Shown piece by piece: positions 1 to 64,000 of a DNA stretch of 64,000 nucleotides; position 1 is the first letter of the stretch; every line of letters starts with the position of its first letter. This DNA is from Letharia columbiana. Lineage: Eukaryota > Ascomycota > Lecanoromycetes > Lecanorales > Parmeliaceae. The position numbers were made by a program, and so were the translations under genes. Under the pieces are notes generated by a model that was not told the DNA's origin, made no database searches, and saw only the letters and a program-made list of their open reading frames with translations. The DNA lies in the NCBI RefSeq assembly GCF_014066305.1, contig NW_023501119.1, positions 62,001 through 126,000 of the forward strand, read 5' to 3'.

Positions 1-2
1 CT

Positions 3-3000
3 TATTCCACAACAAGTCGTTCATCGAACGCTCTGCGAGATTCGCGGCATTCCCGGAGAACACCCTTGATGCCTTTTACACGATCATACGCTACTCAAAC
101 CACGAATCCAAACCCTCCCTTTGGTAGAACCTCCGCCATTAGTTCTCCACCATTCCATAGTTGTTGCTTATATCGTTGCAGGTACCAAGAACAATTCCAA
201 TCAAACGCCATCAAAAGTTGCCCTTATCGGTAAGTGTGCAGACTCTCCCAAATCTCAGAGCTGCTTCTAATCGTAATTAGGTGCCAGAGGTTACACGGGG
301 CAAGGTATGGAGTGTTCCCCTCTAGTCGAGTCTGCAGTCGTAGCTGCAAGACATGCATCAAATGCATAGAACTCTTGGTGCTCTATATATGCTTCCTGAT
401 AGTGCCTCAGGACCCACCTTTCAATCTTGAGAAAGGAATGCTGATTGCGCACTTGTCATTAGCCTTGATCAACCTACTCAACTTGCACCCCTATATGGAC
501 CTACGGAGTGTAAGCGATTGCCCAATTGATCTCTCCGAGTTCCTCTTGTTCTAACTCCAGCGCAGGTCTCATCTCGTGAGCTTGCCGGAAGGCCACTGGT
601 GGGATACGAAAAGCGAGATATCACTTACGAGGTGCACACTGCCCACCTTGCCAAGTTGTTCGTTGCTGACAGTAATATAAAAGAATTTATCGCATGAGGA
701 TGTCAAAAAGGTATGTGTGCTTGTAGACTCTGGTTCCAGATTCGTCCACGCTCCTAGACAGAAGAGGAATGCTAATTTGCCCAGATGACAGATATCGACG
801 TGTAAGTCATCTGTTCCGGGCCATCGTATTTCACTCGAATGGCAAGGCTTTCGGTAGGAAAGTACGACATTGCCGGGACCTGTTCTACGACCTAGCCCCC
901 ATTCCGAAAGAGACTTGCTGACTCCGACATCGTTTAGGTGGGTTATGGCCGTAGGACTTCCCCTGCCCCAAGCTGCCTTATACCGACGTCTTTGGAAACA
1001 CAAGTCATGACTCCCATGCTCCCGTCACATGCTTTGTGGCTTCGGTTTGTGTCTCGAATGTGATTGCTGACCAGAGAACTCCACTAGCTTCCCAACGGAG
1101 TCGCGAAGCCTTGGATAGATTCCATCGAAGAAGCCAACGGCAACAGTTTAATCATCGATCTGAGCGCGTACGTAAATCTCCGATTCCCTTTTTTTCCACT
1201 CTACATCGAGCCTTGGGTTCACGAGACGTTTCCTTGAGCGCGAGATACCACTTATACTGTCCCGAACCTTCTCTACTCATGCACTTGCCCTGGAAACAGT
1301 GCTGACTTTGAATAGGGATTATCGGTTCAATCCTAACTGGACATATGGCTTGCCAGGTACGTCGACTCATGCTAGACTGAATTAGAATGAGACATGCTGA
1401 TTTTCCTGCGTAGAACTGGTGGACCGCTCGACCATTGCTAGAGCCAAGCGAATCTCAAATCCCGTCCGTCAAGCCCTTCTCACCCCTCATAATTGCTTCC
1501 TAAATCCAATATCTGTCGTGAACGAAAGAAGCTGACTACGAAATCTCTATAGGGTTGTTGTGAGTATACTGTTCAAGTTACAATCACCAAGGTGCTAAAC
1601 TCCATCAGATGCGACTGCTGCGCAATTAGGCATAGGTATTTCTCGTTCTAGCAGCGCTCCTGATTGCTCAATGCTCATCCAGTACAGCTCCTCTCCTCCC
1701 TTATATTGCCAAGGAACCAGCCGGCCCAACGATTTTTGGCGTATCTGGCTAGTAAGTATTTCCCGAGTCCATGTTGCCTCACTACCGGATCTTGGACCGT
1801 GAGACATGAGTTTGGAGTGTGAGCTTTACAGTTGTTTCATGATTCTAATTCTCAGTCTCGTGCTGAACACGTAATGCTGACTCCTACAGCTCTGGCGCTG
1901 GAACGAAGCCGAGTCCAAAGGTACATATTGACGCGTCATAACGAGAAACAGAACCCCCTTTATGTTAACGTTGTTTTTAGAATGACGTAGAGAATTTGAC
2001 CAACAAGTACGTCGTCAGAAGTCCGTCATTTTATGGGAACTAGGCTAAAGGACTGCAGTATTATACCGTACAGTACGTCCATATCTTGAAATGCAATACC
2101 TATCATGCGAGCAAAGACCCAATTTAAATTCCGGGACGATTCTCAGCTCCGATTCTCTGTTTCAAAGAAGATACGCTGACTCCAATTCCTACGTAGGCTT
2201 GACAGATCGTAAGCAATCGTGGCTCATGCTTACATGACCCGTCACTAAAGCGCCCTAGACGTCCACGAGCGAGAGATCTCGGAGCAACTTGGATGTTCTG
2301 TAAGGGCTCACCTCGAAATCTTGAAGCTGTAGCCAAACTTGTTGGTAGCAGGTCGCTGACCAGAGATTTTAGGTGTCATTCATTCCTCACGTGGCTGTTT
2401 GGGTGCGTTTTCCCTGGCGTCACTTGATTGCTTCCGAAGCTAGACCGTGCTGACGATGGGAATAGTTCCAAGGCATTCATGTAAATATACGGCCGTTTCT
2501 TTCCATTGACGCGTCACTGATCATCTCCCAAGCATTCCATTAACATCCCACTAACAAAGACCTTTACCTCCCGGGATATCCGAAACCTCTACCAGGAGAG
2601 ATACGAGGGGGAATCGCTCGTAAAGGTCGTAGGCGAATCTCCCTCTGTGAAGACGATCGCAGGTAGTCACGGGGTCGAAAGTACGTATACTCGGTGTCAA
2701 AGTTCCTTCATTCTTTTAATCTCGGATTCTCACTCTTGGGACATGCCGTGGGAGTGTATACTCTGCATGCATTGATTATGACTCGGCTTTCTATCGCAAA
2801 CAAGCAGTACTGACTTTCGAATAGTCGGCGGCTTTGGTGTACATTCTAGCGGCAAGAGAGTAGTGATCAACGCCACTATTGACAATCGTAAGACACGTCC
2901 TGCTCCTGAAATGTGTCCTAGACGCGAGTATCCGTCTCGAAAGAGGAATGCTGACCGCAAAATGGTGTAGTGCTGAAAGGCGCAGCTACGCAGGGTGAGC

Positions 3001-3351
3001 AGCCCTTCTTGTACTAATCCGCACCCCGAATTGAGTTGCAAGACACATTGTGGGATTGTAGTGACTCCCGCCACCGTCTTGGGACTCAAATCTTGATCTC
3101 AAAAAGAAAACTACTGATTTCAGAATTGCAGCTCTTCAAAATATCAACCTTGCCAGAGGATATTCAGAGTGAGTCTCCTCTAGCCCATAATCTCTTTAGC
3201 TAAAGCTTCTCGGGGGTCGCGGAACACGTTCCGGCACCCCACGCTCCAGACTTCTCTCGTCTCGCATGACAGATTGCTGACTGAAGCTCCATCTAGATAT
3301 GAAGGCATTCCGCTTTGTGAGTCCGATCGCGGCGGGAATATGAAGTTCTAG
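3..3351 (+). CDS. ARG5,6: N-acetyl-gamma-glutamyl-phosphate reductase half of ARG5,6 (5' partial, 26 exons in window)
   Basis: Arginine biosynthesis in the mitochondrion: NADPH-dependent reduction of N-acetylglutamyl phosphate. In fungi this enzyme is the C-terminal half of a kinase-reductase precursor; the kinase half lies left of the window. Exons read by frame and conservation: 3-123, 182-229, 281-304, 463-509, 566-631, 684-710, 785-801, 938-950, 1088-1167, 1316-1356, 1414-1463, 1553-1559, 1609-1635, 1688-1751, 1890-1920, 1981-2006, 2059-2072, 2198-2209, 2259-2299, 2373-2402, 2466-2480, 2533-2680, 2825-2887, 2971-2994, 3132-3168, 3297-3351. They total 1128 nt, 375 codons plus stop, with phase kept at all 25 junctions. 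Visible motifs: nucleotide-binding VALIGARGYTGQ, VMALPNGVAKPW, catalytic SNPGCYAT, SGYSGAGTKPSPK, FIPHVAVWFQGIHH and EYEGIP near the end. TRSYATQ in exon 1 could be the processing site between the two halves. About two thirds of this stretch is intron. Confidence 0.93.
1553..1559 (+). other. 7-nt micro-exon carrying the catalytic Cys codon
   Basis: GGTTGTT lies between introns 1464-1552 (donor gtccgt, branch GCTGAC, acceptor tatag) and 1560-1608 (donor gtgagt, branch GCTAAC, acceptor atcag). It supplies Gly, Cys and the first base of Tyr in the motif NPGCYAT, the nucleophile motif of ArgC-type reductases. Without it the frame shifts and the active-site cysteine is lost. Assigned from frame and motif continuity only. 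Confidence 0.85.
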
Positions 3352-4001
3352 GGTTTGCAGAGTGAGTTAGATTCTTGTGGATATCGATGACCATATACGA
3401 GAAATGCCGTGAAGCATTGGCATCTTGGATGAATCTGTATTGGGAGGGGGACGACTGAATGTTTATATACGTCCAGAATGTGACTGGAGAGTGGTTTGTA
3501 GATAGGACAAATTCGATGCAATATGACAGGGGAGAAAGATGCATATCTGTCTTGCAATTTGACTGAGCTAGGATGTTGGATACGAAAGGCCGACAGGAGA
3601 GTCACACAGGCAGGTAACACGTCCTCTATCTGAGCCACGACGAGCACAGCACGAGGCATGATTTCATATATTCTTTGGCTTCGAATCCCGGGCTTTGCTA
3701 TATTCCAGGGCATGAGTCCTACATTTGCTCTGCTTTTGCACGCTTCATGAACGGGAGAAGGGTAAAATAGACAGGGCAATGTCCAGTTCCTGCTTTTCAT
3801 CATCTTACGTATCTCATTATGTACACGGTAAACCATTGCTTGGCTGAGCAGACTCGGAGTATCTCTTGAGCAGTAGATTCAAAACATACGGGATATCTTC
3901 CAAATCTCTACATTTCTTTGCTTTTGCAACATCTTACATGGCTCTCATATACACATCACATCATCCATTATCACGCTGCCTAATCCCCATCCCGTCATTA
4001 G
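3352..4001. other. convergent intergenic region
   Basis: This separates the ends of ARG5,6 (+) and mcsA (-), so it should hold both 3' UTRs. Open minus-strand frames here (for example 3348-3836) show no family motif, no splice-consistent extension and no convincing codon structure. I see no gene. Confidence 0.6.
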
Positions 4002-5593
4002 CTACGATCCCTCCGCTAGCTTCAACAAGCCCTCCAGATTAATACTCTTTGGCCGCTCTATCGGCAGCCCCAATGCTCTGTCCCAGATTAGCTGCGCTAG
4101 CGGTCCCAGACCGCGCGAGACACCGAAGGTGGCGGTGTAGTAGAGCGTTTCGTGGAAGCCGTAGTGGTGGAATAGCACGCCAGAACTACTGTCCACGTTC
4201 GGAAAGGGATTCTTCGTCTTCCCGTGTTCCTTCAACACGCCCGGCGCTATCTCGCTATTCCGCTTCACGAGCTGGAAGACAGGATCTTCGGCGATCTCGG
4301 GGCGGGAGGAGGCGAACTTCATGAGGGCTTCGAAGCGGGGGTCGGGTTTTCGCAACACGGCGTGCCCGTAGCCGGGGATTACCTGGCCTGATTTCAGGGT
4401 TGACCAAAGGTAGTCTTTCACGTCGGCGTCGGTGAAGGAGGTCCCGATGTGTGACTGCATTTTTAGGATCCAGCGGAGGACTTCTTGTGCTGCGAGACTG
4501 TGGGACTGGCGTTAGCATCTGCTGAGTCGAGAAGTGAAAGTTGAAGGTTGAGGAGCATACCCGTGCAGTGGTCCGGCAAGACCTTGTAGACCGGCGCTGT
4601 AGCTGAGGAAGGGATCACTCAACGCGCTACCAACCAGATGGGTAGCGTGCGCAGAGACGTTGCCACCCTCGTGATCACCGTGTAAAGCAAGGTAGAGTCG
4701 TAGCAAGTCTTGGAAATTCTCGTTCTCCTTGCCGCCCTTGCCGAGCATGGCCGCGAAATTATAGGACCAGTCTTGCTCTGGATCTACCTGTGCTGGTAGA
4801 GACCCACCACCCTTGTAGCTGTTTTGGTAGATTTTGGCGGCTATCGTGGGGAGTTTGGCGAGCAGTGAGATACTGTCGTCGAATGTAGGTTCCCAGTAAT
4901 CGGCCTTGTTGACACCCTTCTCATACGCTTTCGCAAAAGCAGAGGTGTGATTGAGTGTAGAAACAGCGCAGGCAAATTGAGTCATAGGGTGCAGGTCCGT
5001 AGGAAAGCTATCTAGCATGTTCTCGACAAAGTTCGGCAGGGTGGATTTCTCAGCGAGTTCTCGAGAGAAGGCACGGATTTGTGATGTAGTGGGGACTTGG
5101 CCGGTCAGAAGCAGCCAGAACATGGCTTCGGGTAGCATTTCGGTGCCGGAGGTGCCTTTGGGCAGGACACTCTGGCAATCTTCGATCGTTTTGCCGTGGA
5201 ATCGGATGCCTTCGTTTGCGTCGAGGACGGATCCTTCCCATACCATTGCTTTAAGCCCTCTGCAATGCTTGTCAGACTGGCCGCAGGAGATAGTAGTGGT
5301 GATTGTTGTACCTCATGCCACCAAGCGTGTTCTCCACCTTGACTTCACCAATTGTCTTGCTGGCATGGCTCTTGACTTTTTTGAGAAGCTCGCGCTTTGC
5401 TGGTATGGCTTCTTTAAGGGTGGTTTTGAGGTCTGGTTCGGAGGCGGAGGAGTAGGTTCGTATCGAGTGGGCGATGGAAGATAAGAGTCTAGGCTGTCAC
5501 AAGCAAGGTCAGCATGAGCAGGATACTGCTCAATGGATAAAATACTTGTATTAGCACGGCAGCCCTTGGTGCTACCCTTGTCGTCGAGAGCAT
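4002..5593 (-). CDS. mcsA: 2-methylcitrate synthase, mitochondrial
   Basis: Condenses propionyl-CoA with oxaloacetate, the first step of the mitochondrial methylcitrate cycle. Exons on the minus strand: 5593-5546, 5493-5312, 5259-4561 and 4497-4002, giving 474 residues, normal for the family. The start gives an Arg/Ser-rich mitochondrial presequence, followed by [12 protein letters not shown] and [15 protein letters not shown]. Active-site blocks are visible: LAGPLHG (His), [15 protein letters not shown] (His) and [14 protein letters not shown] (Asp). Text such as [20 protein letters not shown] and [18 protein letters not shown] matches fungal McsA better than the Cit1 citrate synthases, and the divergent neighbour is the cycle's lyase. 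All three introns (52, 52 and 63 nt) have normal GT-AG ends. A true citrate synthase is the alternative; the two families are close and many share side activity. Confidence 0.85.
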
Positions 5594-6059
5594 GGCGCAG
5601 GTAAGTGCCCCAGGGATTGCGAGGTTTTGGGGGCGGTTTAGTAGTCTATAGGGGCATCAGTGGAGTCTGTGCCCGTTTGGAAGACTTTGAGAAGCTTGAC
5701 AATTGCAATTGATGTATGGAATTGAGGGAGCGATGCCCGGAATTAAGACTGTTATTGCTCCACCTAGGTGACGTTCCGCGGGCAAGCGGCGGTGCCGGAC
5801 CTCGGCCAAAAAACATATTTGTGGGGGAATTGGCCCATACAATTTGTCTTCGCCTCTCCAAGACCCCAAAGACGGCCTATACTCGCGAGGAACAGCCATC
5901 GAGTATGCAATTTAAAGTCTAGTTGGAATGGTTCGAGCGTCTCTCTGCCATCAAGTTCTAGTATCCGGCCATCATTACAAGCAATTCCCAGTCAATAGAC
6001 AGCTACAAAATTGCACAAGCATAGTCAAGATTCATAGGGTTGCTATTCCATCCTAGACA
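5594..6059. promoter_or_regulatory. shared divergent promoter of mcsA and mclA
   Basis: 466 bp between the start codons of two divergently transcribed methylcitrate-cycle genes, so it must hold both promoters and 5' UTRs. The arrangement suggests co-regulation, for example on propionate. I did not find a site I could name with confidence. Confidence 0.6.
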
Positions 6060-8135
6060 ATGCTTGGAACAGCTGCCAGAAGCCTTCCCAGGAAAGCTGC
6101 CCAGAGATGCATGCCCTCCTCCCCTATACTTTGCCTTCAGCCAAGACACACTGGTAGAGCACTGTCCTCCCATCTCCCTGCCGTCAAGCCTCCGCTGTCT
6201 ACTGCATTACCCTCGGACTCCTACCAGCTCCTTCCAACATCAGAGAAGAGCGGCGCCGCTGAAGACGCCCTCTTCATCCAAGAAGTGGAAGACGTCAAGC
6301 AATGGTGGGCCTCAGCCCGATATGAGGGTATTAAGAGACCATACTCTGCGGAGGATGTGGTCGGCAAGAGAGGGACACTGCAGCAAACATACCCGAGCTC
6401 TGTGATGGCGAGGAAGTTGTTCAGCCTTTTCAAAGAGAGGGCTGCCGTTGGGCAGCCTGTCCATACAAGTGAAAAGCCACCAGTGAGGCTTCTCGATCAA
6501 GAGGGCTGACAAACCGGTAGTGGGAGCCATTGACCCTATTCAAATGACCCAACAAGCTGTCAACCAGGAAGTGTTGTATATTTCTGGGTGGGCTTGCTCC
6601 TCTGTGCTTACCTCCACGAACGAGGTCTCTCCGGATTTCGGAGACTACCCGTACAACACGGTACCGAATCAAGTGCAGCGAATATTCAAAGCACAACAGT
6701 TGCATGATCGGAAGCATTGGGATGCAAGGAGGAAGATGAGCAAGGACGAAAGGACGAAGGCACCATACATAGATTATATGCGACCAATCGTTGCAGACGG
6801 GGATACCGGGTGAGGATCTGTGACATTGGCCAACGAGGACAGGATGCTGATATGACTTCAGACACGGAGGCCTTACTGCTGTTATGAAACTGGCCAAGCT
6901 TTTTGCGGAGAATGGTGCAGCAGCCGTACACTTCGAAGACCAATTGCACGGTGGCAAGAAGTGCGGCCACTTGGCAGGCAAAGTCTTGGTCCCCGTGGGC
7001 GAACACATTAACCGACTGGTCGCTACCAGATTCCAATGGGATCTGATGGGCTGCGAGAATCTCGTAATTGCTCGAACAGACTCCGAGTCTGGAAAGCTTC
7101 TCAGCAGCGCTGTAGACGTTCGGGATCATGAATACATCCTCGGTGTAGACGAAGACGCGGAGCCGTTGGCCGAGACTTTGCAAGCGATGGAGCTCCAAGG
7201 TACCACTGGAGTGGAAGTTGACCGTTATGAGGCGAAGTGGGTGAAGGAGCATAAGCTCATGACATTTGATGAAGGTAGGGGAAGCACCCTCCTCTCCAGA
7301 CCGAGTTCATACTCTGACCATCTTCAGCTGTGGTGAAACACCTTGAGTCGGAAGGTGCAGATCAGAGCAAGATCCTCCAGTACGGTGCCCAGGTGAGAAT
7401 GGATCGTAATCTCCCTCTATCAAGGCGACGTACTCTCGCAGCACAGTATACCAATTCTCCCTTGTTCTTTTCCTGGGACATTCCAAGAACTCGCGAGGGC
7501 TTTTACCACTACCGTGCGGGGTTAGCAGCAGCCACAAAGCGGGCAATCGAGTTCGCTCCGTACGCTGACTTGCTTTGGCTCGAGACTGCGGATCCGAACG
7601 TAGAGAAAGGTGGGAAGTTTGCAGGCGAGATCAGGAAAGCTCATCCTGGGAAGCAACTAGTTTACAATCTCAGCCCGTCATTCAATTGGATGGGCCAGGG
7701 CTTCAATGAAGCTTCCCTGAAGTCTTTCATTTGGGATCTTGCCAAACACGGGTGAGCACTGATATCTCTTCCCTATTTAGTGAGCAAAAACAGCTGATGT
7801 TGTTGCTCCTAGCTTCGTTCTGCAGCTGATCTCTCTGGCTGGTTTGCACTCTACCGCAGCAGTAACAGCAGAGCTTTCAAGAGACTTCAAGGAGGATGGC
7901 ATGCTGGCTTATGTGAAGCTGATTCAGAGACGCGAGAAGGAGCTCGGTGTGGACGTCTTGACTCATCAGAAGTGGAGCGGAGCGGCCTATGTTGACGGCA
8001 TATTGGGCGCCATCCAGAGCGGAAGCAGTGGAAGCAAGAGTATGGGTGAGGGAAACACAGAGACAGGTATATCAATCTCTTTGCGAACATCTTTATCTGT
8101 TGCGTACTGACATGTCTGTGTCCACAGGTTTCTAG
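6060..8135 (+). CDS. mclA: 2-methylisocitrate lyase, mitochondrial (ICL2/MclA type)
   Basis: Cleaves 2-methylisocitrate to pyruvate and succinate, the last step of the methylcitrate cycle. Exons 6060-6468, 6521-6809, 6862-7274, 7328-7751, 7813-8066 and 8128-8135 give 598 residues; the last exon holds only two residues and the stop. The N-terminus is Arg/Ser-rich and looks like a mitochondrial presequence. Family blocks: [39 protein letters not shown] (KKCGH catalytic signature), [39 protein letters not shown] and [20 protein letters not shown]. The text ATRFQWD and DPRDHE/DVRDHE-like matches yeast Icl2 and Aspergillus MclA, not glyoxylate-cycle Icl1. It is divergent from mcsA across 466 bp. 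All five introns are 51-61 nt with good branch sites. Confidence 0.9.
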
Positions 8136-8472
8136 ATGTAAGCTGTAGGCACAACAAATCAGAACGCCAGGATTCAGCCCTATGAACTTTGCCGACCTGT
8201 GCATCAACAGATTCCTTCCGCATTGCACAAACGCCATCCACAATAATGCTGAGGCACCTCTGATCAGTCTGAAACTCCTGCTACTGGTCAATACTTGCCC
8301 CAACACGTTGCGACTTGCGTTGAGCAAGCTGCACAAAAGCAATAACAGCTAGCCAACAAAGACCGTTATTGCACACTGGCACAACACCACTCCTACCCAC
8401 TACTCAAACGGTCTGTAATTTACCGCATAACTAAGAAACACGCTTCTAACATCCCCCAGTGACCAAACATCC
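8136..8472. other. short intergenic region
   Basis: It holds the mclA 3' UTR and the promoter of the next gene. No other signal recognised. Confidence 0.5.
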
Positions 8473-9368
8473 ATGGATTCAACTCGCAAAAACACCATTG
8501 AAGACCAGCCTAAGACGCCTTGCAAGGACCGAATTTTCCAGCTGGTCGATATGGCAGGGGATCGCGAACTGACGGAAAAGAAAAGAAGCAGAAACCTGGC
8601 CACGGCGGTGCGTGAACAGACGTTTGCAGGGCTGCTTGAATTCACGCGCAAGCTCGCAGTCATCAAACTCACATTCCTGACGTTGGGGGGCAACATGGAA
8701 GAGTACAAAGCGCGCGCTGGCAAAATCGGGACCGAGGAAGAGCAGGCACACCTTGCTCACTTGTGGCAGCTTTACGTGGAGCTCGAAGAGTCTCTGCCCA
8801 CAAAACAGGAACAACACGAACGTGCTGTGGAACGTTAGTCTACCTACCCAACGATCTTACTGATCCTGACCTAGTATTAGAGGAGAATTGGGCACAAAGG
8901 GAAGTAGAATACCACGAACGCCTGTCAACCTGGAGGGATACAAGAATGCATGCGTTGTTTGCGGACATAGACTCTCGTCTCGACGACATCGTAGTCTACC
9001 TGACATGTAAAGAGGAGGAAACGTCGAGTGAGATCCCTGAAGGAAAGGCAGAGACGAAGGATGACACCTCTCAAGGAAAGACAGAGGCCGAAGATGACAC
9101 GCCTGAAGAGAAGGCAGAGACGCAGGATGACACCCCTCATGGAGATACGGAGGCCGAAGACGACACGCCCCTAGACAAGGCAGAGACAGAGGATGACATT
9201 CGTGTAAAAGCATTATTTGCAGAGCATGATAGGGTCCAGGCCCAGATCAAAAGCCTGGGCACATACCCCGAGTTCAAGGCTCAGAATGATGCATTCTTCA
9301 AGAGTCATGATGAGGGCAAGGCTCAGAGACTTGGTGATGCTCTGAAGGAGGTTCAAGAGACGAGCTGA
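8473..9368 (+). CDS. hypothetical protein with Asp/Glu-rich tandem repeats
   Basis: I do not recognise a family. Two open frames join through an intron at 8822-8874 (donor gtgctg, acceptor cctag), giving exons 8473-8821 and 8875-9368 and 280 residues. A shorter 41-nt intron with donor gttagt keeps the same frame and is the alternative. The protein is very hydrophilic, with no signal peptide or membrane segment. The N-terminal half looks helical (LLEFTRKLAVIKLTFLTLGG, HLAHLWQLYVELEE). The second half carries five ~11-residue acidic repeats of the type GKAETKDDTSQ, then another charged helical stretch. Probably intracellular. The joined frame supports a real gene; its function is unknown. Confidence 0.6.
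9042..9200 (+). repeat. in-frame 33-bp tandem repeat (about 5 units)
   Basis: Units start at about 9042, 9075, 9108, 9141 and 9174; the last is shortened. Each unit is 33 bp and keeps the frame, encoding variants of (G/E/D)KAETxDDT plus two residues. The units differ at several positions, so the expansion is not recent. Confidence 0.85.
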
Positions 9369-9934
9369 GTGGGTTGTTTGGCCAGATGAGGATCACAATT
9401 CGAAAGCCCGTTGCTCAAAGGACGCATCAACGATTGCAGAAGGTCTTTCCTTTCAGTCCTCTCGTAATCAATAGAGAAATGTAGAGTTCTTGCATTCAAC
9501 CAGAGTTAATGGGTCAGTCTATTGGTCTACAAATGTGTGCGATGTTGTCTTGCTCTATCCGTAGTGCCCGCGGCTAGGAGGAACAGTTTGCCCGGTTGAC
9601 CGAAGCTGCAAGGAATTCCTGTGCTGCTGACGCACCCAAAAGTCCTGAGCCGAAGCAGCTGAAAATTTCCTGACCAGTGGCCCTTCCACATGCTCCAACT
9701 TCCCCCATTCCAACACCAAATTCTCTTTCTGAGGGTCGCTGGCTCACCCTCATATCTAACCTCCATATCCCTCTCCACTGCATCTTTGCAATATCCCACC
9801 CTACTCCCCTGAGGCTGCACGTCCGCGCAGCGTTAGGCCTCGATTTCCTACGGCCACAGCCTCGGAAAAATCAATTCCCCGCGCTCTGGAAACCCCGAAC
9901 TCGTACGACTCCATTCCTACACCACCAGCAGAGA
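9369..9934. other. intergenic region and 5' leader of the New1-like gene
   Basis: Upstream region of the ABC factor. The frame is open back to an ATG at 9677, but the extra ~86 codons are Pro/Thr/His-rich with no conserved text, so I treat them as leader. Confidence 0.5.
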
Positions 9935-12900
9935 ATGCCACACTCAGTTTCTCCTCCCACGGTCCCCATCATGCTCACCAAATCATCCGCTCCCTCAGGC
10001 GTACCTCCAACCCTTGAGGAAGTCTCCTCCTTCCTTGACACAATCTTCAAATCCAAGACCTCGCAAGAGTCAGTTGACGCCTCTTACGCTCTCACAAACC
10101 TCCTAATCACTTCGGTCGGCTTCCGCGGCTTTCGCGCATATGGCGTACTGGACGAGATCAGGAAGGCTGCTGCAGACAAGAAAGATGGCTCGAAGAGGGA
10201 GAGCGCGATGAATCTTCTGGGTGCGCTGTTCGAGAAGTTTCCACCTGCGCAAGCGATCAGCGAGGTCGTGTTTTTGTTACAAGATGGGGGCGTCGTCCCG
10301 CCTGCGCTGGATGCACTGGCGGACAAGGGCGCCGTGGTGAAGGAATCTGCGCAGTATGCCCTGGATGCGCTTTTCAAGAACCTACCCCCCGAGAGCTTGG
10401 TCGTTGGTCTCATTCCCGTACTGTCACAATACTTGGGTAAGAGGTCTGGGAAATGGCAGGGAGCCGTGGGCGCGTATGAGATGTTGGGGAGAATGGCGGT
10501 CAAGGCGAAGATGGGTCAAGGTAGTAAGGAGGAAGAAAGGACCAAGGACTTGCTGAGGGAGAGTATGGGAAAGAAGTTGGCGGGGCTGATACCGATAGTT
10601 GAGACAGGGATGCACGATTTGAAAGCTGAGGTATGTGATGTTAGGAGACCAAGCGCAATGCCTATCCTAACCACTTTCTGCAGGTTGGCAAGCAAGCTTT
10701 GAAGACGATGACATCCCTTACAACCCTACTGTCTAATGACGATGTAGCACCTCGGATACCGCTCCTCATCAAGACTATGCAAAACCCCTCCACTGAAACC
10801 CTACAAAAGGCCATACACGCCTTGTCCCAGACTACCTTTGTCGCCATTGTCACATCTCCTGTCCTCGCCCTCCTCACGCCGCTCCTTGAGCGATCTCTGA
10901 ATACCCCTACAACATCTCAGGAAGTTCTACGGCAGACAGTGGTTGTAGTGGAGAATCTGACAAAACTGGTGCACGATCCGATTGAGGCGAGAACCTTCCT
11001 GCCAAAATTGAAGCCTGGTGTTCAGGGAGTCAAAGACCGAGCATCTCTACCCGAAGTCAGAGAAATGGCTACGAGGGCATTGCAGGTCATAAGGACTGCC
11101 ATGAAAGATGACGACGGCAACTTGTTGAGTGGTCAAATCGCGCCTACTTCTGCCGAAGACGTGCTGAGAGTCTTGGAAAAAGACGTCAAAATGCGTGGTG
11201 GTGTTACCGGAGAGCCAGGCGATGTCGAGCTATGGACAGTCACAAAAGGTTATATCTCGGAAATGGTCAAGGAGGATGTAAACCTTCGCCAGGTTTCTCG
11301 CATCGGCTCCTGCACCGGTCGCTACCTACAGCAGCTGTTGAAGACGGGAGAAGCCGACTTGGTCTCGCAGGCATTGGAGAAGTATTTCGTCGACGAAGAC
11401 CATCGCAAGTTTGGACAGCCCATCAAGGAAGACACAGGCGAGATCGAGATCGTGAACACCGATTTTTCTTTGGCATACGGTGGTATGCTGCTCTTGTCAC
11501 ACACCAACATCACCCTGCATAAAGGTCACAGATATGGTCTTTGCGGAAGAAATGGGGCTGGCAAATCCACCCTTATGCGAAGTATCGCAGAGGGCAAGCT
11601 GGAAGGCTTTCCGAGCAAGGATCAGCTCAAGACTTGCTTCGTGGAGCACAACCAAGGCGAAGACGCGGACTTGAGCATCCTTGAATTTGTTGCCAAGGAT
11701 CCTGAGCTGGCAGCTTCTGGAAAAGAGCGTATCTCAGAGGTTCTGAGCGAAGTTGGATTCACTGCTGGTCCCAATGGACGGCAACAAGAGAAAGTCGGAT
11801 CGCTGTCTGGTGGATGGAAGATGAAGTTGGCTCTGGCTAGAGCTATGCTCATGGGTGCGGATGTGCTGCTCTTGGACGAACCTACCAATCATCTGGACGT
11901 TGGGAACGTCAAGTGGCTAGAGGAGTACCTCAGGAGCCATACCGAAATCACCAGTCTGATAGTCAGTCACGACTCTGGCTTCCTCGACAATGTGTGTACG
12001 GACATCTACCATTATGAGCAGAAAAAACTGGTCTGCTACCCTGGAAACCTTGCGGCCTTTGTCCGAGTCAAGCCTGAAGCGAAGAGTTATTACACGCTGT
12101 CGGCGTCTCAGGTCCAATTCAAGTTCCCGAACCCAGGTATCCTGACTGGTGTTAAATCATCCACGAGAGCCATCATCCGCATGCAGAACTGTACATATTC
12201 CTACCCTGGATCCACGAAACCATCCCTTCAAGACGTCACATGCGCCCTCACACTCTCTTCCCGAACAGCAATCATCGGAGCTAACGGTGCGGGCAAGTCT
12301 ACGCTGATCAAGTTGTTGACTGGCGAGACAATCCCTCAGACCGGCAGAGTCGAGAAGCATCCCAACCTGCGTATTGGGTACATCAAGCAGCATGCCCTTG
12401 AGCATGTGGAAATGCACATGGAGAAGACCCCAAATCAGTATCTCCAATGGCGGTACGCGAATGGTGACGATCGAGAAGTGCTAATGAAGCAGACCAGAGT
12501 GCTCACTCCAGAGGACAAGGCTCAGATGGAGAAAATTGTCGCCCTGCCAGGACTGGGCGAGCGAAAGGTCGAAAACCTGATGGGAAGACAGAAATACAAG
12601 AAGACGTTCCAGTACGAAGTCAAGTGGGCAGGCATGCTGCCCAAACACAACACCCAAGTCTCCCGCGAAACGCTTGTAGAACTCGGTTTTGGTAAGCTGA
12701 TCCAGGAATTCGACGACCACGAAGCTTCGCGTGAAGGTCTCGGCTTCCGCCTCCTCGAGCCCAAAGTGATCTCCAAGCATTTTGAAGACATCGGCCTGGA
12801 CCCTGAGATCGCAAACCACAACGAGATCTCCGGTCTTTCAGGCGGACAGAAAGTGAAGGTCGTCCTTGCAGGCGCCATGTGGAACAACCCCCATCTTCTT

Positions 12901-13394
12901 GTCCTCGATGAACCTACCAATTACCTCGACCGCGACTCACTAGGCGGTCTCGCCGTAGCTATCCGCGAGTACAAAGGCGGTGTCGTCATGATTTCCCACA
13001 ACGAAGAATTCGTGGGCGCTTTATGCCCCGAGCAGTGGCACGTCGCTGACGGGCGAGTGACGCACAAAGGGCATTTGGCTGTCTCAATGGATCGATTTGA
13101 AGATAGCAGGCCGGGTAGTAGTGCGGCGAGCAGTAATGTTTCTAGCGCGACGGCGAGCGCGGTCAATACGGATGCGGAAGGTGATGGGGGTATGAATTTC
13201 AAGGTCAAGAAGAAGACGAAGAAGTTGACGAGGGCGCAAATGAAGGAGAGGGAGACGAGGAGGAGGTTGAGGCATATTGAGTGGTTGAACTCGCCCAAGG
13301 TAGATTTCCCTGCTTGCATCATCAAATGTCGGGTCGTAGGCTAACACAGAGATAGGGCACGCCTCATCCACCAGACACGGATGATGATGCATAG
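9935..13394 (+). CDS. NEW1: New1/Elf1-type ABC ATPase (eEF3 paralogue, ribosome-associated)
   Basis: Fungal cytosolic ABC-F-like ATPase related to eEF3; yeast New1 acts on ribosomes at termination and S. pombe Elf1 was linked to mRNA export. Exons 9935-10630, 10684-13299 and 13356-13394 give 1116 residues; starts at 9971 or 9677 are also possible. Order: HEAT-like helical repeats (first ~400 residues), ABC1 with GRNGAGKST near 520, LSGGWKMKLALARAML near 606 and LLLDEPTNHLD near 625, then ABC2 with GANGAGKST near 764. A chromodomain-like insert (YEVKWAGMLPKHN) lies near 876, followed by LSGGQKVKVVLAGAMW near 950 and LLVLDEPTNYLD near 970. The insert text and the basic tail (QMKERETRRRLRHIEWL) favour New1/Elf1 over eEF3 proper. 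Both Walker sites look intact. Confidence 0.9.
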
Positions 13395-14022
13395 GCATTT
13401 GAGAGATCTAGATGGTTGGAAGAGTCCTGCGTAATGACTATAGATGGCGTTCTTTCGGGCTACGTGATAGAAGATACCTCCTTTAGATTACCGGGGGCAG
13501 AAAATGAGAAAAGGGGCCATAGAGGCGTTTTGGAAGTCTCCCACTTAAGCTGGGGAAGACTTATCTAGATATCAATCAGGATACTGCAGACGTTTATCAC
13601 TTATCCGTCCTTCCATCGTCGAAGCCTTCATCCATCTGTATTCTCCCTCCGTGGATTCCTATCCTCACTGATTACACGTTCCCAAATTCTTCACAACATA
13701 AACAAGGTCAGTACTTCGCGAGCACGAGCTGTCTATACCCAGTCGATATCGCAGCCCATATCGCCTCCATTCAGCAGTGTATTATTTGCCCATGAGCCCG
13801 AGTGGTACACCTGATGACCGACGTGATAGATGATGGGAAAGGGACGCTTGATGCATGCCGAGACAGTAGGAAGCGATGGGCGAGACATGTTGCTGCACTA
13901 GTTGGGGAGAGGGCAAGTACATAGAGGTTCGGTTACGGATTCGGTGCTGTCGTGACGTTAACACCTTGCATCCCTGCACCCTCAGGCCTACTTTACTCTA
14001 TCACCACTCTATGAAATCGACC
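13395..14022. other. intergenic region
   Basis: Probable 3' UTR of the New1-like gene, then sequence without a supported gene. Short open frames around 13782-14076 have no family text. Confidence 0.5.
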
Positions 14023-14566
14023 TCAGTCCAGCCCCTGCGCGTGCTTTCGCTTCGCGGCCCTTCTGCTCCTAACTAGTGTCAGCTTTCACGGCGGAAGTCT
14101 GGGATCCTGGACCCGGCTTACGTACCCCTTTCGGTCCTATAGGTCTCGAACGACTCACCCGCCTCCGCGGATCCATACACCGTCCCCTAACCCCGTAAGC
14201 ATTGTCCCCGTGCTCGGCGCCCTCGTGCCGAAGGGAGAATCCCTGGCCCCGAAGTTTTCTTTTGCGAATCCGTACACCTGGCGGATGACGGATATGGCTT
14301 CCCGCTGCGTGGTCGGGCCGCCGCTGCTGACCTGGGAGCCGAAGGGGGGGGATTTGCTGCCGTCGTGGGGGAGGAGGGGGTGGTGTTCGCCGAGGTTGGA
14401 TTCGATGAAGGCCGATGGGAAAGAGGGGTGGTTCGGTGTTGGCGGGGTGTGGGTCGTCTCCGTGGTGGCCGAGGACGGCGGCGATGAAGCGGGATCATTG
14501 GTCGGCGTGGTCGGCGTTGTTGGGTTCGAGGGGAGGGGATATGTCGAAGCCGCTGGCGGAGGACAT
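14023..14566 (-). pseudogene. possible broken gene (in-frame stop plus frameshift)
   Basis: Family not recognised. On the minus strand an ATG at 14566 opens a frame beginning MSSASGFDISPPLEP that meets TGA after 23 codons. The same frame then continues protein-like (SRFIAAVLGHHGDD). After a shift, another frame runs with coherent text (SAFIESNLGEHHPLLPHDG, AISVIRQVYGFAKENFGARD, GTMLTGLGDGVWIRGG). It ends at a good donor (gtgagt) of an intron 14158-14069 with branch GCTGAC; a short basic tail (SRRAAKRKHAQGLD) and a stop at 14023 follow. The pieces look like one gene broken by a TGG-to-TGA-type change and an indel. A sequencing error or a missed splice is possible. Confidence 0.35.
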
Positions 14567-17500
14567 GGCGATCTTGAAGCGGATGTCGTCTGGTGATTGA
14601 GGAGTTGTGCAGTGCTTCTTGGGATGCAGTGTTTCTTGGGATGTGCAGAGGGGTTGAAGGGGTTTTAGTGGATTTGAAGGGTCGAAGGTTGAATGTATGC
14701 TAGAATCAAACAAAGAGAGGGCGGTCACTGTTTCAAATGACGGCAGGAAACACGTCACCTGCTGCAACTGCGTGAGACCTAGCCACTGGCTGTGTTGAGA
14801 TCATAGTTGCCATGGTTTGTTAGCGCATTTCGTGGGCACTTGCTCGAAAGAGAAGCACGGGCTCCGAAGCGGGGTTTGGCTGTCAGTACGACAAGCACTG
14901 AGAAATGAATTTTCAGTGTAGAGCATGAATTGAGCAAGGCATAATCGTTCGTCCAGGAGTGCCTGCTGGAGTGCCGCTGTAAATGCTCCCAGCGCGGAAA
15001 AAGGCGTAAAGGAGTTGGTAACGCAGTCAGTCCAGGTGGAAGGGTTCCGGATTGGTTCTACGTCAGACAGAAGTTGCGAACGATCTCTAACGTAGATTAA
15101 ATCAAAATATTGAATGACTGAAGCTTCAAATCAATATTGTCAGACAATTCTAATGTAACCTGGCTTAAGATCGCTGGCTGTATTGAGCGCGTACCACTTC
15201 GTTGGTGTTTTGAGAAGAATGCGACGGGCGCAAGTTGCCTCTTGCATGTCTTATGACCACCGTAGAAGCTCTCGAACGGATGACTCTCGAAGACTGGAGT
15301 GAGGGTGCGGCGGGCGTAAGACATTCTTATCTCCCCAATTACTGAGCTAACACTGTCATTGATGACATTTTATACAGTGAAAGGGAACAATTGCAACGAC
15401 CTATCGCGATCTGGGGTGTAGTTATTGGTGTTCCCATGATGTGGAAGAACGACAAGCATTTCGAGTACCTCAAAGTAGCGCCTGAGTAGAACAAGGTCTC
15501 GTTTGGCTTTGATGTGTTCAACGTTGGTGCTGTTGACAAGCCCGTTGACATTTAGGGGAAGGTCCTTTCATGAAACACTCAACATGGACAAGATATCGAT
15601 CGCTTATTGGCACCACAACAATTCAGATGGTCAATAACACTGCCAGAATAGGATACATGGCGCAGTCTTGACTCAACATTCACATCACCCCCGAAGGCGG
15701 CGACGAGGGCATCCTCAACTACTGCGACGTCTTCTTATTAATCACGTCTACTCTCTGGGAGCTCGCTGGATCTTCCAAGAAGATTCGCCTGGATCCAGTT
15801 GTTGATGTTCTCCGGGGTTCCAACGTAGGAACGTCCATCAGTAGTCTCTTTCGTACTAGCCAGCCCTATCTCGAAACATAGTGGATCATTGTCAACTTCT
15901 CGCGGGTCCCTGCTTATATGCTAAGCGCTAGCCTTTGAGGTCAGTCGTCATTACTTTGTGGGTCGATGAGCGGTTGATTGGAGGGGGAGGCTCCATCGAG
16001 ATACCATCACCTTTAGGCCGCGGATAGCGAAGTTCTTGCAGCGATGCTGAGTCTATAGAGAACTCGGGAGTCCCAAGTGTCAGATCATCTTGATGCGTTG
16101 TCTCACTATAACGAAAAAAGGAAGAAGGAGAACAAGATTGAGGTGTCTCAGGCTAACGATTTCTGAGACACAGAACATTGGAGGCGATGGTGGGATCGAA
16201 AGCGGCGCAGTCACATTTTGGGGAGAAGAGGAGCTGCAGGACGAGCAAAGCGACTGAAAACATCGAACAATGGTACTATCATTCTGAGATGACCGACTTG
16301 TGAAGGTGGGAAGCAGCACTGCAGGAAGCGACAGCGAAGGTTCTTCGGCATGGATCTTCCGGAAAGAGACGACTACTTGACGTGATACTGACAGCTGGCA
16401 ATGAGTAGACGGATGGATCTCTGGATGCTCTGAATACATCAAGTAGACCTGGCGCTACCTGCATGTTGTCGAATGTTGAAGTCGAAGACTGAACGAGGAA
16501 ATACGATTCTCTAGCGTGCTGCAAACTGCCGCTTTCCTCTATTGGGAAAAGCAGTCCCGAGACACTAGGCTGCAACGGTATTGGCGGGCTTGCCTCGTAC
16601 GGTACTTATCATTTTCCATGCCCGCAGATTCTTAGATATACCTATTTTGTCTGCCTCTTTACCTGCATCCGTTCTCTGTGATCCTTGCGGCCCTATAATA
16701 TATCGACAACGTGCTTGAGGTACAAGCAGTTGTGCTGGTGTTGCAATCTCCCACTGCTTCTCTGGAATACCTACCTCTTCGCGGGTGCTTGCAGTAGCTG
16801 CGTGCTAGATGATAGCTAGCTGCCTGGTCGAAGGATCCCTAGGCCGCGCTATCGCGGTCCCTATATTCCTAGATGCAAGTCAGCGTCCTTTGGGGGCCAA
16901 TCGTGTGCCGCTTACCCCACCTGTGGCTCAGGATTTTGAGTGATCTTTTCTTTTGGTAATGATAAATGTACTCGAGCATATCGACTTACAGATAAGGAGA
17001 GTGATCTTAGGGATTAAGGAGACAGCGGAGTTTTGCGCAACTCTGAAAGGTCAGTCTAACCAGCGCGCGCAGCCTGCGAATGATCGCTAATATGATTTTA
17101 TTGGTGTACCTTAGGGACGGAACCCAATCTCAATGATCACGCGTCGGTTAAGGGATGCACGCGGAGATCGAATTCAGAAGATCAGCATTGAAGCAGAATT
17201 CCAGGGTTGCTCGGGTGCATGTGAAAAAAAAGGCTATCAGCCCTAGCGACCCCAGCCTAGATCTATGCCGCATACTTCCATTGAGCAGATCGCATTCTCT
17301 CCCTTGCTTAATTAACGTCGAAGCTGAATTGACCCCAGCGAGATAATAGGCATCGAAAGCTCCGTTGACACGGCAACAGAAGGATACTCAAGAGGCAAGA
17401 GCGGACCTTGTACGTGAGCAAGGAACTCGTACCGGGTTTTGTAGACCACGCCTCGGTCTTCTAGTCAGGACTTTTCCTCTTCTTCTACACCTACTTGATC

Positions 17501-17627
17501 TTCTACTTCCATTGCTAGACGCAACGCTTGTACCCATCCTATACGCTACTCTAAGGAATTTGATTTTGAGGGCGGTTTACGGTTGTTGCCAAATAACTTC
17601 CACCATTCAGGACAAGCATTCGCGACC
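14567..17627. other. 3-kb gene-poor stretch
   Basis: No intact gene supported. A decayed coding-like segment lies near 15395-15870 (listed separately). Overlapping minus frames at 16080-16575 have no recognisable text. The right end holds the upstream region of the permease. Confidence 0.5.
15395..15870 (+). pseudogene. decayed coding-like segment, family unknown
   Basis: Protein-like text appears in pieces separated by stops and shifts: AIWGVVIGVPMMWKNDKHFE, then NKVSFGFDVFNVGAVDKP after a TAG, then LNIHITPEGGDEGILNYCDV and KKIRLDPVVDVLRGSNVG after another stop. No start or splice structure rescues it. I read it as a relict gene but cannot name the family. Confidence 0.25.
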
Positions 17628-19329
17628 ATGGCGAACGAAAAGTCCACCCTCGACGACATCGCCCGCAATACGTCTGATGACAATGTCGACCTCAAATCTC
17701 TAGACTCTGACGCTCTCGCCTTGGCGCAGATGGGTTACACCCAAGAGATGAAGCGCAATTACACTTGGTTCTCCCTCCTCGGCGTTGGCTTCTCCCTCAC
17801 CAATTCTTGGTGGGGCATCTCTGCCGCCCTCATCACTGGCATCAACTCTGGGGGCCCTGTGCAAATCGTCTACGGTTTGCTCTTCTTCGCACTCATCTCA
17901 ACATGCGTGGGAATAAGTCTATCAGAGTTGGCATCAGCACTCCCGAATGCGGGGGGGCAGTATTTCTGGGCGAATGAGCTGGCGCCCAAAAGATACGCGA
18001 ACTTCGCCAGCTACTTGACAGGGTGGTTTGCCTGGGCGGGAAGTATCTTCACCAGTGCTAGTGTCGCATTGGCAACGGCAAGTGCCGCGGTGGGCTGCTG
18101 GCAACTGTCGCATCCAGACTTGTATGTATCTCGCCCAATACTGCCTTTTTGAGCGAGGTCGCTGACGGATGCAGCGTGATAATGCCATGGCATGTTTGGG
18201 TTGGATACCTCGTCATCAATGTCTTCGCTTTCATGTGGAACTGCTATGCAAAATGGCTACCCGTCATAGCTCAGATTTCGATATTCACTTCACTGATATC
18301 CTTCTTCATTATTCTGGTCACGGTCCCTGCAAAGGCGCCAACGCACCAGGATGCAAAGTTCGTCTTTGCCAACTTCGTAAACAACACTGGGTGGTCGGCA
18401 AACGGGATCGCTTTCATCGTCGGCCTAATCAACACCAACTACGCCTTCGCCTGCCTCGATTGTGCCACTCACCTTGCCGAGGAAGTCAACCGCCCTGAAA
18501 AGATGGTCCCTATCGCCATCATGGGTACCGTCGCCATTGGATTCGTCACCTCATGGTTCTACTCCATCGCCCTGTTTTTCAGCATGAACAACCTTAGCGA
18601 TCTCCAGACCACTTCTACTCTCGTACCGATCTTGGCGTTGTTTTACCAAGCCCTTGGAAGTAAGGCAGGAGCCATCGTGCTGGAGAGTCTGTTCATAGCG
18701 ACGGGCATTTGGTGTCTAGTCGCAAGTCATACGTGGCAGAGTCGCTTATGCTGGTCCTTTGCTCGCGATGGCGGCCTACCCTTTAGCAAATTCCTCAGCC
18801 ATGTTGATCCTCGAGTGGATGTCCCTCTCCGTGCCCACTTCGTCAGTTGCGTTCTTGTGACCATTCTCGGACTACTCTATTTGGGAAGCTATACAGCATT
18901 CAACAGCATGGTCACGGCCTGCATCGTTCTGCTTTATGTCTCGTACTCGATTCCGGTCATCTGTCTCCTGATCAAAGGTCGCAACAATATTCATCATGGC
19001 CCCTTCTGGTTGGGCTCTTTTGGACTATTCGCCAACATCGTGTTGCTTTTGTGGACCTGCTTTACGATTATTATGTACTCATTCCCGCCGGCAAAACCCG
19101 TTTCCGGAGGAAGTAAGTCGTCCAATCCCCGTCTAAGGAAGTTTTGCTTCGGAATGTGCGAGGGCTGACAATCACCGCAGATATGAATTACGTCTCTGCT
19201 GTATATGGAGTCGTTGTGTTCATTATCGTCGTGGACTGGTTTGCGCGGGGAAAGAGGGGCTATAGAGGACAAACTTTGAGGCGCGAAGAAGCAGAGGCAA
19301 ACTTGACTGGCAATGAGACCGTTAGGTAG
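17628..19329 (+). CDS. amino acid / choline / GABA permease (APC superfamily)
   Basis: Plasma-membrane type permease of the fungal amino acid-polyamine-choline superfamily. Exons 17628-18121, 18175-19112 and 19181-19329 give 526 residues, normal for the family, and both introns contain GCTGAC. The start sits in a good context (gcgaccATGG) and gives a soluble N-terminus before the first helix. Family text: NYTWFSLLGVGFSLTNSWWG, SGGPVQIVYGLLF, ALPNAGGQYFWANELAPKRY, SYLTGWFAWAGSI, LDCATHLAEEVNRPEKMVP and SRLCWSFARDGGLPFS. About 12 hydrophobic segments can be followed, with a charged C-terminal tail. Substrate cannot be set from sequence; Hnm1/Ctr-like choline transporters and GABA permeases are the nearest types. 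Confidence 0.88.
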
Positions 19330-22300
19330 ATCAAGCAAGATGATGTTGTGGTCATCGCTATCCAGTATACAGAATATTGATACACAGCCTAACAAACTCC
19401 TCGACTCTGGATTGCACTAGATTCTCCTTACCTCCAAATCCTATTGACTATAATCTAAATATCTTTGACCCATGAGAGGTATTCCACAGGCGAGTTGGGT
19501 GCTGCCGATCTTCTCAAAGCGTCCGGAACGAGTCCGGTTCCTTCATCTGATACTTATACCAACGACAAGCAGAAAGCGGTGTTTAGCAGAAAGCGGTGTT
19601 TGCAAGCAAACGGCTCAAGGAGGGTTTGTCCCCAAAGATTCCATGGCAAGATTCGTCCAGGGTGATACTATCAAAAAATGTTGATCCGCCCAGTCCATCT
19701 TGTGGGGGTTGGGACGACCATCAATGATGTTCGTCTTCCACGATTATGGGTGAACCTTAAGCTTGGGATCATAGAGCTCGATTGGAAGGATTCCGTGTCG
19801 ACCTTCCTTACAGAGAATCACTTGTTTTGTACCATTCTGGCCCATCTGGTAGGCTTTCTGCTAGGTTCTCTCAGTCAACTTTGTTGCCATCATGATCCAG
19901 GAATCCGATCCGACTACGATTCTTTAAAGCTCAATTTCACACCATCAACTCCCCTCATCATACCGCAAGATATGCGGCGATGTCTAATACGCGGCCTAAT
20001 GAAGCATCATCGAAGCGTCGATAGTTCTCTCCACAAACCCCTCGCTCGCCTCCGATTCGTTAAAGTCGCTGCACGCCAAACTCGCCTTGCTCATTTCTAT
20101 CCTGCTATCGTTGGACGCTCTCTGTCCGTGGGTGACAGATTCCTGGCGGAAGTGCACTGGTCGCTAATGAAGATCGGTTCTTACGAGAATTGCAAGAACA
20201 GAGGCAGCGAAGATTGAAAGGAGAAGCAAGACCGAGGCAACCTAGGTCGAAGTGTAGCAGTGGGAATGGTTCGGTCCACCGAAGATGCTCGTGGGCCTCG
20301 GTACGAAGAGGTGGCAGAGCGGATTGGATTTGATCGCGAGAGCGTAGCTGGTAGAGTTGGTGCGGCTGGGACGGATGATGGACAGCTGGATCAGATACAG
20401 ATATGGCCATGTGCTGTATCTACGGAGCACTCTAGACCGCGCTTGCTCTACGCCGGAGGGTTTTCCTTGTTGGCCAGACGATGAGGGCAATAGCTACTCC
20501 CATTCTCACAGACAGTAATTGCGGCAAACCTTCATAAGCGAAGAAGGTGAGTAGGAAACGCCTTGGCATGTGTCAGATCTCAGTCTCTTTTCTTCATGCA
20601 TAATGTTCGCGTTCATGTTCAAAAGGTGGCCTTGATGCGGTTTCTGTACTGTATATTTCAGATTATTGAAGATGCTGAAGCGTCGGAGCGGAGTGATGCC
20701 AAGACTTAGGGCTGAATTAGCCTTGGCAAGATAGCCGCATGCGGCTAGATAACCGAGAAGCCGCAGGAGGACAGAAATGGCGGGTGAACGGTGGAGACCT
20801 CTTCAATCGTGATACCTACTTTTCTCTGTCTAAAAGAGTATTCCAAGATCGTGAGCTGGGCTGCCCGCTGGAATTAGACCCCCTGAATAACCGCTGCAAT
20901 AAACCCTCCCTTCGATGTCCCACAATGGCCTGCCGAACTATGGGGACTGGTTTTTGGCAAGTTTGGTACCACAGATGAAGACCTCATTCACCTCTAGCTT
21001 GACTGTTGACGCATCTCGAGGCTGTTCAAGGAGGAGGTACATCATGTTTTTGCTACCAAGCATGTAGTAAAGGTACGCACGCAGATGAACGATATATACC
21101 TCCCAGACCTCACCGTGGACGACACGGACCAGACAGCCACGTTTAGTTGGAGGTAGCTGTTCTCACTCTTCTCTGCCGAGGAGAAGAAGTACTCCGTCGT
21201 GGAGGTAAATCAGTCTTCACAATGTCCGACTTCTGTTGTGGACTCACGGAAAGACAGCCAGGAACCTTCAATCAGATACTCGAGAACCGTCGCTTCAGGC
21301 AGGAGGACTGGCACTGTATTGACTGTGAATGCTCGCTATTCTTTGAGCTCTTTTGCGATGGCTGCATGGGCGTCACTGCCAAGGACGATACGGAAGCAGA
21401 GGTAAGAGAGCAGCAAATTAGAAATCGAAAGGCCCTTGTCAGTTGCGCAGATGCGAAGAGACGCGTTCGGCGAGATCGTATCCGTCGTCTACACCGCGAT
21501 CTCCTGCATCAGGACTAAGAGGTCGATGAAACATTTATTTTGCGAGAAGGTGCGGCATTGCGGAGGATAGATTATGTACGCTTCCACATGCTGGACGGGG
21601 ACTTCAGTGACGATGAGGAGAGCAAGTACAGAATTTTGCCATCAGCACATCCAGGATGGCGACATGGTAGAGACATCCTGGCAGACTACCCTAGAAAAGT
21701 GGCATTCTGCGGCTCGAGAAGTTCTGGTCGTCACACCGGTTCTGGACATCACCCCAGAAAATTTCCGTCTTTCATGGTTAACACTCCTCTTTGGCATGCC
21801 TTTTGCGGATCATTTGAGGATCTGTATCATTTCGACTGCCACCTTCTCCATTCGCGTTGCCTGCATCTCTCGAAATACCACGTTGCCATCGGGATATGAC
21901 GAGTGCCCGCATAGGGCTGCTTGTCGTGTTTCACCAGCGGATCTGACAGCATGACTACATACTGGGCGCTAAATTGGGGAGGGCCCAGATCCTTCCACGG
22001 TAGTGGCGTGGCTTCACTGCATGTTTCATGTACCGCAGCCGCAGCCCTGACCCTGTCCATGACCAATTACGTTGGCAAAATAGGGGTTTCCATCATTCAC
22101 ATAATCTCCGATCAGGAATCACGCAAAGAAGATCCTTGCACCTCTTCCCGTCAGAGACGGAGAGCCTCGGTGATTGGGTTACGAGTATTTTCATTTGGAA
22201 TTAGGTGCTGTGTCTAGTGCTCTGACAAAAGGAGGGGTATCAGAACGGGGTGAAACAGAGTCCGCAAGAATAGCAACGCATGATTTTTTTGCCCCAAACG

Positions 22301-22487
22301 CCAAACCGATTTATTCCATCGCAAGCAGAGCACGAAACAGTCCACCGTTGTCCGATAGGTCATGACGCCTGCGCCTCAACGAAACTTGATGACCCCGATC
22401 CTCGGCGCTGCCGAGAGATACCGCCCTGCCGGACCCCGTCCCCCGGTCCACCCACGCTCACACCACCAAGGCCTCCCAGAACGCTTA
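19330..22487. other. 3.1-kb gene-poor stretch
   Basis: Several medium open frames occur on both strands (19678-20217 +, 21147-21518 +, 21540-21954 +). None has recognisable text, splice-consistent extension or a single favoured frame. Short protein-like pieces such as FSLFSAEEKKYSVVEV around 21150-21210 suggest old gene decay. No intact gene supported. Confidence 0.45.
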
Positions 22488-22838
22488 CTAGCCTTTCGTA
22501 CGTTTCTCAATGTCTTGGTGCCACATTGCGTTGGGTTTGCCAGCCTTGCGGGAGAATTTCACGACAAGAACATCAGACTTTCCAGTGACAGGGTCGATAT
22601 AGGGTCCTGTATCTAATAGGTGGTGGCCCTTAATCTCCAAACGGTCACCAGAATTAGGGAAACGTTCTAGATCATCGGTTTGGATGAGCCCAAGGCACGG
22701 TATCGTGAAGGGGGGTTCTGGGCTCGTGTTGTCCGTTTCCACTGCGTAAGTACGCCGAAGGACATGGTAGCCGTTCTCCATCACGGCGCGGGAAGCTGCA
22801 TCACTTGACTGGGTTGAGGACATCTGGGCTGAGGACAT
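22488..22838 (-). CDS. small hypothetical protein
   Basis: 116-residue open frame from ATG at 22838 to a stop at 22488, family not recognised. It starts with a Ser/Gln-rich segment and then has ordinary mixed text (VMENGYHVLRRTYAVETDN, FPNSGDRLEIKGHHLLDTGP, KSDVLVVKFSRKAGKPNAMW). No signal peptide or membrane segment. Tandem repeats lie just upstream. The composition looks coding, but no splice or homology evidence confirms it. Confidence 0.4.
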   Translation of the reverse strand: MSSAQMSSTQSSDAASRAVMENGYHVLRRTYAVETDNTSPEPPFTIPCLGLIQTDDLERFPNSGDRLEIKGHHLLDTGPYIDPVTGKSDVLVVKFSRKAGKPNAMWHQDIEKRTKG

Positions 22839-22857
22839 CGTGGTTGATGTTCAGTGG

Positions 22858-22932
22858 CTTGGTATTGCTGGTGATGGATGGTTTCCTGACGCTGGCTTGG
22901 TATTGCTGGTGATGGATGGTTTCCTGACGCTG
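22858..22932. repeat. 38-bp tandem duplication
   Basis: Two adjacent near-identical copies of a 38-bp unit containing GGTGATGGATGGTTTCC, at about 22858-22895 and 22896-22932. Confidence 0.85.
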
Positions 22933-22975
22933 AGATTGGTGCGGTGTGGAAATGCTGGTGTGTGCGGATGCTGGT

Positions 22976-23039
22976 GGTTGTGGATGCTTGTGGTTGTAGA
23001 TGCTTGTGGTTGTAGATGCTTGTGGTTGTGGATGCTTGT
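22976..23039. repeat. 16-bp tandem repeat, 4 units
   Basis: Four units of GGTTGT(G/A)GATGCTTGT, differing only at one purine. Confidence 0.9.
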
Positions 23040-23206
23040 TGGATAAATGGGTATGTATGAACTGTCTTGAACTGTCTGTGGTTGCTGGAGGATATGAAAG
23101 GAAAATCAAAAGATTCTGCAGAGAGAATCTACCTTCTTATATCCATTTTCCAACCGCCCGGAAACCCGAGACAGCACAGCCTGGGGACGAAGAGACTGGG
23201 AGGCTT

Positions 23207-23245
23207 GAAACGAAACGAAACGAAACGAAACGAAGTGAAACGAAG
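23207..23245. repeat. (GAAAC)n microsatellite
   Basis: Five clean GAAAC units followed by GAAGT, GAAAC and GAAG. Confidence 0.9.
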
Positions 23246-23375
23246 ATGAGGAGGGAATGGCTAAACGTCTCCGGTTGTGCGCCGGAGAGGCGTGCTCGAG
23301 TTGATGGGGGGGGGGGAGCAAGCACTTGGAAGGGTTTTTACAGCTTCATCCACGTGTTTCGTATGTGGTCGAGTC

Positions 23376-23608
23376 TCGAGTCGAGAAGAAAAGGGCGGAC
23401 CTTGTCAGACATCTTCCGCTTCCGGCCGCGCATCTCACTTGTAACAGAGCGTCGAGTCGAGAAGACGGGATCGCGGCCGGTTTCGTGTGTGCCAGAGCTC
23501 GAGTCGAGGGCAACAGGGCTGGAACCCGTCAGACATTCGTGACTTTTCACCCCCTCTTCCCCCCCCTTTCGCCCCCAGCTTTCTGTGACGGCGGAGCTTC
23601 GAGTCGAG
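23376..23608. repeat. four dispersed TCGAGTCGAG motifs
   Basis: The 10-mer occurs at about 23376, 23452, 23499 and 23599, each inside an imperfectly related context; two are followed by AAGA and two copies are near CGTCAGACAT/TGTCAGACAT. This looks like a degenerate long-period repeat rather than chance. Confidence 0.6.
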
Positions 23609-24630
23609 GAGGGGGGCAGGGATGCACTCGTCCCACTTCTATCTTTTGGTCCCTTCGGAGCCCCGTCCGAGTCGGTGGAGGAAAGCTCCGCATTCGTCAT
23701 ATCATACAATTCCGGCTTAGTCCCTTGAGACGTTATCTTATCTGAAGAGAAGAAGGCGAAGAGCAGAGCAGAGAAGGTAATCAGGCGTTGTCACTTCTAA
23801 ACACTGACCCCTTCCACCCCTGAAACCCTCGTCCGAGCCGCACGTCAGGCGTTGGACGGGGCGTCGCTCCGGTTCGTCTTCTTCGGTGGTGTGGCAGTGG
23901 GGATGGGATCCTGAGGCAGGTAGGTATCTGTGGAGGTCTGAAGTATGTCGGTGTGAAGCCCATAGTGCCAAGACACGCTAGGCCTAATTGGGATACGTGT
24001 GTTGTGTATGTGGTGAGGGTACTTAGGCTGGAAGGGTGACGAGGTTCTTGTGGGTAGGGGGGGGGGATTTATTGGGTCTATGAAGCGGCTGCAGGGGTAC
24101 GTAGCCCATCGAGGCAAGTAAGTAAGCTACCTGGGCCATTGCGAGAAGCACCTGAGGAAGAAATGGTTAGGGGTTGTCACGCGTTGATGTTTTTGTCGCT
24201 TGACAGTTTCGGTCGGTGATGTTTAGAAGGCGGTGCACAGATTGGGAAGGGGATGTGGATTTTGGGAGCGGGATCTTGGTTCGGAACGGAGTGTTTTTGG
24301 GGGGAATTGGGTTTTTCATTACTTTAATTTGAGAACGAGTCCTCGATCCGAGCGTGTTTTACAGAAGCCTTATACGCAAGCCGCCTTGGCGTGAAGCATT
24401 TTCTAGGCGGTTGGGCAGCACAAAGGGAAAAAGACACCGGACTCCATCTCGCGCGCTGAGAAATCGATGGCTTGAGGTGCGGCTCTTCCGTTCACAGTGT
24501 CATGCTCTGCAGAGCAAGCGTAGGAGATACCCGAATCCGTCGTTGAAAGTGGAATCCGTCTCTCCCAGTCTTGCCCGCAACAATATTTCCAGCGCCGCGA
24601 GACATAGCGACCCTCTCCATCTTCCCTCGC

Positions 24631-25390
24631 TCAATGATGCTTCGATGCAACCACTGCACGCAGTTTGTCAGTTTCTCTGCATTTGTACGACAAAAGTTCG
24701 TGGGACTCACCACTCGGAATAATGATGATCAACAACAGCACAATTATGCCCACGATGATCCAGATCCTCATCTTCATGTTCTTCCACCACATCTGCTTGC
24801 GAACTCGGTTGGCGCCGCGACGGAAGCCTTGGGCGGATTGGTTAAGGTTCTCGGATTTATCTTGGAGCTGGTCGATGTGCTCGCCGCGCTGGGCTACGGA
24901 TTCGAGGTTCTTTTTCATGACATTGACAGTGTCGTCAATTTGCTACCAAGGAGAGCGATGTTAGCGATTGTGCTTTGTAAAGTATGAGGAGAGCAGATGA
25001 GGCTTGTAGCAAAGTGGGCAGCTCGATAAATGGTGTCGGCTTCGTGACGGAAGTGGGATGTGCTAGCGCATGGTACCGCTATCGCAGTTGAAGGTCTCAA
25101 AATCGGTAATTGCGGGGCGCAGTGCCCCTGGATGTGAAGCGCCTCTGGTTCGTAGCTTTGCCCATCGTAGGAAGAGCTTGCGGGCAGTGTAGTCTTCAGG
25201 CACCCGCTCTATAGAAGCCGCCTCTAAAGCCCAACGCGCGGCAAGCTCCATCAACCCCTCATAAGGTATGTGCACGTACCGATTGAATCGCAGCAGTCCG
25301 TGTGTTGCCGCCCTCATATCCCGCGCTTCCACCTTGACCTGAACCGCCCGAGGGAATGTAGGGGTCGTATGGTAGCTCGCGGCCTGCCAT
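24631..25390 (-). CDS. synaptobrevin / VAMP R-SNARE (Snc1/Snc2-like)
   Basis: Vesicle R-SNARE for fusion of secretory vesicles with the plasma membrane. Minus-strand exons 25390-25280, 24942-24711 and 24653-24631 give 121 residues, typical for the family. It has a short Gly/Ser-rich N-terminus, then the SNARE motif ([40 protein letters not shown]) with the central Arg expected of R-SNAREs. Next come [14 protein letters not shown], one C-terminal membrane helix and a tail IIPSVVASKHH. Intron 1 is 337 nt, far longer than others in the window; intron 2 is 57 nt. The end of the protein is only correct if intron 2 is removed. Confidence 0.93.
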
Positions 25391-26759
25391 TTTTACTAGC
25401 TGTGTCGGAGGATGCGGGGCTTAATTAGAAAGGAGAGTTGATGTGGTGAGAGGTAAGAGGAAGTTGGTGGGGTTGATGCAATTTCGCGGTGGAGATGTCA
25501 GGTTGGAGGTTAGGTGTCAGCAATGCGGAGCGAGCGTCCGACGGGCGGCGGGCGTGCGACTGTGCTGATAGCGGTGTTGATATGTCAGTATGGCTTCGCA
25601 GCTGTTACTTGTGAGTCTGAATTGCTGAGACTTTAAGGAGCGATAGTGGTGATGTGTCTGGATGATGGTGAGGTACAAAGGTTGGAAAGTCCTAAAAGCG
25701 CTAATTTTGGAGCATCACGTGACGTGGCGGGCTTGGCGTGGACAAAGAGATGAGATGAGCCTCTTTCGTTCGCTAACGCTTCAGCCATGGTGGCTCTACA
25801 CTTTCATTTTGCAACATTTTTCCGTGTGGTCCTAGGAAAGAGATCAAGTCTAAATTACTACTGCCGGTACAGTCTTATGAAGAAAGCACAGTAGTTGAGG
25901 CTCTGAAACATTAGGGGTACCTACCTAGGTACCTACATTCAGTAAGCCAAGATAGCAAACCGCGTGTTAGCCCGGACCCGGGCGAAATTGCCAACGTTCG
26001 GGCGTTACTTTACCCCCGTGGATATCAAACTTGGCATCAGCATCAGCATCAGCGTCAGCATGGTCTTTCTCTTTTCCTTTGTTTTATTGTCGCGTAAGCT
26101 CCTTCTTCCAGAGTCAAAAGAGAGGAGATCACAGTAAGGTACTTTAATACGATTACGTTCGTTGACCGACTTTACTAATTGCATTCATAAATTTTGCCCC
26201 TAGCAACGGAAGCCGGATAGCCGCCGCCGCGTCAGCTACAAATCGGAAACTAAGGGTCCTCTCGTAAAGTACTCTAATCTTGAAATTTACATTACCAAGT
26301 CAAACAATCAATCAATTCAAAGATCAGCTGAACAAAGCAACTTCACTCTTTTTCAACCCCAACTCTCCCATCATCCTCTCACTCCCATCACTGCTGCAGT
26401 CAGATTAGTGGCATCATCCTCCGTCACTCGTTTGTCAGTCTTTGTCGCTCGCTTTATGAGTGTATTGTCGTGTCAGCAGGCCGTCGCTTCCTTCAACTCC
26501 TGGATTCCCTGCACGCCACCTCTCCACCACCTGTACAAGAGATTGTAAGACTGAGAAGAGTTGGGAATTATTATACCGAGTCGGATTGAACAAACTATTG
26601 GAGAATACCTTCTGAGCATCTGCTCGACTCCTCCTGGTCGACTTTGGACTTTCGCGATTCAAATAGCAAAGTTGCCGCGCCATCAGATCCTCAGCTCAAT
26701 CGTGTATACTGGCTACCGCCGTCAACAGATCTAGGGCACTTGAAACATTTTCGCACATC
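25391..26759. other. intergenic region between divergent genes
   Basis: Holds the promoters of the synaptobrevin gene (left) and the GH76 gene (right). Contains a (CATCAG)n-like repeat at 26034-26061 and the palindromic GGTACCTACCTAGGTACC at about 25917. Open frames here lack family text. Confidence 0.5.
26034..26061. repeat. (GCATCA)n short repeat
   Basis: Four to five units of GCATCA with one G variant. Confidence 0.85.
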
Positions 26760-28289
26760 ATGAGACTCACCCCTTGTAGTCGAAAATCATGCTTGTCATG
26801 GTTATCAACCACAGCGCTCTCACTGTTGGCTGGGAGCACCTTGACCACCGCCATCACCCTAGACCTACAAGATCCAAGTAAGCTCTCTCCCCTTCTGGCT
26901 CACTACTTTGGGCTGCTAGCAATCGCTCCTGACTAACCATCTGTCACAGATTCCATCAAGTCCGCTGCCTCTACCTGCGCATACAATCTCTTGACCTTCT
27001 ACACGGGTAACAACACTGGGGATGTACCAGGAAATCTGCCTCAACCTTACTACTGGTGGGAAGCCGGAGCTATGTTTGGCATCTTGATCGACTACTACTA
27101 CTACACCAACGACAGCCAATACAATGATCTCGTCACACAAGGCATGCTATGGCAGGTGGGGCCAGACAATGACTATATGACGCCCAATCAGACCAAGACA
27201 GAAGGAAATGATGATCAAGGCTTTTGGGGCATGGCTGCCATGTCAGCTGCGGAGCAAAAATTTCCAGACCCTCCATCAGCCCAGCCTCAGTGGTTGGCGT
27301 TGGCGCAGGCTGTCTTCAACGATCAAGCTAGTCGATGGGACAACCAGTATTGCGATGGCGGCTTGAGATGGCAGATCTTCACTTTCAACACTGGATACGA
27401 CTACAAGAACTCAATTTCCAACGGTTGTTTCTTCAACCTAGGTGCTCGCTTGGCCTTGTACACCGGCAATGACACTTATGCGCAGTGGGCCGAAAAGACA
27501 TTTAATTGGACTCAAGCCGTCAGCTTGATGGATCAAAACTATCATTTCTACGACGGTGCTCATACAACTCTCAATTGCAGCGACATCAACAGGGTCCAAT
27601 GGACCTACAATGCAGGAGTATTCCTGCTTGGAGCTTCTGTCATGTACAATTACGTAAGGTTGTCCCGTGTTCAATGAAGAGAAACACGCACTGACAATGA
27701 TTTTTCGCAGACTAATGGTTCTCCTCTCTGGCAAGAGCGAGTTATGGGCATCCTCAATGCCACCTCCATCTTCTTCGCTACCAATCCCCCAAACGTCATG
27801 TACGAAGTCGCCTGCGAACCTCCCAACACCTGCGATACAGACAACTACTCATTCAAGGCCTATCTGGCACGCTGGCTCGTCGCATCCATCAAATACGCTC
27901 CTTTCATCCAGACCACCGTAATGCCGTGGGTCCAGGCCTCCGCCACCGCAGCCGCACTGCAATGCTCCGGCGGTACCAACGGTCAGATGTGCGGGATGAA
28001 ATGGACTCAGGGCTCTACATGGGACGGTACACAAGGGGTGGGACAGCAGATGGGAGCGCTCTCGATCATCCAGGCCAACTTGATCGACCAGGTCACCGTC
28101 CCTGTGACGAATAAAACTGGAGGCACGAGTAAAGGCAATGCCGCAGCTGGCGGGGGAGGCGGCATCTCCACAAGCAATCCGGCGCTCTCGCAGAATGTGA
28201 TAACGCGAGGGTCAAAAGCTGGTGCTGGGATCCTGACGTGTCTGGTACTGATATCGGTGATTGGTTGCTCATGGTGGATGATCGCGTGA
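26760..28289 (+). CDS. GPI-anchored GH76 endo-1,6-alpha-mannosidase-like protein (Dfg5/Dcw1)
   Basis: Cell-wall glycosidase/transglycosidase of family GH76, thought to link GPI-anchored mannoproteins to the wall. Exons 26760-26877, 26950-27653 and 27711-28289 give 466 residues. An N-terminal signal peptide ([20 protein letters not shown]) is followed by the GH76 domain: [38 protein letters not shown] (catalytic Asp pair) and [37 protein letters not shown] and [20 protein letters not shown] complete it. Many NxS/T sites. The C-terminus has a Gly/Ser-rich spacer, then a hydrophobic segment ending in SWWMIA, as expected for a GPI signal. Both introns have ctgac branch sites. I see no damage. Confidence 0.93.
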
Positions 28290-28855
28290 TCGCGAAGCCG
28301 AGTGCTTTGCTATGGCACATAATGTCTTTTGATAATGGTCCATCATGAATAGAGCCGCGCGGTGGATAGACAGCATTGGCTTGCCCCTGGGGCTGAGTTG
28401 GCGTTTTTTTTTGATGAGCATTTACACCTGGCGTCGATTTCCTCAGGGCTTGCCGTGAGCTGTACAAAATATAATGTTGAAACACGTTACAATCACCCTG
28501 CGTCACCCGCGAGAAACCTGCTACATTCCCAGCATGATCGTGACTATTGGAATAACATCACCTCGGTCATGGGCACGAGGCCACTTTCCCCAAAGCTCCA
28601 ACTTCATCCCGACCTCAGTCGACATCAAAAGCCTAAACAACAACAACATCCTCTCCGTGCGGACAGAAGTCCGTCCGCTGATAGACTCGAGGCGTTCGAA
28701 ACACCCCCCCTCCCTCTCTGCTTCTCTTCGCTGTTTGCGTCACTGCGTCACTCCCTTCGAGCTCGCACGCGTAATGCGTATTGGAGTAGAGGGATACAAG
28801 GTGTCACTCCACCGTTGGCGCGGCGCGGCGGATCGTCGAGTGGAGTGGAGTGGCG
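28290..28855. other. downstream intergenic region
   Basis: 3' region of the GH76 gene passing into the G-rich minisatellite. No gene supported. Confidence 0.5.
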
Positions 28856-29470
28856 GATTGAGGTTGTGGGGGTTGGTTGGATTGGGTGGTTGGGTGGTTG
28901 GTGTTTGGGTTGGAAGGGTTTGGGCGGAAGGGTTTGGGCGGAAGGGTTTGGGCGGAAGGGTTTGGGGTGGAGGGTTTGGGCGGAAGGGTTTGGGTGGAAG
29001 GGTTTGGGGTGGAAGGGTTTGGGCGGAAGGGTTTGGGGTGGAAGGGTTTGGGGTGGGGTTGGGGTGGGGTTGAGGCTTGCGGGGATGGGATGGGAGGGGG
29101 GCCGGGGGGGTTTGGGCGGAAGGGTTTGAGCGGAAGGGTTTGGGCGGATGGATGGGGGTGGGGGGGTGTTTGGGCGGTGTTTGGGCGGATGGGTTTGGGG
29201 TGGGGTTGAGGCTTGGGGGATGGGATGGGATGGGGTTGTCGGTTGCGGGGATGGAATGGGATGGGGGGGGGGTTTGGGGAGTTGGGGGTTGGTGGTGGGG
29301 GGAGTTGGATGGGGGGGGTGGTGGGAGGAGGGGGGGGGGTGGGGTTGGTTGTTTGTGGATGGGTTGAGGGGGGGTTTGATGTTGTGAGGGGGGCTGCTTT
29401 TGAGGTTTTGAGGGTGGGTTGGATTTGGTGTTTTGGATGGGATGTTGGGAATTGGCTGTTTGGGTAGGCT
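28856..29470. repeat. G-rich minisatellite, G on the + strand
   Basis: Core unit about 15 bp, GGGTTTGGGCGGAAG, with variants GGGTTTGGGGTGGAAG and GGGTTTGAGCGGAAG, repeated many times from about 28912 to 29135. It decays into G-tracts, GGGGTGGGGTTGGGGTG-type and GGGATGGGATGGGATGGGG-type runs, to about 29470. Cytosine is nearly absent from the + strand. Proline-rich frames on the minus strand are a by-product. Confidence 0.9.
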
Positions 29471-30051
29471 GGACTGGGGATGTTATTGTATATTTTTCTC
29501 TCTCTCTGTTTTTGGGTTTATTGGGTCTGTGACTATGATGCTTTGTCATGTTACTTGGTTGGTCGGTTGGGTCTGGAGGTTTGCGGTCACGCTTTCGACC
29601 GATGTCTCACGTATCTGGATGCTATCGACCTATGCTTCGAATATATATTGATCGATGGATTGTCGGGAAAGATGATGTGAACCGGTGGAGGAGTGGGGGG
29701 ATCGAAGTCGCGAGACCGAGCTTCTAAAATCCGGGTTCATCTATGCTCATGCGGGCTGCTGGGATTCTATGAACAGGGTTACGGAGCTTTTAAGGTAGAG
29801 CCATGCTTTCCAAGCATCCTTCCTGGCTCACTGACCATTGAGGTGCCTCCTGTTTATCTTGTTGAAGCGTTTGGGGCCGGACCACGTCTCGCTCGGAATC
29901 GCAAGCTAGGGCACAGCGCAGCCTTCCCGGCACGGAGGTCAGTTGACGAAGGAAGCCTACTGCTTCGGGAAGAACGAGAAATCTGCCCACCGATACCTGG
30001 ACGCGACTTGGTCAAAGCTGGTCCAAGGTTCGAACGATAGGTCAGTGGTAT
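29471..30051. other. intergenic region right of the minisatellite
   Basis: Ordinary composition returns. Short open frames only; nothing recognised. Confidence 0.4.
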
Positions 30052-30906
30052 GTGCGGAGATGGCCTTGCTCGACTTCGGTTGCAATCGTCGTCTCGGTCA
30101 TGATTGGAGCGTTGGGGCTACGCTACGCATACGACCAGCAAGGACTGGAGTACGCGTCGATGAGGCTGGCGGCGTGGACTGTGAAGAAAGGCTTTGTCGA
30201 GTTTTGTATCGAGCAGCAGGGTTGGAATCTCTTTGACTTGGTATCGGTTTGTTCGGGTTGTCGAGAACGTCTTTGCCAAATGGCAATGGCCCTAAGCACG
30301 GACTGTGAGGTGGCGTTGCGTGATCCGTTTCCCAATCCACCGAACGTGTCTTTCGGACTCGCCACCAGATCTGGAAAGCCAGCTACTACTCTAGGAGGCG
30401 TTGGGATCTTGAACATGGACTCGGTCGGTACTATCGTCGCCTCGAACGATGGTACGCTATCAGAGATGGCGTACGTGCATCTTTGTCGAATGGCAACGGT
30501 CATTGCTTCAGATTGTGCCTTCATTATGAGGCGGGCCCGTAGAAAGTTGCATTTGAGGTTCACGACGGTACCACAAGCCCGATCTGAGGCTCATACTCTG
30601 ATGCACGTGTCACAACTCAAGCCCCTCGAGACTTCGCCGAATCCACCAATGGAAAGGTTTGATCTTGGAGAGAGTACCCGGGTGGAGCTCTCGCGGTCCG
30701 GAAACGGACTACGGCACCGTCAATCCGAGAGCATTGACGCTATGAGAGCGAGGCTCAAGCCGGCCCGTAGACAGTCCTTTCAACGGTACTTTGTTGAAAA
30801 GTTCCCGTTGCGGGAAGTCAAGGTGAAAATGGACGATTCGACTAGAGCTCTGGATCTCAAGTCAACTTACAGATTCATAACCAGTTCAGCGCCCTGTGCT
30901 TTATGA
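30052..30906 (+). CDS. uncharacterised long open frame with internal repeat
   Basis: 284-residue open frame, family not recognised, low confidence as a gene. It opens with a hydrophobic segment (VAIVVSVMIGALGL) that could be a signal anchor. Two related stretches occur inside it, RERLCQMAMALSTDCEVALR and VHLCRMATVIASDCAFIMRR, sharing LC(Q/R)MA, the spacing and DC. That points to an internal duplication about 180 bp apart. The C-terminal third is charged and Arg-rich. Overlapping minus-strand frames are also open, so chance cannot be excluded. No intron or homology supports it. Confidence 0.25.
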   Translation: MRRWPCSTSVAIVVSVMIGALGLRYAYDQQGLEYASMRLAAWTVKKGFVEFCIEQQGWNLFDLVSVCSGCRERLCQMAMALSTDCEVALRDPFPNPPNVSFGLATRSGKPATTLGGVGILNMDSVGTIVASNDGTLSEMAYVHLCRMATVIASDCAFIMRRARRKLHLRFTTVPQARSEAHTLMHVSQLKPLETSPNPPMERFDLGESTRVELSRSGNGLRHRQSESIDAMRARLKPARRQSFQRYFVEKFPLREVKVKMDDSTRALDLKSTYRFITSSAPCAL

Positions 30907-31718
30907 CTTTCCCCTCCAATCACATGATATTGACCGTGTGTTAGTATTGGCGAGTGGCAAAGCCGTGTACGCCGTTGGAACAGGGTTTGGAACGTCCAGC
31001 CAGATCAAAAGCGTCCGCATCTGCCTACGCCGACAAACTTTCTTCCTCTTCCTCTTTGGATCGAGCGTGGCGAATGAACCCGGGCGTTTTTGGAGAGCGA
31101 GGAGAGCGCGGCCGTGTCTCTTGTGTAGACATTCTTCCGCATCATCGAATACTGGACGATGGATGGGAATGTAATTGGCTTTGCAGGAGACATTTTGGGA
31201 ATGAGGGAAGAGAGTCTCTTGAAAAGTATACCATAGCATATCAATAACCTACAACGTCGTATTTTATGTTGCTTGATGGCAGTATCTTCAGGCTAGGTCA
31301 AAGCAGGCGGTGGGTATGGACAGGCTTAGACCAACTCAAGGCAGAGGCTTCACTAAGTGCCATCTGTCAGATCGTATCTCTTTGGACCTGATGTGTACAT
31401 ACATTTTACACATAGTAATATTTGAGGACTGAAATTTTGAGTGTTTGGAATCAAGCAAGCATAGAAAAAGTCCGTTAATCACTTTCGCCTTAGAGTCTGG
31501 AAACCCCCTTTTTCCTTTTCTTAGCATTGTCCTATCCAAAAGTCCTGACCGAAAGGTTTAGTTTTGTGCTTTAAGCGGGGTCTGGAAAACAAAAATTCCA
31601 CAAAAAGTGTTAAAATGATCATGCGGGCTTGCTTCGTGAGAAGAACAGAAAGCACCTTATTAACTGTAGAATGAGTCTTTTCATCCAACAGTCCTATGTG
31701 CCAGAAAAGCAGGGAACC
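30907..31718. other. intergenic region
   Basis: Upstream region of the M20 peptidase. The right part (31330-31620) is AT-richer. No gene supported. Confidence 0.5.
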
Positions 31719-33526
31719 ATGAAATCGATGGAGAAAACCACCATCAAGGAGAATTGGAAGAAGATCGCGGTATTCGTCGTCATACTTCTAGCTTTATGGC
31801 AACTGTCAGCTCATTTTGGATCCTCTATGGCCTTTGCTACAATTGGAGACCACGGTGATTTCGAATCTTGGTGTCCTCTCGCAGACCCAGACACCATGAA
31901 AGCCAGTACCGACAACTTACGGCCATCCAAGGACATTAGCCTCGATGCTTCTCTGGAAAAGCAAATCGAAAGACTCTCGGCGGCAGTGAAGTGCCAAACG
32001 GAAAGTTTTGATGACAACGGTGACGTTGATGAGGATCCGCGGTGGAGGACTTTTGATGGCTTCCACGACACGCTGAAAGACCTCTTCCCGCTTATTCACG
32101 GCCATGCAAAGCTGGAGAAAGTGAACCGATATGGCCTCGTGTACTCCTTTCAAGGTGCATCCCAACATCTCAAACCACTCCTCCTGACCGCCCACCAAGA
32201 CGTCGTCCCCGCCTCCTCCATCTCGAAATGGACCTATCCGCCATTCGAGCCTCACTACGACGGCCAATACCTCTGGGGCCGTGGGTCTAGCGACTGCAAA
32301 AACAATCTCATCGGCGTCATGTCAGCTGTAGAATCACTACTATCACAAGACTGGAAGCCCAGGCGTTCTGTCGTGCTAGCTTTTGGCTTCGACGAAGAAA
32401 CCGGCGGTGTACGCGGTGCTGCCAAGATTGCCGAAGTACTTGAGAAAGTTTGGGGCCGTGATGGCTTGGCTCTGATCCTGGATGAAGGAGGTATGGGTCT
32501 CACGACTGTCGGCGAGTATGTCTACGCTCGCCCAGGTGTTGCGGAGAAAGGGTACATGGACGCGCAGCTCATCCTGGAGACCGCCGGTGGCCACAGCTCG
32601 CGACCACCCGCGCACAGCGGAATTGGAATTATAGCCGAAACGATAGTTGCTCTAGAGCAGAACCCTTACACACCAGTACTGACCAAGGAGAACCCTCTCC
32701 GGGGCTTACTGGAATGTCAAGCCAAGTACACGCCGGGGGAACTAGAACCCTGGCTGCGGCGTTCTTTGCAGCGTGATGATGATGGTACGGAGATTGGGAA
32801 GAAGCTTGCTGATGAGAGAGGACCGCAGATTCGGTTTTCGATGCAGACATCGCAAGCTGTGGACATTATCAAAGGTGGTGATAAAGTGAATGCGCTTCCT
32901 GAGACTGTCTCCGCCATTGTCAATTACCGTATCGCTCCTCATGACTCGCTGGACATCGTGAAGAGGAAGATCGCAGACCTACTGGAACCCATCGCCCGGA
33001 AACATAACGTCAACGTCGAAGGCTTTGGCAGCAAGGGTAGCGCAGAACGCAGAAATGAGGGCAGTAACAGTGAGGAAGAAAAGTCATTTTTGGGGACCCT
33101 TTATCTCAGCAGCTTGAATGACCTCTCGCCCTCCCCTATATCCCCCACAGACATCCAAAATCCCGTCTGGCACATCTTCAGCGGCACCATCCGCCAAGTC
33201 TTCGAGGACACCAGAACCCTCGCGGGCAAGAAGGTCATCCCCGTCGGCGATATTATGCAAGGAAACACCGATACGATCCAATACTGGAACCTGACGAAGA
33301 ATATCTACCGCTTCTCGCCGGCAAGGGAGGGCACGAGATTCGGCGTGCATACGATTGATGAGCGTATTGATATGACGGCGCATCTAGAAGGGATGAGGGT
33401 GTACTACGGTGAGTCTGGAGTCCTGTCCTCACTCCTATATCCTAACATCTCCGAGTACTACTGATGAGGATATCGCTGACGACGTGAGCAGAGATGATAC
33501 GGAATTTCGACGCTGCGGATATATAA
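31719..33526 (+). CDS. carboxypeptidase S-like M20 metallopeptidase
   Basis: Zinc carboxypeptidase of family M20A, like yeast vacuolar Cps1, releasing C-terminal residues from short peptides. Exons 31719-33408 and 33492-33526; the intron has branch CGCTGAC, and splicing restores the normal end YYEMIRNFDAADI. 574 residues from the ATG at 31719; in-frame ATGs at 31629 and 31671 are alternatives. A single hydrophobic anchor (IAVFVVILLALWQLSAHFG) follows a basic start, fitting type II membrane delivery to the vacuole. Metal and catalytic motifs are intact: LLLTAHQDVVP, GRGSSDCKNNLIG, AFGFDEETGG, VGDIMQGNTDT and the late His in FGVHTIDERI. Dimerisation-domain text (ETAGGHSSRPPAHSGIGI) is also present. 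Confidence 0.92.
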
Positions 33527-34047
33527 AATGGACTGGCGTTCAGTATCAAAATGCTATATCATTCCAAAGCCAAAGCCTACTTCACCTTCATATGCCACCC
33601 GTTCAAACCTCCAACGCTCAGGGTAAAATTGAACAGTGAACGGGCGAAACCGTACGAGAATTCGGCAGTGCCGAATCCGAGAATCCTTGCACGCTATCCC
33701 TAATTGGGCATCCTGGCACCCAAGCGCGTCAAGCACACCAATCTTCGTTCCCTCCTTCAACCCTCCCACCCCTCGCAATGCCGAATCATCCCCCCATGCT
33801 CCCTATCCTCAATTCCTACCACACTGACCGCAGACACAACGACTTTTCTCAAATGCAGAACCCGCTTCCTAGAGGCCGCAAGCCCCGCCTCAACCCGAAT
33901 ATATCCTGTCCCATCTTCGACCCATCTTTCCGTACTATTCGGGGAAGAGAAGGGAAGATGCCGCGGGATGGTATCCGGTGTTTCGTCGGCGAGGTTGGTC
34001 GAGTGCTAGTGATATGTATTGGAGCAGTTCGGCTTTGGTTGCTACTC

Positions 34048-34082
<35 letters not shown>

Positions 34083-35195
34083 GTTTTGGCTTTCCAACGG
34101 GGTTTTGGCGGTGGGTGTGAGTCGGTCGCTGTCATAGGAGGAGGAGGAGGGTTGGCTTGGTTTCCGATTGCGTCATTCTGTGGCGCGCAGTGTTTCCGGT
34201 GTGGGTCATTGGAAGGGAAAGCGGCGTAGTAGGGTGGATGTATACATGGTCGATGGATGGAGGTCACGGAGAGATTCTGAATGCCGACTAGCGAGTCAGC
34301 GCCACTACGTCCTTCTTTTTCTTCTTTTTCTCTCAACGCGGAACAGGAACGTGTGGGGAGGTGCTCGACTCGTTTAGGGTAGAGGAGAGGGAATGGTTGT
34401 GTCTATCACCCACTTCCTTGTTCGCCAACTAGCTTTTATGGGACAGCCGGTCTCCTCGGATAGGTATCAGCGACGGGTCTGTCTTGATAGCAAGATTCAC
34501 GGAAGATTCTCTTGGGGATGTTGTTAGTTTACACATTACGTTACGTGCACTTTAGTACCTGCATACTGTGTATCAAGTCATCTATACCAGGCGGTCACAT
34601 TTCAAGATCGGAGTGGAGGATTCGCGTCGAGTCCGGCTCGGATGATCGGGCCGGGCGACATCACGCTGGAGATCGAAGACACGTTCCTTGCGGGAGACTT
34701 TGAGGTCTGATGAGGTGGCGGAGGGAACGATCGGTGCTGGTGACGGTGAATGAGATGTCGGCGTTTGAGTTGGTGGATGGGAAAGCTTTCGGAAGGGAGG
34801 GTAGGAGGTGTTGCTGCGTTGGGATCGCGGAAGTCGAGTATTGGATGATAACACGGGTGAAGCGTCTCGGTCGGGCGACTGGGTATGCTCTTGGGTAGTC
34901 ACGTTGCTGTGGAATTGGCTTTCTCTGGCTCCGGTCTGTTTTCTGAATATACTGCCAAAGGGCGAGGAAGTGATGTGATGAGACTTGGGGCAAAAGTAAC
35001 AACACTCATCGAGGCCAAAAGACCCTGATATTTGGTGGACTTGCGCGCGTAAATCTACTAACTTTTTTGGGGCTATTAATTCTAATATATGACGAGATTG
35101 AGTTTGAAAATGAAGGGCCCGATTTGTTAGAAGCTCGAAGCAAGGGGTTCTACCTTTGGCGGAAAAACCTTGCACGTTGTCTGTTGATGCTTTGG
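33527..35195. other. 1.7-kb intergenic region
   Basis: Contains a TTAC microsatellite. A minus frame at 34582-35175 is Ser/Pro-rich without family text and is overlapped by other open frames; I do not support a gene. Confidence 0.5.
34047..34082. repeat. (CTTA)n microsatellite
   Basis: About nine uninterrupted units of the tetranucleotide. Confidence 0.95.
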
Positions 35196-36026
35196 TTACA
35201 TCGTGTCCAAAAGTTTATACTCGCTTGGCGACAGCGTTCGGGTAACATTCGTGAGCACGCTTAGACTCGGAAGACGAAGTGTTGCATTCTTCAGTACATC
35301 GGCCCAGTCTTCATTGCTGACAGGAACGATGGGGATTCCGCCGCTCATGTAGCAGTTGATGACAGCGCTGAATAGCGAATCGCTGTCGTACATGTATAGC
35401 GTCGCCGCTGGCTGCTTTGTGGTTGCTATTTGCATTGGTTGAAGTTAGTGAAGCGCGGCTTAGATGTGAGAGGAGGAGAAAGCCTGAGAGAAAAATACAC
35501 AGGAAGGATATCCATCCGCCCCGAGGCGGATTGAACGCAAAACAACTTCGTAGCCGTGCGGACCGGTCTATGACGTTCCTCCATGTCGCAGTAAACGTCG
35601 GGTCGATAACCCCTGGACTACCTGAGACGCCTTGACTCATGAGCGCTATGCGGCAGGAGTCTAAACTTTTTTTTCAGCCAATTGCACAACATTCAAATGG
35701 CGAATTGCTGATAGCGGATGTGGAATTGGGGAATGCGACTTACAGTGTTTCCAGATTTTTGGAAGCTGTATTATCGCCTGTGGACGAAGGTTGTTGGTGA
35801 CCGAATGGAAAGGGGGCTCTTGAAATTGTGGCTCGGCGAAGAGGTGAGAGTACTGGGATTGGTAGCTGGCCACAGATTGTCTGGCGAAAGGTATTTCTAG
35901 CAGAGCTTGTTTGCAGTCGTCTACCTTTGGGGTGCCGAAAATCTCTTCGCTACAAATGAGGGAGCGGACAAGCGGAAAACAGATGCTGCATAGAAATAGG
36001 ATGCCTGTACTGAAGCAGGAGAACAT
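35196..36026 (-). CDS. small secreted cysteine-containing protein, paralogue A
   Basis: Minus-strand exons 36026-35744, 35660-35499 and 35425-35196 give 224 residues. A clear signal peptide (FSTGILFLCSICFPLVRS) is followed by CSEEIFGTPKVDDCKQALL, QLPKIWKHYSCRIALMSQGV, a cysteine in LRSCFAFNPPRGGW and a later CYMSGGIPIVP. The spacing (C, FG.P, DC..AL, then LP..W, C.IAL, GG) matches the divergent gene to the right, so the two are paralogues. Both introns (83 and 73 nt) fall at the same places relative to these blocks as in the partner. The pattern resembles a common but uncharacterised secreted family in Dothideomycetes; function unknown, apoplastic role possible. Confidence 0.8.
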
Positions 36027-36449
36027 CGTGTCCTTGGTGGAAATGGTAGGTTGGACCCATTTGACGAGCGGTGTGTATGACCGAGGGGAGGGGATTCTAT
36101 ATTTTCGACGGATGAAGCTTCTGGAATTGCATGTCTATGCTCACACGGAGAAGCGCAGGCCTTCAGCGTTCAACAGGGCAGATGACATCCGCAATAGGAC
36201 GTGCGTCGGAAGTAGACATGCCGGCGGCTCTGCGCCTATACCGATTATTTTTCAAGGCCCAAGCGATTAGGTATGTTTCTTCAAGTGGAAGGTTACGTCT
36301 TGACATCATGATTGATCAATCTCTCTCTCTTAATCAGAACTCACCACGAGCCAGGAAACTCCCAGACAGCACAGCCAAGAAGTCCCGATGTTTATTTCCA
36401 TGATCTAATTTTCAGATGCCGTGCGGATGACGCGGACCATCCACACACG
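36027..36449. promoter_or_regulatory. divergent promoter of the two secreted paralogues
   Basis: 423 bp between the start codons of two divergently oriented paralogues. Includes a short CT-rich run (36321-36331). No specific site named. Confidence 0.5.
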
Positions 36450-37233
36450 ATGTTGCCACAGCGAGCCTCATACTTGTCGCTGAACTATCTTCACATTTTC
36501 TGCTTAGCTTTGGGGCTCGCTCATATGTCTGTTGTGGAGGCTTTCGTATTCTGTAGCAGAGAAACTTTCGGGGTTCCCAGCTATAGAGACTGCATGGGCG
36601 CACTATCGGCAGTGCCAACGGATGACGTGGTACAATTTTTCGTCGAGCAGCAGCTCCGTACAGGATTACCAGAAGCCAATTGGGCGCGATTCGCTGATCC
36701 TCGTACCAGTGGGTCGCAGAAAGAAGTTCTGCAGGTGCCGAAATTGTGGAGTCATGGTCGGTCTAGCTGAAGCATCGTGACGAGGCCCATGACTGACGAC
36801 AGCACCTAGGGCATTGCAACATTGCGTTGCTGAGTTATGTTCATGGTGAGGAGGGTGTTCAACTCTCGGCTGCGTCGTGGTCGAAAATATTCGCCGCTGG
36901 ATTGCAGACGCTGATGACGTGTCTTGCTTCCAACCATCAAGGTGGTGCTGCTGTAGTCAATGGTAAGGTTGCATCTCAATATCCAATGTTCAAGACCGGG
37001 AGTGTCGCTAACAACTTGGGCATTTCAAAGGCATTCTAGGTTTTCCATCGCTTTCGGTATTCGTGTGGCAGGATGGATCGGGATTTGACCGGACGATGAA
37101 TAACTACATGAGCGCGCCATTTCCGGCATGGATCGATCCAAGTAATCCAGCGACTCTGCAAAGCAATGTCTCTTTCTTGGGCAATTTGACGACGACGGGA
37201 ATCTTGCTCAGGGCGCATGCATCAATGTCATAG
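36450..37233 (+). CDS. small secreted cysteine-containing protein, paralogue B
   Basis: Exons 36450-36756, 36810-36962 and 37031-37233 give 220 residues. The N-terminus is a signal peptide (YLHIFCLALGLAHMSVVEA), then FCSRETFGVPSYRDCMGAL, VLQVPKLWSHGHCNIALLSY, a cysteine in LQTLMTCLASNHQGGAAVV, and a C-terminal domain with PSLSVFVWQDG and two N-glycosylation sites. Blocks and intron positions correspond to paralogue A across the shared promoter, so the pair arose by an inverted duplication and has diverged strongly. No catalytic motif is visible. Confidence 0.8.
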
Positions 37234-39225
37234 TGCTACCTTCTTTCGCTTGTGATATTTGTAGCCATGTCACAAGATGTGTCATAGGCAGGCAGCATGA
37301 ATAGGAAGTGTGAATTTGGGGATAGATTGCCCTTGCCTCGTTTCGATTCTGGTACAGAGCAACCTTCCTGGTTGATCTGAAAGGTAGTCAACACACCTGG
37401 CTCGGAGCATTGTCTTTTAGATAGTAGTAATTGCGAGAGTCCAACTTTATGTGGACAGAGGATGTATGCATTGTCACTTCTTGGTACAATTGTCCCTTTG
37501 GCCTCGCGTACCACTTTCACGCTGATGGTGGATGGTACTTTGTATTTGAGAAGATTGAGATCCTCGCGAAAGATAAAGAGGCACGCGCGACCAAATCCGG
37601 ACTAGCGCTGTACTGCCAAAATTGAACATGGTTCCCCGCTTTTCAGAAAATAAGAAGCACCGCAACACCATTGTACCAGCGCCACTAGGAATCGAACCTG
37701 ATCCGAACTGAATACCACCAACAACATGTTTCATCTTCCTTCTTTCCTGGTCCGAAATATTATACAAGTAAATAAATGTCACTGCTCATCAACACTGCAA
37801 CCAGACGACTACTAAAGTAAGACCCGCGCCTGCACTCTCATGGTCTAAAATCTGACGTTGAGACTGGTGAAACGCCGTCATCACCATCATCGTGTCCCAG
37901 TGAAAGACTTCAATGGCGCAGACCAAGCATGATTGGCCTGATATATAAGTCTCGGAGGTCTGTTTGGGGGTGGGGATGACTGGATTGTCATTGTCACACG
38001 TAATGAGTGGCCCCGATCACCAAGGGATCAGCTAAAGGATGTGCCGTGCGGCGGGCAGAAACCTCATCCTTACTCTTAAATCAAGCATGCCGGTTGGAAA
38101 GATAGACTGTGCACCACTCTGCGGCACAGCGTTTCGCCAAACCACACAACACCTCCTCCTCGTTGGGGACGGTTTGCGGGCCTTGCCACACCCGAATTAT
38201 ATGCAGGTCTGCCATCCCATTCGATCTCAGAGCGCAGAGGTTTCGGGAGATCTCCTTCATCCTTGACCTCAACGCAGGAGACTTGGAAATGGACGCGCGG
38301 CAGGATTTTCTCGTGTCTTGATAACATGGCTACTTGGTCGTGGGAACCGTCTCCATTCATCCGGCAGACTCAAACCTAATCAATCGAGAACGTCTATAGG
38401 GTAATCGTCCCGACTGCTGAGCCATTCCCAGATCCGCTCTTCCGTATCGGAGGCCCTAATTGAGGACCACTTGGAGTCTGAACTGTCCGGAAGACCTTTT
38501 GAGATGATGGCGCACCGGAATGCCCAGCGTGAGGGAATGAAGTGCACAATTTGTATCGGAGCGCGTAGGGTAATCGAGCATCACCTCATTGCCCGCATAG
38601 TTTTCTACCCCAGGTTGCAGTATCTCACACCGATGTGTCTACCGTCGGCTCCTAGATTCACATATCGCATGACTTGGAGAGACTTTCAGCTTTCCCGTCT
38701 TCTACTCTCGTTACGGGATAGAGGGGCTGAAAACCCGGTGCCCGTGACGCACGTGACTCATTCCAGTAATCATTCAACTTTAACAGCGCCGTTTCATACG
38801 AACATCTCAGGAGCCAAATGACACTGTTCGTCGGCTTCCATTACCACCTCCTTCTGGTACTCGTACACATGTCCGCTAGGACCGGCACATACGCCGCCCA
38901 CGTTCTTTCTTCCACCAGCAAAATTGGAATCTTCGTCGGCTTCGTTCGCCATTGCCTAATTCTTTTGAGACAGCTCTGGCATAGGAACCGTATGTCACAT
39001 CGCTTCTCTTGAGCAGTGTTTCGATTTTGTGTGCCACACCAGTACATCGAAGATCAATATGAATTTCCCCTCAACGACGGGTGGAAACACCTTCTGCGTC
39101 ACTGACCATGGTGTACCATGATATATTTGCTGTTGGTTCTGCGGAAAAGGTGTATATATGGCCTCGGATGTCTTTTTCATAGACCATCATCGACATTGCC
39201 CTTCGATGGATCTCAAGTCTCCAAT
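37234..39225. other. 2-kb intergenic region
   Basis: No supported gene. Short open frames (for example 38471-38821 +) have no family text. A tRNA-T-arm-like string near 37695 was checked and rejected. Confidence 0.5.
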
Positions 39226-41423
39226 ATGTTCCTCATCATGTCTCCAACTTTTGTCGCTTCCATACTTTATCTCTCCGCGCTCGCAACCGCTCTTCCAAAG
39301 GCTACGCCGGTGATTGAAGATCGACAAACTCCAACATCCGACAACATTCTCCAGGCTCGACAAACACCATTCAGTCCGGCCCAGCAAGCATCCGCAGTAG
39401 CACAGTGCAAAAGTGGGGACCTCAACATCCCTACCGTCACGGATTGGATAAATCTTCAGATCGACGACTGGTTCGATATCTTCTGGACTGACGTGCCAGC
39501 AATATACTACAACAATCATGTTACACCTCCCACTGTTCCGTATGTGATATCCGAAATATATCAACGGGATGGCATCACGTGCACAATAGCCGACTGTAAA
39601 GAGCCATCCACCCTCACCCAGTCGGAGTCATTGTGCTTACAACGTGTAGCTTGCATCACTGTCTCTCTCCAGTGCTCCGATTGGCTGACACCAGCGCCTA
39701 ATGGATCGTTCGATGCCGTCCGTGCTTACGTGTTTTATAATGGCTGGAGGGCCCTTGCAGGTTTGTGAGATCCCTCCTCGATGACCGCCCGCCCTTCCAG
39801 CTTACATCATGTTCAGAGTTGTTTTACCAGATGAATGTAGCAACGGCTTCTTCCGAAGTCAATCAGATTAGTGTTGCAAGCGTCATTGGATCGGTATATC
39901 ATTCTACCCCCTACTAATGTAAGCATCTCTCACTGAACACCCATCGGGTAGACCTTTGGCAACGATACCTCTTCTGGCGGTCCATCGTGGGACAAGACCA
40001 CATCTGCTGGTACCCCGGCAATTGGAGGTGTATCTGCCATTCTTGGAGCTCTGTCAGTGAGTCAGGATTTCACTCTATCCCTCGAGCGCTTGGTAAGCTT
40101 TGGTGGCTCAACATGTGCTAGTTCGGCACTGCTTCCTCCGCGACCGGTGTAATTGGCAGTCTCCTGAGTGGGATTGTAGGCGGCATCAGTCTTGGAGACG
40201 CAGCCCCTGCAGACCCCCGGATTGACAGCATAAATGATTTGGAAGGTTCAATGGAGACTCTGTACTGGTCACTCAACAATGGACTAGCCGTTACCTATCA
40301 AACCGTCCTGCTCTGGAACAATGGCAGTGGAGGTGGTTTCCCCCAAGTCCAGGATCTCCTCAAGGGAGGCGCCTTCGTTGATGAGGGGGTCGGCCAAAGT
40401 AGCCTTCTTTCTTCGATCGAAGACCAGACATTCTATGACAATATGCGCGATGGTTCGGCCCGTATCTTTGGCTGGACGGCTATCAATACGGTGTGGAGAG
40501 ATGCAGATGTATTCATTGTGTACCTGCCTTATAACGCTCACATTCCGCCGTATACCAATTTTCAAGTACGCTATTCCCATCTCTCTAACGTGAAGGCATT
40601 CGCTGTGATGATTCAGCTATCGATCCTGACTGACTTTTTCTCCCACCACTGTAGCAATCAGACTGCCAAGCTCTCTTGACGTCCCATACTTGGGCAACTC
40701 CCACGCTGTGTGAAGGCGACGGCATGACCATTCTGGTCGGCGACGCTTCAAACCCTAGCATCGGCCCTGGCGTCGCTCCCCATGGATACAGCAGCACAAT
40801 CGATATCGCCGGGGTCCCCTTTGACTACCATAACGTTATGGCATCCAGTGTGGGTGCTTGGCAGCACACGGGTTTCAACGCTAATATCTCGAATCCGCTC
40901 GTCGCGGGCTTGCAGACAGGGAACATTGATGTGTCTGATTTGGGCGATGTGCAGAGTCTTGGAGATCTGCCGATGACTACTGAAGGGTACGTACATTACT
41001 TCTCTGATCAACGAACCTGCAGACATTCTTCCTTCCACCAAGTGCTCTTTCTTCTTCCCTTCCTAGCCCTATCTTATGCGCCCCATCCTCTCCTAAATAC
41101 TTGCCTGAGCCTTACCTACACCCCGAAGAAGCAACATCCACACTGCTAACTCCCAACTCTCCTCTACTAGCGTCTTCAACCTCCCCGTCTGCCAACTTTT
41201 CGACTTCAACAGCGTCTACGGCTTCTACCCGCCCAATGAACAAACCAATCCGCAATTTTGGTGCGGATGTCTATACGCGAGTGCCAATTCGCCAGCGGCA
41301 CCGTCGCAACTTTTCAGTGATCACATCTCCAGTGGGCTCACTGCGGCGGTTAAGAGTGCGAACCCTTGTTGTGTGTTCGATGGGACGGATTATCCGAGTG
41401 GGTGCGGGGAGTCACCATCATAA
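39226..41423 (+). CDS. secreted protein of unknown function, probably truncated
   Basis: Exons 39226-39760, 39817-39893, 39952-40056, 40122-40565, 40655-40986 and 41171-41423 join in one frame to 581 residues. A signal peptide (TFVASILYLSALATALP) is followed by a region with two dibasic QAR/EDR-type sites, then a long extracellular-looking domain. That domain has scattered cysteines (GITCTIADCKEPS, SLCLQRVACITVSLQC, NPCCVFDG) and conserved-looking text (NNGLAVTYQTVLLWNNGSGG, PFDYHNVMASSVGAWQHTGF, NLPVCQLFDFNSVYGFYPP). No catalytic motif recognised; it resembles uncharacterised secreted fungal proteins. The frame stops at TAA 41421-41423, but coding text continues beyond it, so the original protein was probably longer. 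Intron 5 is long (184 nt). Confidence 0.75.
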
Positions 41424-41676
41424 GGGTACTGTCAGGGAATCAAAGCGAGGGAGACGGACCATGCTGGCCATGCGTTTACGAAGTGCTTGAAGGTAAATAT
41501 TATCTGATTTCATTGGCTTCTTGGTTCGAGGTCTCTGCATGTCATGCTCGGTACATATGATGGTCCTTGTGAATTGTTTCCTTTACTCTATACACATCTC
41601 TTCATACTGACATGTCCACTTCACCGTACTGTTTCGATAGAATTGTGGCTACCCTACATTACCTCCCTGGACGTAA
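41424..41676 (+). pseudogene. cut-off 3' coding end of the preceding secreted-protein gene
   Basis: Directly after TAA 41421-41423 the same frame continues for 23 codons with cysteine-bearing text (GYCQGIKARETDHAG, HAFTKCLK) to a donor at 41493 (gtaaat). A phase-0 exon 41641-41676 follows (NCGYPTLPPWT, stop). The stop is consistent with CAA changed to TAA, a CpA-to-TpA change. An intron 41373-41435 with the weak donor gtgttc would also bypass the stop in frame. Confidence 0.5.
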
Positions 41677-42779
41677 AATGCCGGAAGCCAAGTGTCCCAC
41701 CGACATGAACGGTCAAGCCTAGATCTAATCAGTTCCTTCCGCAACCTGCTTACAACTTGATTTCGTAGATTTTCGTACCTGTGTTTCATCGTGTAGCTTC
41801 TGACGATGACGAGTAGATTGGATAGCAGTGTGGGAAGGCAGGACGTGGCACGCTTAGACATACTCTCTACCCTGCCTTGTGGAGATAATCAGAGAGGCAA
41901 GCTGAGCGGGAAGACTACAACACCTTTCAATCAGATTGACGATGCCAAGAGCCAAGCAAATAAAATTTATCTGATAGAATGTTTTGGGTTTAGCGCGAGC
42001 TCTTGATACTCTACCACGATGTGAGTCCTTTAGGGATGGGCCAATACGCATCCATTTAACCTACAACAGTGTGTTGTACTGCATTATATCTCCTGCCCTC
42101 AAATCCATATACAAAGGGTGACACTCGCTAGTGGGGGCTACGTGGCGGCCGATGTGGCAGCTGATGTAAGAACCGTGGCTGCTGATTAAATCTCTTGCAG
42201 CCTTGCATCTGTGCCATTTTTCGGTGATCAAGTAGAGGGCCAATGGACAGCGGGCTGACATAGACATCCAGCGCCTATCACTCCTTCCGTGAGCTTAGTT
42301 GCATACGATGCCAAGCCGAACACGCACCTGTTCAGGCTTAGTGCTCCGGTAGCATCTAGCCGAGAGCGCCCGCCAACGACAAGTAACCGTGCGAGGTGGC
42401 GGCAACGTGATGCCTTGCATTCGACTACTCCCCTTGAGAAACAACTGAAAGGAACTTCTCGGTACTGTTGAGCCAATCTCAAGGATGTTGTCTTCAAAGT
42501 ATTTGGGGAAGAAAAGAAAAAGAAAAACAGCTGTGGCCACAGCAGGGTCAGTTGCTCTGCGATCCGATTGAGCGTCCTATCGAGCATTAAAGACGGACGC
42601 TGTCGCTGATTTTCCCCGTGATTAATATGCCAGCTGATGCGCAACGTCTACGGCACAAGCTCTGCTTAAGCCATTCAGGGGAACAAGCCCTTTTGACACC
42701 AAGCTCTATTCCCCTTGACCTTTGAATTCTGATATATCCGCTCACACATGCAGACTTAACGCTATCTGTCTCATACGTG
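41677..42779. other. 1.1-kb intergenic region
   Basis: Upstream region of the transcription-factor-like gene. Open frames on both strands lack family text. Confidence 0.5.
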
Positions 42780-44878
42780 ATGCCGTCACCCAGCAGAACC
42801 AATGGTGGTGCAGCTGCAGGGTCAGCTGAAGGATCGGGCCCGAAGAAATGGCAATTCGTCAACGTCAGCGAGCCGAAGAAGAACCAAGACAAGGATGTCA
42901 TAAGTATAGTACGCGCTCATGCTATGCGTAATGTACGCCGGAATCAGCGATTGGAGCTCATGGCCCAGTATCAGAAGAGGCTAAAAACCAAGGCCCCAAA
43001 ATCGGAACATGCGGATTCAAGCGTGACAGCTGAGCACTCTCTACAAATGAATCCAAATGGTTGGTTTACGGGTGATAAGGCAGATGCCGACGGGCCGGTG
43101 GCACTGCACGAGATGCTCTCTAAGCTTGGGTTCATCAATATGGGTCATCTAGCGAGCAGAAATGAGGCTGAACCTGCGGCTGAATGTGATGAGCAAGCAC
43201 AACGTTCAGACTATTGGCCGAGCTACGGCGAAGAGGAGACGCGAGCTCTCATGCGCCCTATGCCCGGGACATGCCGTACTGGATCCCCAAAGTCGTTGGT
43301 TGGAGACGGGGTGTTTGATCCGTTCAATGCTATGCCGATTGCTAGCTGCAACAACTACAATGGCTACATTTTAAATCACTGTTAGTGTCTCTTCCGCATC
43401 TCTTTCCTATTTTTTCATGGACACTATGAAACGTGTATTCCTATTTACTAATCTCTTCTATCCATAGTCGCTTCGGTTATAGCTCTCAGCTGCCTACCAG
43501 TTGACCAGGGTAAGGGTCAGAACCCTCTCACGAAGATCTGGCTTCCCTATGCTTTGCAAGACTCCACCCTTCTTCTCGCCACTCTCACATTCGCACAAGC
43601 ACATCTAGAAATTCTGTCTGGTGATTGTAAAAGTCAAAGAACTCTTCTTCGCAAAGGCGACTCAATCAAGGCTGTCAACGCGAAGTTGGGGGACCGTGAG
43701 CATGCATTGTCCAATGAGACTATTGGATCGGTGGCGATGCTTGCCGCAATGGAAGTATGTCAAGAGACTCGTCTGCTTGCATGTTCTGGTACAGTCGAAA
43801 ATTCAGTCTGACTGACGTGAAACTTCATAGAGCATCCTCGGCAATTACAAGGAATTCCAAATCCATATGAATGGTCTACAAAGGATTGTGTACATGCGCG
43901 GTGGACTGCAAAGCTTAGGATGGGACGGCGTTCTTCATATGTTCATTGCATGGTATTTCACCCCCCTTTTTCTGGCCAAGCGTGGAAACAGGCTGGACCC
44001 GTCGGAACAAAGACATTGACTAGCTATTTAGGCAAGACCTGCTATCTTCCGCAATGATGGCTTCAGCTCTACCATACGAACAAACGCCCTGCTGTCTTCT
44101 CATTCGAGGCGATCTGCCCTACTCCAATCCGATCTTCCCCGAATTTGGCCTCTCGACGGAGCTTTGTGGCGAGATCGCCGCTGCGTTCCAAAACATGCGC
44201 TACCTCTCTCGAAAGATTAACAACTGGGATACAACCCAGACCACTCGGGACATCATGTCCTTCAGCAAGATGCGTACGAACATCGTCGACAAATTGCTGT
44301 CATTCGCGAACCGAAAGCCAGCGGCAGAAATGACCAACCTCGACTACCACATCGAAACATGTCGTCTCGCCGCTCTGATCTACATCAAAGTCGCTCTCCA
44401 CATGTACTTCCCCCTCTGCGCCATCATCCGAAGCCTAAAAGCCCAGCTCATGAACACCATCAAACAAGGCGAAGCCAACCACACCATCGGCCTCGGCGCT
44501 CGCCCACCACCGGGCTCCATCACATGGGCCCTCTTCATCTGCGGCAGTCTCCCCCTCGACAAGGACGAAGAAGAGTGGTTCGCCGTCCGCATAGCCAGAG
44601 GGATCAGGCCGTCCGGTGTCGAGACGTGGGCTGAGATGGAAGAGCACTTGGGACGGATTTGCTGGCTCCCCAAGCGGAACACGCCTACTTGTAGGAGTCT
44701 GTGGCGGAGGGTGGGGAGTCTCCATGCAGAGTACTGGGCTGCTCAGGTGCGTGTGGTGGCGTCGGATGGGAATAGGAGTGGACTGTATTATTGGTATCCT
44801 CGTTCTGAAGAGGAGTTCTCGCGCCGTCAGGGATCGTCTAACGAAACGATGTCGGGTCAGCGAGAATGCATCGGATGA
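42780..44878 (+). CDS. fungal transcription-factor-like protein without Zn2Cys6 cluster
   Basis: Exons 42780-43380, 43468-43754, 43831-43952 and 44032-44878 give 618 residues. The N-terminus reads WQFVNVSEPKKNQDKD followed by IVRAHAMRNVRRNQRLEL, the usual start of the large ascomycete family with a fungal-specific transcription-factor C-terminal domain (PF11951-like) but no binuclear zinc cluster. Middle helices follow: ASVIALSCLPVDQGKGQNPL, WLPYALQDSTLLLATLTFAQ and FQIHMNGLQRIVYMRGGLQS. The C-terminal region includes SITWALFICGSLPLDKDEEE. Probably nuclear; targets unknown. It lies beside the NRPS locus, which is only suggestive. Introns are 87, 76 and 79 nt. Confidence 0.82.
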
Positions 44879-45854
44879 GGTGTCGAGAAGACAGGAGCTA
44901 CTGCACACGACGTATAACATTCCAGCTTCTCCGCATCTACCAGAGGTGTAGAATTAGTGAGTCAGCGATGATTGTTCTGGGAGGGTTATCGATGGTTATA
45001 TTTTTGGCTCCATCCTTATGCCTTTGATACGTCCCCCTCTGCCGCTTTAGCATACTCCCATTGGAAACCCATTTCCCACCAATCAAACCAACAAAACCTG
45101 CATTTGCGCAACTCACTCCACGTCAGACGGTCTGATCCGCTGACAAAGCCGCACCTGCTTGCTTACTCAGGCACACGTGCAGTCGACTACCTTGGAGCAT
45201 CGATCGTGATGCTACGGATCGTACCTCGACCCCGACTCTTATCTCGGCTGATCATCCCGTTCACCACCACCCCAGCCCGATTAGTGAACTGATGACGGTG
45301 GTATCATGGTTGCGGGGCGCGGTGTCGGGTACGGTGGATATGGCATAGGCGGACGGTACAGTAGTATGAATGCTCGGGTTCTGCGAGTGTGGATGGATGC
45401 TGTGGTGGGGTGTAGGAAAATTGGGTGAGTGAGTGAGTGAGGTGGTGAGGGCTGGTGGGCGGGTGGTATGAGGAGGAGGTTCGGAAGGGGGGAGGGGTTT
45501 GGTGTGAGGATGTGGGCATGGTTCGTGGTGGGAGGTGTAGGGAGGAGGGTTTCGGCGTTTGCGTGGGTGTTGTTGACGTGGTTGGGGGGTCCTTTGGGGA
45601 TTCGGGAAGGGGGTGAGGACTTTCGGGGATATCGATGTGGTCGTGTCTGGAGGATTCATGATTGAGTGAAGTGGAGGAGGGTTGCGAAGGCTGAAGGTGG
45701 GGAAGTCGAGGGTGATGAGATTAGGCTGTTGGATTGGTGGGACTGGGGGGTTGAGAGGGTGAGTATGCCAGAGGGTAAACATCAGCGTTCGAAGAGTGAG
45801 TTGTGCGTACTTCGTGATTGACTGAGGAGTTCTCTGCATCGGCGCCACGAGAAA
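44879..45854. other. intergenic region, partly G-rich
   Basis: 45300-45800 is G-rich on the + strand with a short (GAGT)n run at 45424-45442. The matching Pro-rich minus frame is composition-driven. No gene supported. Confidence 0.5.
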
Positions 45855-47549
45855 TCACTCGCTGGCAATATCACAAATTTTCTGCCCCTCTTTCGCATTA
45901 CTCAGGTCCATGAACGCCTTCTCGAACGCAGTCATGATCTCTTGGACGACCCCGGTTTCAACGCTCCTGTCGTGATAAGCCATCGCACTCACCCCCTGCT
46001 TGTCAATCTCACATTCCAACATCAGCGGGTGCCAGATGCGGTAGAATTGTTGCTCCAACGGTGCCGGCAACTCATTCTCCTCGGTCCTCTCTTTTTCCTC
46101 CGCCTCTATATCCTTCGCCTGGATGTTGAGCCATACATAATTCGAAATCGCTGTCGCCGCCTCAGGACTCAAGGTCTTAATCTCAAGCCAGCCGATGGCT
46201 TCGTATTTGGTGGATTCCCAGATGTCACGCTGGAAATTACGAACGAAATCGTGAGTAAGGGCGGCCTCATCAATGTGCACGGGCCACGGTGGCTGGTTGA
46301 TCAGAGCTCCGATGTAGTTCTCGATACCTTCAACTGGGAGGGTGCGACCTGAGCGCATGATCCCGAGAGCTATGTCAGCCGCTTCGAAATGCCGTGATAG
46401 CGCGAGTACCCACGCCACCGAGATTATATCTGGGATGGTGAATGCTGAGCCTTTGGCTGCGCCGGTTGAGGCGAAGTTGATCCGGAGAGGTAACTTCTGG
46501 TCTGCTTCCCAGTACCGTCCATTTGGTGATTGGAATAGAGGCTTGAATGTGACGCCGGCGTAGTGAGAGCGCCAATAGTCGTATATGGCTGTGCGGTCGA
46601 GGGTTTGGAAATGTTGAACGAGCTGTTTCGGGTTAGGCTCCTCTGCGATAGTGAAGTTGGAGTCGGTATAGGCGCGGCGTAGCTTCGCGTTGATCAAGCC
46701 GAGGGACCATCCGTCGTAGATTATGTGATGGGCTGTCCAGACGAAACATGTCTTGTGTTCATCGTTGGGGTCTTTGATGAGACAATATGCGCTCAGCGCA
46801 TTTCCGAAACCGACGATAGCTTTCTTTTCTTCTACGATGAAAGCGTCAAGGTCTGTGGCTGTCCGGATGTTAGGAGTTGCGGTCGTGACGACGGAGTACA
46901 TGCCCACTGCCGTTTTAATTACGCGAGTACGCAGTATATCATGCGATGTGATGATGCGTTTCCAGCAGTCCAGATATCGTTCCAGATCAGTTCCTGGTGG
47001 GAGGGGGAATGTTATCGCGGCTCTGAGTTCGGGAGCGGTCATGTATGTTTCATTTTGTTGCGGTAGGGGGTAGATGTCTTGGATCACGTCGAGGGTGACG
47101 CTACATTGTGTGGCTGCTTCTGTTTGGAGATCCATGATCGAAGAAACTTCCTCTTGGAGTAGAGTATAGGGTTCAGGCATCCATTCCTTTTGAACTGCGC
47201 TGACACTCGGCTGGACTGCAGCAGCGAGTTCGGCAATTGTGGGGTGTTCGAAAAGCATATGCACGGTCAGGAAAAGCCCTGCACGGCGAGCAATCGCTAC
47301 CAGGCGGATTGCAGTTACAGAATCACCGCCAAGTTGGAAGAAGTGGTCCTCGAGGCCTATGCGAGATGGTGCCATTCTGAACGCTTCTGTCCAGATTTGT
47401 TGAAGCCGTTCCTCCGTATCTGTCATTGGTGGATGTTGCGACTCATAAGCACGGTCTGCAATCACACCTTTGGTTGGCGGAGAAAAGGACGTTATGAATA
47501 TCTGGCGGAGTCCTGCCCTGTCAATCTTAGAAGAGTCAAGGTGTGGCAT
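45855..47549 (-). pseudogene. NRPS C-terminal part: end of A domain, T domain, C domain
   Basis: Minus-strand open frame of 564 residues. It begins inside the end of an adenylation domain (SSKIDRAGLRQIF, the A10 Lys motif), followed by a thiolation domain with FFQLGGDSVTAIRLV (phosphopantetheine Ser at about residue 77). A condensation-type domain with HHIIYDG (His-His-x3-Asp-Gly, about 274-280) ends at a normal stop. The first Met at 47549 is not a natural start: immediately upstream the sequence changes abruptly to AT-rich transposon DNA. The missing start of the same A domain lies on the same strand at 55770-56354. Intact, this would be an A-T-C monomodular synthetase. Confidence 0.85.
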
Positions 47550-48403
47550 TGTATAGATAATTTATTTAGCTATTATCTAAGCTCTAATAGAATATAGTAT
47601 ATCTATATTATATTCTAAATAGCATTAGAAGTAGCTATATATTTAATCTTATATATTAATTATACTATAGTCTTCTACTTAATAAATCTTTAATTAATTA
47701 ATCTATTATTTAATATTATAATTATTCTAGTCGTTAATTATATTATAGATATCTTATCGACTTAATTAATATCTAAATAGTCGAATAGTTATAGTATTAC
47801 TATTTTTATAATCTTAAAGACTATTTTACGTATTCTAGTCTTAGCTAAGTATTATAATATCTTTTTATATACTTACTAATATTAATAGTTTAAATTAAAA
47901 GAGAATATAGCTAGTTTATTAATAGTAAATACTAAATTCGATTATATCTAAGTAATTAGATAATTAATTTTCTTTAAGCTACTCTTAAATACGATAACGT
48001 TCGCTAGATTAGTTATATATATATTAGATATAGAGATAAGATAGTTATTTACATTTAATTCTATTAAGATAGATAAGATATAATACTTTTTTATATTATA
48101 GATTATGAGAATCTTATTAATAAATATAGATTAACTTATTTTAAATATTTTTATTAAGCGATTTCTTTCGATCTTTATACCTAGATAATATATATATAAA
48201 TCGAGATTTACGATATTAAATTATTCGTATAAAAGTCTCTTAGTCTAGTCAATTAATAATTAATTATTAATGATTTTAATATTATTAATATAGACGGCTA
48301 GAAAGATAATTTCTTCGTTTAATTAATAGAGAAATAGATATAAGTCGAATTATAAGTATATAAATTCAATTTTAAATAGAAACTCTATTAGCGTCTCGTA
48401 TTA

Positions 48404-49019
48404 CTTACGACTAGACTATTTTAGCTCGTATAATACTCTAAGTAATAAATAAACTCGATCTTAATCTAATTCGATAAAGCCTTTTAACTATTTTATATAG
48501 ATCTTATACTTAAGTTTTATATATAGAAATACTATTATAATATTAACTAAATCTACTTTCTAGTCGTAGTATATAGCTAAGACTAAGAGAATCTTTTATA
48601 TAATTAGCTTAATAATATCTAAAAAGGTTTTATTATAGTCGATATCTTCTTATTAAAGAAAGTCTTTAATAATATATCTAATCTTATAGCGTAGAATTTC
48701 GTTATTTACCTCTAGCTTCTTCTTATAAATCTATCTTTTCTTAAGAATAGTATAATATATTAATTTTAATACTAGCTTTTATATCTTTATTTTTTATAAT
48801 AAGTTTTATTACTTTTATATAGCGATTATTTATTAAAATACTTTAGAGCCGTTAATTACTTCTTTATAAATATAAGACTTAGTATCGAGTATAAGCGATA
48901 TAGCCCGTACTAATTTAATAAATTCCTTCTTTAAAATATCGAAATTAATTTATTTATTATTTTAAATAGTATTATAATTTTTTAATTTATTCTTAATACG
49001 CTCTAAGCGTTTTAATAAA
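48404..49019. repeat. copy 1 of a ~620-bp RIP-mutated segment
   Basis: Aligns with 50486-51105 over its whole length in direct orientation. Shared strings include AAATAAACTCGATCTTAAT, TATATATAGAAATACTATT and TAGCGTAGAATTTC, with mainly C/T and G/A differences. Probably a piece of a retrotransposon coding region on the minus strand; the family is not certain. Confidence 0.75.
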
Positions 49020-49285
49020 TTAGATATAAGAAAATTTAATATATTAGAAATAATATTCTTCTAATTACTTAATTTAAATAAATTTCGAAATAAAGTTAGC
49101 TTTAGAATTTTCTAGGTCTATAGACGGATTTTAGGCTGTGGTCTTAGAGTCTTCTCTAGATATATTTATTATCGTTTTACTATTTATAACTAATAAAGAA
49201 GAAGCTTCTAGAAATAGTAAAATTCTTCTAGCGATGGTAATAATATTTATAACGTTTTTATCCTCTAATATCTTACTTAGTGTTA

Positions 49286-50010
49286 CGATTCTATATCAAA
49301 TCATTACTTAGTAAGCGGAGAACACCACTACAATAGCCTATCATCTCCACTATATTAAGAAGTAAGAGGAGGAACTACAATAGGCAAATATGGAGAACCA
49401 CTACGGAGAACACTATGGAGAATACTACGGAGAAACCAAGCGGTAACAAAGCCACCATCGTCAAGAACACGGCTCAGCTCTCCAAGATCCCACGTCATAT
49501 GCTCTCCACGATTTCATATCAAATCATCATCTCCAGACGGAGAACACCACTGCAACTTGGCTTATCATCCCTACTGCATTAAGAAGCAAGAGGAGAAACT
49601 ACAACAGGCAAATGCGGGAGAACACTGCGGAGAACACTACGGAGAATACTACGGAGAAACCAAGCGGTAATAAGGCCACCATCGTCAAGAACACGGCTCA
49701 GCTCTCTAAGATCCCACGTTATATTAGTTATTTACTCAGTCAACTACTCAGCTAGCTATTTAGTCTGATACTCTACAAGAGGAGGAGCAAGAGAAAAACT
49801 ATAATAGGCAAATGCGGAGAACACTGCGGAGAAACCAAGCGGTAACAAAGCTATCATCGTTAAAAACATAGCTCAGCTCTCCAAGATCCCACGTTATATG
49901 CTCTCCACGATTCCACATCAAATTATCACTTAGCAAGCGGAGAACACCACTGCAACTTAGCTTATCATCCCCACTCACTTTAAGGAGTAAGAGGAGGAAC
50001 TACAATAACG
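49286..50010. repeat. less-mutated direct-repeat island (~220-bp unit)
   Basis: Related units begin at about 49286, 49509 and 49908, with a diverged partial unit at about 49773-49907. Shared strings: GCGGAGAACACCACT, GGAGAAACCAAGCGGTAA, CTCAGCTCTC(C/T)AAGATCCC and ATGCTCTCCACGATT. CA and TG dinucleotides are common here, unlike the flanks, so the island escaped most RIP or arrived later. Confidence 0.8.
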
Positions 50011-50067
50011 TTATAAGAGGAGGATCTACTACAACAATTATAGCCAATTAGGCTTCTGCAGAAGAAA

Positions 50068-50109
50068 CATCGAACGATATATATTTAAACGAATTGAAAT
50101 CGTTCGATG
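50068..50109. repeat. 11-bp inverted repeat with 20-bp loop
   Basis: CATCGAACGAT at 50068-50078 is matched by ATCGTTCGATG at 50099-50109. On the minus strand the string TGTTAGAG starts at 50123, as many LTRs do, but no second copy was found. Confidence 0.7.
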
Positions 50110-50451
50110 TCTTACTCTAACAGCTATTTTATTATTCGAAAGATTTCACTACGGCAGGAGATAATATGGGATTCACACCACTAATTAGTATATTATCTCT
50201 ATTTCTTTCCAATATTTCGATACTTCTTATTATAAGAACATAGCCTTTCTCTATTTCAATCCTCTACACTTAATATACCTTTCTAATTAGGCCTTAGCGC
50301 GCCTCTCTTCACACATATATACCTATATACTATATAGATTAAATCAATTTTATAATAGTGAAAGTAGGTCAAAAGACGACAGCTAGCAATTAGAGTTCGA
50401 TTTAACTTAGGGCTAGGGCTAAAATTTCATTTAACTTAGAAAAATCCAACT

Positions 50452-50470
50452 CCATGAATTTAATTCATGG
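50452..50470. repeat. 19-bp palindrome
   Basis: CCATGAATTTAATTCATGG is a near-perfect palindrome directly left of copy 2 of the 620-bp segment. Confidence 0.8.
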
Positions 50471-50485
50471 GCCTTTACTTATACT

Positions 50486-51105
50486 ATTTATAATTAGACT
50501 ATTTTAATTTATATAATATTCTAAATAGTAAATAAACTCGATCTTAATCTAATTCGATAAAGCCTTCTAGCTATTTTATATAAATCTTATACTTAAGTTC
50601 TATATATAGAAATACTATTATAATATCGATTAGATTTACTTTCTAATTATAGTATATAGCTAGAGCTAAGAGAATCTTTTATATAATTAACTTAATAATA
50701 TTTAAAAAGATTTCGTTATAGTCGATATCTTCTTATTAAAAAAAACTCTTGATAATGTATTTAACTTTATAGCGTAGAATTTCATTATCTACTCTTAGCT
50801 TCTTCTTATAAACTTATCTTCTCTTAAAGATAATACGATATACTAATCTTAATACTAGCTTTTATATCTTTATCTTCTATAGTAAATTTTATTATTTCTA
50901 TATAGCGATTATTTATTAGGATACTTTAAATTTATTAATTATTTCTTTATAAGTATAAGGCTTAGCATTGAATATAAGTGATATAGCCTACGTGTTAATT
51001 TAATAATAATCTTCTTTACGACATCGAAGTTAGTCTATTTATCGTCTTAAATAATATAATAGTTCTTTGATTTATTCTTAATTCGCTGTAAGCGTCTTAG
51101 TAAAG
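50486..51105. repeat. copy 2 of the ~620-bp RIP-mutated segment
   Basis: Direct-orientation partner of 48404-49019. The two copies flank the less-mutated repeat island. The divergence pattern between them (transitions) is what RIP on a duplicated sequence would give. Confidence 0.75.
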
Positions 51106-52926
51106 CAATAGTAGTAGCCTCCTTTAAAGCGGAATAATGTTAATTCGCTATCAAAGAGGTCTGTGTGGATGCTATCAAAAGCATTTTCTATATTAGTCAT
51201 TAATTTATAACCTAGAGTCTTCTTCTATTTCCCATAGGTGCATAGCTCATAAAACTGTCTTTTGATATTGTTTATGATTTTTATTTCCTCTATCATAGTC
51301 GATAGCCTAGTAACATTATCGAAATTTAAATAATTTAATGCTTAATGCTATTTAATAGCTATTATCTTTCGATAGTTAGCTTTCTTAATAATCGCGGCCA
51401 TAGCGATCTCTTTAGTTATTATAGCTTTAAATAATATAAGTCTTAACTTATAAAGTGTATTTATTAATTCTCTCTTAAGGACGATATCGTTATTATTATT
51501 ATAGACTCTTAAATAATCCTCCTTTTCAATATAAATAAGATTATTATATTAAAATATATCTAGAAATAATAGATTTATAAATAAACCTTCGAAAGTATTA
51601 TTTAACTATTATAAATATATTTTATACTCTTATATACTTCGTAATAGTCTCCGCCGCTATTATTAGATTTAAAAAAGCGGTTAAATATATTAACTTCGTT
51701 TTTAAGATTATTAAAAAGATCTTTAACGTAGTTAATAAGGCTAATAAGGCCCTTAAGACTAAAAAGACTCTTAAGACTATTAAGGCTAAAATACTCTCCC
51801 TCTCGTAAGAATATTCTTATATATACTAATATTATCGAGTATTATAAGCTTAAATTAGATAAATAAAACGCCTTTACTTATTATTAAAGTAGATCTTTAA
51901 GAATTAATAGCTTAGCTATTTAAGGTTTAAGAGAAGCGAAATAATCGCTATTCTTATAAGAGTCGGATTTATAAGTTATATCGCTATTATCGCCATTATA
52001 GTCGTAGTTATTATTATCGTTACTCGAATATATTAAATTCGAACTTATTTGACTCTAAGTCGAATTAGAAGAAAAGAAGAGAAATCCCCTTTCGTTATAT
52101 GAAAGATAAGAAGCCCTTTCTTAGTATTACTAAAAGATTTCAAAGTATAAATATTAAGTACTTTAAATAAATCTTCTTTAAGATCTTTAAGACTAAAAAT
52201 TTCGCTAAACTAGTCTATATATATACTATCTCGATTAAGAAGAATAAGAATATTAATAACTATAATTATATAATATATTATTTTTATATATACTCGATAG
52301 TCGCTAGTCGCTTTATATACGTTAGCGTAAAGAAAGACTTAAATAAAACTTTATATACGTATACTATTCGCTTACTACGGCTATTTATTATCTATAGATT
52401 TAACTTTATTCTCGCTTATTATCTCGTCTTTATTACTATATATATTTAGAATAATTAAGATAATTTTAAGATTTAAAAAGCGAACGATTAGAGCTATAGA
52501 GATTTTCTTATATTTAAAGAAACTTATATAAGTAATAGTAAGTTAAATATCGCTATGTCTAGCCTTAGTAAGCCTATTATTATTAAAGAAATTAAAATTT
52601 ATAAGAATTTTAATAGAGGTAGCTATTTTCGCGAGCGCTATATCTATTTATATATCTATATAATCTATTAGTAAAATTATTTAATAGATAAGTACCTTAA
52701 GGTCTTAAATCTAGCTATAAGTAGCTTTAATTATTTATTATTAGATAATTATATTATTAAGATAGAATAATTCTTAGAATACTTATAGATACTATAGTCG
52801 CTATAGTATATATCTAAGAAGTTCTTATACGCGCTATATAATCTACTAAACTCGAATTTACTTTATTAGAGATCGTTAATAGTTAATAATTAATTTAAAT
52901 AATTAAACGATTACTTAAATCTAATA

Positions 52927-54000
52927 TTTACTAAGACTATTTTAACTATTCTTCGAAAAGACGCTAAGATAGATTTTCGAGACTATATCTTAGTTTATTA
53001 TAATTAAAATTATCTATTAATACGTTAAATATTCTAAATACTATCGATAAATCTTTAAAAATAGCTTTAATAATATCGTCTAATCGAGGTTAACTCTTAA
53101 TATAAACTCTATTACGTCTATTCGCTACTCGATTTAATATCGAAATATAATAAAGATTAAAGACGAATTTATAATCTCTTATTTCTATACGACTATTTAG
53201 TTAATAACGATATTTAGACGAAGTAGAGCGTATTAAAATATATTATATATGATAACGTAGTAGTAATATTATTATAGAAAGGCTTAAGAATCTAATTCGT
53301 TAAAAGAGATCTTAAAGACGCTTTCAGATATATATTCGTCGCTATATCGAATTAATAACTACTTAATTTTAATTACGATAAACGCTATTAAAAAGAATAA
53401 TATCTATTATTCGAACTACGTATATTATTATTTCTATTTAATCTCTTTATAAAGATCTTTATTTAAATTTTAATCGCGATTCTTCTATAGAAAGTAATAC
53501 TTTACTATCTAAACGATTTCTTTATAATTCTTTTATTAGATAATAACGTAATTATATATATCTAATAATTTAACTAGCTATATAGCGAATTAGATCTTTA
53601 AATTAATTATATAAAGAATATTATAGATTTTATAGTCGAGTTTCTAGAAATCGAATTCGATAGTATTTATATATAGGCGAGATTTCTCTCGAATAAGCTA
53701 GCTAAAGCGAGAATTATAGTTAAAAACCTTCTAAAAAGAGTAATTATCTTATATTAGAAGCTCGAGTTAGCGATTAACTTTCTCTCTTTCGCTATTAAAG
53801 TCGTAATTTTAGAAAGAGTATTCTTAAGACGACTTTTTAATATCCTTTAAAGGTCTATAATAATTATATGAATTATAGACGATATAAGAGTAGACTTACT
53901 ATAGTAAAATATCTTTTTAAAGTACTAGAATAGCGTCGCCTTAATATATTACGTCGATAGTCGAGTTATATAATATATATAAATCGATATATCTAGAAAA
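52927..54000 (+). pseudogene. reverse-transcriptase relict (RIP-mutated)
   Basis: One forward frame keeps protein text through many stop codons. From 53299 it reads VKRDLKDAFRYIFVA, then a degraded aromatic/Leu-rich stretch. YLND at 53506-53517 stands where reverse transcriptases have the catalytic YxDD. Still in the same frame, LAINFLSFAIKVV starts at about 53764, followed by FLRRLF. DLKDAF...I.V and Y(L)DD with this downstream text is typical of a fungal RT family close to DIRS/tyrosine-recombinase retroelements. The frame runs at least 1 kb without an indel, so damage is by point mutation. Confidence 0.6.
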
Positions 54001-55769
54001 TTCGATATAGAAGGCTATATTCTCGACTATCTCGATTATATTTAATCGATTTAACTTAAAGACGTTTTTAGTATTAAAATAGTTATATATTATTATTTTA
54101 AAGATATATAATTTAAAGAAATAAAGGTCGTTTATTACGCGATAAAGCTATAACTATATTAGTTACGAGAATCTCGCTTAATTCTCTACTACGATAATAA
54201 TATATACGTTAATAAATTATATAAATCCTTTATATACGAGTTAGCTATAATCTTATTACGCGATATAGCTATATTAATAGCTACTTACAATATTATAATA
54301 ATATCTATTTAGATATCTACGAAGGTTAACTAGCTAGTTAATAATCTATTATATTTTTAATATTAAAAAATCGCTAACATATATCTATAGCTAAAAGGTC
54401 TTATATCTCCGCTAAAATAGGGCGGGATTTATTAGAATATTAATATAATTAGATTATACTATCTTAAGAGACCATACGACTTCTCTAATAAAGGCTTACT
54501 ATTAAAATTAAAAAGATATATATAACTTTAGTAAGATCTTATACGATCTATTACGCATTTATAGAGATTTAATCTCTTTTCTTAATAACTATAAATACTC
54601 TTACGAGCTAAATTATTAATCTAAGTACTCGCCGCGTTAAATCGAAGTCTATAAAGATATATCTTATTAGCCTTAGATTAGTCTATATAAATATAAGATT
54701 CGATAATCTCTTAGTATTTTATTACTCTTAGTTATAACGTATTATTATAAATAATCGATATCTTTATAGCGAAGTTAATATAAAAGAAAGGCGTTTAATT
54801 ACTAAGAATCTATTACTTTAAATTCTTTCTTATTTCGATAAGTTAATTTATACTAAGGCGACTCTATATATCTTCTTTTATCTCGTCTTCGCGGTATTTC
54901 TACGCGTAAATAAGTTTATTTATAATAAGCGAGATCTTTAATAGAAGAACTTCGGCGAATAGTTTCTTATACGTCGCTCGATAAGACTATTCGATAATTA
55001 TCTAAAACTTACGCTTTTAGCGTCTAAAATAAATCTATTTCGTCGTGAAATTATATTTACGATAGTTATATTAGACGATAACGTATATATAGTTAAAGTC
55101 TTACGTTATCTCTTTAAATAGAAAGACTTTATTTAATATATCGCTATTTTAATTAAGAGGCTTCTTCTTTACTAAAGAAATCGTTATTAATAATCTTCGC
55201 GAGATACTAATATTACTTAATATTAAGAGCTATTATTTAAGCTACTTCTTTTATAGAGAGGTTATAATATTAGTATATAACGCCGACCTTAGTAATAATG
55301 AGATTTAATTACTAGATCGTTAAAAGTTAGATTTCTATCGTCTATATATTATTACTTATTTAGTTTATATACTTAAAGTATTACTACGATATTAGTATCT
55401 TTTAGCCCGTTCGCGCTAGTACTATTAATCTCTACTACTTACTATAATAGATATTATTAGAAGTTCTTCTTAAGACCTTTACTCTCTTTAAACGACGTCT
55501 TAGATTTTAAGAGTTTTCTAGCGCTAAGAGATCTTTTTTAAATCATTTATATATCTAAAAAGATCTTAATTATTCTAATATTAAATATATCTAATTATCT
55601 ATCTATATATCTATTTATATATACGTTATTTTATATATAATCTTACTATTTACGAGTATTAATCGTAATAGTAGAATTATAAATTAATAAATTTATTATA
55701 AGATAGCCCATCCTGTCAGCGAGGCTCTTGACCGCACATCGTTTGTAAGGAGAAGTTTCATCAACTCAC

Positions 55770-56354
55770 CTTCGGAATGCCTGTGCTACCAGATGTAAAA
55801 AGGATATAAGCCAGATTATTTGGCCTCACATCCACCCGGAGAGGCTCACGTTTGGCCGCCCCAATCTCGTCACAGCAAGTTTGCCCTACTACAATAACAT
55901 GTTCGCTCATATTAGCAAATACTGCCGCTTGCTGAGTGGATGTGAGGATGACGGAGGGCCTGATCAGGGAGAGGATGGTCTTGACCCTCTGCACAGGGGA
56001 ACAGGGAATGGGCACGAAAGCCGCGCCAGCTTTCAAGACCGCAAGCATGGCAACGACGGTCCACATAGACTTTTCGAAGCATACTGGGATGATGTCCTCT
56101 GGCTTGATGCCATGATGGACTAGATGACTTGCAAGTCCGTTTGCATAGGAGTCCAAATCCCCATAGGTTAGTGCACCCTCTCTTGAGCGGACCGCTTCAG
56201 CATTAGGCTGGTCGCGGACCTTTTCCTCAATCAAGTGGTGGACACAGGCTTCGATTGCTGGAGGAACGAATTGGTTCCATTTTCGAATCTGTTCCAGGTC
56301 GGCCGAGGAGGCTTCATTGGCAACCTCGTCAGGGGCAGCTTCTACAAGACCCAT
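55770..56354 (-). pseudogene. NRPS N-terminal part: start of adenylation domain
   Basis: Minus-strand exon of 195 codons from ATG 56354. It holds the first adenylation motifs: ACVHHLIEEKVRDQPNAEAV, LTYGDLDSYANGLASHL, MLAVLKAGAAFVPI (A2) and YILFTSGSTGIPK (A3, ATP-binding loop). It ends at a good donor (gtgagt, 55769-55764) in phase 0. The intron runs past a GCTGAC branch-like site at about 55721 and then into the AT-rich block with no credible acceptor before it. The A4-A9 core (roughly 0.8-0.9 kb expected) is absent, so the gene is broken. The continuation is at 47549-45855. Upstream text looks like a leader, so this may be the true start. Confidence 0.85.
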
Positions 56355-57291
56355 TGAAACAGGAGGTAGTGGAAGAAGAAGAGTGGAGGTGAACGTGATG
56401 GATGTGGATCTGGGTGTGCTATAGGATGATTGTCTATAGACGTCTTGCCGGGCGCGTGCGGCGTAGTAGGCGGCTTAGTAGCTGTAATATGTTAAAAGAC
56501 GTGTTAGAAGGAGGCACTGAAAGAAAGACTATGGCAATATTTATATTTACGACTGGTAGAGAAGCGTTTGCGAACGTGAGCGAGCTGACTGCGTGGCACG
56601 ATTACTAAATGGTATTGTCAATCGCAATTAGAGAAGTTTAGCAACCATTTCCGAAGTATTTATCAATGGCCAGATAGATAACAGTTTCGTAGCCTAATCA
56701 TATATGATAGCTTCGTCTAAAGAGTATTTCAAAGTGTAATAACTTATTTCAAAAAGGCTTCAATTAACTTATAATATTGTACTCATATATTCATATATTC
56801 ACAATTGGTAATATTAAAAGCGAGCTAGGCTTTCTTAAAGATTCTTTAATAAATTTAATAATAAGACTTTTAGCTATAATATATAATACTAATTCTCTTT
56901 CAATAAATCCTTTTAGTAAAACTATTAGATCTCTCTATTATATTGATGGCTTACTACCCTATATCTCTCATATTTGCTGAAATTTCATGCATCGTTTTAT
57001 TGGTGGTGGGTGGACAAATGACGATGCCAAGCTTTTGCAAGATTCACGCACACGCTAAATGCTGACTGCATGTCCTATAGCCAGGATGCTCCTGCAATCA
57101 AACCTCGGTATTATACAACCTTCATTGTATTTGGCTGATACAACAGGAGAATGCAATGATGCTGGATGAGAAAGACTCATGTCCAAGAGGAATAAATAAT
57201 TACCCAACTCGCTATCCTTCCAGCCCAAACGAGAAGCACAGGAGCGGAAGGTCTATCAGCATTGCGAATAGAGACACCATAACGTGAAGTC
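56355..57291. other. divergent intergenic region with an AT-rich relict
   Basis: Between the starts of the NRPS (-) and the FAD oxidoreductase (+). 56640-56985 is AT-rich and looks like a small RIP-affected relict; an open frame at 56777-56980 is a by-product or a transposon scrap. It likely once held both promoters. Confidence 0.5.
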
Positions 57292-58905
57292 ATGGCCAGC
57301 CTGCCCACTCAAGACTCGACGGCCTCGTTCTGGCACAGTGAGCCTTCCCACTTCCTTCTCGGCCACCGAACAACGCCAGATATTCCCACGGAGGCGGACA
57401 TTGTCATTGTTGGTTCAGGTATCACTGGAGCATCTGCTGCCAGGTTCTTGGCCGAAGATGCAAGAGCTAAAAGATTGAGAGTTGTAATGCTTGATGCGCG
57501 AGAGGCATGCTGGTGTGCGACGGGTAGAGTATGATGAACCACACACTCTCTCCATCTCTCTCTCGGTGTCTCCCTACAGCTCTAACAACGTCACTGCCGT
57601 ATCTGTAGAATGGAGGTCACTGCCAGCCCCTCCTATTCGACTCCACCCCCGATGTCGCCGCGTTCGAACTTCGCAACTATAACGCTGTCAAGTCTTACAT
57701 CAAAAAGCACAACGTTCCGTGTGAGTGGCGCTCGTTGACAGGTTGCAGGACCTTTTGGACCGAACCGTTAGCAAAGGCAGCTGCGGATGACGTGAGAGAT
57801 TTGAAACGGCATGCTCCCGAATTGGGCAAGGAGGTCACGGTCATTGATGACGAGGAGTCATTGCGGAGACACAGGGTGAATGGCGCGCCGGGCGCAACCC
57901 TATCCGCATGTGCCGGTAGTCTTTGGCCGTACAAGCTTATCGCATTTATCCTCGAAGATCTTATCAAAGAGGGTCACTTGAATCTGCAGACGAAGACGCC
58001 AGTCACAAAGATTGAACCGTGCGCGGATGATCCTGAAGGCCCCGCGCCGACTGGGCCAAGGCACATCTTGCATACACCCCGCGGTACCATCAAAGCGCGC
58101 CATGTCATCTTAGCCACAAATGCATACACGTCGCATCTCCTCCCGGAATTCGCAGACCTCATAGTGCCCGAGCGCGGAGTTATGACGGCCCTCCTTCCTC
58201 CCGCCAAGTCAAAGCCCCTCGAGGACTCCTACGGTTTCGTCGGCGCGCTTGGTGGGAACCCCATCCACGATGACTACCTGAATCAGCGGCCCTTCTCCGG
58301 CGTGCCGAATCCGGCCGGCCATCTGATGTTTGGTGGTGGTTATGTCGGAAAGAAGCTGAACATGATCGGTGAGACGGATGATTCTGTCTTGGACGAAGGT
58401 TCGGCGAGCTATCTGAGGGCGGCACTGTTGAAATTGCTTATTCTGGGGGGCGATACTGGCGGCTTGAAAGAGCTGAAAACGACGCATCAGTGGTCTGGCA
58501 TTTGGGGTACTTCGAAAGACCACCACCCGTGGGTTGGCGCCGTCCCCAGCAGGCCAGGTGTCTGGCTTGCTGGTGGCTACTCTGGTACGTGAAATCCCCT
58601 CCAGTGACTGCCAAGTCATATATATAATTGACGAAACCTTCACAGGCCACGGCATGCCCAACGGTACGCTGTGCGGCAAGGCCGTTGTGGAAATGCTCTT
58701 GGCGCAGGAAGCTGGTGTCGCTCTTGACGATGTCCAGAACAGACTCGTTACGGATGGCGACTTGCCGCAAGCTTACATCATCACGCAGGACAGGATCGAG
58801 CGCTGTAAACATATCGACTCGGTGCAGGTTCAGGATCGGAAGGGCATCGTGGGGATACGCTCCCTCGATGCGATGATACAGGCACAAAGGAACACTAAGC
58901 TATGA
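57292..58905 (+). CDS. FAD-dependent oxidoreductase, DAO family
   Basis: Flavoenzyme of the D-amino-acid-oxidase-like fold. Exons 57292-57528, 57609-58584 and 58646-58905 give 490 residues. The N-terminal dinucleotide motif reads IVIVGSGITGASAARFLAE, followed by the family block CWCATGRNGGHCQP, split by intron 1. A late second FAD contact block follows (HPWVGAVPSRPGVWLAGGYS, then GHGMPNGTLCGKAV, joined by intron 2). No signal peptide; cytosolic or peroxisomal. Its 0.9-kb distance from a divergent NRPS and the MFS transporter beyond suggest a tailoring role in a secondary-metabolite locus, but the same family also includes catabolic amine and amino-acid oxidases. Confidence 0.88.
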
Positions 58906-59583
58906 GCTCGGTGGTGGAATAGGTGTAGGACGTGCGGAGTCCTCTCTCATATATCATCGTAATCCTCGCGCCGTCGCCGCTTTGTCACGCTTATCGGAGT
59001 GGAGATCTCATCACAGTCTGCTGTAGTACACATTTCACATAGCCCCGTAACTAAAATCGCTACCCACGCCCAACTATTGCTGCAATATCAAAACAGCTCC
59101 GGCTGCACTTCCGAGCTCACCCTCTTCCTATTAAACACGTCACCAATTCTCGGACTTGGGAATTGTGGTTCTTTTTCATGGTTTTAGGCGGCCTGCCTCT
59201 ACATCGCATATTTGCGCCGCTTCAGCTCTCTTCTGCGCGCTCGATCGAGTCCTTCAGTTCTAAACACACTTGCGGACGAGATGGTTCCGCGGATGCTGGA
59301 TTCTGGGAATCAGTCGGGTGGGTGTTAGCTGGACAGTGGAGTATACGGTCACTGGGGGGATATTGGACGGAGTTGATGTGCAGCGATGCGGGCGGGTAGG
59401 TAGGTGCAGGGCATGAGATGTTATTATGATATGAGGATTGTAGCGTACCAATAAGGATAGGGGATGCACAGTTGACTTTTGGAATACCGATGAGTATTCA
59501 ATTATATATCATCATATTCATCCTTTTCATCATCATCATCATCGTCAAACGACCTGACTTTGGCGTCTAAGCCTTCTTTCTAA
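58906..59583. other. convergent intergenic region
   Basis: Holds the 3' ends of the oxidoreductase (+) and MFS (-) genes. Contains a short (CAT/ATC)n run at about 59520-59545. No gene. Confidence 0.5.
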
Positions 59584-61288
59584 TCACCCACTCATTCCAG
59601 ACCCCGAATCCTGCCCTCCCACCGACGATACCGCCCGCCGCCTCCCCCCAGTAGCATACAGACACGGCAACGCGCACAACCCGCAGAGCACCCCGCTCGC
59701 AAGCGTCACCCTGTCCCACCCCACCCGCTCCGCCATCAACCCGCCCACGAACGGCCCCACCAGCGACCCCGCCGCATACGCCACCGTCATCAGCCCAAAC
59801 GCCTGCGCGTACGCCCCCTTGGGCCCAAACACCCCCGGCCGCGCCGCCGCCGCGTCATCAACGACGTACATGGCCTCCGCGAACGCGGGCGTCGCCAGCG
59901 CGCTCAGCGCCACCCCGATCAGCAGCAGCAGCGCGCACAGGAGCGCGACCTGGGCCCCGGAGTCGTGCGTCACGAGGCGGAGGAGGCCGAGCAAGGGGCC
60001 GAGGGCGGTGAAGCCGAGGGTGACGATGGGTTTGGCGCCGGCTCGGTCGCTGAGGAGGCCGACGGCGGGCGCGGAGAAGGAGGGGATGGTCAGGACGAGG
60101 AAGACGAGGGCTACCTGCTTGGAGTTGTAGTGGAAGAGGAGCTTGATGCGGAGGGGCAGGATGGTTTCGAGGCCGGTGAGGACGACGCTTTGCATGAAGT
60201 CGGCGAGGATGGCGGCGAGCATGCGGGGCGTGGTCAGGAGGGTTAGCATTGGGTGGCGGTGCGTGGGGGGTATTTCTTTGGGGGTCGGAGGTGGTGATGG
60301 GTTTGTGGAGGATGTGGGTGGAGGTCTTGATGAGCGACTCGCTCGGGGCTGCGTTTCATCTGGTGGGGTTTCGGCGTTGTCCCGGTCGTGGGAAAACGTC
60401 CCGTATGTTGCGTCTGCTTGAATGTTGACCTTCCTTGGGCTTGGCAGCATGAGTATGCGTAGGAGGAAGTCTAGCGCAACAAGCTGTGCGGACTCGATTA
60501 GTGGATTTTTGTTTGAGAACGGAATGAGACGTCGAGATATCCTGGAGATTGAGCCAACTTGAGACTACGACTAGGGCAAGATACGTACCGCGTAGCCGGA
60601 AACAAACACGGCGAGATATCCGTAGCTGTGATACAATACACCTCCAACTACGGGACCGACCAACACCCCAAGGGCGATACTCATCCCGATAAAACCCATG
60701 GCGGGTCCGACTCCCGCTTGGCCGACAGTATCGGCCAGGATGGCCGTTCCCACGGTATGCACAATAGCCGAAGAGGCTCCCTGAACCAGTCTTCCCACCA
60801 AGAGCACTGACGTCGATTGTCCCAACGAAAAGGCCACCGTGGACGCCGCCAAGGCAATCAGGCCCCAGAGGTAGGGGCCTTGACGGGATTCACCTCGATC
60901 CGCGAACCATGCAGCGATTGCTTTGGAGCATCATTATGAGCACGGAATAGAACCAAGTATCTGATATGAGAGCTAAGGAACTGAAAGACTCACGGGATCC
61001 CACGAGAAGACCGCCTCCGTACGCTGCAAGTAAAATACCGATCCATCGTTGTACGTCGTCCTGGTGGAGTTGTACCCTTTCGACCAGAGCGAATGGCAGG
61101 ACGGGGATGATCAGAGCATACAGGTAGGCGTCCGCTGAAGCGCTTGGAGTCAGTGATCTCGCATTGGGCAAGACTTTTAGCCTAGACTTTTACAGACTGA
61201 AGACGGCTAAATTGATGACTGTGAATATGAACGCCTTGGAGGAGCGGATCTTCCTCAGAGAGGGCCGGGACTCTTTCGCACCATCCAT
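59584..61288 (-). CDS. MFS transporter (multidrug / vesicular-amine-like type)
   Basis: Minus-strand exons 61288-61194, 61142-60994, 60920-60589 and 60483-59584 give 491 residues. Text by exon: basic start and first helix (FIFTVINLAVFSLASADAYL), ALIIPVLPFALVERV, motif A across intron 2 (GSPIAAWFADRGESRQ), VGRLVQGASSAIVHTVGTAI, and motif C-like GFIGMSIALGVLVGPVVGGV. A Pro/Ser-rich central loop and a second six-helix half (FMQSVVLTGLETILPLRIKL, LLSDRAGAKPIVTLG) follow. Drug:H+ antiporter style; plasma or vacuolar membrane. It could export a product of the neighbouring NRPS/oxidoreductase locus; that is inference from position. Confidence 0.85.
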
Positions 61289-64000
61289 GGCGTGTGAAGC
61301 GGTGGCTCTTCAGAGCATGTTTCGATGCTGTTCGAGAGGGTTCAAGGTATGGCAAGAAATGTGTTAGAGTCTATAAACTCCGAAAGAAAGAAGGTCTGGA
61401 CGAGAGTGAGCTTCAGTCTGTGGCGAGTCGATCCTTTCGATAGAACCATGGATATGAATCATATGGGGGCACATAATCAGGGCCATTGAGGGATTTGTTT
61501 GAGGAATTGCGTGTAGGGTGTACCTGGCCATATGAGTACAAATTCCTATTGGAACTTTTAGCCGCATAAAGGCTAGCGTGATTTCCGGGCCGACATAGGT
61601 TAGGGCATGACGAAATATGGCGGTGTGTGTTGGCCAATCTACCTAGCCGGATATCAAAGGGAGTGGGGTGTTCCTACCGCTATGCAGCAACGGGGACACG
61701 GGGAGGAGAGCTTGGAAATGATTGATAGCCTCATAGCCTCATAGGCCCGCCAATGTTCGCCTGGGCCCATGTTCGAGACCTTGGACGCCGGTGATTAGAA
61801 GAGACCCGAATATCTGCGTACCTTACTCGAGGTAAATAGCACCGAACCCTAATACTTTTGTTGATTAGCCTTCAAACTTCAGCCAATACTATCACCCATA
61901 TCTCCTTATCCAGTCTTTCGCAACTGCACGGACAGTCTCACTCAACCGACCGAATCACTTTGCCCTTTTTAACCCACTCGCCTGTCATTCATTCCTCAAC
62001 AAGAAAGCTCCCTCGCACAGTCCTCTTCCCACTATCTGCATGAAAGCTCGTAGTGCAGATGTATGGGTCGGGAATCGCCTTGTAAGCCGCTTTTAGCTAG
62101 GAATCTGTCCGCGCTACCGACGCCCGCAGACAAAAAGATGACACAGATTTGGTGTTTGAGGGTTTTTGGGCCGCCTGCATCTTCTGTGTTCAAGAAAATG
62201 ACCGCTTCGAAGGACGTCTCGGGCTCTTATGATGCTAAAGGCTGTGGCTTCGCAGATGTAGTCGCTAAAGGCGGGCAGATCATAGCGTTCGGATTCGCTT
62301 GTGGCGAGATGGGAGATTTTTGTAAGAGGTCAGCTGGTGGCGCTGAACAATGAGATGTGTTGCTTTCAATGACTGGATTCTTCGATTGGAGTCTTGCAGA
62401 ACCCCGGATGGGGAAAAAGCGGGAGAAGCTGGTGTGTAGGCAGAATCGCCAAGGATGGCATGTCGGAGTCAAAATTTGCCAGGAGGAGCTGATGGATACC
62501 GGAACAATCTTCATGGGATGGGATTGCTCGATTGCCCCGAGATACTGGATTTCCTAATGAGCGCCCAGCACCCCAATGACCAACCTTTGAATACTGATAC
62601 TAGCTCCGTATGAGGTTCGAGTTTCCCATCGTCAAATCACCACCGTGCGTCGCCCCGCGTATCTCTCCCTTGGCACGATTGGTCATACATCCTTCACACC
62701 CCTTTGCGGCACAATCGCGGTGGTTTTCTTGCCTTCAGCTTCTTTGTCATGCTTCATGTCCAGCTTTTGGCACCCTGTCGTCAAAACTCGCCACCTCGTC
62801 TGCAGCCTGTCTGAATAGCTTTCGAACCTGTGCTACGACATTCATTCTTTTCGAAGTGTGATCTTCTTGATGGTGCTCTATTAGGCATCCTATTTCCTGC
62901 TGTTTTTTTGATTGACTGGTGTTAGTTGGTCGACCTGAGTTGATGTACTGAGATATGAGTTTGGAGTGGGTTACTCGCCACTATCTTGCCGGCCTTAAGG
63001 AGGTGGATTCTCAAAGTTCAATTTCCTGTGAGATCCTTGGGTTGTCTAGTTCCTTCGTATTTGGATTGTTGCTCGATGACATGATGTATTGCTACACGTG
63101 GTGATGACAGGATAGAATGACTGCTGAGTCCATGTTTGCTGGCTACAGGCAACGAGATTGGCAGGTATTAATGTCCGTTGCAACATTCAAGGCAAAGGTC
63201 TCATGACGTGAATCCGACAGAATCACTGGGTTGCACATGCGTTGTCCATCCAAGAGTCTGTCCCCCCCGCAATATGGTATACAGGACTCCAGCCGGGCAC
63301 GAGGAGAGCAAATGAGTGTTCGGAATATGGAAGATGGCAGAAGGAAACAACCTCGGCAGGACAACCTCGAGAGAACCAGCAGTGCGGTGTGCGGGCTGCC
63401 GAGGTTGTAGACATCAGCTGATGCGATGGGACACGTAGCAGACCTTCTTCTGCTCGAGCTTCAAAAGTAATGTTGCCTGCTAAAGATCTGTACTTGTGTC
63501 TTTGGCGTTTTGAAGAGGTATGGAGTGGGTTTCAAGTGAAAATTGCACTCCCAGTTTCGTAGAATGCCCGGAATGATGCCAAAGTAGCCGGATCGAAGAT
63601 GTCGTTCATGTGATGTGCTCTTGTGCAGTCACTGTCTGCAAGAAAGCTTTTGGAGCTGAACAGCAGCCCCGTTGAAAAGAAATGGTATAGGATCTTCCGT
63701 GCATACGCCGCTCGTTCCATCTATTTGTTGTTAATTGACTACCAACTTTCGCTGCAAGCTCGAATTGCAACTCAATGCGGACATACATGACCTCAACACG
63801 TCTCTTCTAGGCAACCTAGACCCTCTCCCAAAATGCCACTAGCTAGGCTCCGATACCTTAGATGCAAGCTCGCACTTCATCCCGATACATGTACAATTCG
63901 AAGTTCATGCCCACACATGTATAGATATCATCTCTCCCTCTGTTCCCGGGCAACGCAGGCACCATGGACCATATCATGACATCTCCATCCCGTGTGGTTA
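61289..64000. other. 2.7-kb stretch without supported gene
   Basis: Open frames on both strands (for example 62063-62353 +, 62610-62861 +, 63143-63364 -) are short and without family text or splice extension. No repeat or RNA gene recognised. Confidence 0.45.

What the first reader, a model, noticed from the sequence alone, without database searches (positions are those of the whole stretch)
3..3351. Hyper-intronised housekeeping gene: 25 introns in ~1.1 kb of coding sequence
The reductase half of ARG5,6 is cut into 26 exons of 7-148 nt, and introns (49-158 nt) make up about two thirds of the span. Neighbouring genes have one to five introns. All junctions keep frame, nearly all introns carry a CTGAC/CTAAC/CTGAT branch-like site, and phases are mixed (about 9, 11 and 5 for phases 0, 1, 2). 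That density is far above what Dothideomycete genes normally show and suggests a burst of intron gain limited to this gene.
Basis: partly seen in the sequence, partly recalled or inferred. Interest (0 to 1): 0.9.

Follow-up and report, generated by a model that had tools for sequence, protein, structure and literature searches.

The report
Arginine gene riddled by invading introns
In a lichen fungus, one ordinary arginine-making gene is split by 36 introns, and many of these look like worn copies of a mobile intron family scattered through the genome, so the gene may show how genes fill up with introns.

Summary
The gene is fungal ARG5,6 (arg-6). The window holds 25 GT-AG introns in 1,128 nt of coding sequence (22 per kb); the part left of the window holds 11 more. 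Spliced, 37 exons give an intact 901-aa enzyme; no second copy was found. No transcripts of this species were available. The organism is not a Dothideomycete: assembly statistics match the lichen fungus Letharia columbiana.

The long introns (117-158 nt) share internal sequence and belong to a dispersed, hairpin-forming intron family: a 17-base motif has 370 genome sites within two mismatches, against 2 for the reversed control; 34 of 41 complete copies fall into three families; two splice precisely in an intact RidA gene. They resemble introner-like elements. ARG5,6 is locally exceptional: 10 recognisable members in 5.9 kb, against 9 in the other 248 kb examined. In a set of less related fungi the reductase half reads as one open frame, so most introns were probably gained; three positions appear shared with Alectoria.

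Not found in print in my limited searches: introners in a lichen fungus, or one housekeeping gene so full of them. How they copy themselves is inferred.

The parts
1..3351 (+). 3' part of ARG5,6 (arg-6): end of the linker and the whole N-acetyl-gamma-glutamyl-phosphate reductase half; the gene starts 2,562 nt left of the window (L007:7439)
124..181 (+). intron 12, 58 nt, short class
230..280 (+). intron 13, 51 nt; several other ascomycete ORFs have a short unrelated start and then GARGYTG, as if an intron ended at this site
305..462 (+). intron 14, 158 nt, introner-like (model E 1.2e-5)
510..565 (+). intron 15, 56 nt
632..683 (+). intron 16, 52 nt; apparently shared with Alectoria fallacina, whose annotated protein carries 17 extra residues at this site
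711..784 (+). intron 17, 74 nt
802..937 (+). intron 18, 136 nt, introner-like (E 8.3e-5)
951..1087 (+). intron 19, 137 nt, weakly introner-like (0 of 200 shuffles reach it, but E 0.25)
1168..1315 (+). intron 20, 148 nt, introner-like (E 0.0034)
1357..1413 (+). intron 21, 57 nt
1464..1552 (+). intron 22, 89 nt, partly introner-like (E 0.013)
1553..1559 (+). 7-nt exon that holds the whole codon of the Cys in NPGCY (active-site Cys of ArgC, recalled)
1560..1608 (+). intron 23, 49 nt
1636..1687 (+). intron 24, 52 nt
1752..1889 (+). intron 25, 138 nt, introner-like (E 9.8e-13)
1921..1980 (+). intron 26, 60 nt
2007..2058 (+). intron 27, 52 nt
2073..2196 (+). intron 28, 124 nt, doubtful introner remnant (2 of 200 shuffles reach it; E 0.11)
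2197..2208 (+). 12-nt exon; with its neighbours it encodes SLTDHVHE; apparently missed by the prediction P0001
2209..2258 (+). intron 29, 50 nt
2300..2372 (+). intron 30, 73 nt
2403..2465 (+). intron 31, 63 nt
2481..2532 (+). intron 32, 52 nt, ends in AAG
2681..2824 (+). intron 33, 144 nt, introner-like, nearest family F3 (E 2.9e-12)
2888..2970 (+). intron 34, 83 nt, short introner-like copy (E 1.5e-7); position apparently shared with Alectoria
2995..3131 (+). intron 35, 137 nt, introner-like (E 1.3e-6) with a possible remnant hairpin (z -1.4)
3169..3296 (+). intron 36, 128 nt; in the long class but no hit to the outside model

Best explanation
ARG5,6 of Letharia columbiana is a working gene, single-copy as far as searched, that has been hit repeatedly by introner-like elements: hairpin-forming spliceosomal introns that multiply through the genome and insert precisely, in the sense direction, into coding sequence. 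Shown by sequence: the intron-exon structure; a dispersed family of introns sharing sequence and hairpin; membership of at least 10 and perhaps about 15 of the 36 ARG5,6 introns; no target-site duplications; an open reductase frame in a set of less related fungi. Inferred: splicing in the living cell; that the remaining short introns are older, shrunken copies or ordinary introns; that copying goes through the excised intron RNA (reverse splicing or a similar route); that insertions were spread over time, some before the split from Alectoria.
For: The 13 long introns share internal sequence beyond splice signals (mean pair score z = 6.6, 0 of 100 shuffles). A model built only from copies outside this gene scores 15 of 36 introns above all 200 shuffles that kept the donor hexamer and the last 20-30 nt; 10 reach E < 0.01 in a 254-kb scan. 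Motif sites: 51 exact against 0 reversed; 370 against 2 with two mismatches. Nineteen other places match one copy at 72-85%, over up to 140 of 148 bases; 34 of 41 complete copies form three families. Family consensuses fold strongly (z -6.2, -7.4, -7.1). No target-site duplication. The introns resemble genome copies more than each other (81.9 against 67.2). Two copies splice precisely in an intact RidA gene. Twenty-four chosen proteins on contigs of at least 8 kb read through 21-30 of the intron positions.
Against: No RNA evidence from this species. Neither the 16 short introns (z 0.5) nor the 7 middle ones (z 1.0) resemble each other; 14 of the 16 short ones give no hit to the outside model. 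The long ARG5,6 introns have mostly lost the hairpin (mean z -0.41). Whole-intron DNA searches with two ARG5,6 introns found only themselves. Intron 36 gives no hit; intron 28 is doubtful; introns 2, 7 and 9 score only 3-6 bits. Families are 69-84% alike on average, not near-identical. The comparison with relatives rests on protein records, not DNA; that these are unspliced calls is inferred, and the list was ranked by score, which favours uninterrupted frames. The outside model is not fully independent: its first five copies were found with a model of these introns, and the rest by motif or match to those.
Confidence: 0.85

Rival explanations
1. Ancestral intron richness: ARG5,6 was always full of introns and other fungi lost them.
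For: Intron 13's site seems shared with other ascomycetes, introns 9, 16 and 34 lie at positions apparently shared with Alectoria, and the list of relatives favours uninterrupted frames.
Against: The 24 chosen records, two of them 82-84% identical, read through 21-30 of these positions, so nearly complete losses would be needed; many of the introns belong to a dispersed family.
Confidence: 0.05
2. Local gain: introns multiplied inside this gene by duplication, without a mobile family.
For: Within the window the recognisable members are confined to this gene; introns 9 and 19 have their best match inside the gene.
Against: All 13 long introns are on average closer to the 41 copies elsewhere than to each other; different introns score best with different families.
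Confidence: 0.04
3. On the copying step only: the elements are DNA transposons whose ends happen to be splice sites, as proposed for most non-ascomycete introners.
For: The consensus is nearly palindromic, with complementary stretches near both ends.
Against: No target-site duplication in 41 copies; the copies whose context I looked at lie sense in coding sequence (RidA 2 worked out; nitrilase-like 3, L022 2 and L016 3 by eye).
Confidence: 0.2
4. Shared motifs reflect common splicing signals of this genome, not descent.
For: The best conserved stretch is the branch-site region.
Against: Shuffles that kept the donor and the 3' end are exceeded; DNA matches run to 140 of 148 bases; a hairpin-arm motif away from the splice sites has 85 sites against 4 reversed, at least five elements counted on both strands.
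Confidence: 0.03

Closest known systems
Introner-like elements (ILEs) of Dothideomycetes (Collemare et al. 2015, PMC4457414; van der Burgt et al. 2012, recalled)
   Same: Sequence-similar spliceosomal introns in many unrelated genes, several families per genome, decay towards ordinary introns, sometimes two in one gene
   Different: Different class of fungi; copies are older (family means 69-84% identity); one gene carries at least 10 recognisable copies among 36 introns, where the parts of the paper seen report genes with two
Internally symmetrical sister introns and stwintrons of Hypoxylaceae (Fekete et al. 2021, PMC8469720, abstract)
   Same: Intron-wide inverted symmetry, proliferation at new sites, no short flanking duplications
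   Different: No nested donor-interrupted stwintron was looked for; symmetry is imperfect; sequence relation not tested
Introners in diverse eukaryotes (Gozashti et al. 2022, PMC9860276, passages)
   Same: Genome-wide families that create introns; fungal members said to lack target duplications
   Different: The paper says fungal introners lack terminal inverted repeats, whereas the consensus here has complementary stretches near both ends; its species lists and supplements were not seen
ARG5,6 / arg-6 of other ascomycetes
   Same: Same domains and similar length
   Different: In the 24 records chosen the reductase half reads as one frame (a list that favours such records); here it has 25 introns in the window

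Membership tests
Introner-like elements | Many sequence-similar intron copies in unrelated genes | tested here: met
   370 motif sites against 2 reversed; 41 complete copies, 34 in three families; RidA by Pfam; nitrilase-, transporter- and aldo-keto-like genes by my reading of translations
Introner-like elements | Near-identical copies showing recent multiplication | tested here: inconclusive
   F1 mean identity 0.84, best pair 0.905; F2 and F3 mean 0.69
Introner-like elements | Functional spliceosomal intron with GT-AG ends and branch site | tested here: met
   By sequence only: frame and domains intact after removal in ARG5,6 and RidA; no RNA
Introner-like elements | Stable predicted secondary structure (recalled) | tested here: met
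   Consensus z -6.2, -7.4, -7.1; per-copy means -1.9, -3.8, -3.0; the ARG5,6 copies, mean -0.41, do not show it
Introner-like elements | No target-site duplication | tested here: met
   Three permutation tests on 41 copies, none significant
Introner-like elements | No terminal inverted repeats (a property reported for fungal introners in PMC9860276, not a definition) | tested here: inconclusive
   Consensus ends pair in the fold; no repeat search on single copies was made; Hypoxylaceae introns have such repeats (PMC8469720, abstract)
Introner-like elements | Insertions newly gained against relatives | tested here: inconclusive
   Reductase half open in the 24 records chosen, protein level, biased list
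DNA-transposon introners | Target-site duplications | tested here: not met
Stwintrons (Hypoxylaceae type) | Internal intron splitting the donor of an external intron | not tested
   No search made; one RidA element lies 1 nt downstream of another intron

The most novel reading that the evidence does not exclude
ARG5,6 is a true insertion hotspot, close to saturation: introner RNAs of several families kept entering this one transcript, most densely in its 3' half, until exons shrank to 7-14 nt, because something about this gene (abundant or long-lived pre-mRNA, an open RNA-DNA hybrid, or tolerance of splicing load) favours capture. The gene would then record many successive gains in one lichen lineage and could be read as a time series of intron birth, shrinkage and hairpin loss.
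Probability: 0.35. Interest if true: 0.8.

Novelty: new member of a known kind. Interest (0 to 1): 0.62.

Why it matters
How new spliceosomal introns arise, and why some genes fill with them, is a long-standing question. This gene reaches 13.3 introns per kb of coding sequence, 22.2 in the window part. The highest fungal density named in one survey is 4.5 per kb, a genome mean (PMC8476143, passage), so a single gene is not directly comparable. The source family is still recognisable in the same genome, so gain, ageing and shrinkage can be compared. It would also extend introner-like elements to lichen-forming fungi; one study found introners in 35 of 1,367 non-aquatic species (PMC9860276, passage).

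Tried and rejected
Searching the genome with whole ARG5,6 introns 35 and 6 found only themselves: diverged, not unique, as later motif searches showed. RNAalifold on the first intron alignment gave no pairs; the hairpin showed in one copy and in family consensuses. Percent identity of ARG5,6 introns to family consensus was dropped as uninformative, since shuffled introns score the same (median 0.79 against 0.78). A sequence-only Infernal model R1 was built but never used in a search. A test of whether ribosomal RNA genes carry related introns got no answer. A draft splice model had one junction off by a base and was corrected, so the phase and stop columns for introns 12-36 are not used. In the nitrilase-like gene one marker was a base short, so the joined frame broke there. 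Pseudogene, assembly artefact and second copy were considered and not supported.

Full report
What is there. The window is G000:C84:62001-126000 of a 52,243,142-base, 161-contig genome. Contig C1 has 2,188,364 bases. Table 4 of PMC9146135 (passages seen) gives Letharia columbiana 161 contigs, 52.2 Mb and a largest contig of 2,188,364, so I take the organism to be this wolf-lichen fungus. The best named protein match is Alectoria fallacina, 91%. It is not a Dothideomycete.

Gene structure. Hand splicing on the conserved protein gives 37 exons and 36 introns, from L007:7439 to window 3351, 5,913 nt, coding 901 residues, all introns GT..AG. In the window: 25 introns, 2,221 nt, against 1,128 nt of exon; phases 9/11/5. 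Thirteen of 37 exons are 30 nt or shorter; the smallest, 7 nt at 1553-1559, holds the whole Cys codon of NPGCY (that this is the active-site Cys is recalled). Retention of 34 of 36 introns would bring a frame shift or an early stop. Introns crowd into the 3' half: 22.2 per kb against 7.0 (binomial p = 0.001, KS p = 0.0008).

Is the model right? Pfam finds AA_kinase, NAT, Semialdhyde_dh and its dimerisation domain. P0002 (901 aa, longest contig 3,155 nt) and P0003 (900 aa, 5,062 nt), 93% and 91% identical, have no gaps around 36 of 36 junctions. Their contigs are shorter than the 5.9-kb gene, so they may be cDNA, but intron-poor genomic DNA of a relative is not excluded. P0001, listed without a source as the tool does for window proteins, but on a 1,493,254-base contig, differs in 5 residues, four of them at the 12-nt exon (SIALD against SLTDH). 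P0002, P0003 and P0005 read SLTDH, so I take the 12-nt exon as real. A genome search with the reductase part gave six matches, all exons of this locus.

The introns are related. Twenty-three introns are 49-89 nt and thirteen 117-158 nt. Interiors of the 13 long introns, without donor and branch-to-acceptor, resemble each other (mean pair score 77.7 against 67.7, sd 1.5, in 100 shuffles; z 6.6); the 16 short (z 0.5) and 7 middle introns (z 1.0) do not. A model of the 13 found five full or near-full copies in L016 and L022, two of the 11 arbitrarily placed stretches on other contigs.

A dispersed family. The 17-mer AATGCTGACTCCGAAAT has 51 exact sites, 0 reversed, and 370 against 2 with up to two mismatches. 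Among the 51 exact sites two same-strand pairs lie within 1 kb (my reading). L022:356-503 matches 20 places including itself, the other 19 at 72-85% (20 candidates were scored). I fetched 31 stretches covering 32 of the 51 exact sites, and 9 of the 19 DNA matches; 40 of 40 fit the model, which is no independent proof as they were chosen by motif or match. With five copies from L016 and L022, 41 complete copies (4 of 40 dropped for unclear ends) form F1 (12, mean identity 0.84, consensus acceptor AAG), F2 (10, 0.69), F3 (12, 0.69), two pairs and three singles. A hairpin-arm motif of F3 has 85 sites against 4 reversed, at least five elements counted on both strands; an F1 tail has 66 against 0.

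Structure. Consensus introns fold into one long hairpin with z -6.2, -7.4 and -7.1; per-copy means are -1.9, -3.8 and -3.0. In F2 and F3 the stretch after the donor (TTTCGGAG) pairs with the branch region (CTCCGAAA). The ARG5,6 long introns average z -0.41, so the hairpin has mostly decayed; intron 8 keeps one (z -3.2; z -2.8). Covariation was weak: 1 of 25, 1 of 25 and 5 of 20 pairs with compensatory types.

ARG5,6 introns belong to it. A model built only from the 41 outside copies scores introns 1, 2, 6, 7, 8, 9, 14, 18, 19, 20, 22, 25, 33, 34 and 35 above all 200 shuffles that kept the donor hexamer and the last 20-30 nt (15 of 36; introns 2, 7 and 9 score only 3-6 bits); introns 3, 21 and 28 are reached by 1-2 shuffles; 18 introns have no hit. 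In the 254 kb held, 10 ARG5,6 introns reach E < 0.01 and 9 places outside do (L008 1, L016 3, L022 2, L023 3; antisense echoes of the hairpin not counted), none elsewhere in the window. Five of those nine are in the model by construction.

Not local duplication. With ends removed, the long introns score higher to genome copies (81.9) than to each other (67.2); 13 of 13 have the higher mean to genome copies, 11 of 13 the higher best match (41 targets outside against 12 inside). No target-site duplication in 41 copies or in ARG5,6.

Other genes. L068 holds a RidA gene of 127 codons (PF01042, E 3.6e-39) with four introns, one F1 and one F2; the F2 copy lies one base after another intron, leaving a 1-nt exon. 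L070 holds, by my reading, a nitrilase-like gene with three copies; my join there kept the frame only in parts. So other genes carry several copies; none of the few I looked at approaches ARG5,6.

Gain rather than retention. From the 120 best of 8,000 proteins I chose 24 with lgn, ena or jgi sources and contigs of at least 8 kb (P0127 kept though it also carries an ncbi source; P0147, P0192, P0215 and the other records with ncbi or uniref sources left out). All 24 align across 21-30 of the Letharia intron positions. Two cautions: the list is ranked by score and so favours uninterrupted frames, and that these calls are unspliced is inferred from intron-like residues at ORF ends, for example P0144, P0149 and P0177. 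P0152 carries 62 gap letters, apparently retained introns. P0144, P0149, P0131 and P0127 have a short unrelated start and then GARGYTG, the site of intron 13, so that intron may be old. Alectoria's annotated protein has its indels at introns 9, 16 and 34 and in the glutamine run of the linker, and diverges after the last; the extra residues at 16 resemble our intron 16 read in frame. So some introns seem to predate the split from Alectoria.

Mechanism. Most likely: excised introner RNA is put back into a transcript or gene, perhaps by reverse splicing, in sense, leaving no duplication; copies then lose the hairpin and shrink to about 50 nt. The copying and shrinking steps are inferred. Whether ARG5,6 is a preferred target or simply tolerant is open.

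Known relatives. [quoted passage not shown] abstract and parts of the text read). Hypoxylaceae sister introns have 45-55 nt terminal inverted repeats and no flanking duplications (PMC8469720, abstract and outline). Gozashti et al. [quoted passage not shown] Letharia and lichens are not named in its main text, and its supplements and species lists were not seen. Searches joining introner terms with lichen, Dothideomycetes, fungi, Lecanoromycetes or Letharia listed no paper on introners in lichen fungi; two listings were capped (12 of 325, 10 of 88) and the library is partial. Cladonia grayi averages 3 introns per gene (PMC6652019, passage).

Noticed in passing
L068:2212: A RidA gene seems to have a one-nucleotide exon where an F2 element lies one base downstream of another intron's acceptor; the spliced frame is intact.
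   Followed up: partly
L034, L040, L041, L045, L050, L052-L054 (family F1): F1 elements end in CATCAAG, an unusual AAG acceptor; in RidA the frame is intact with it.
   Followed up: partly
window 48001-56000: Block of 23-29% G+C between flanks of 44-57%, like a RIP-degraded repeat island (label is my guess).
   Followed up: no
L016, about 5366-7672: Amidophosphoribosyltransferase-like gene (my reading) with three elements within 1.2 kb and possible in-frame stops; may be a decayed second copy.
   Followed up: no
L023:3251-3653 and 9812-9905: Three weaker F2-like matches on the minus strand; gene context not examined.
   Followed up: no
window 2197-2208: Prediction P0001 seems to miss this 12-nt exon and replaces the conserved LTDH with other residues.
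   Followed up: yes
window 230-280: Several ascomycete ORFs show an intron-like start right before GARGYTG at this intron's acceptor, so this intron may be ancestral while later ones are gained.
   Followed up: partly
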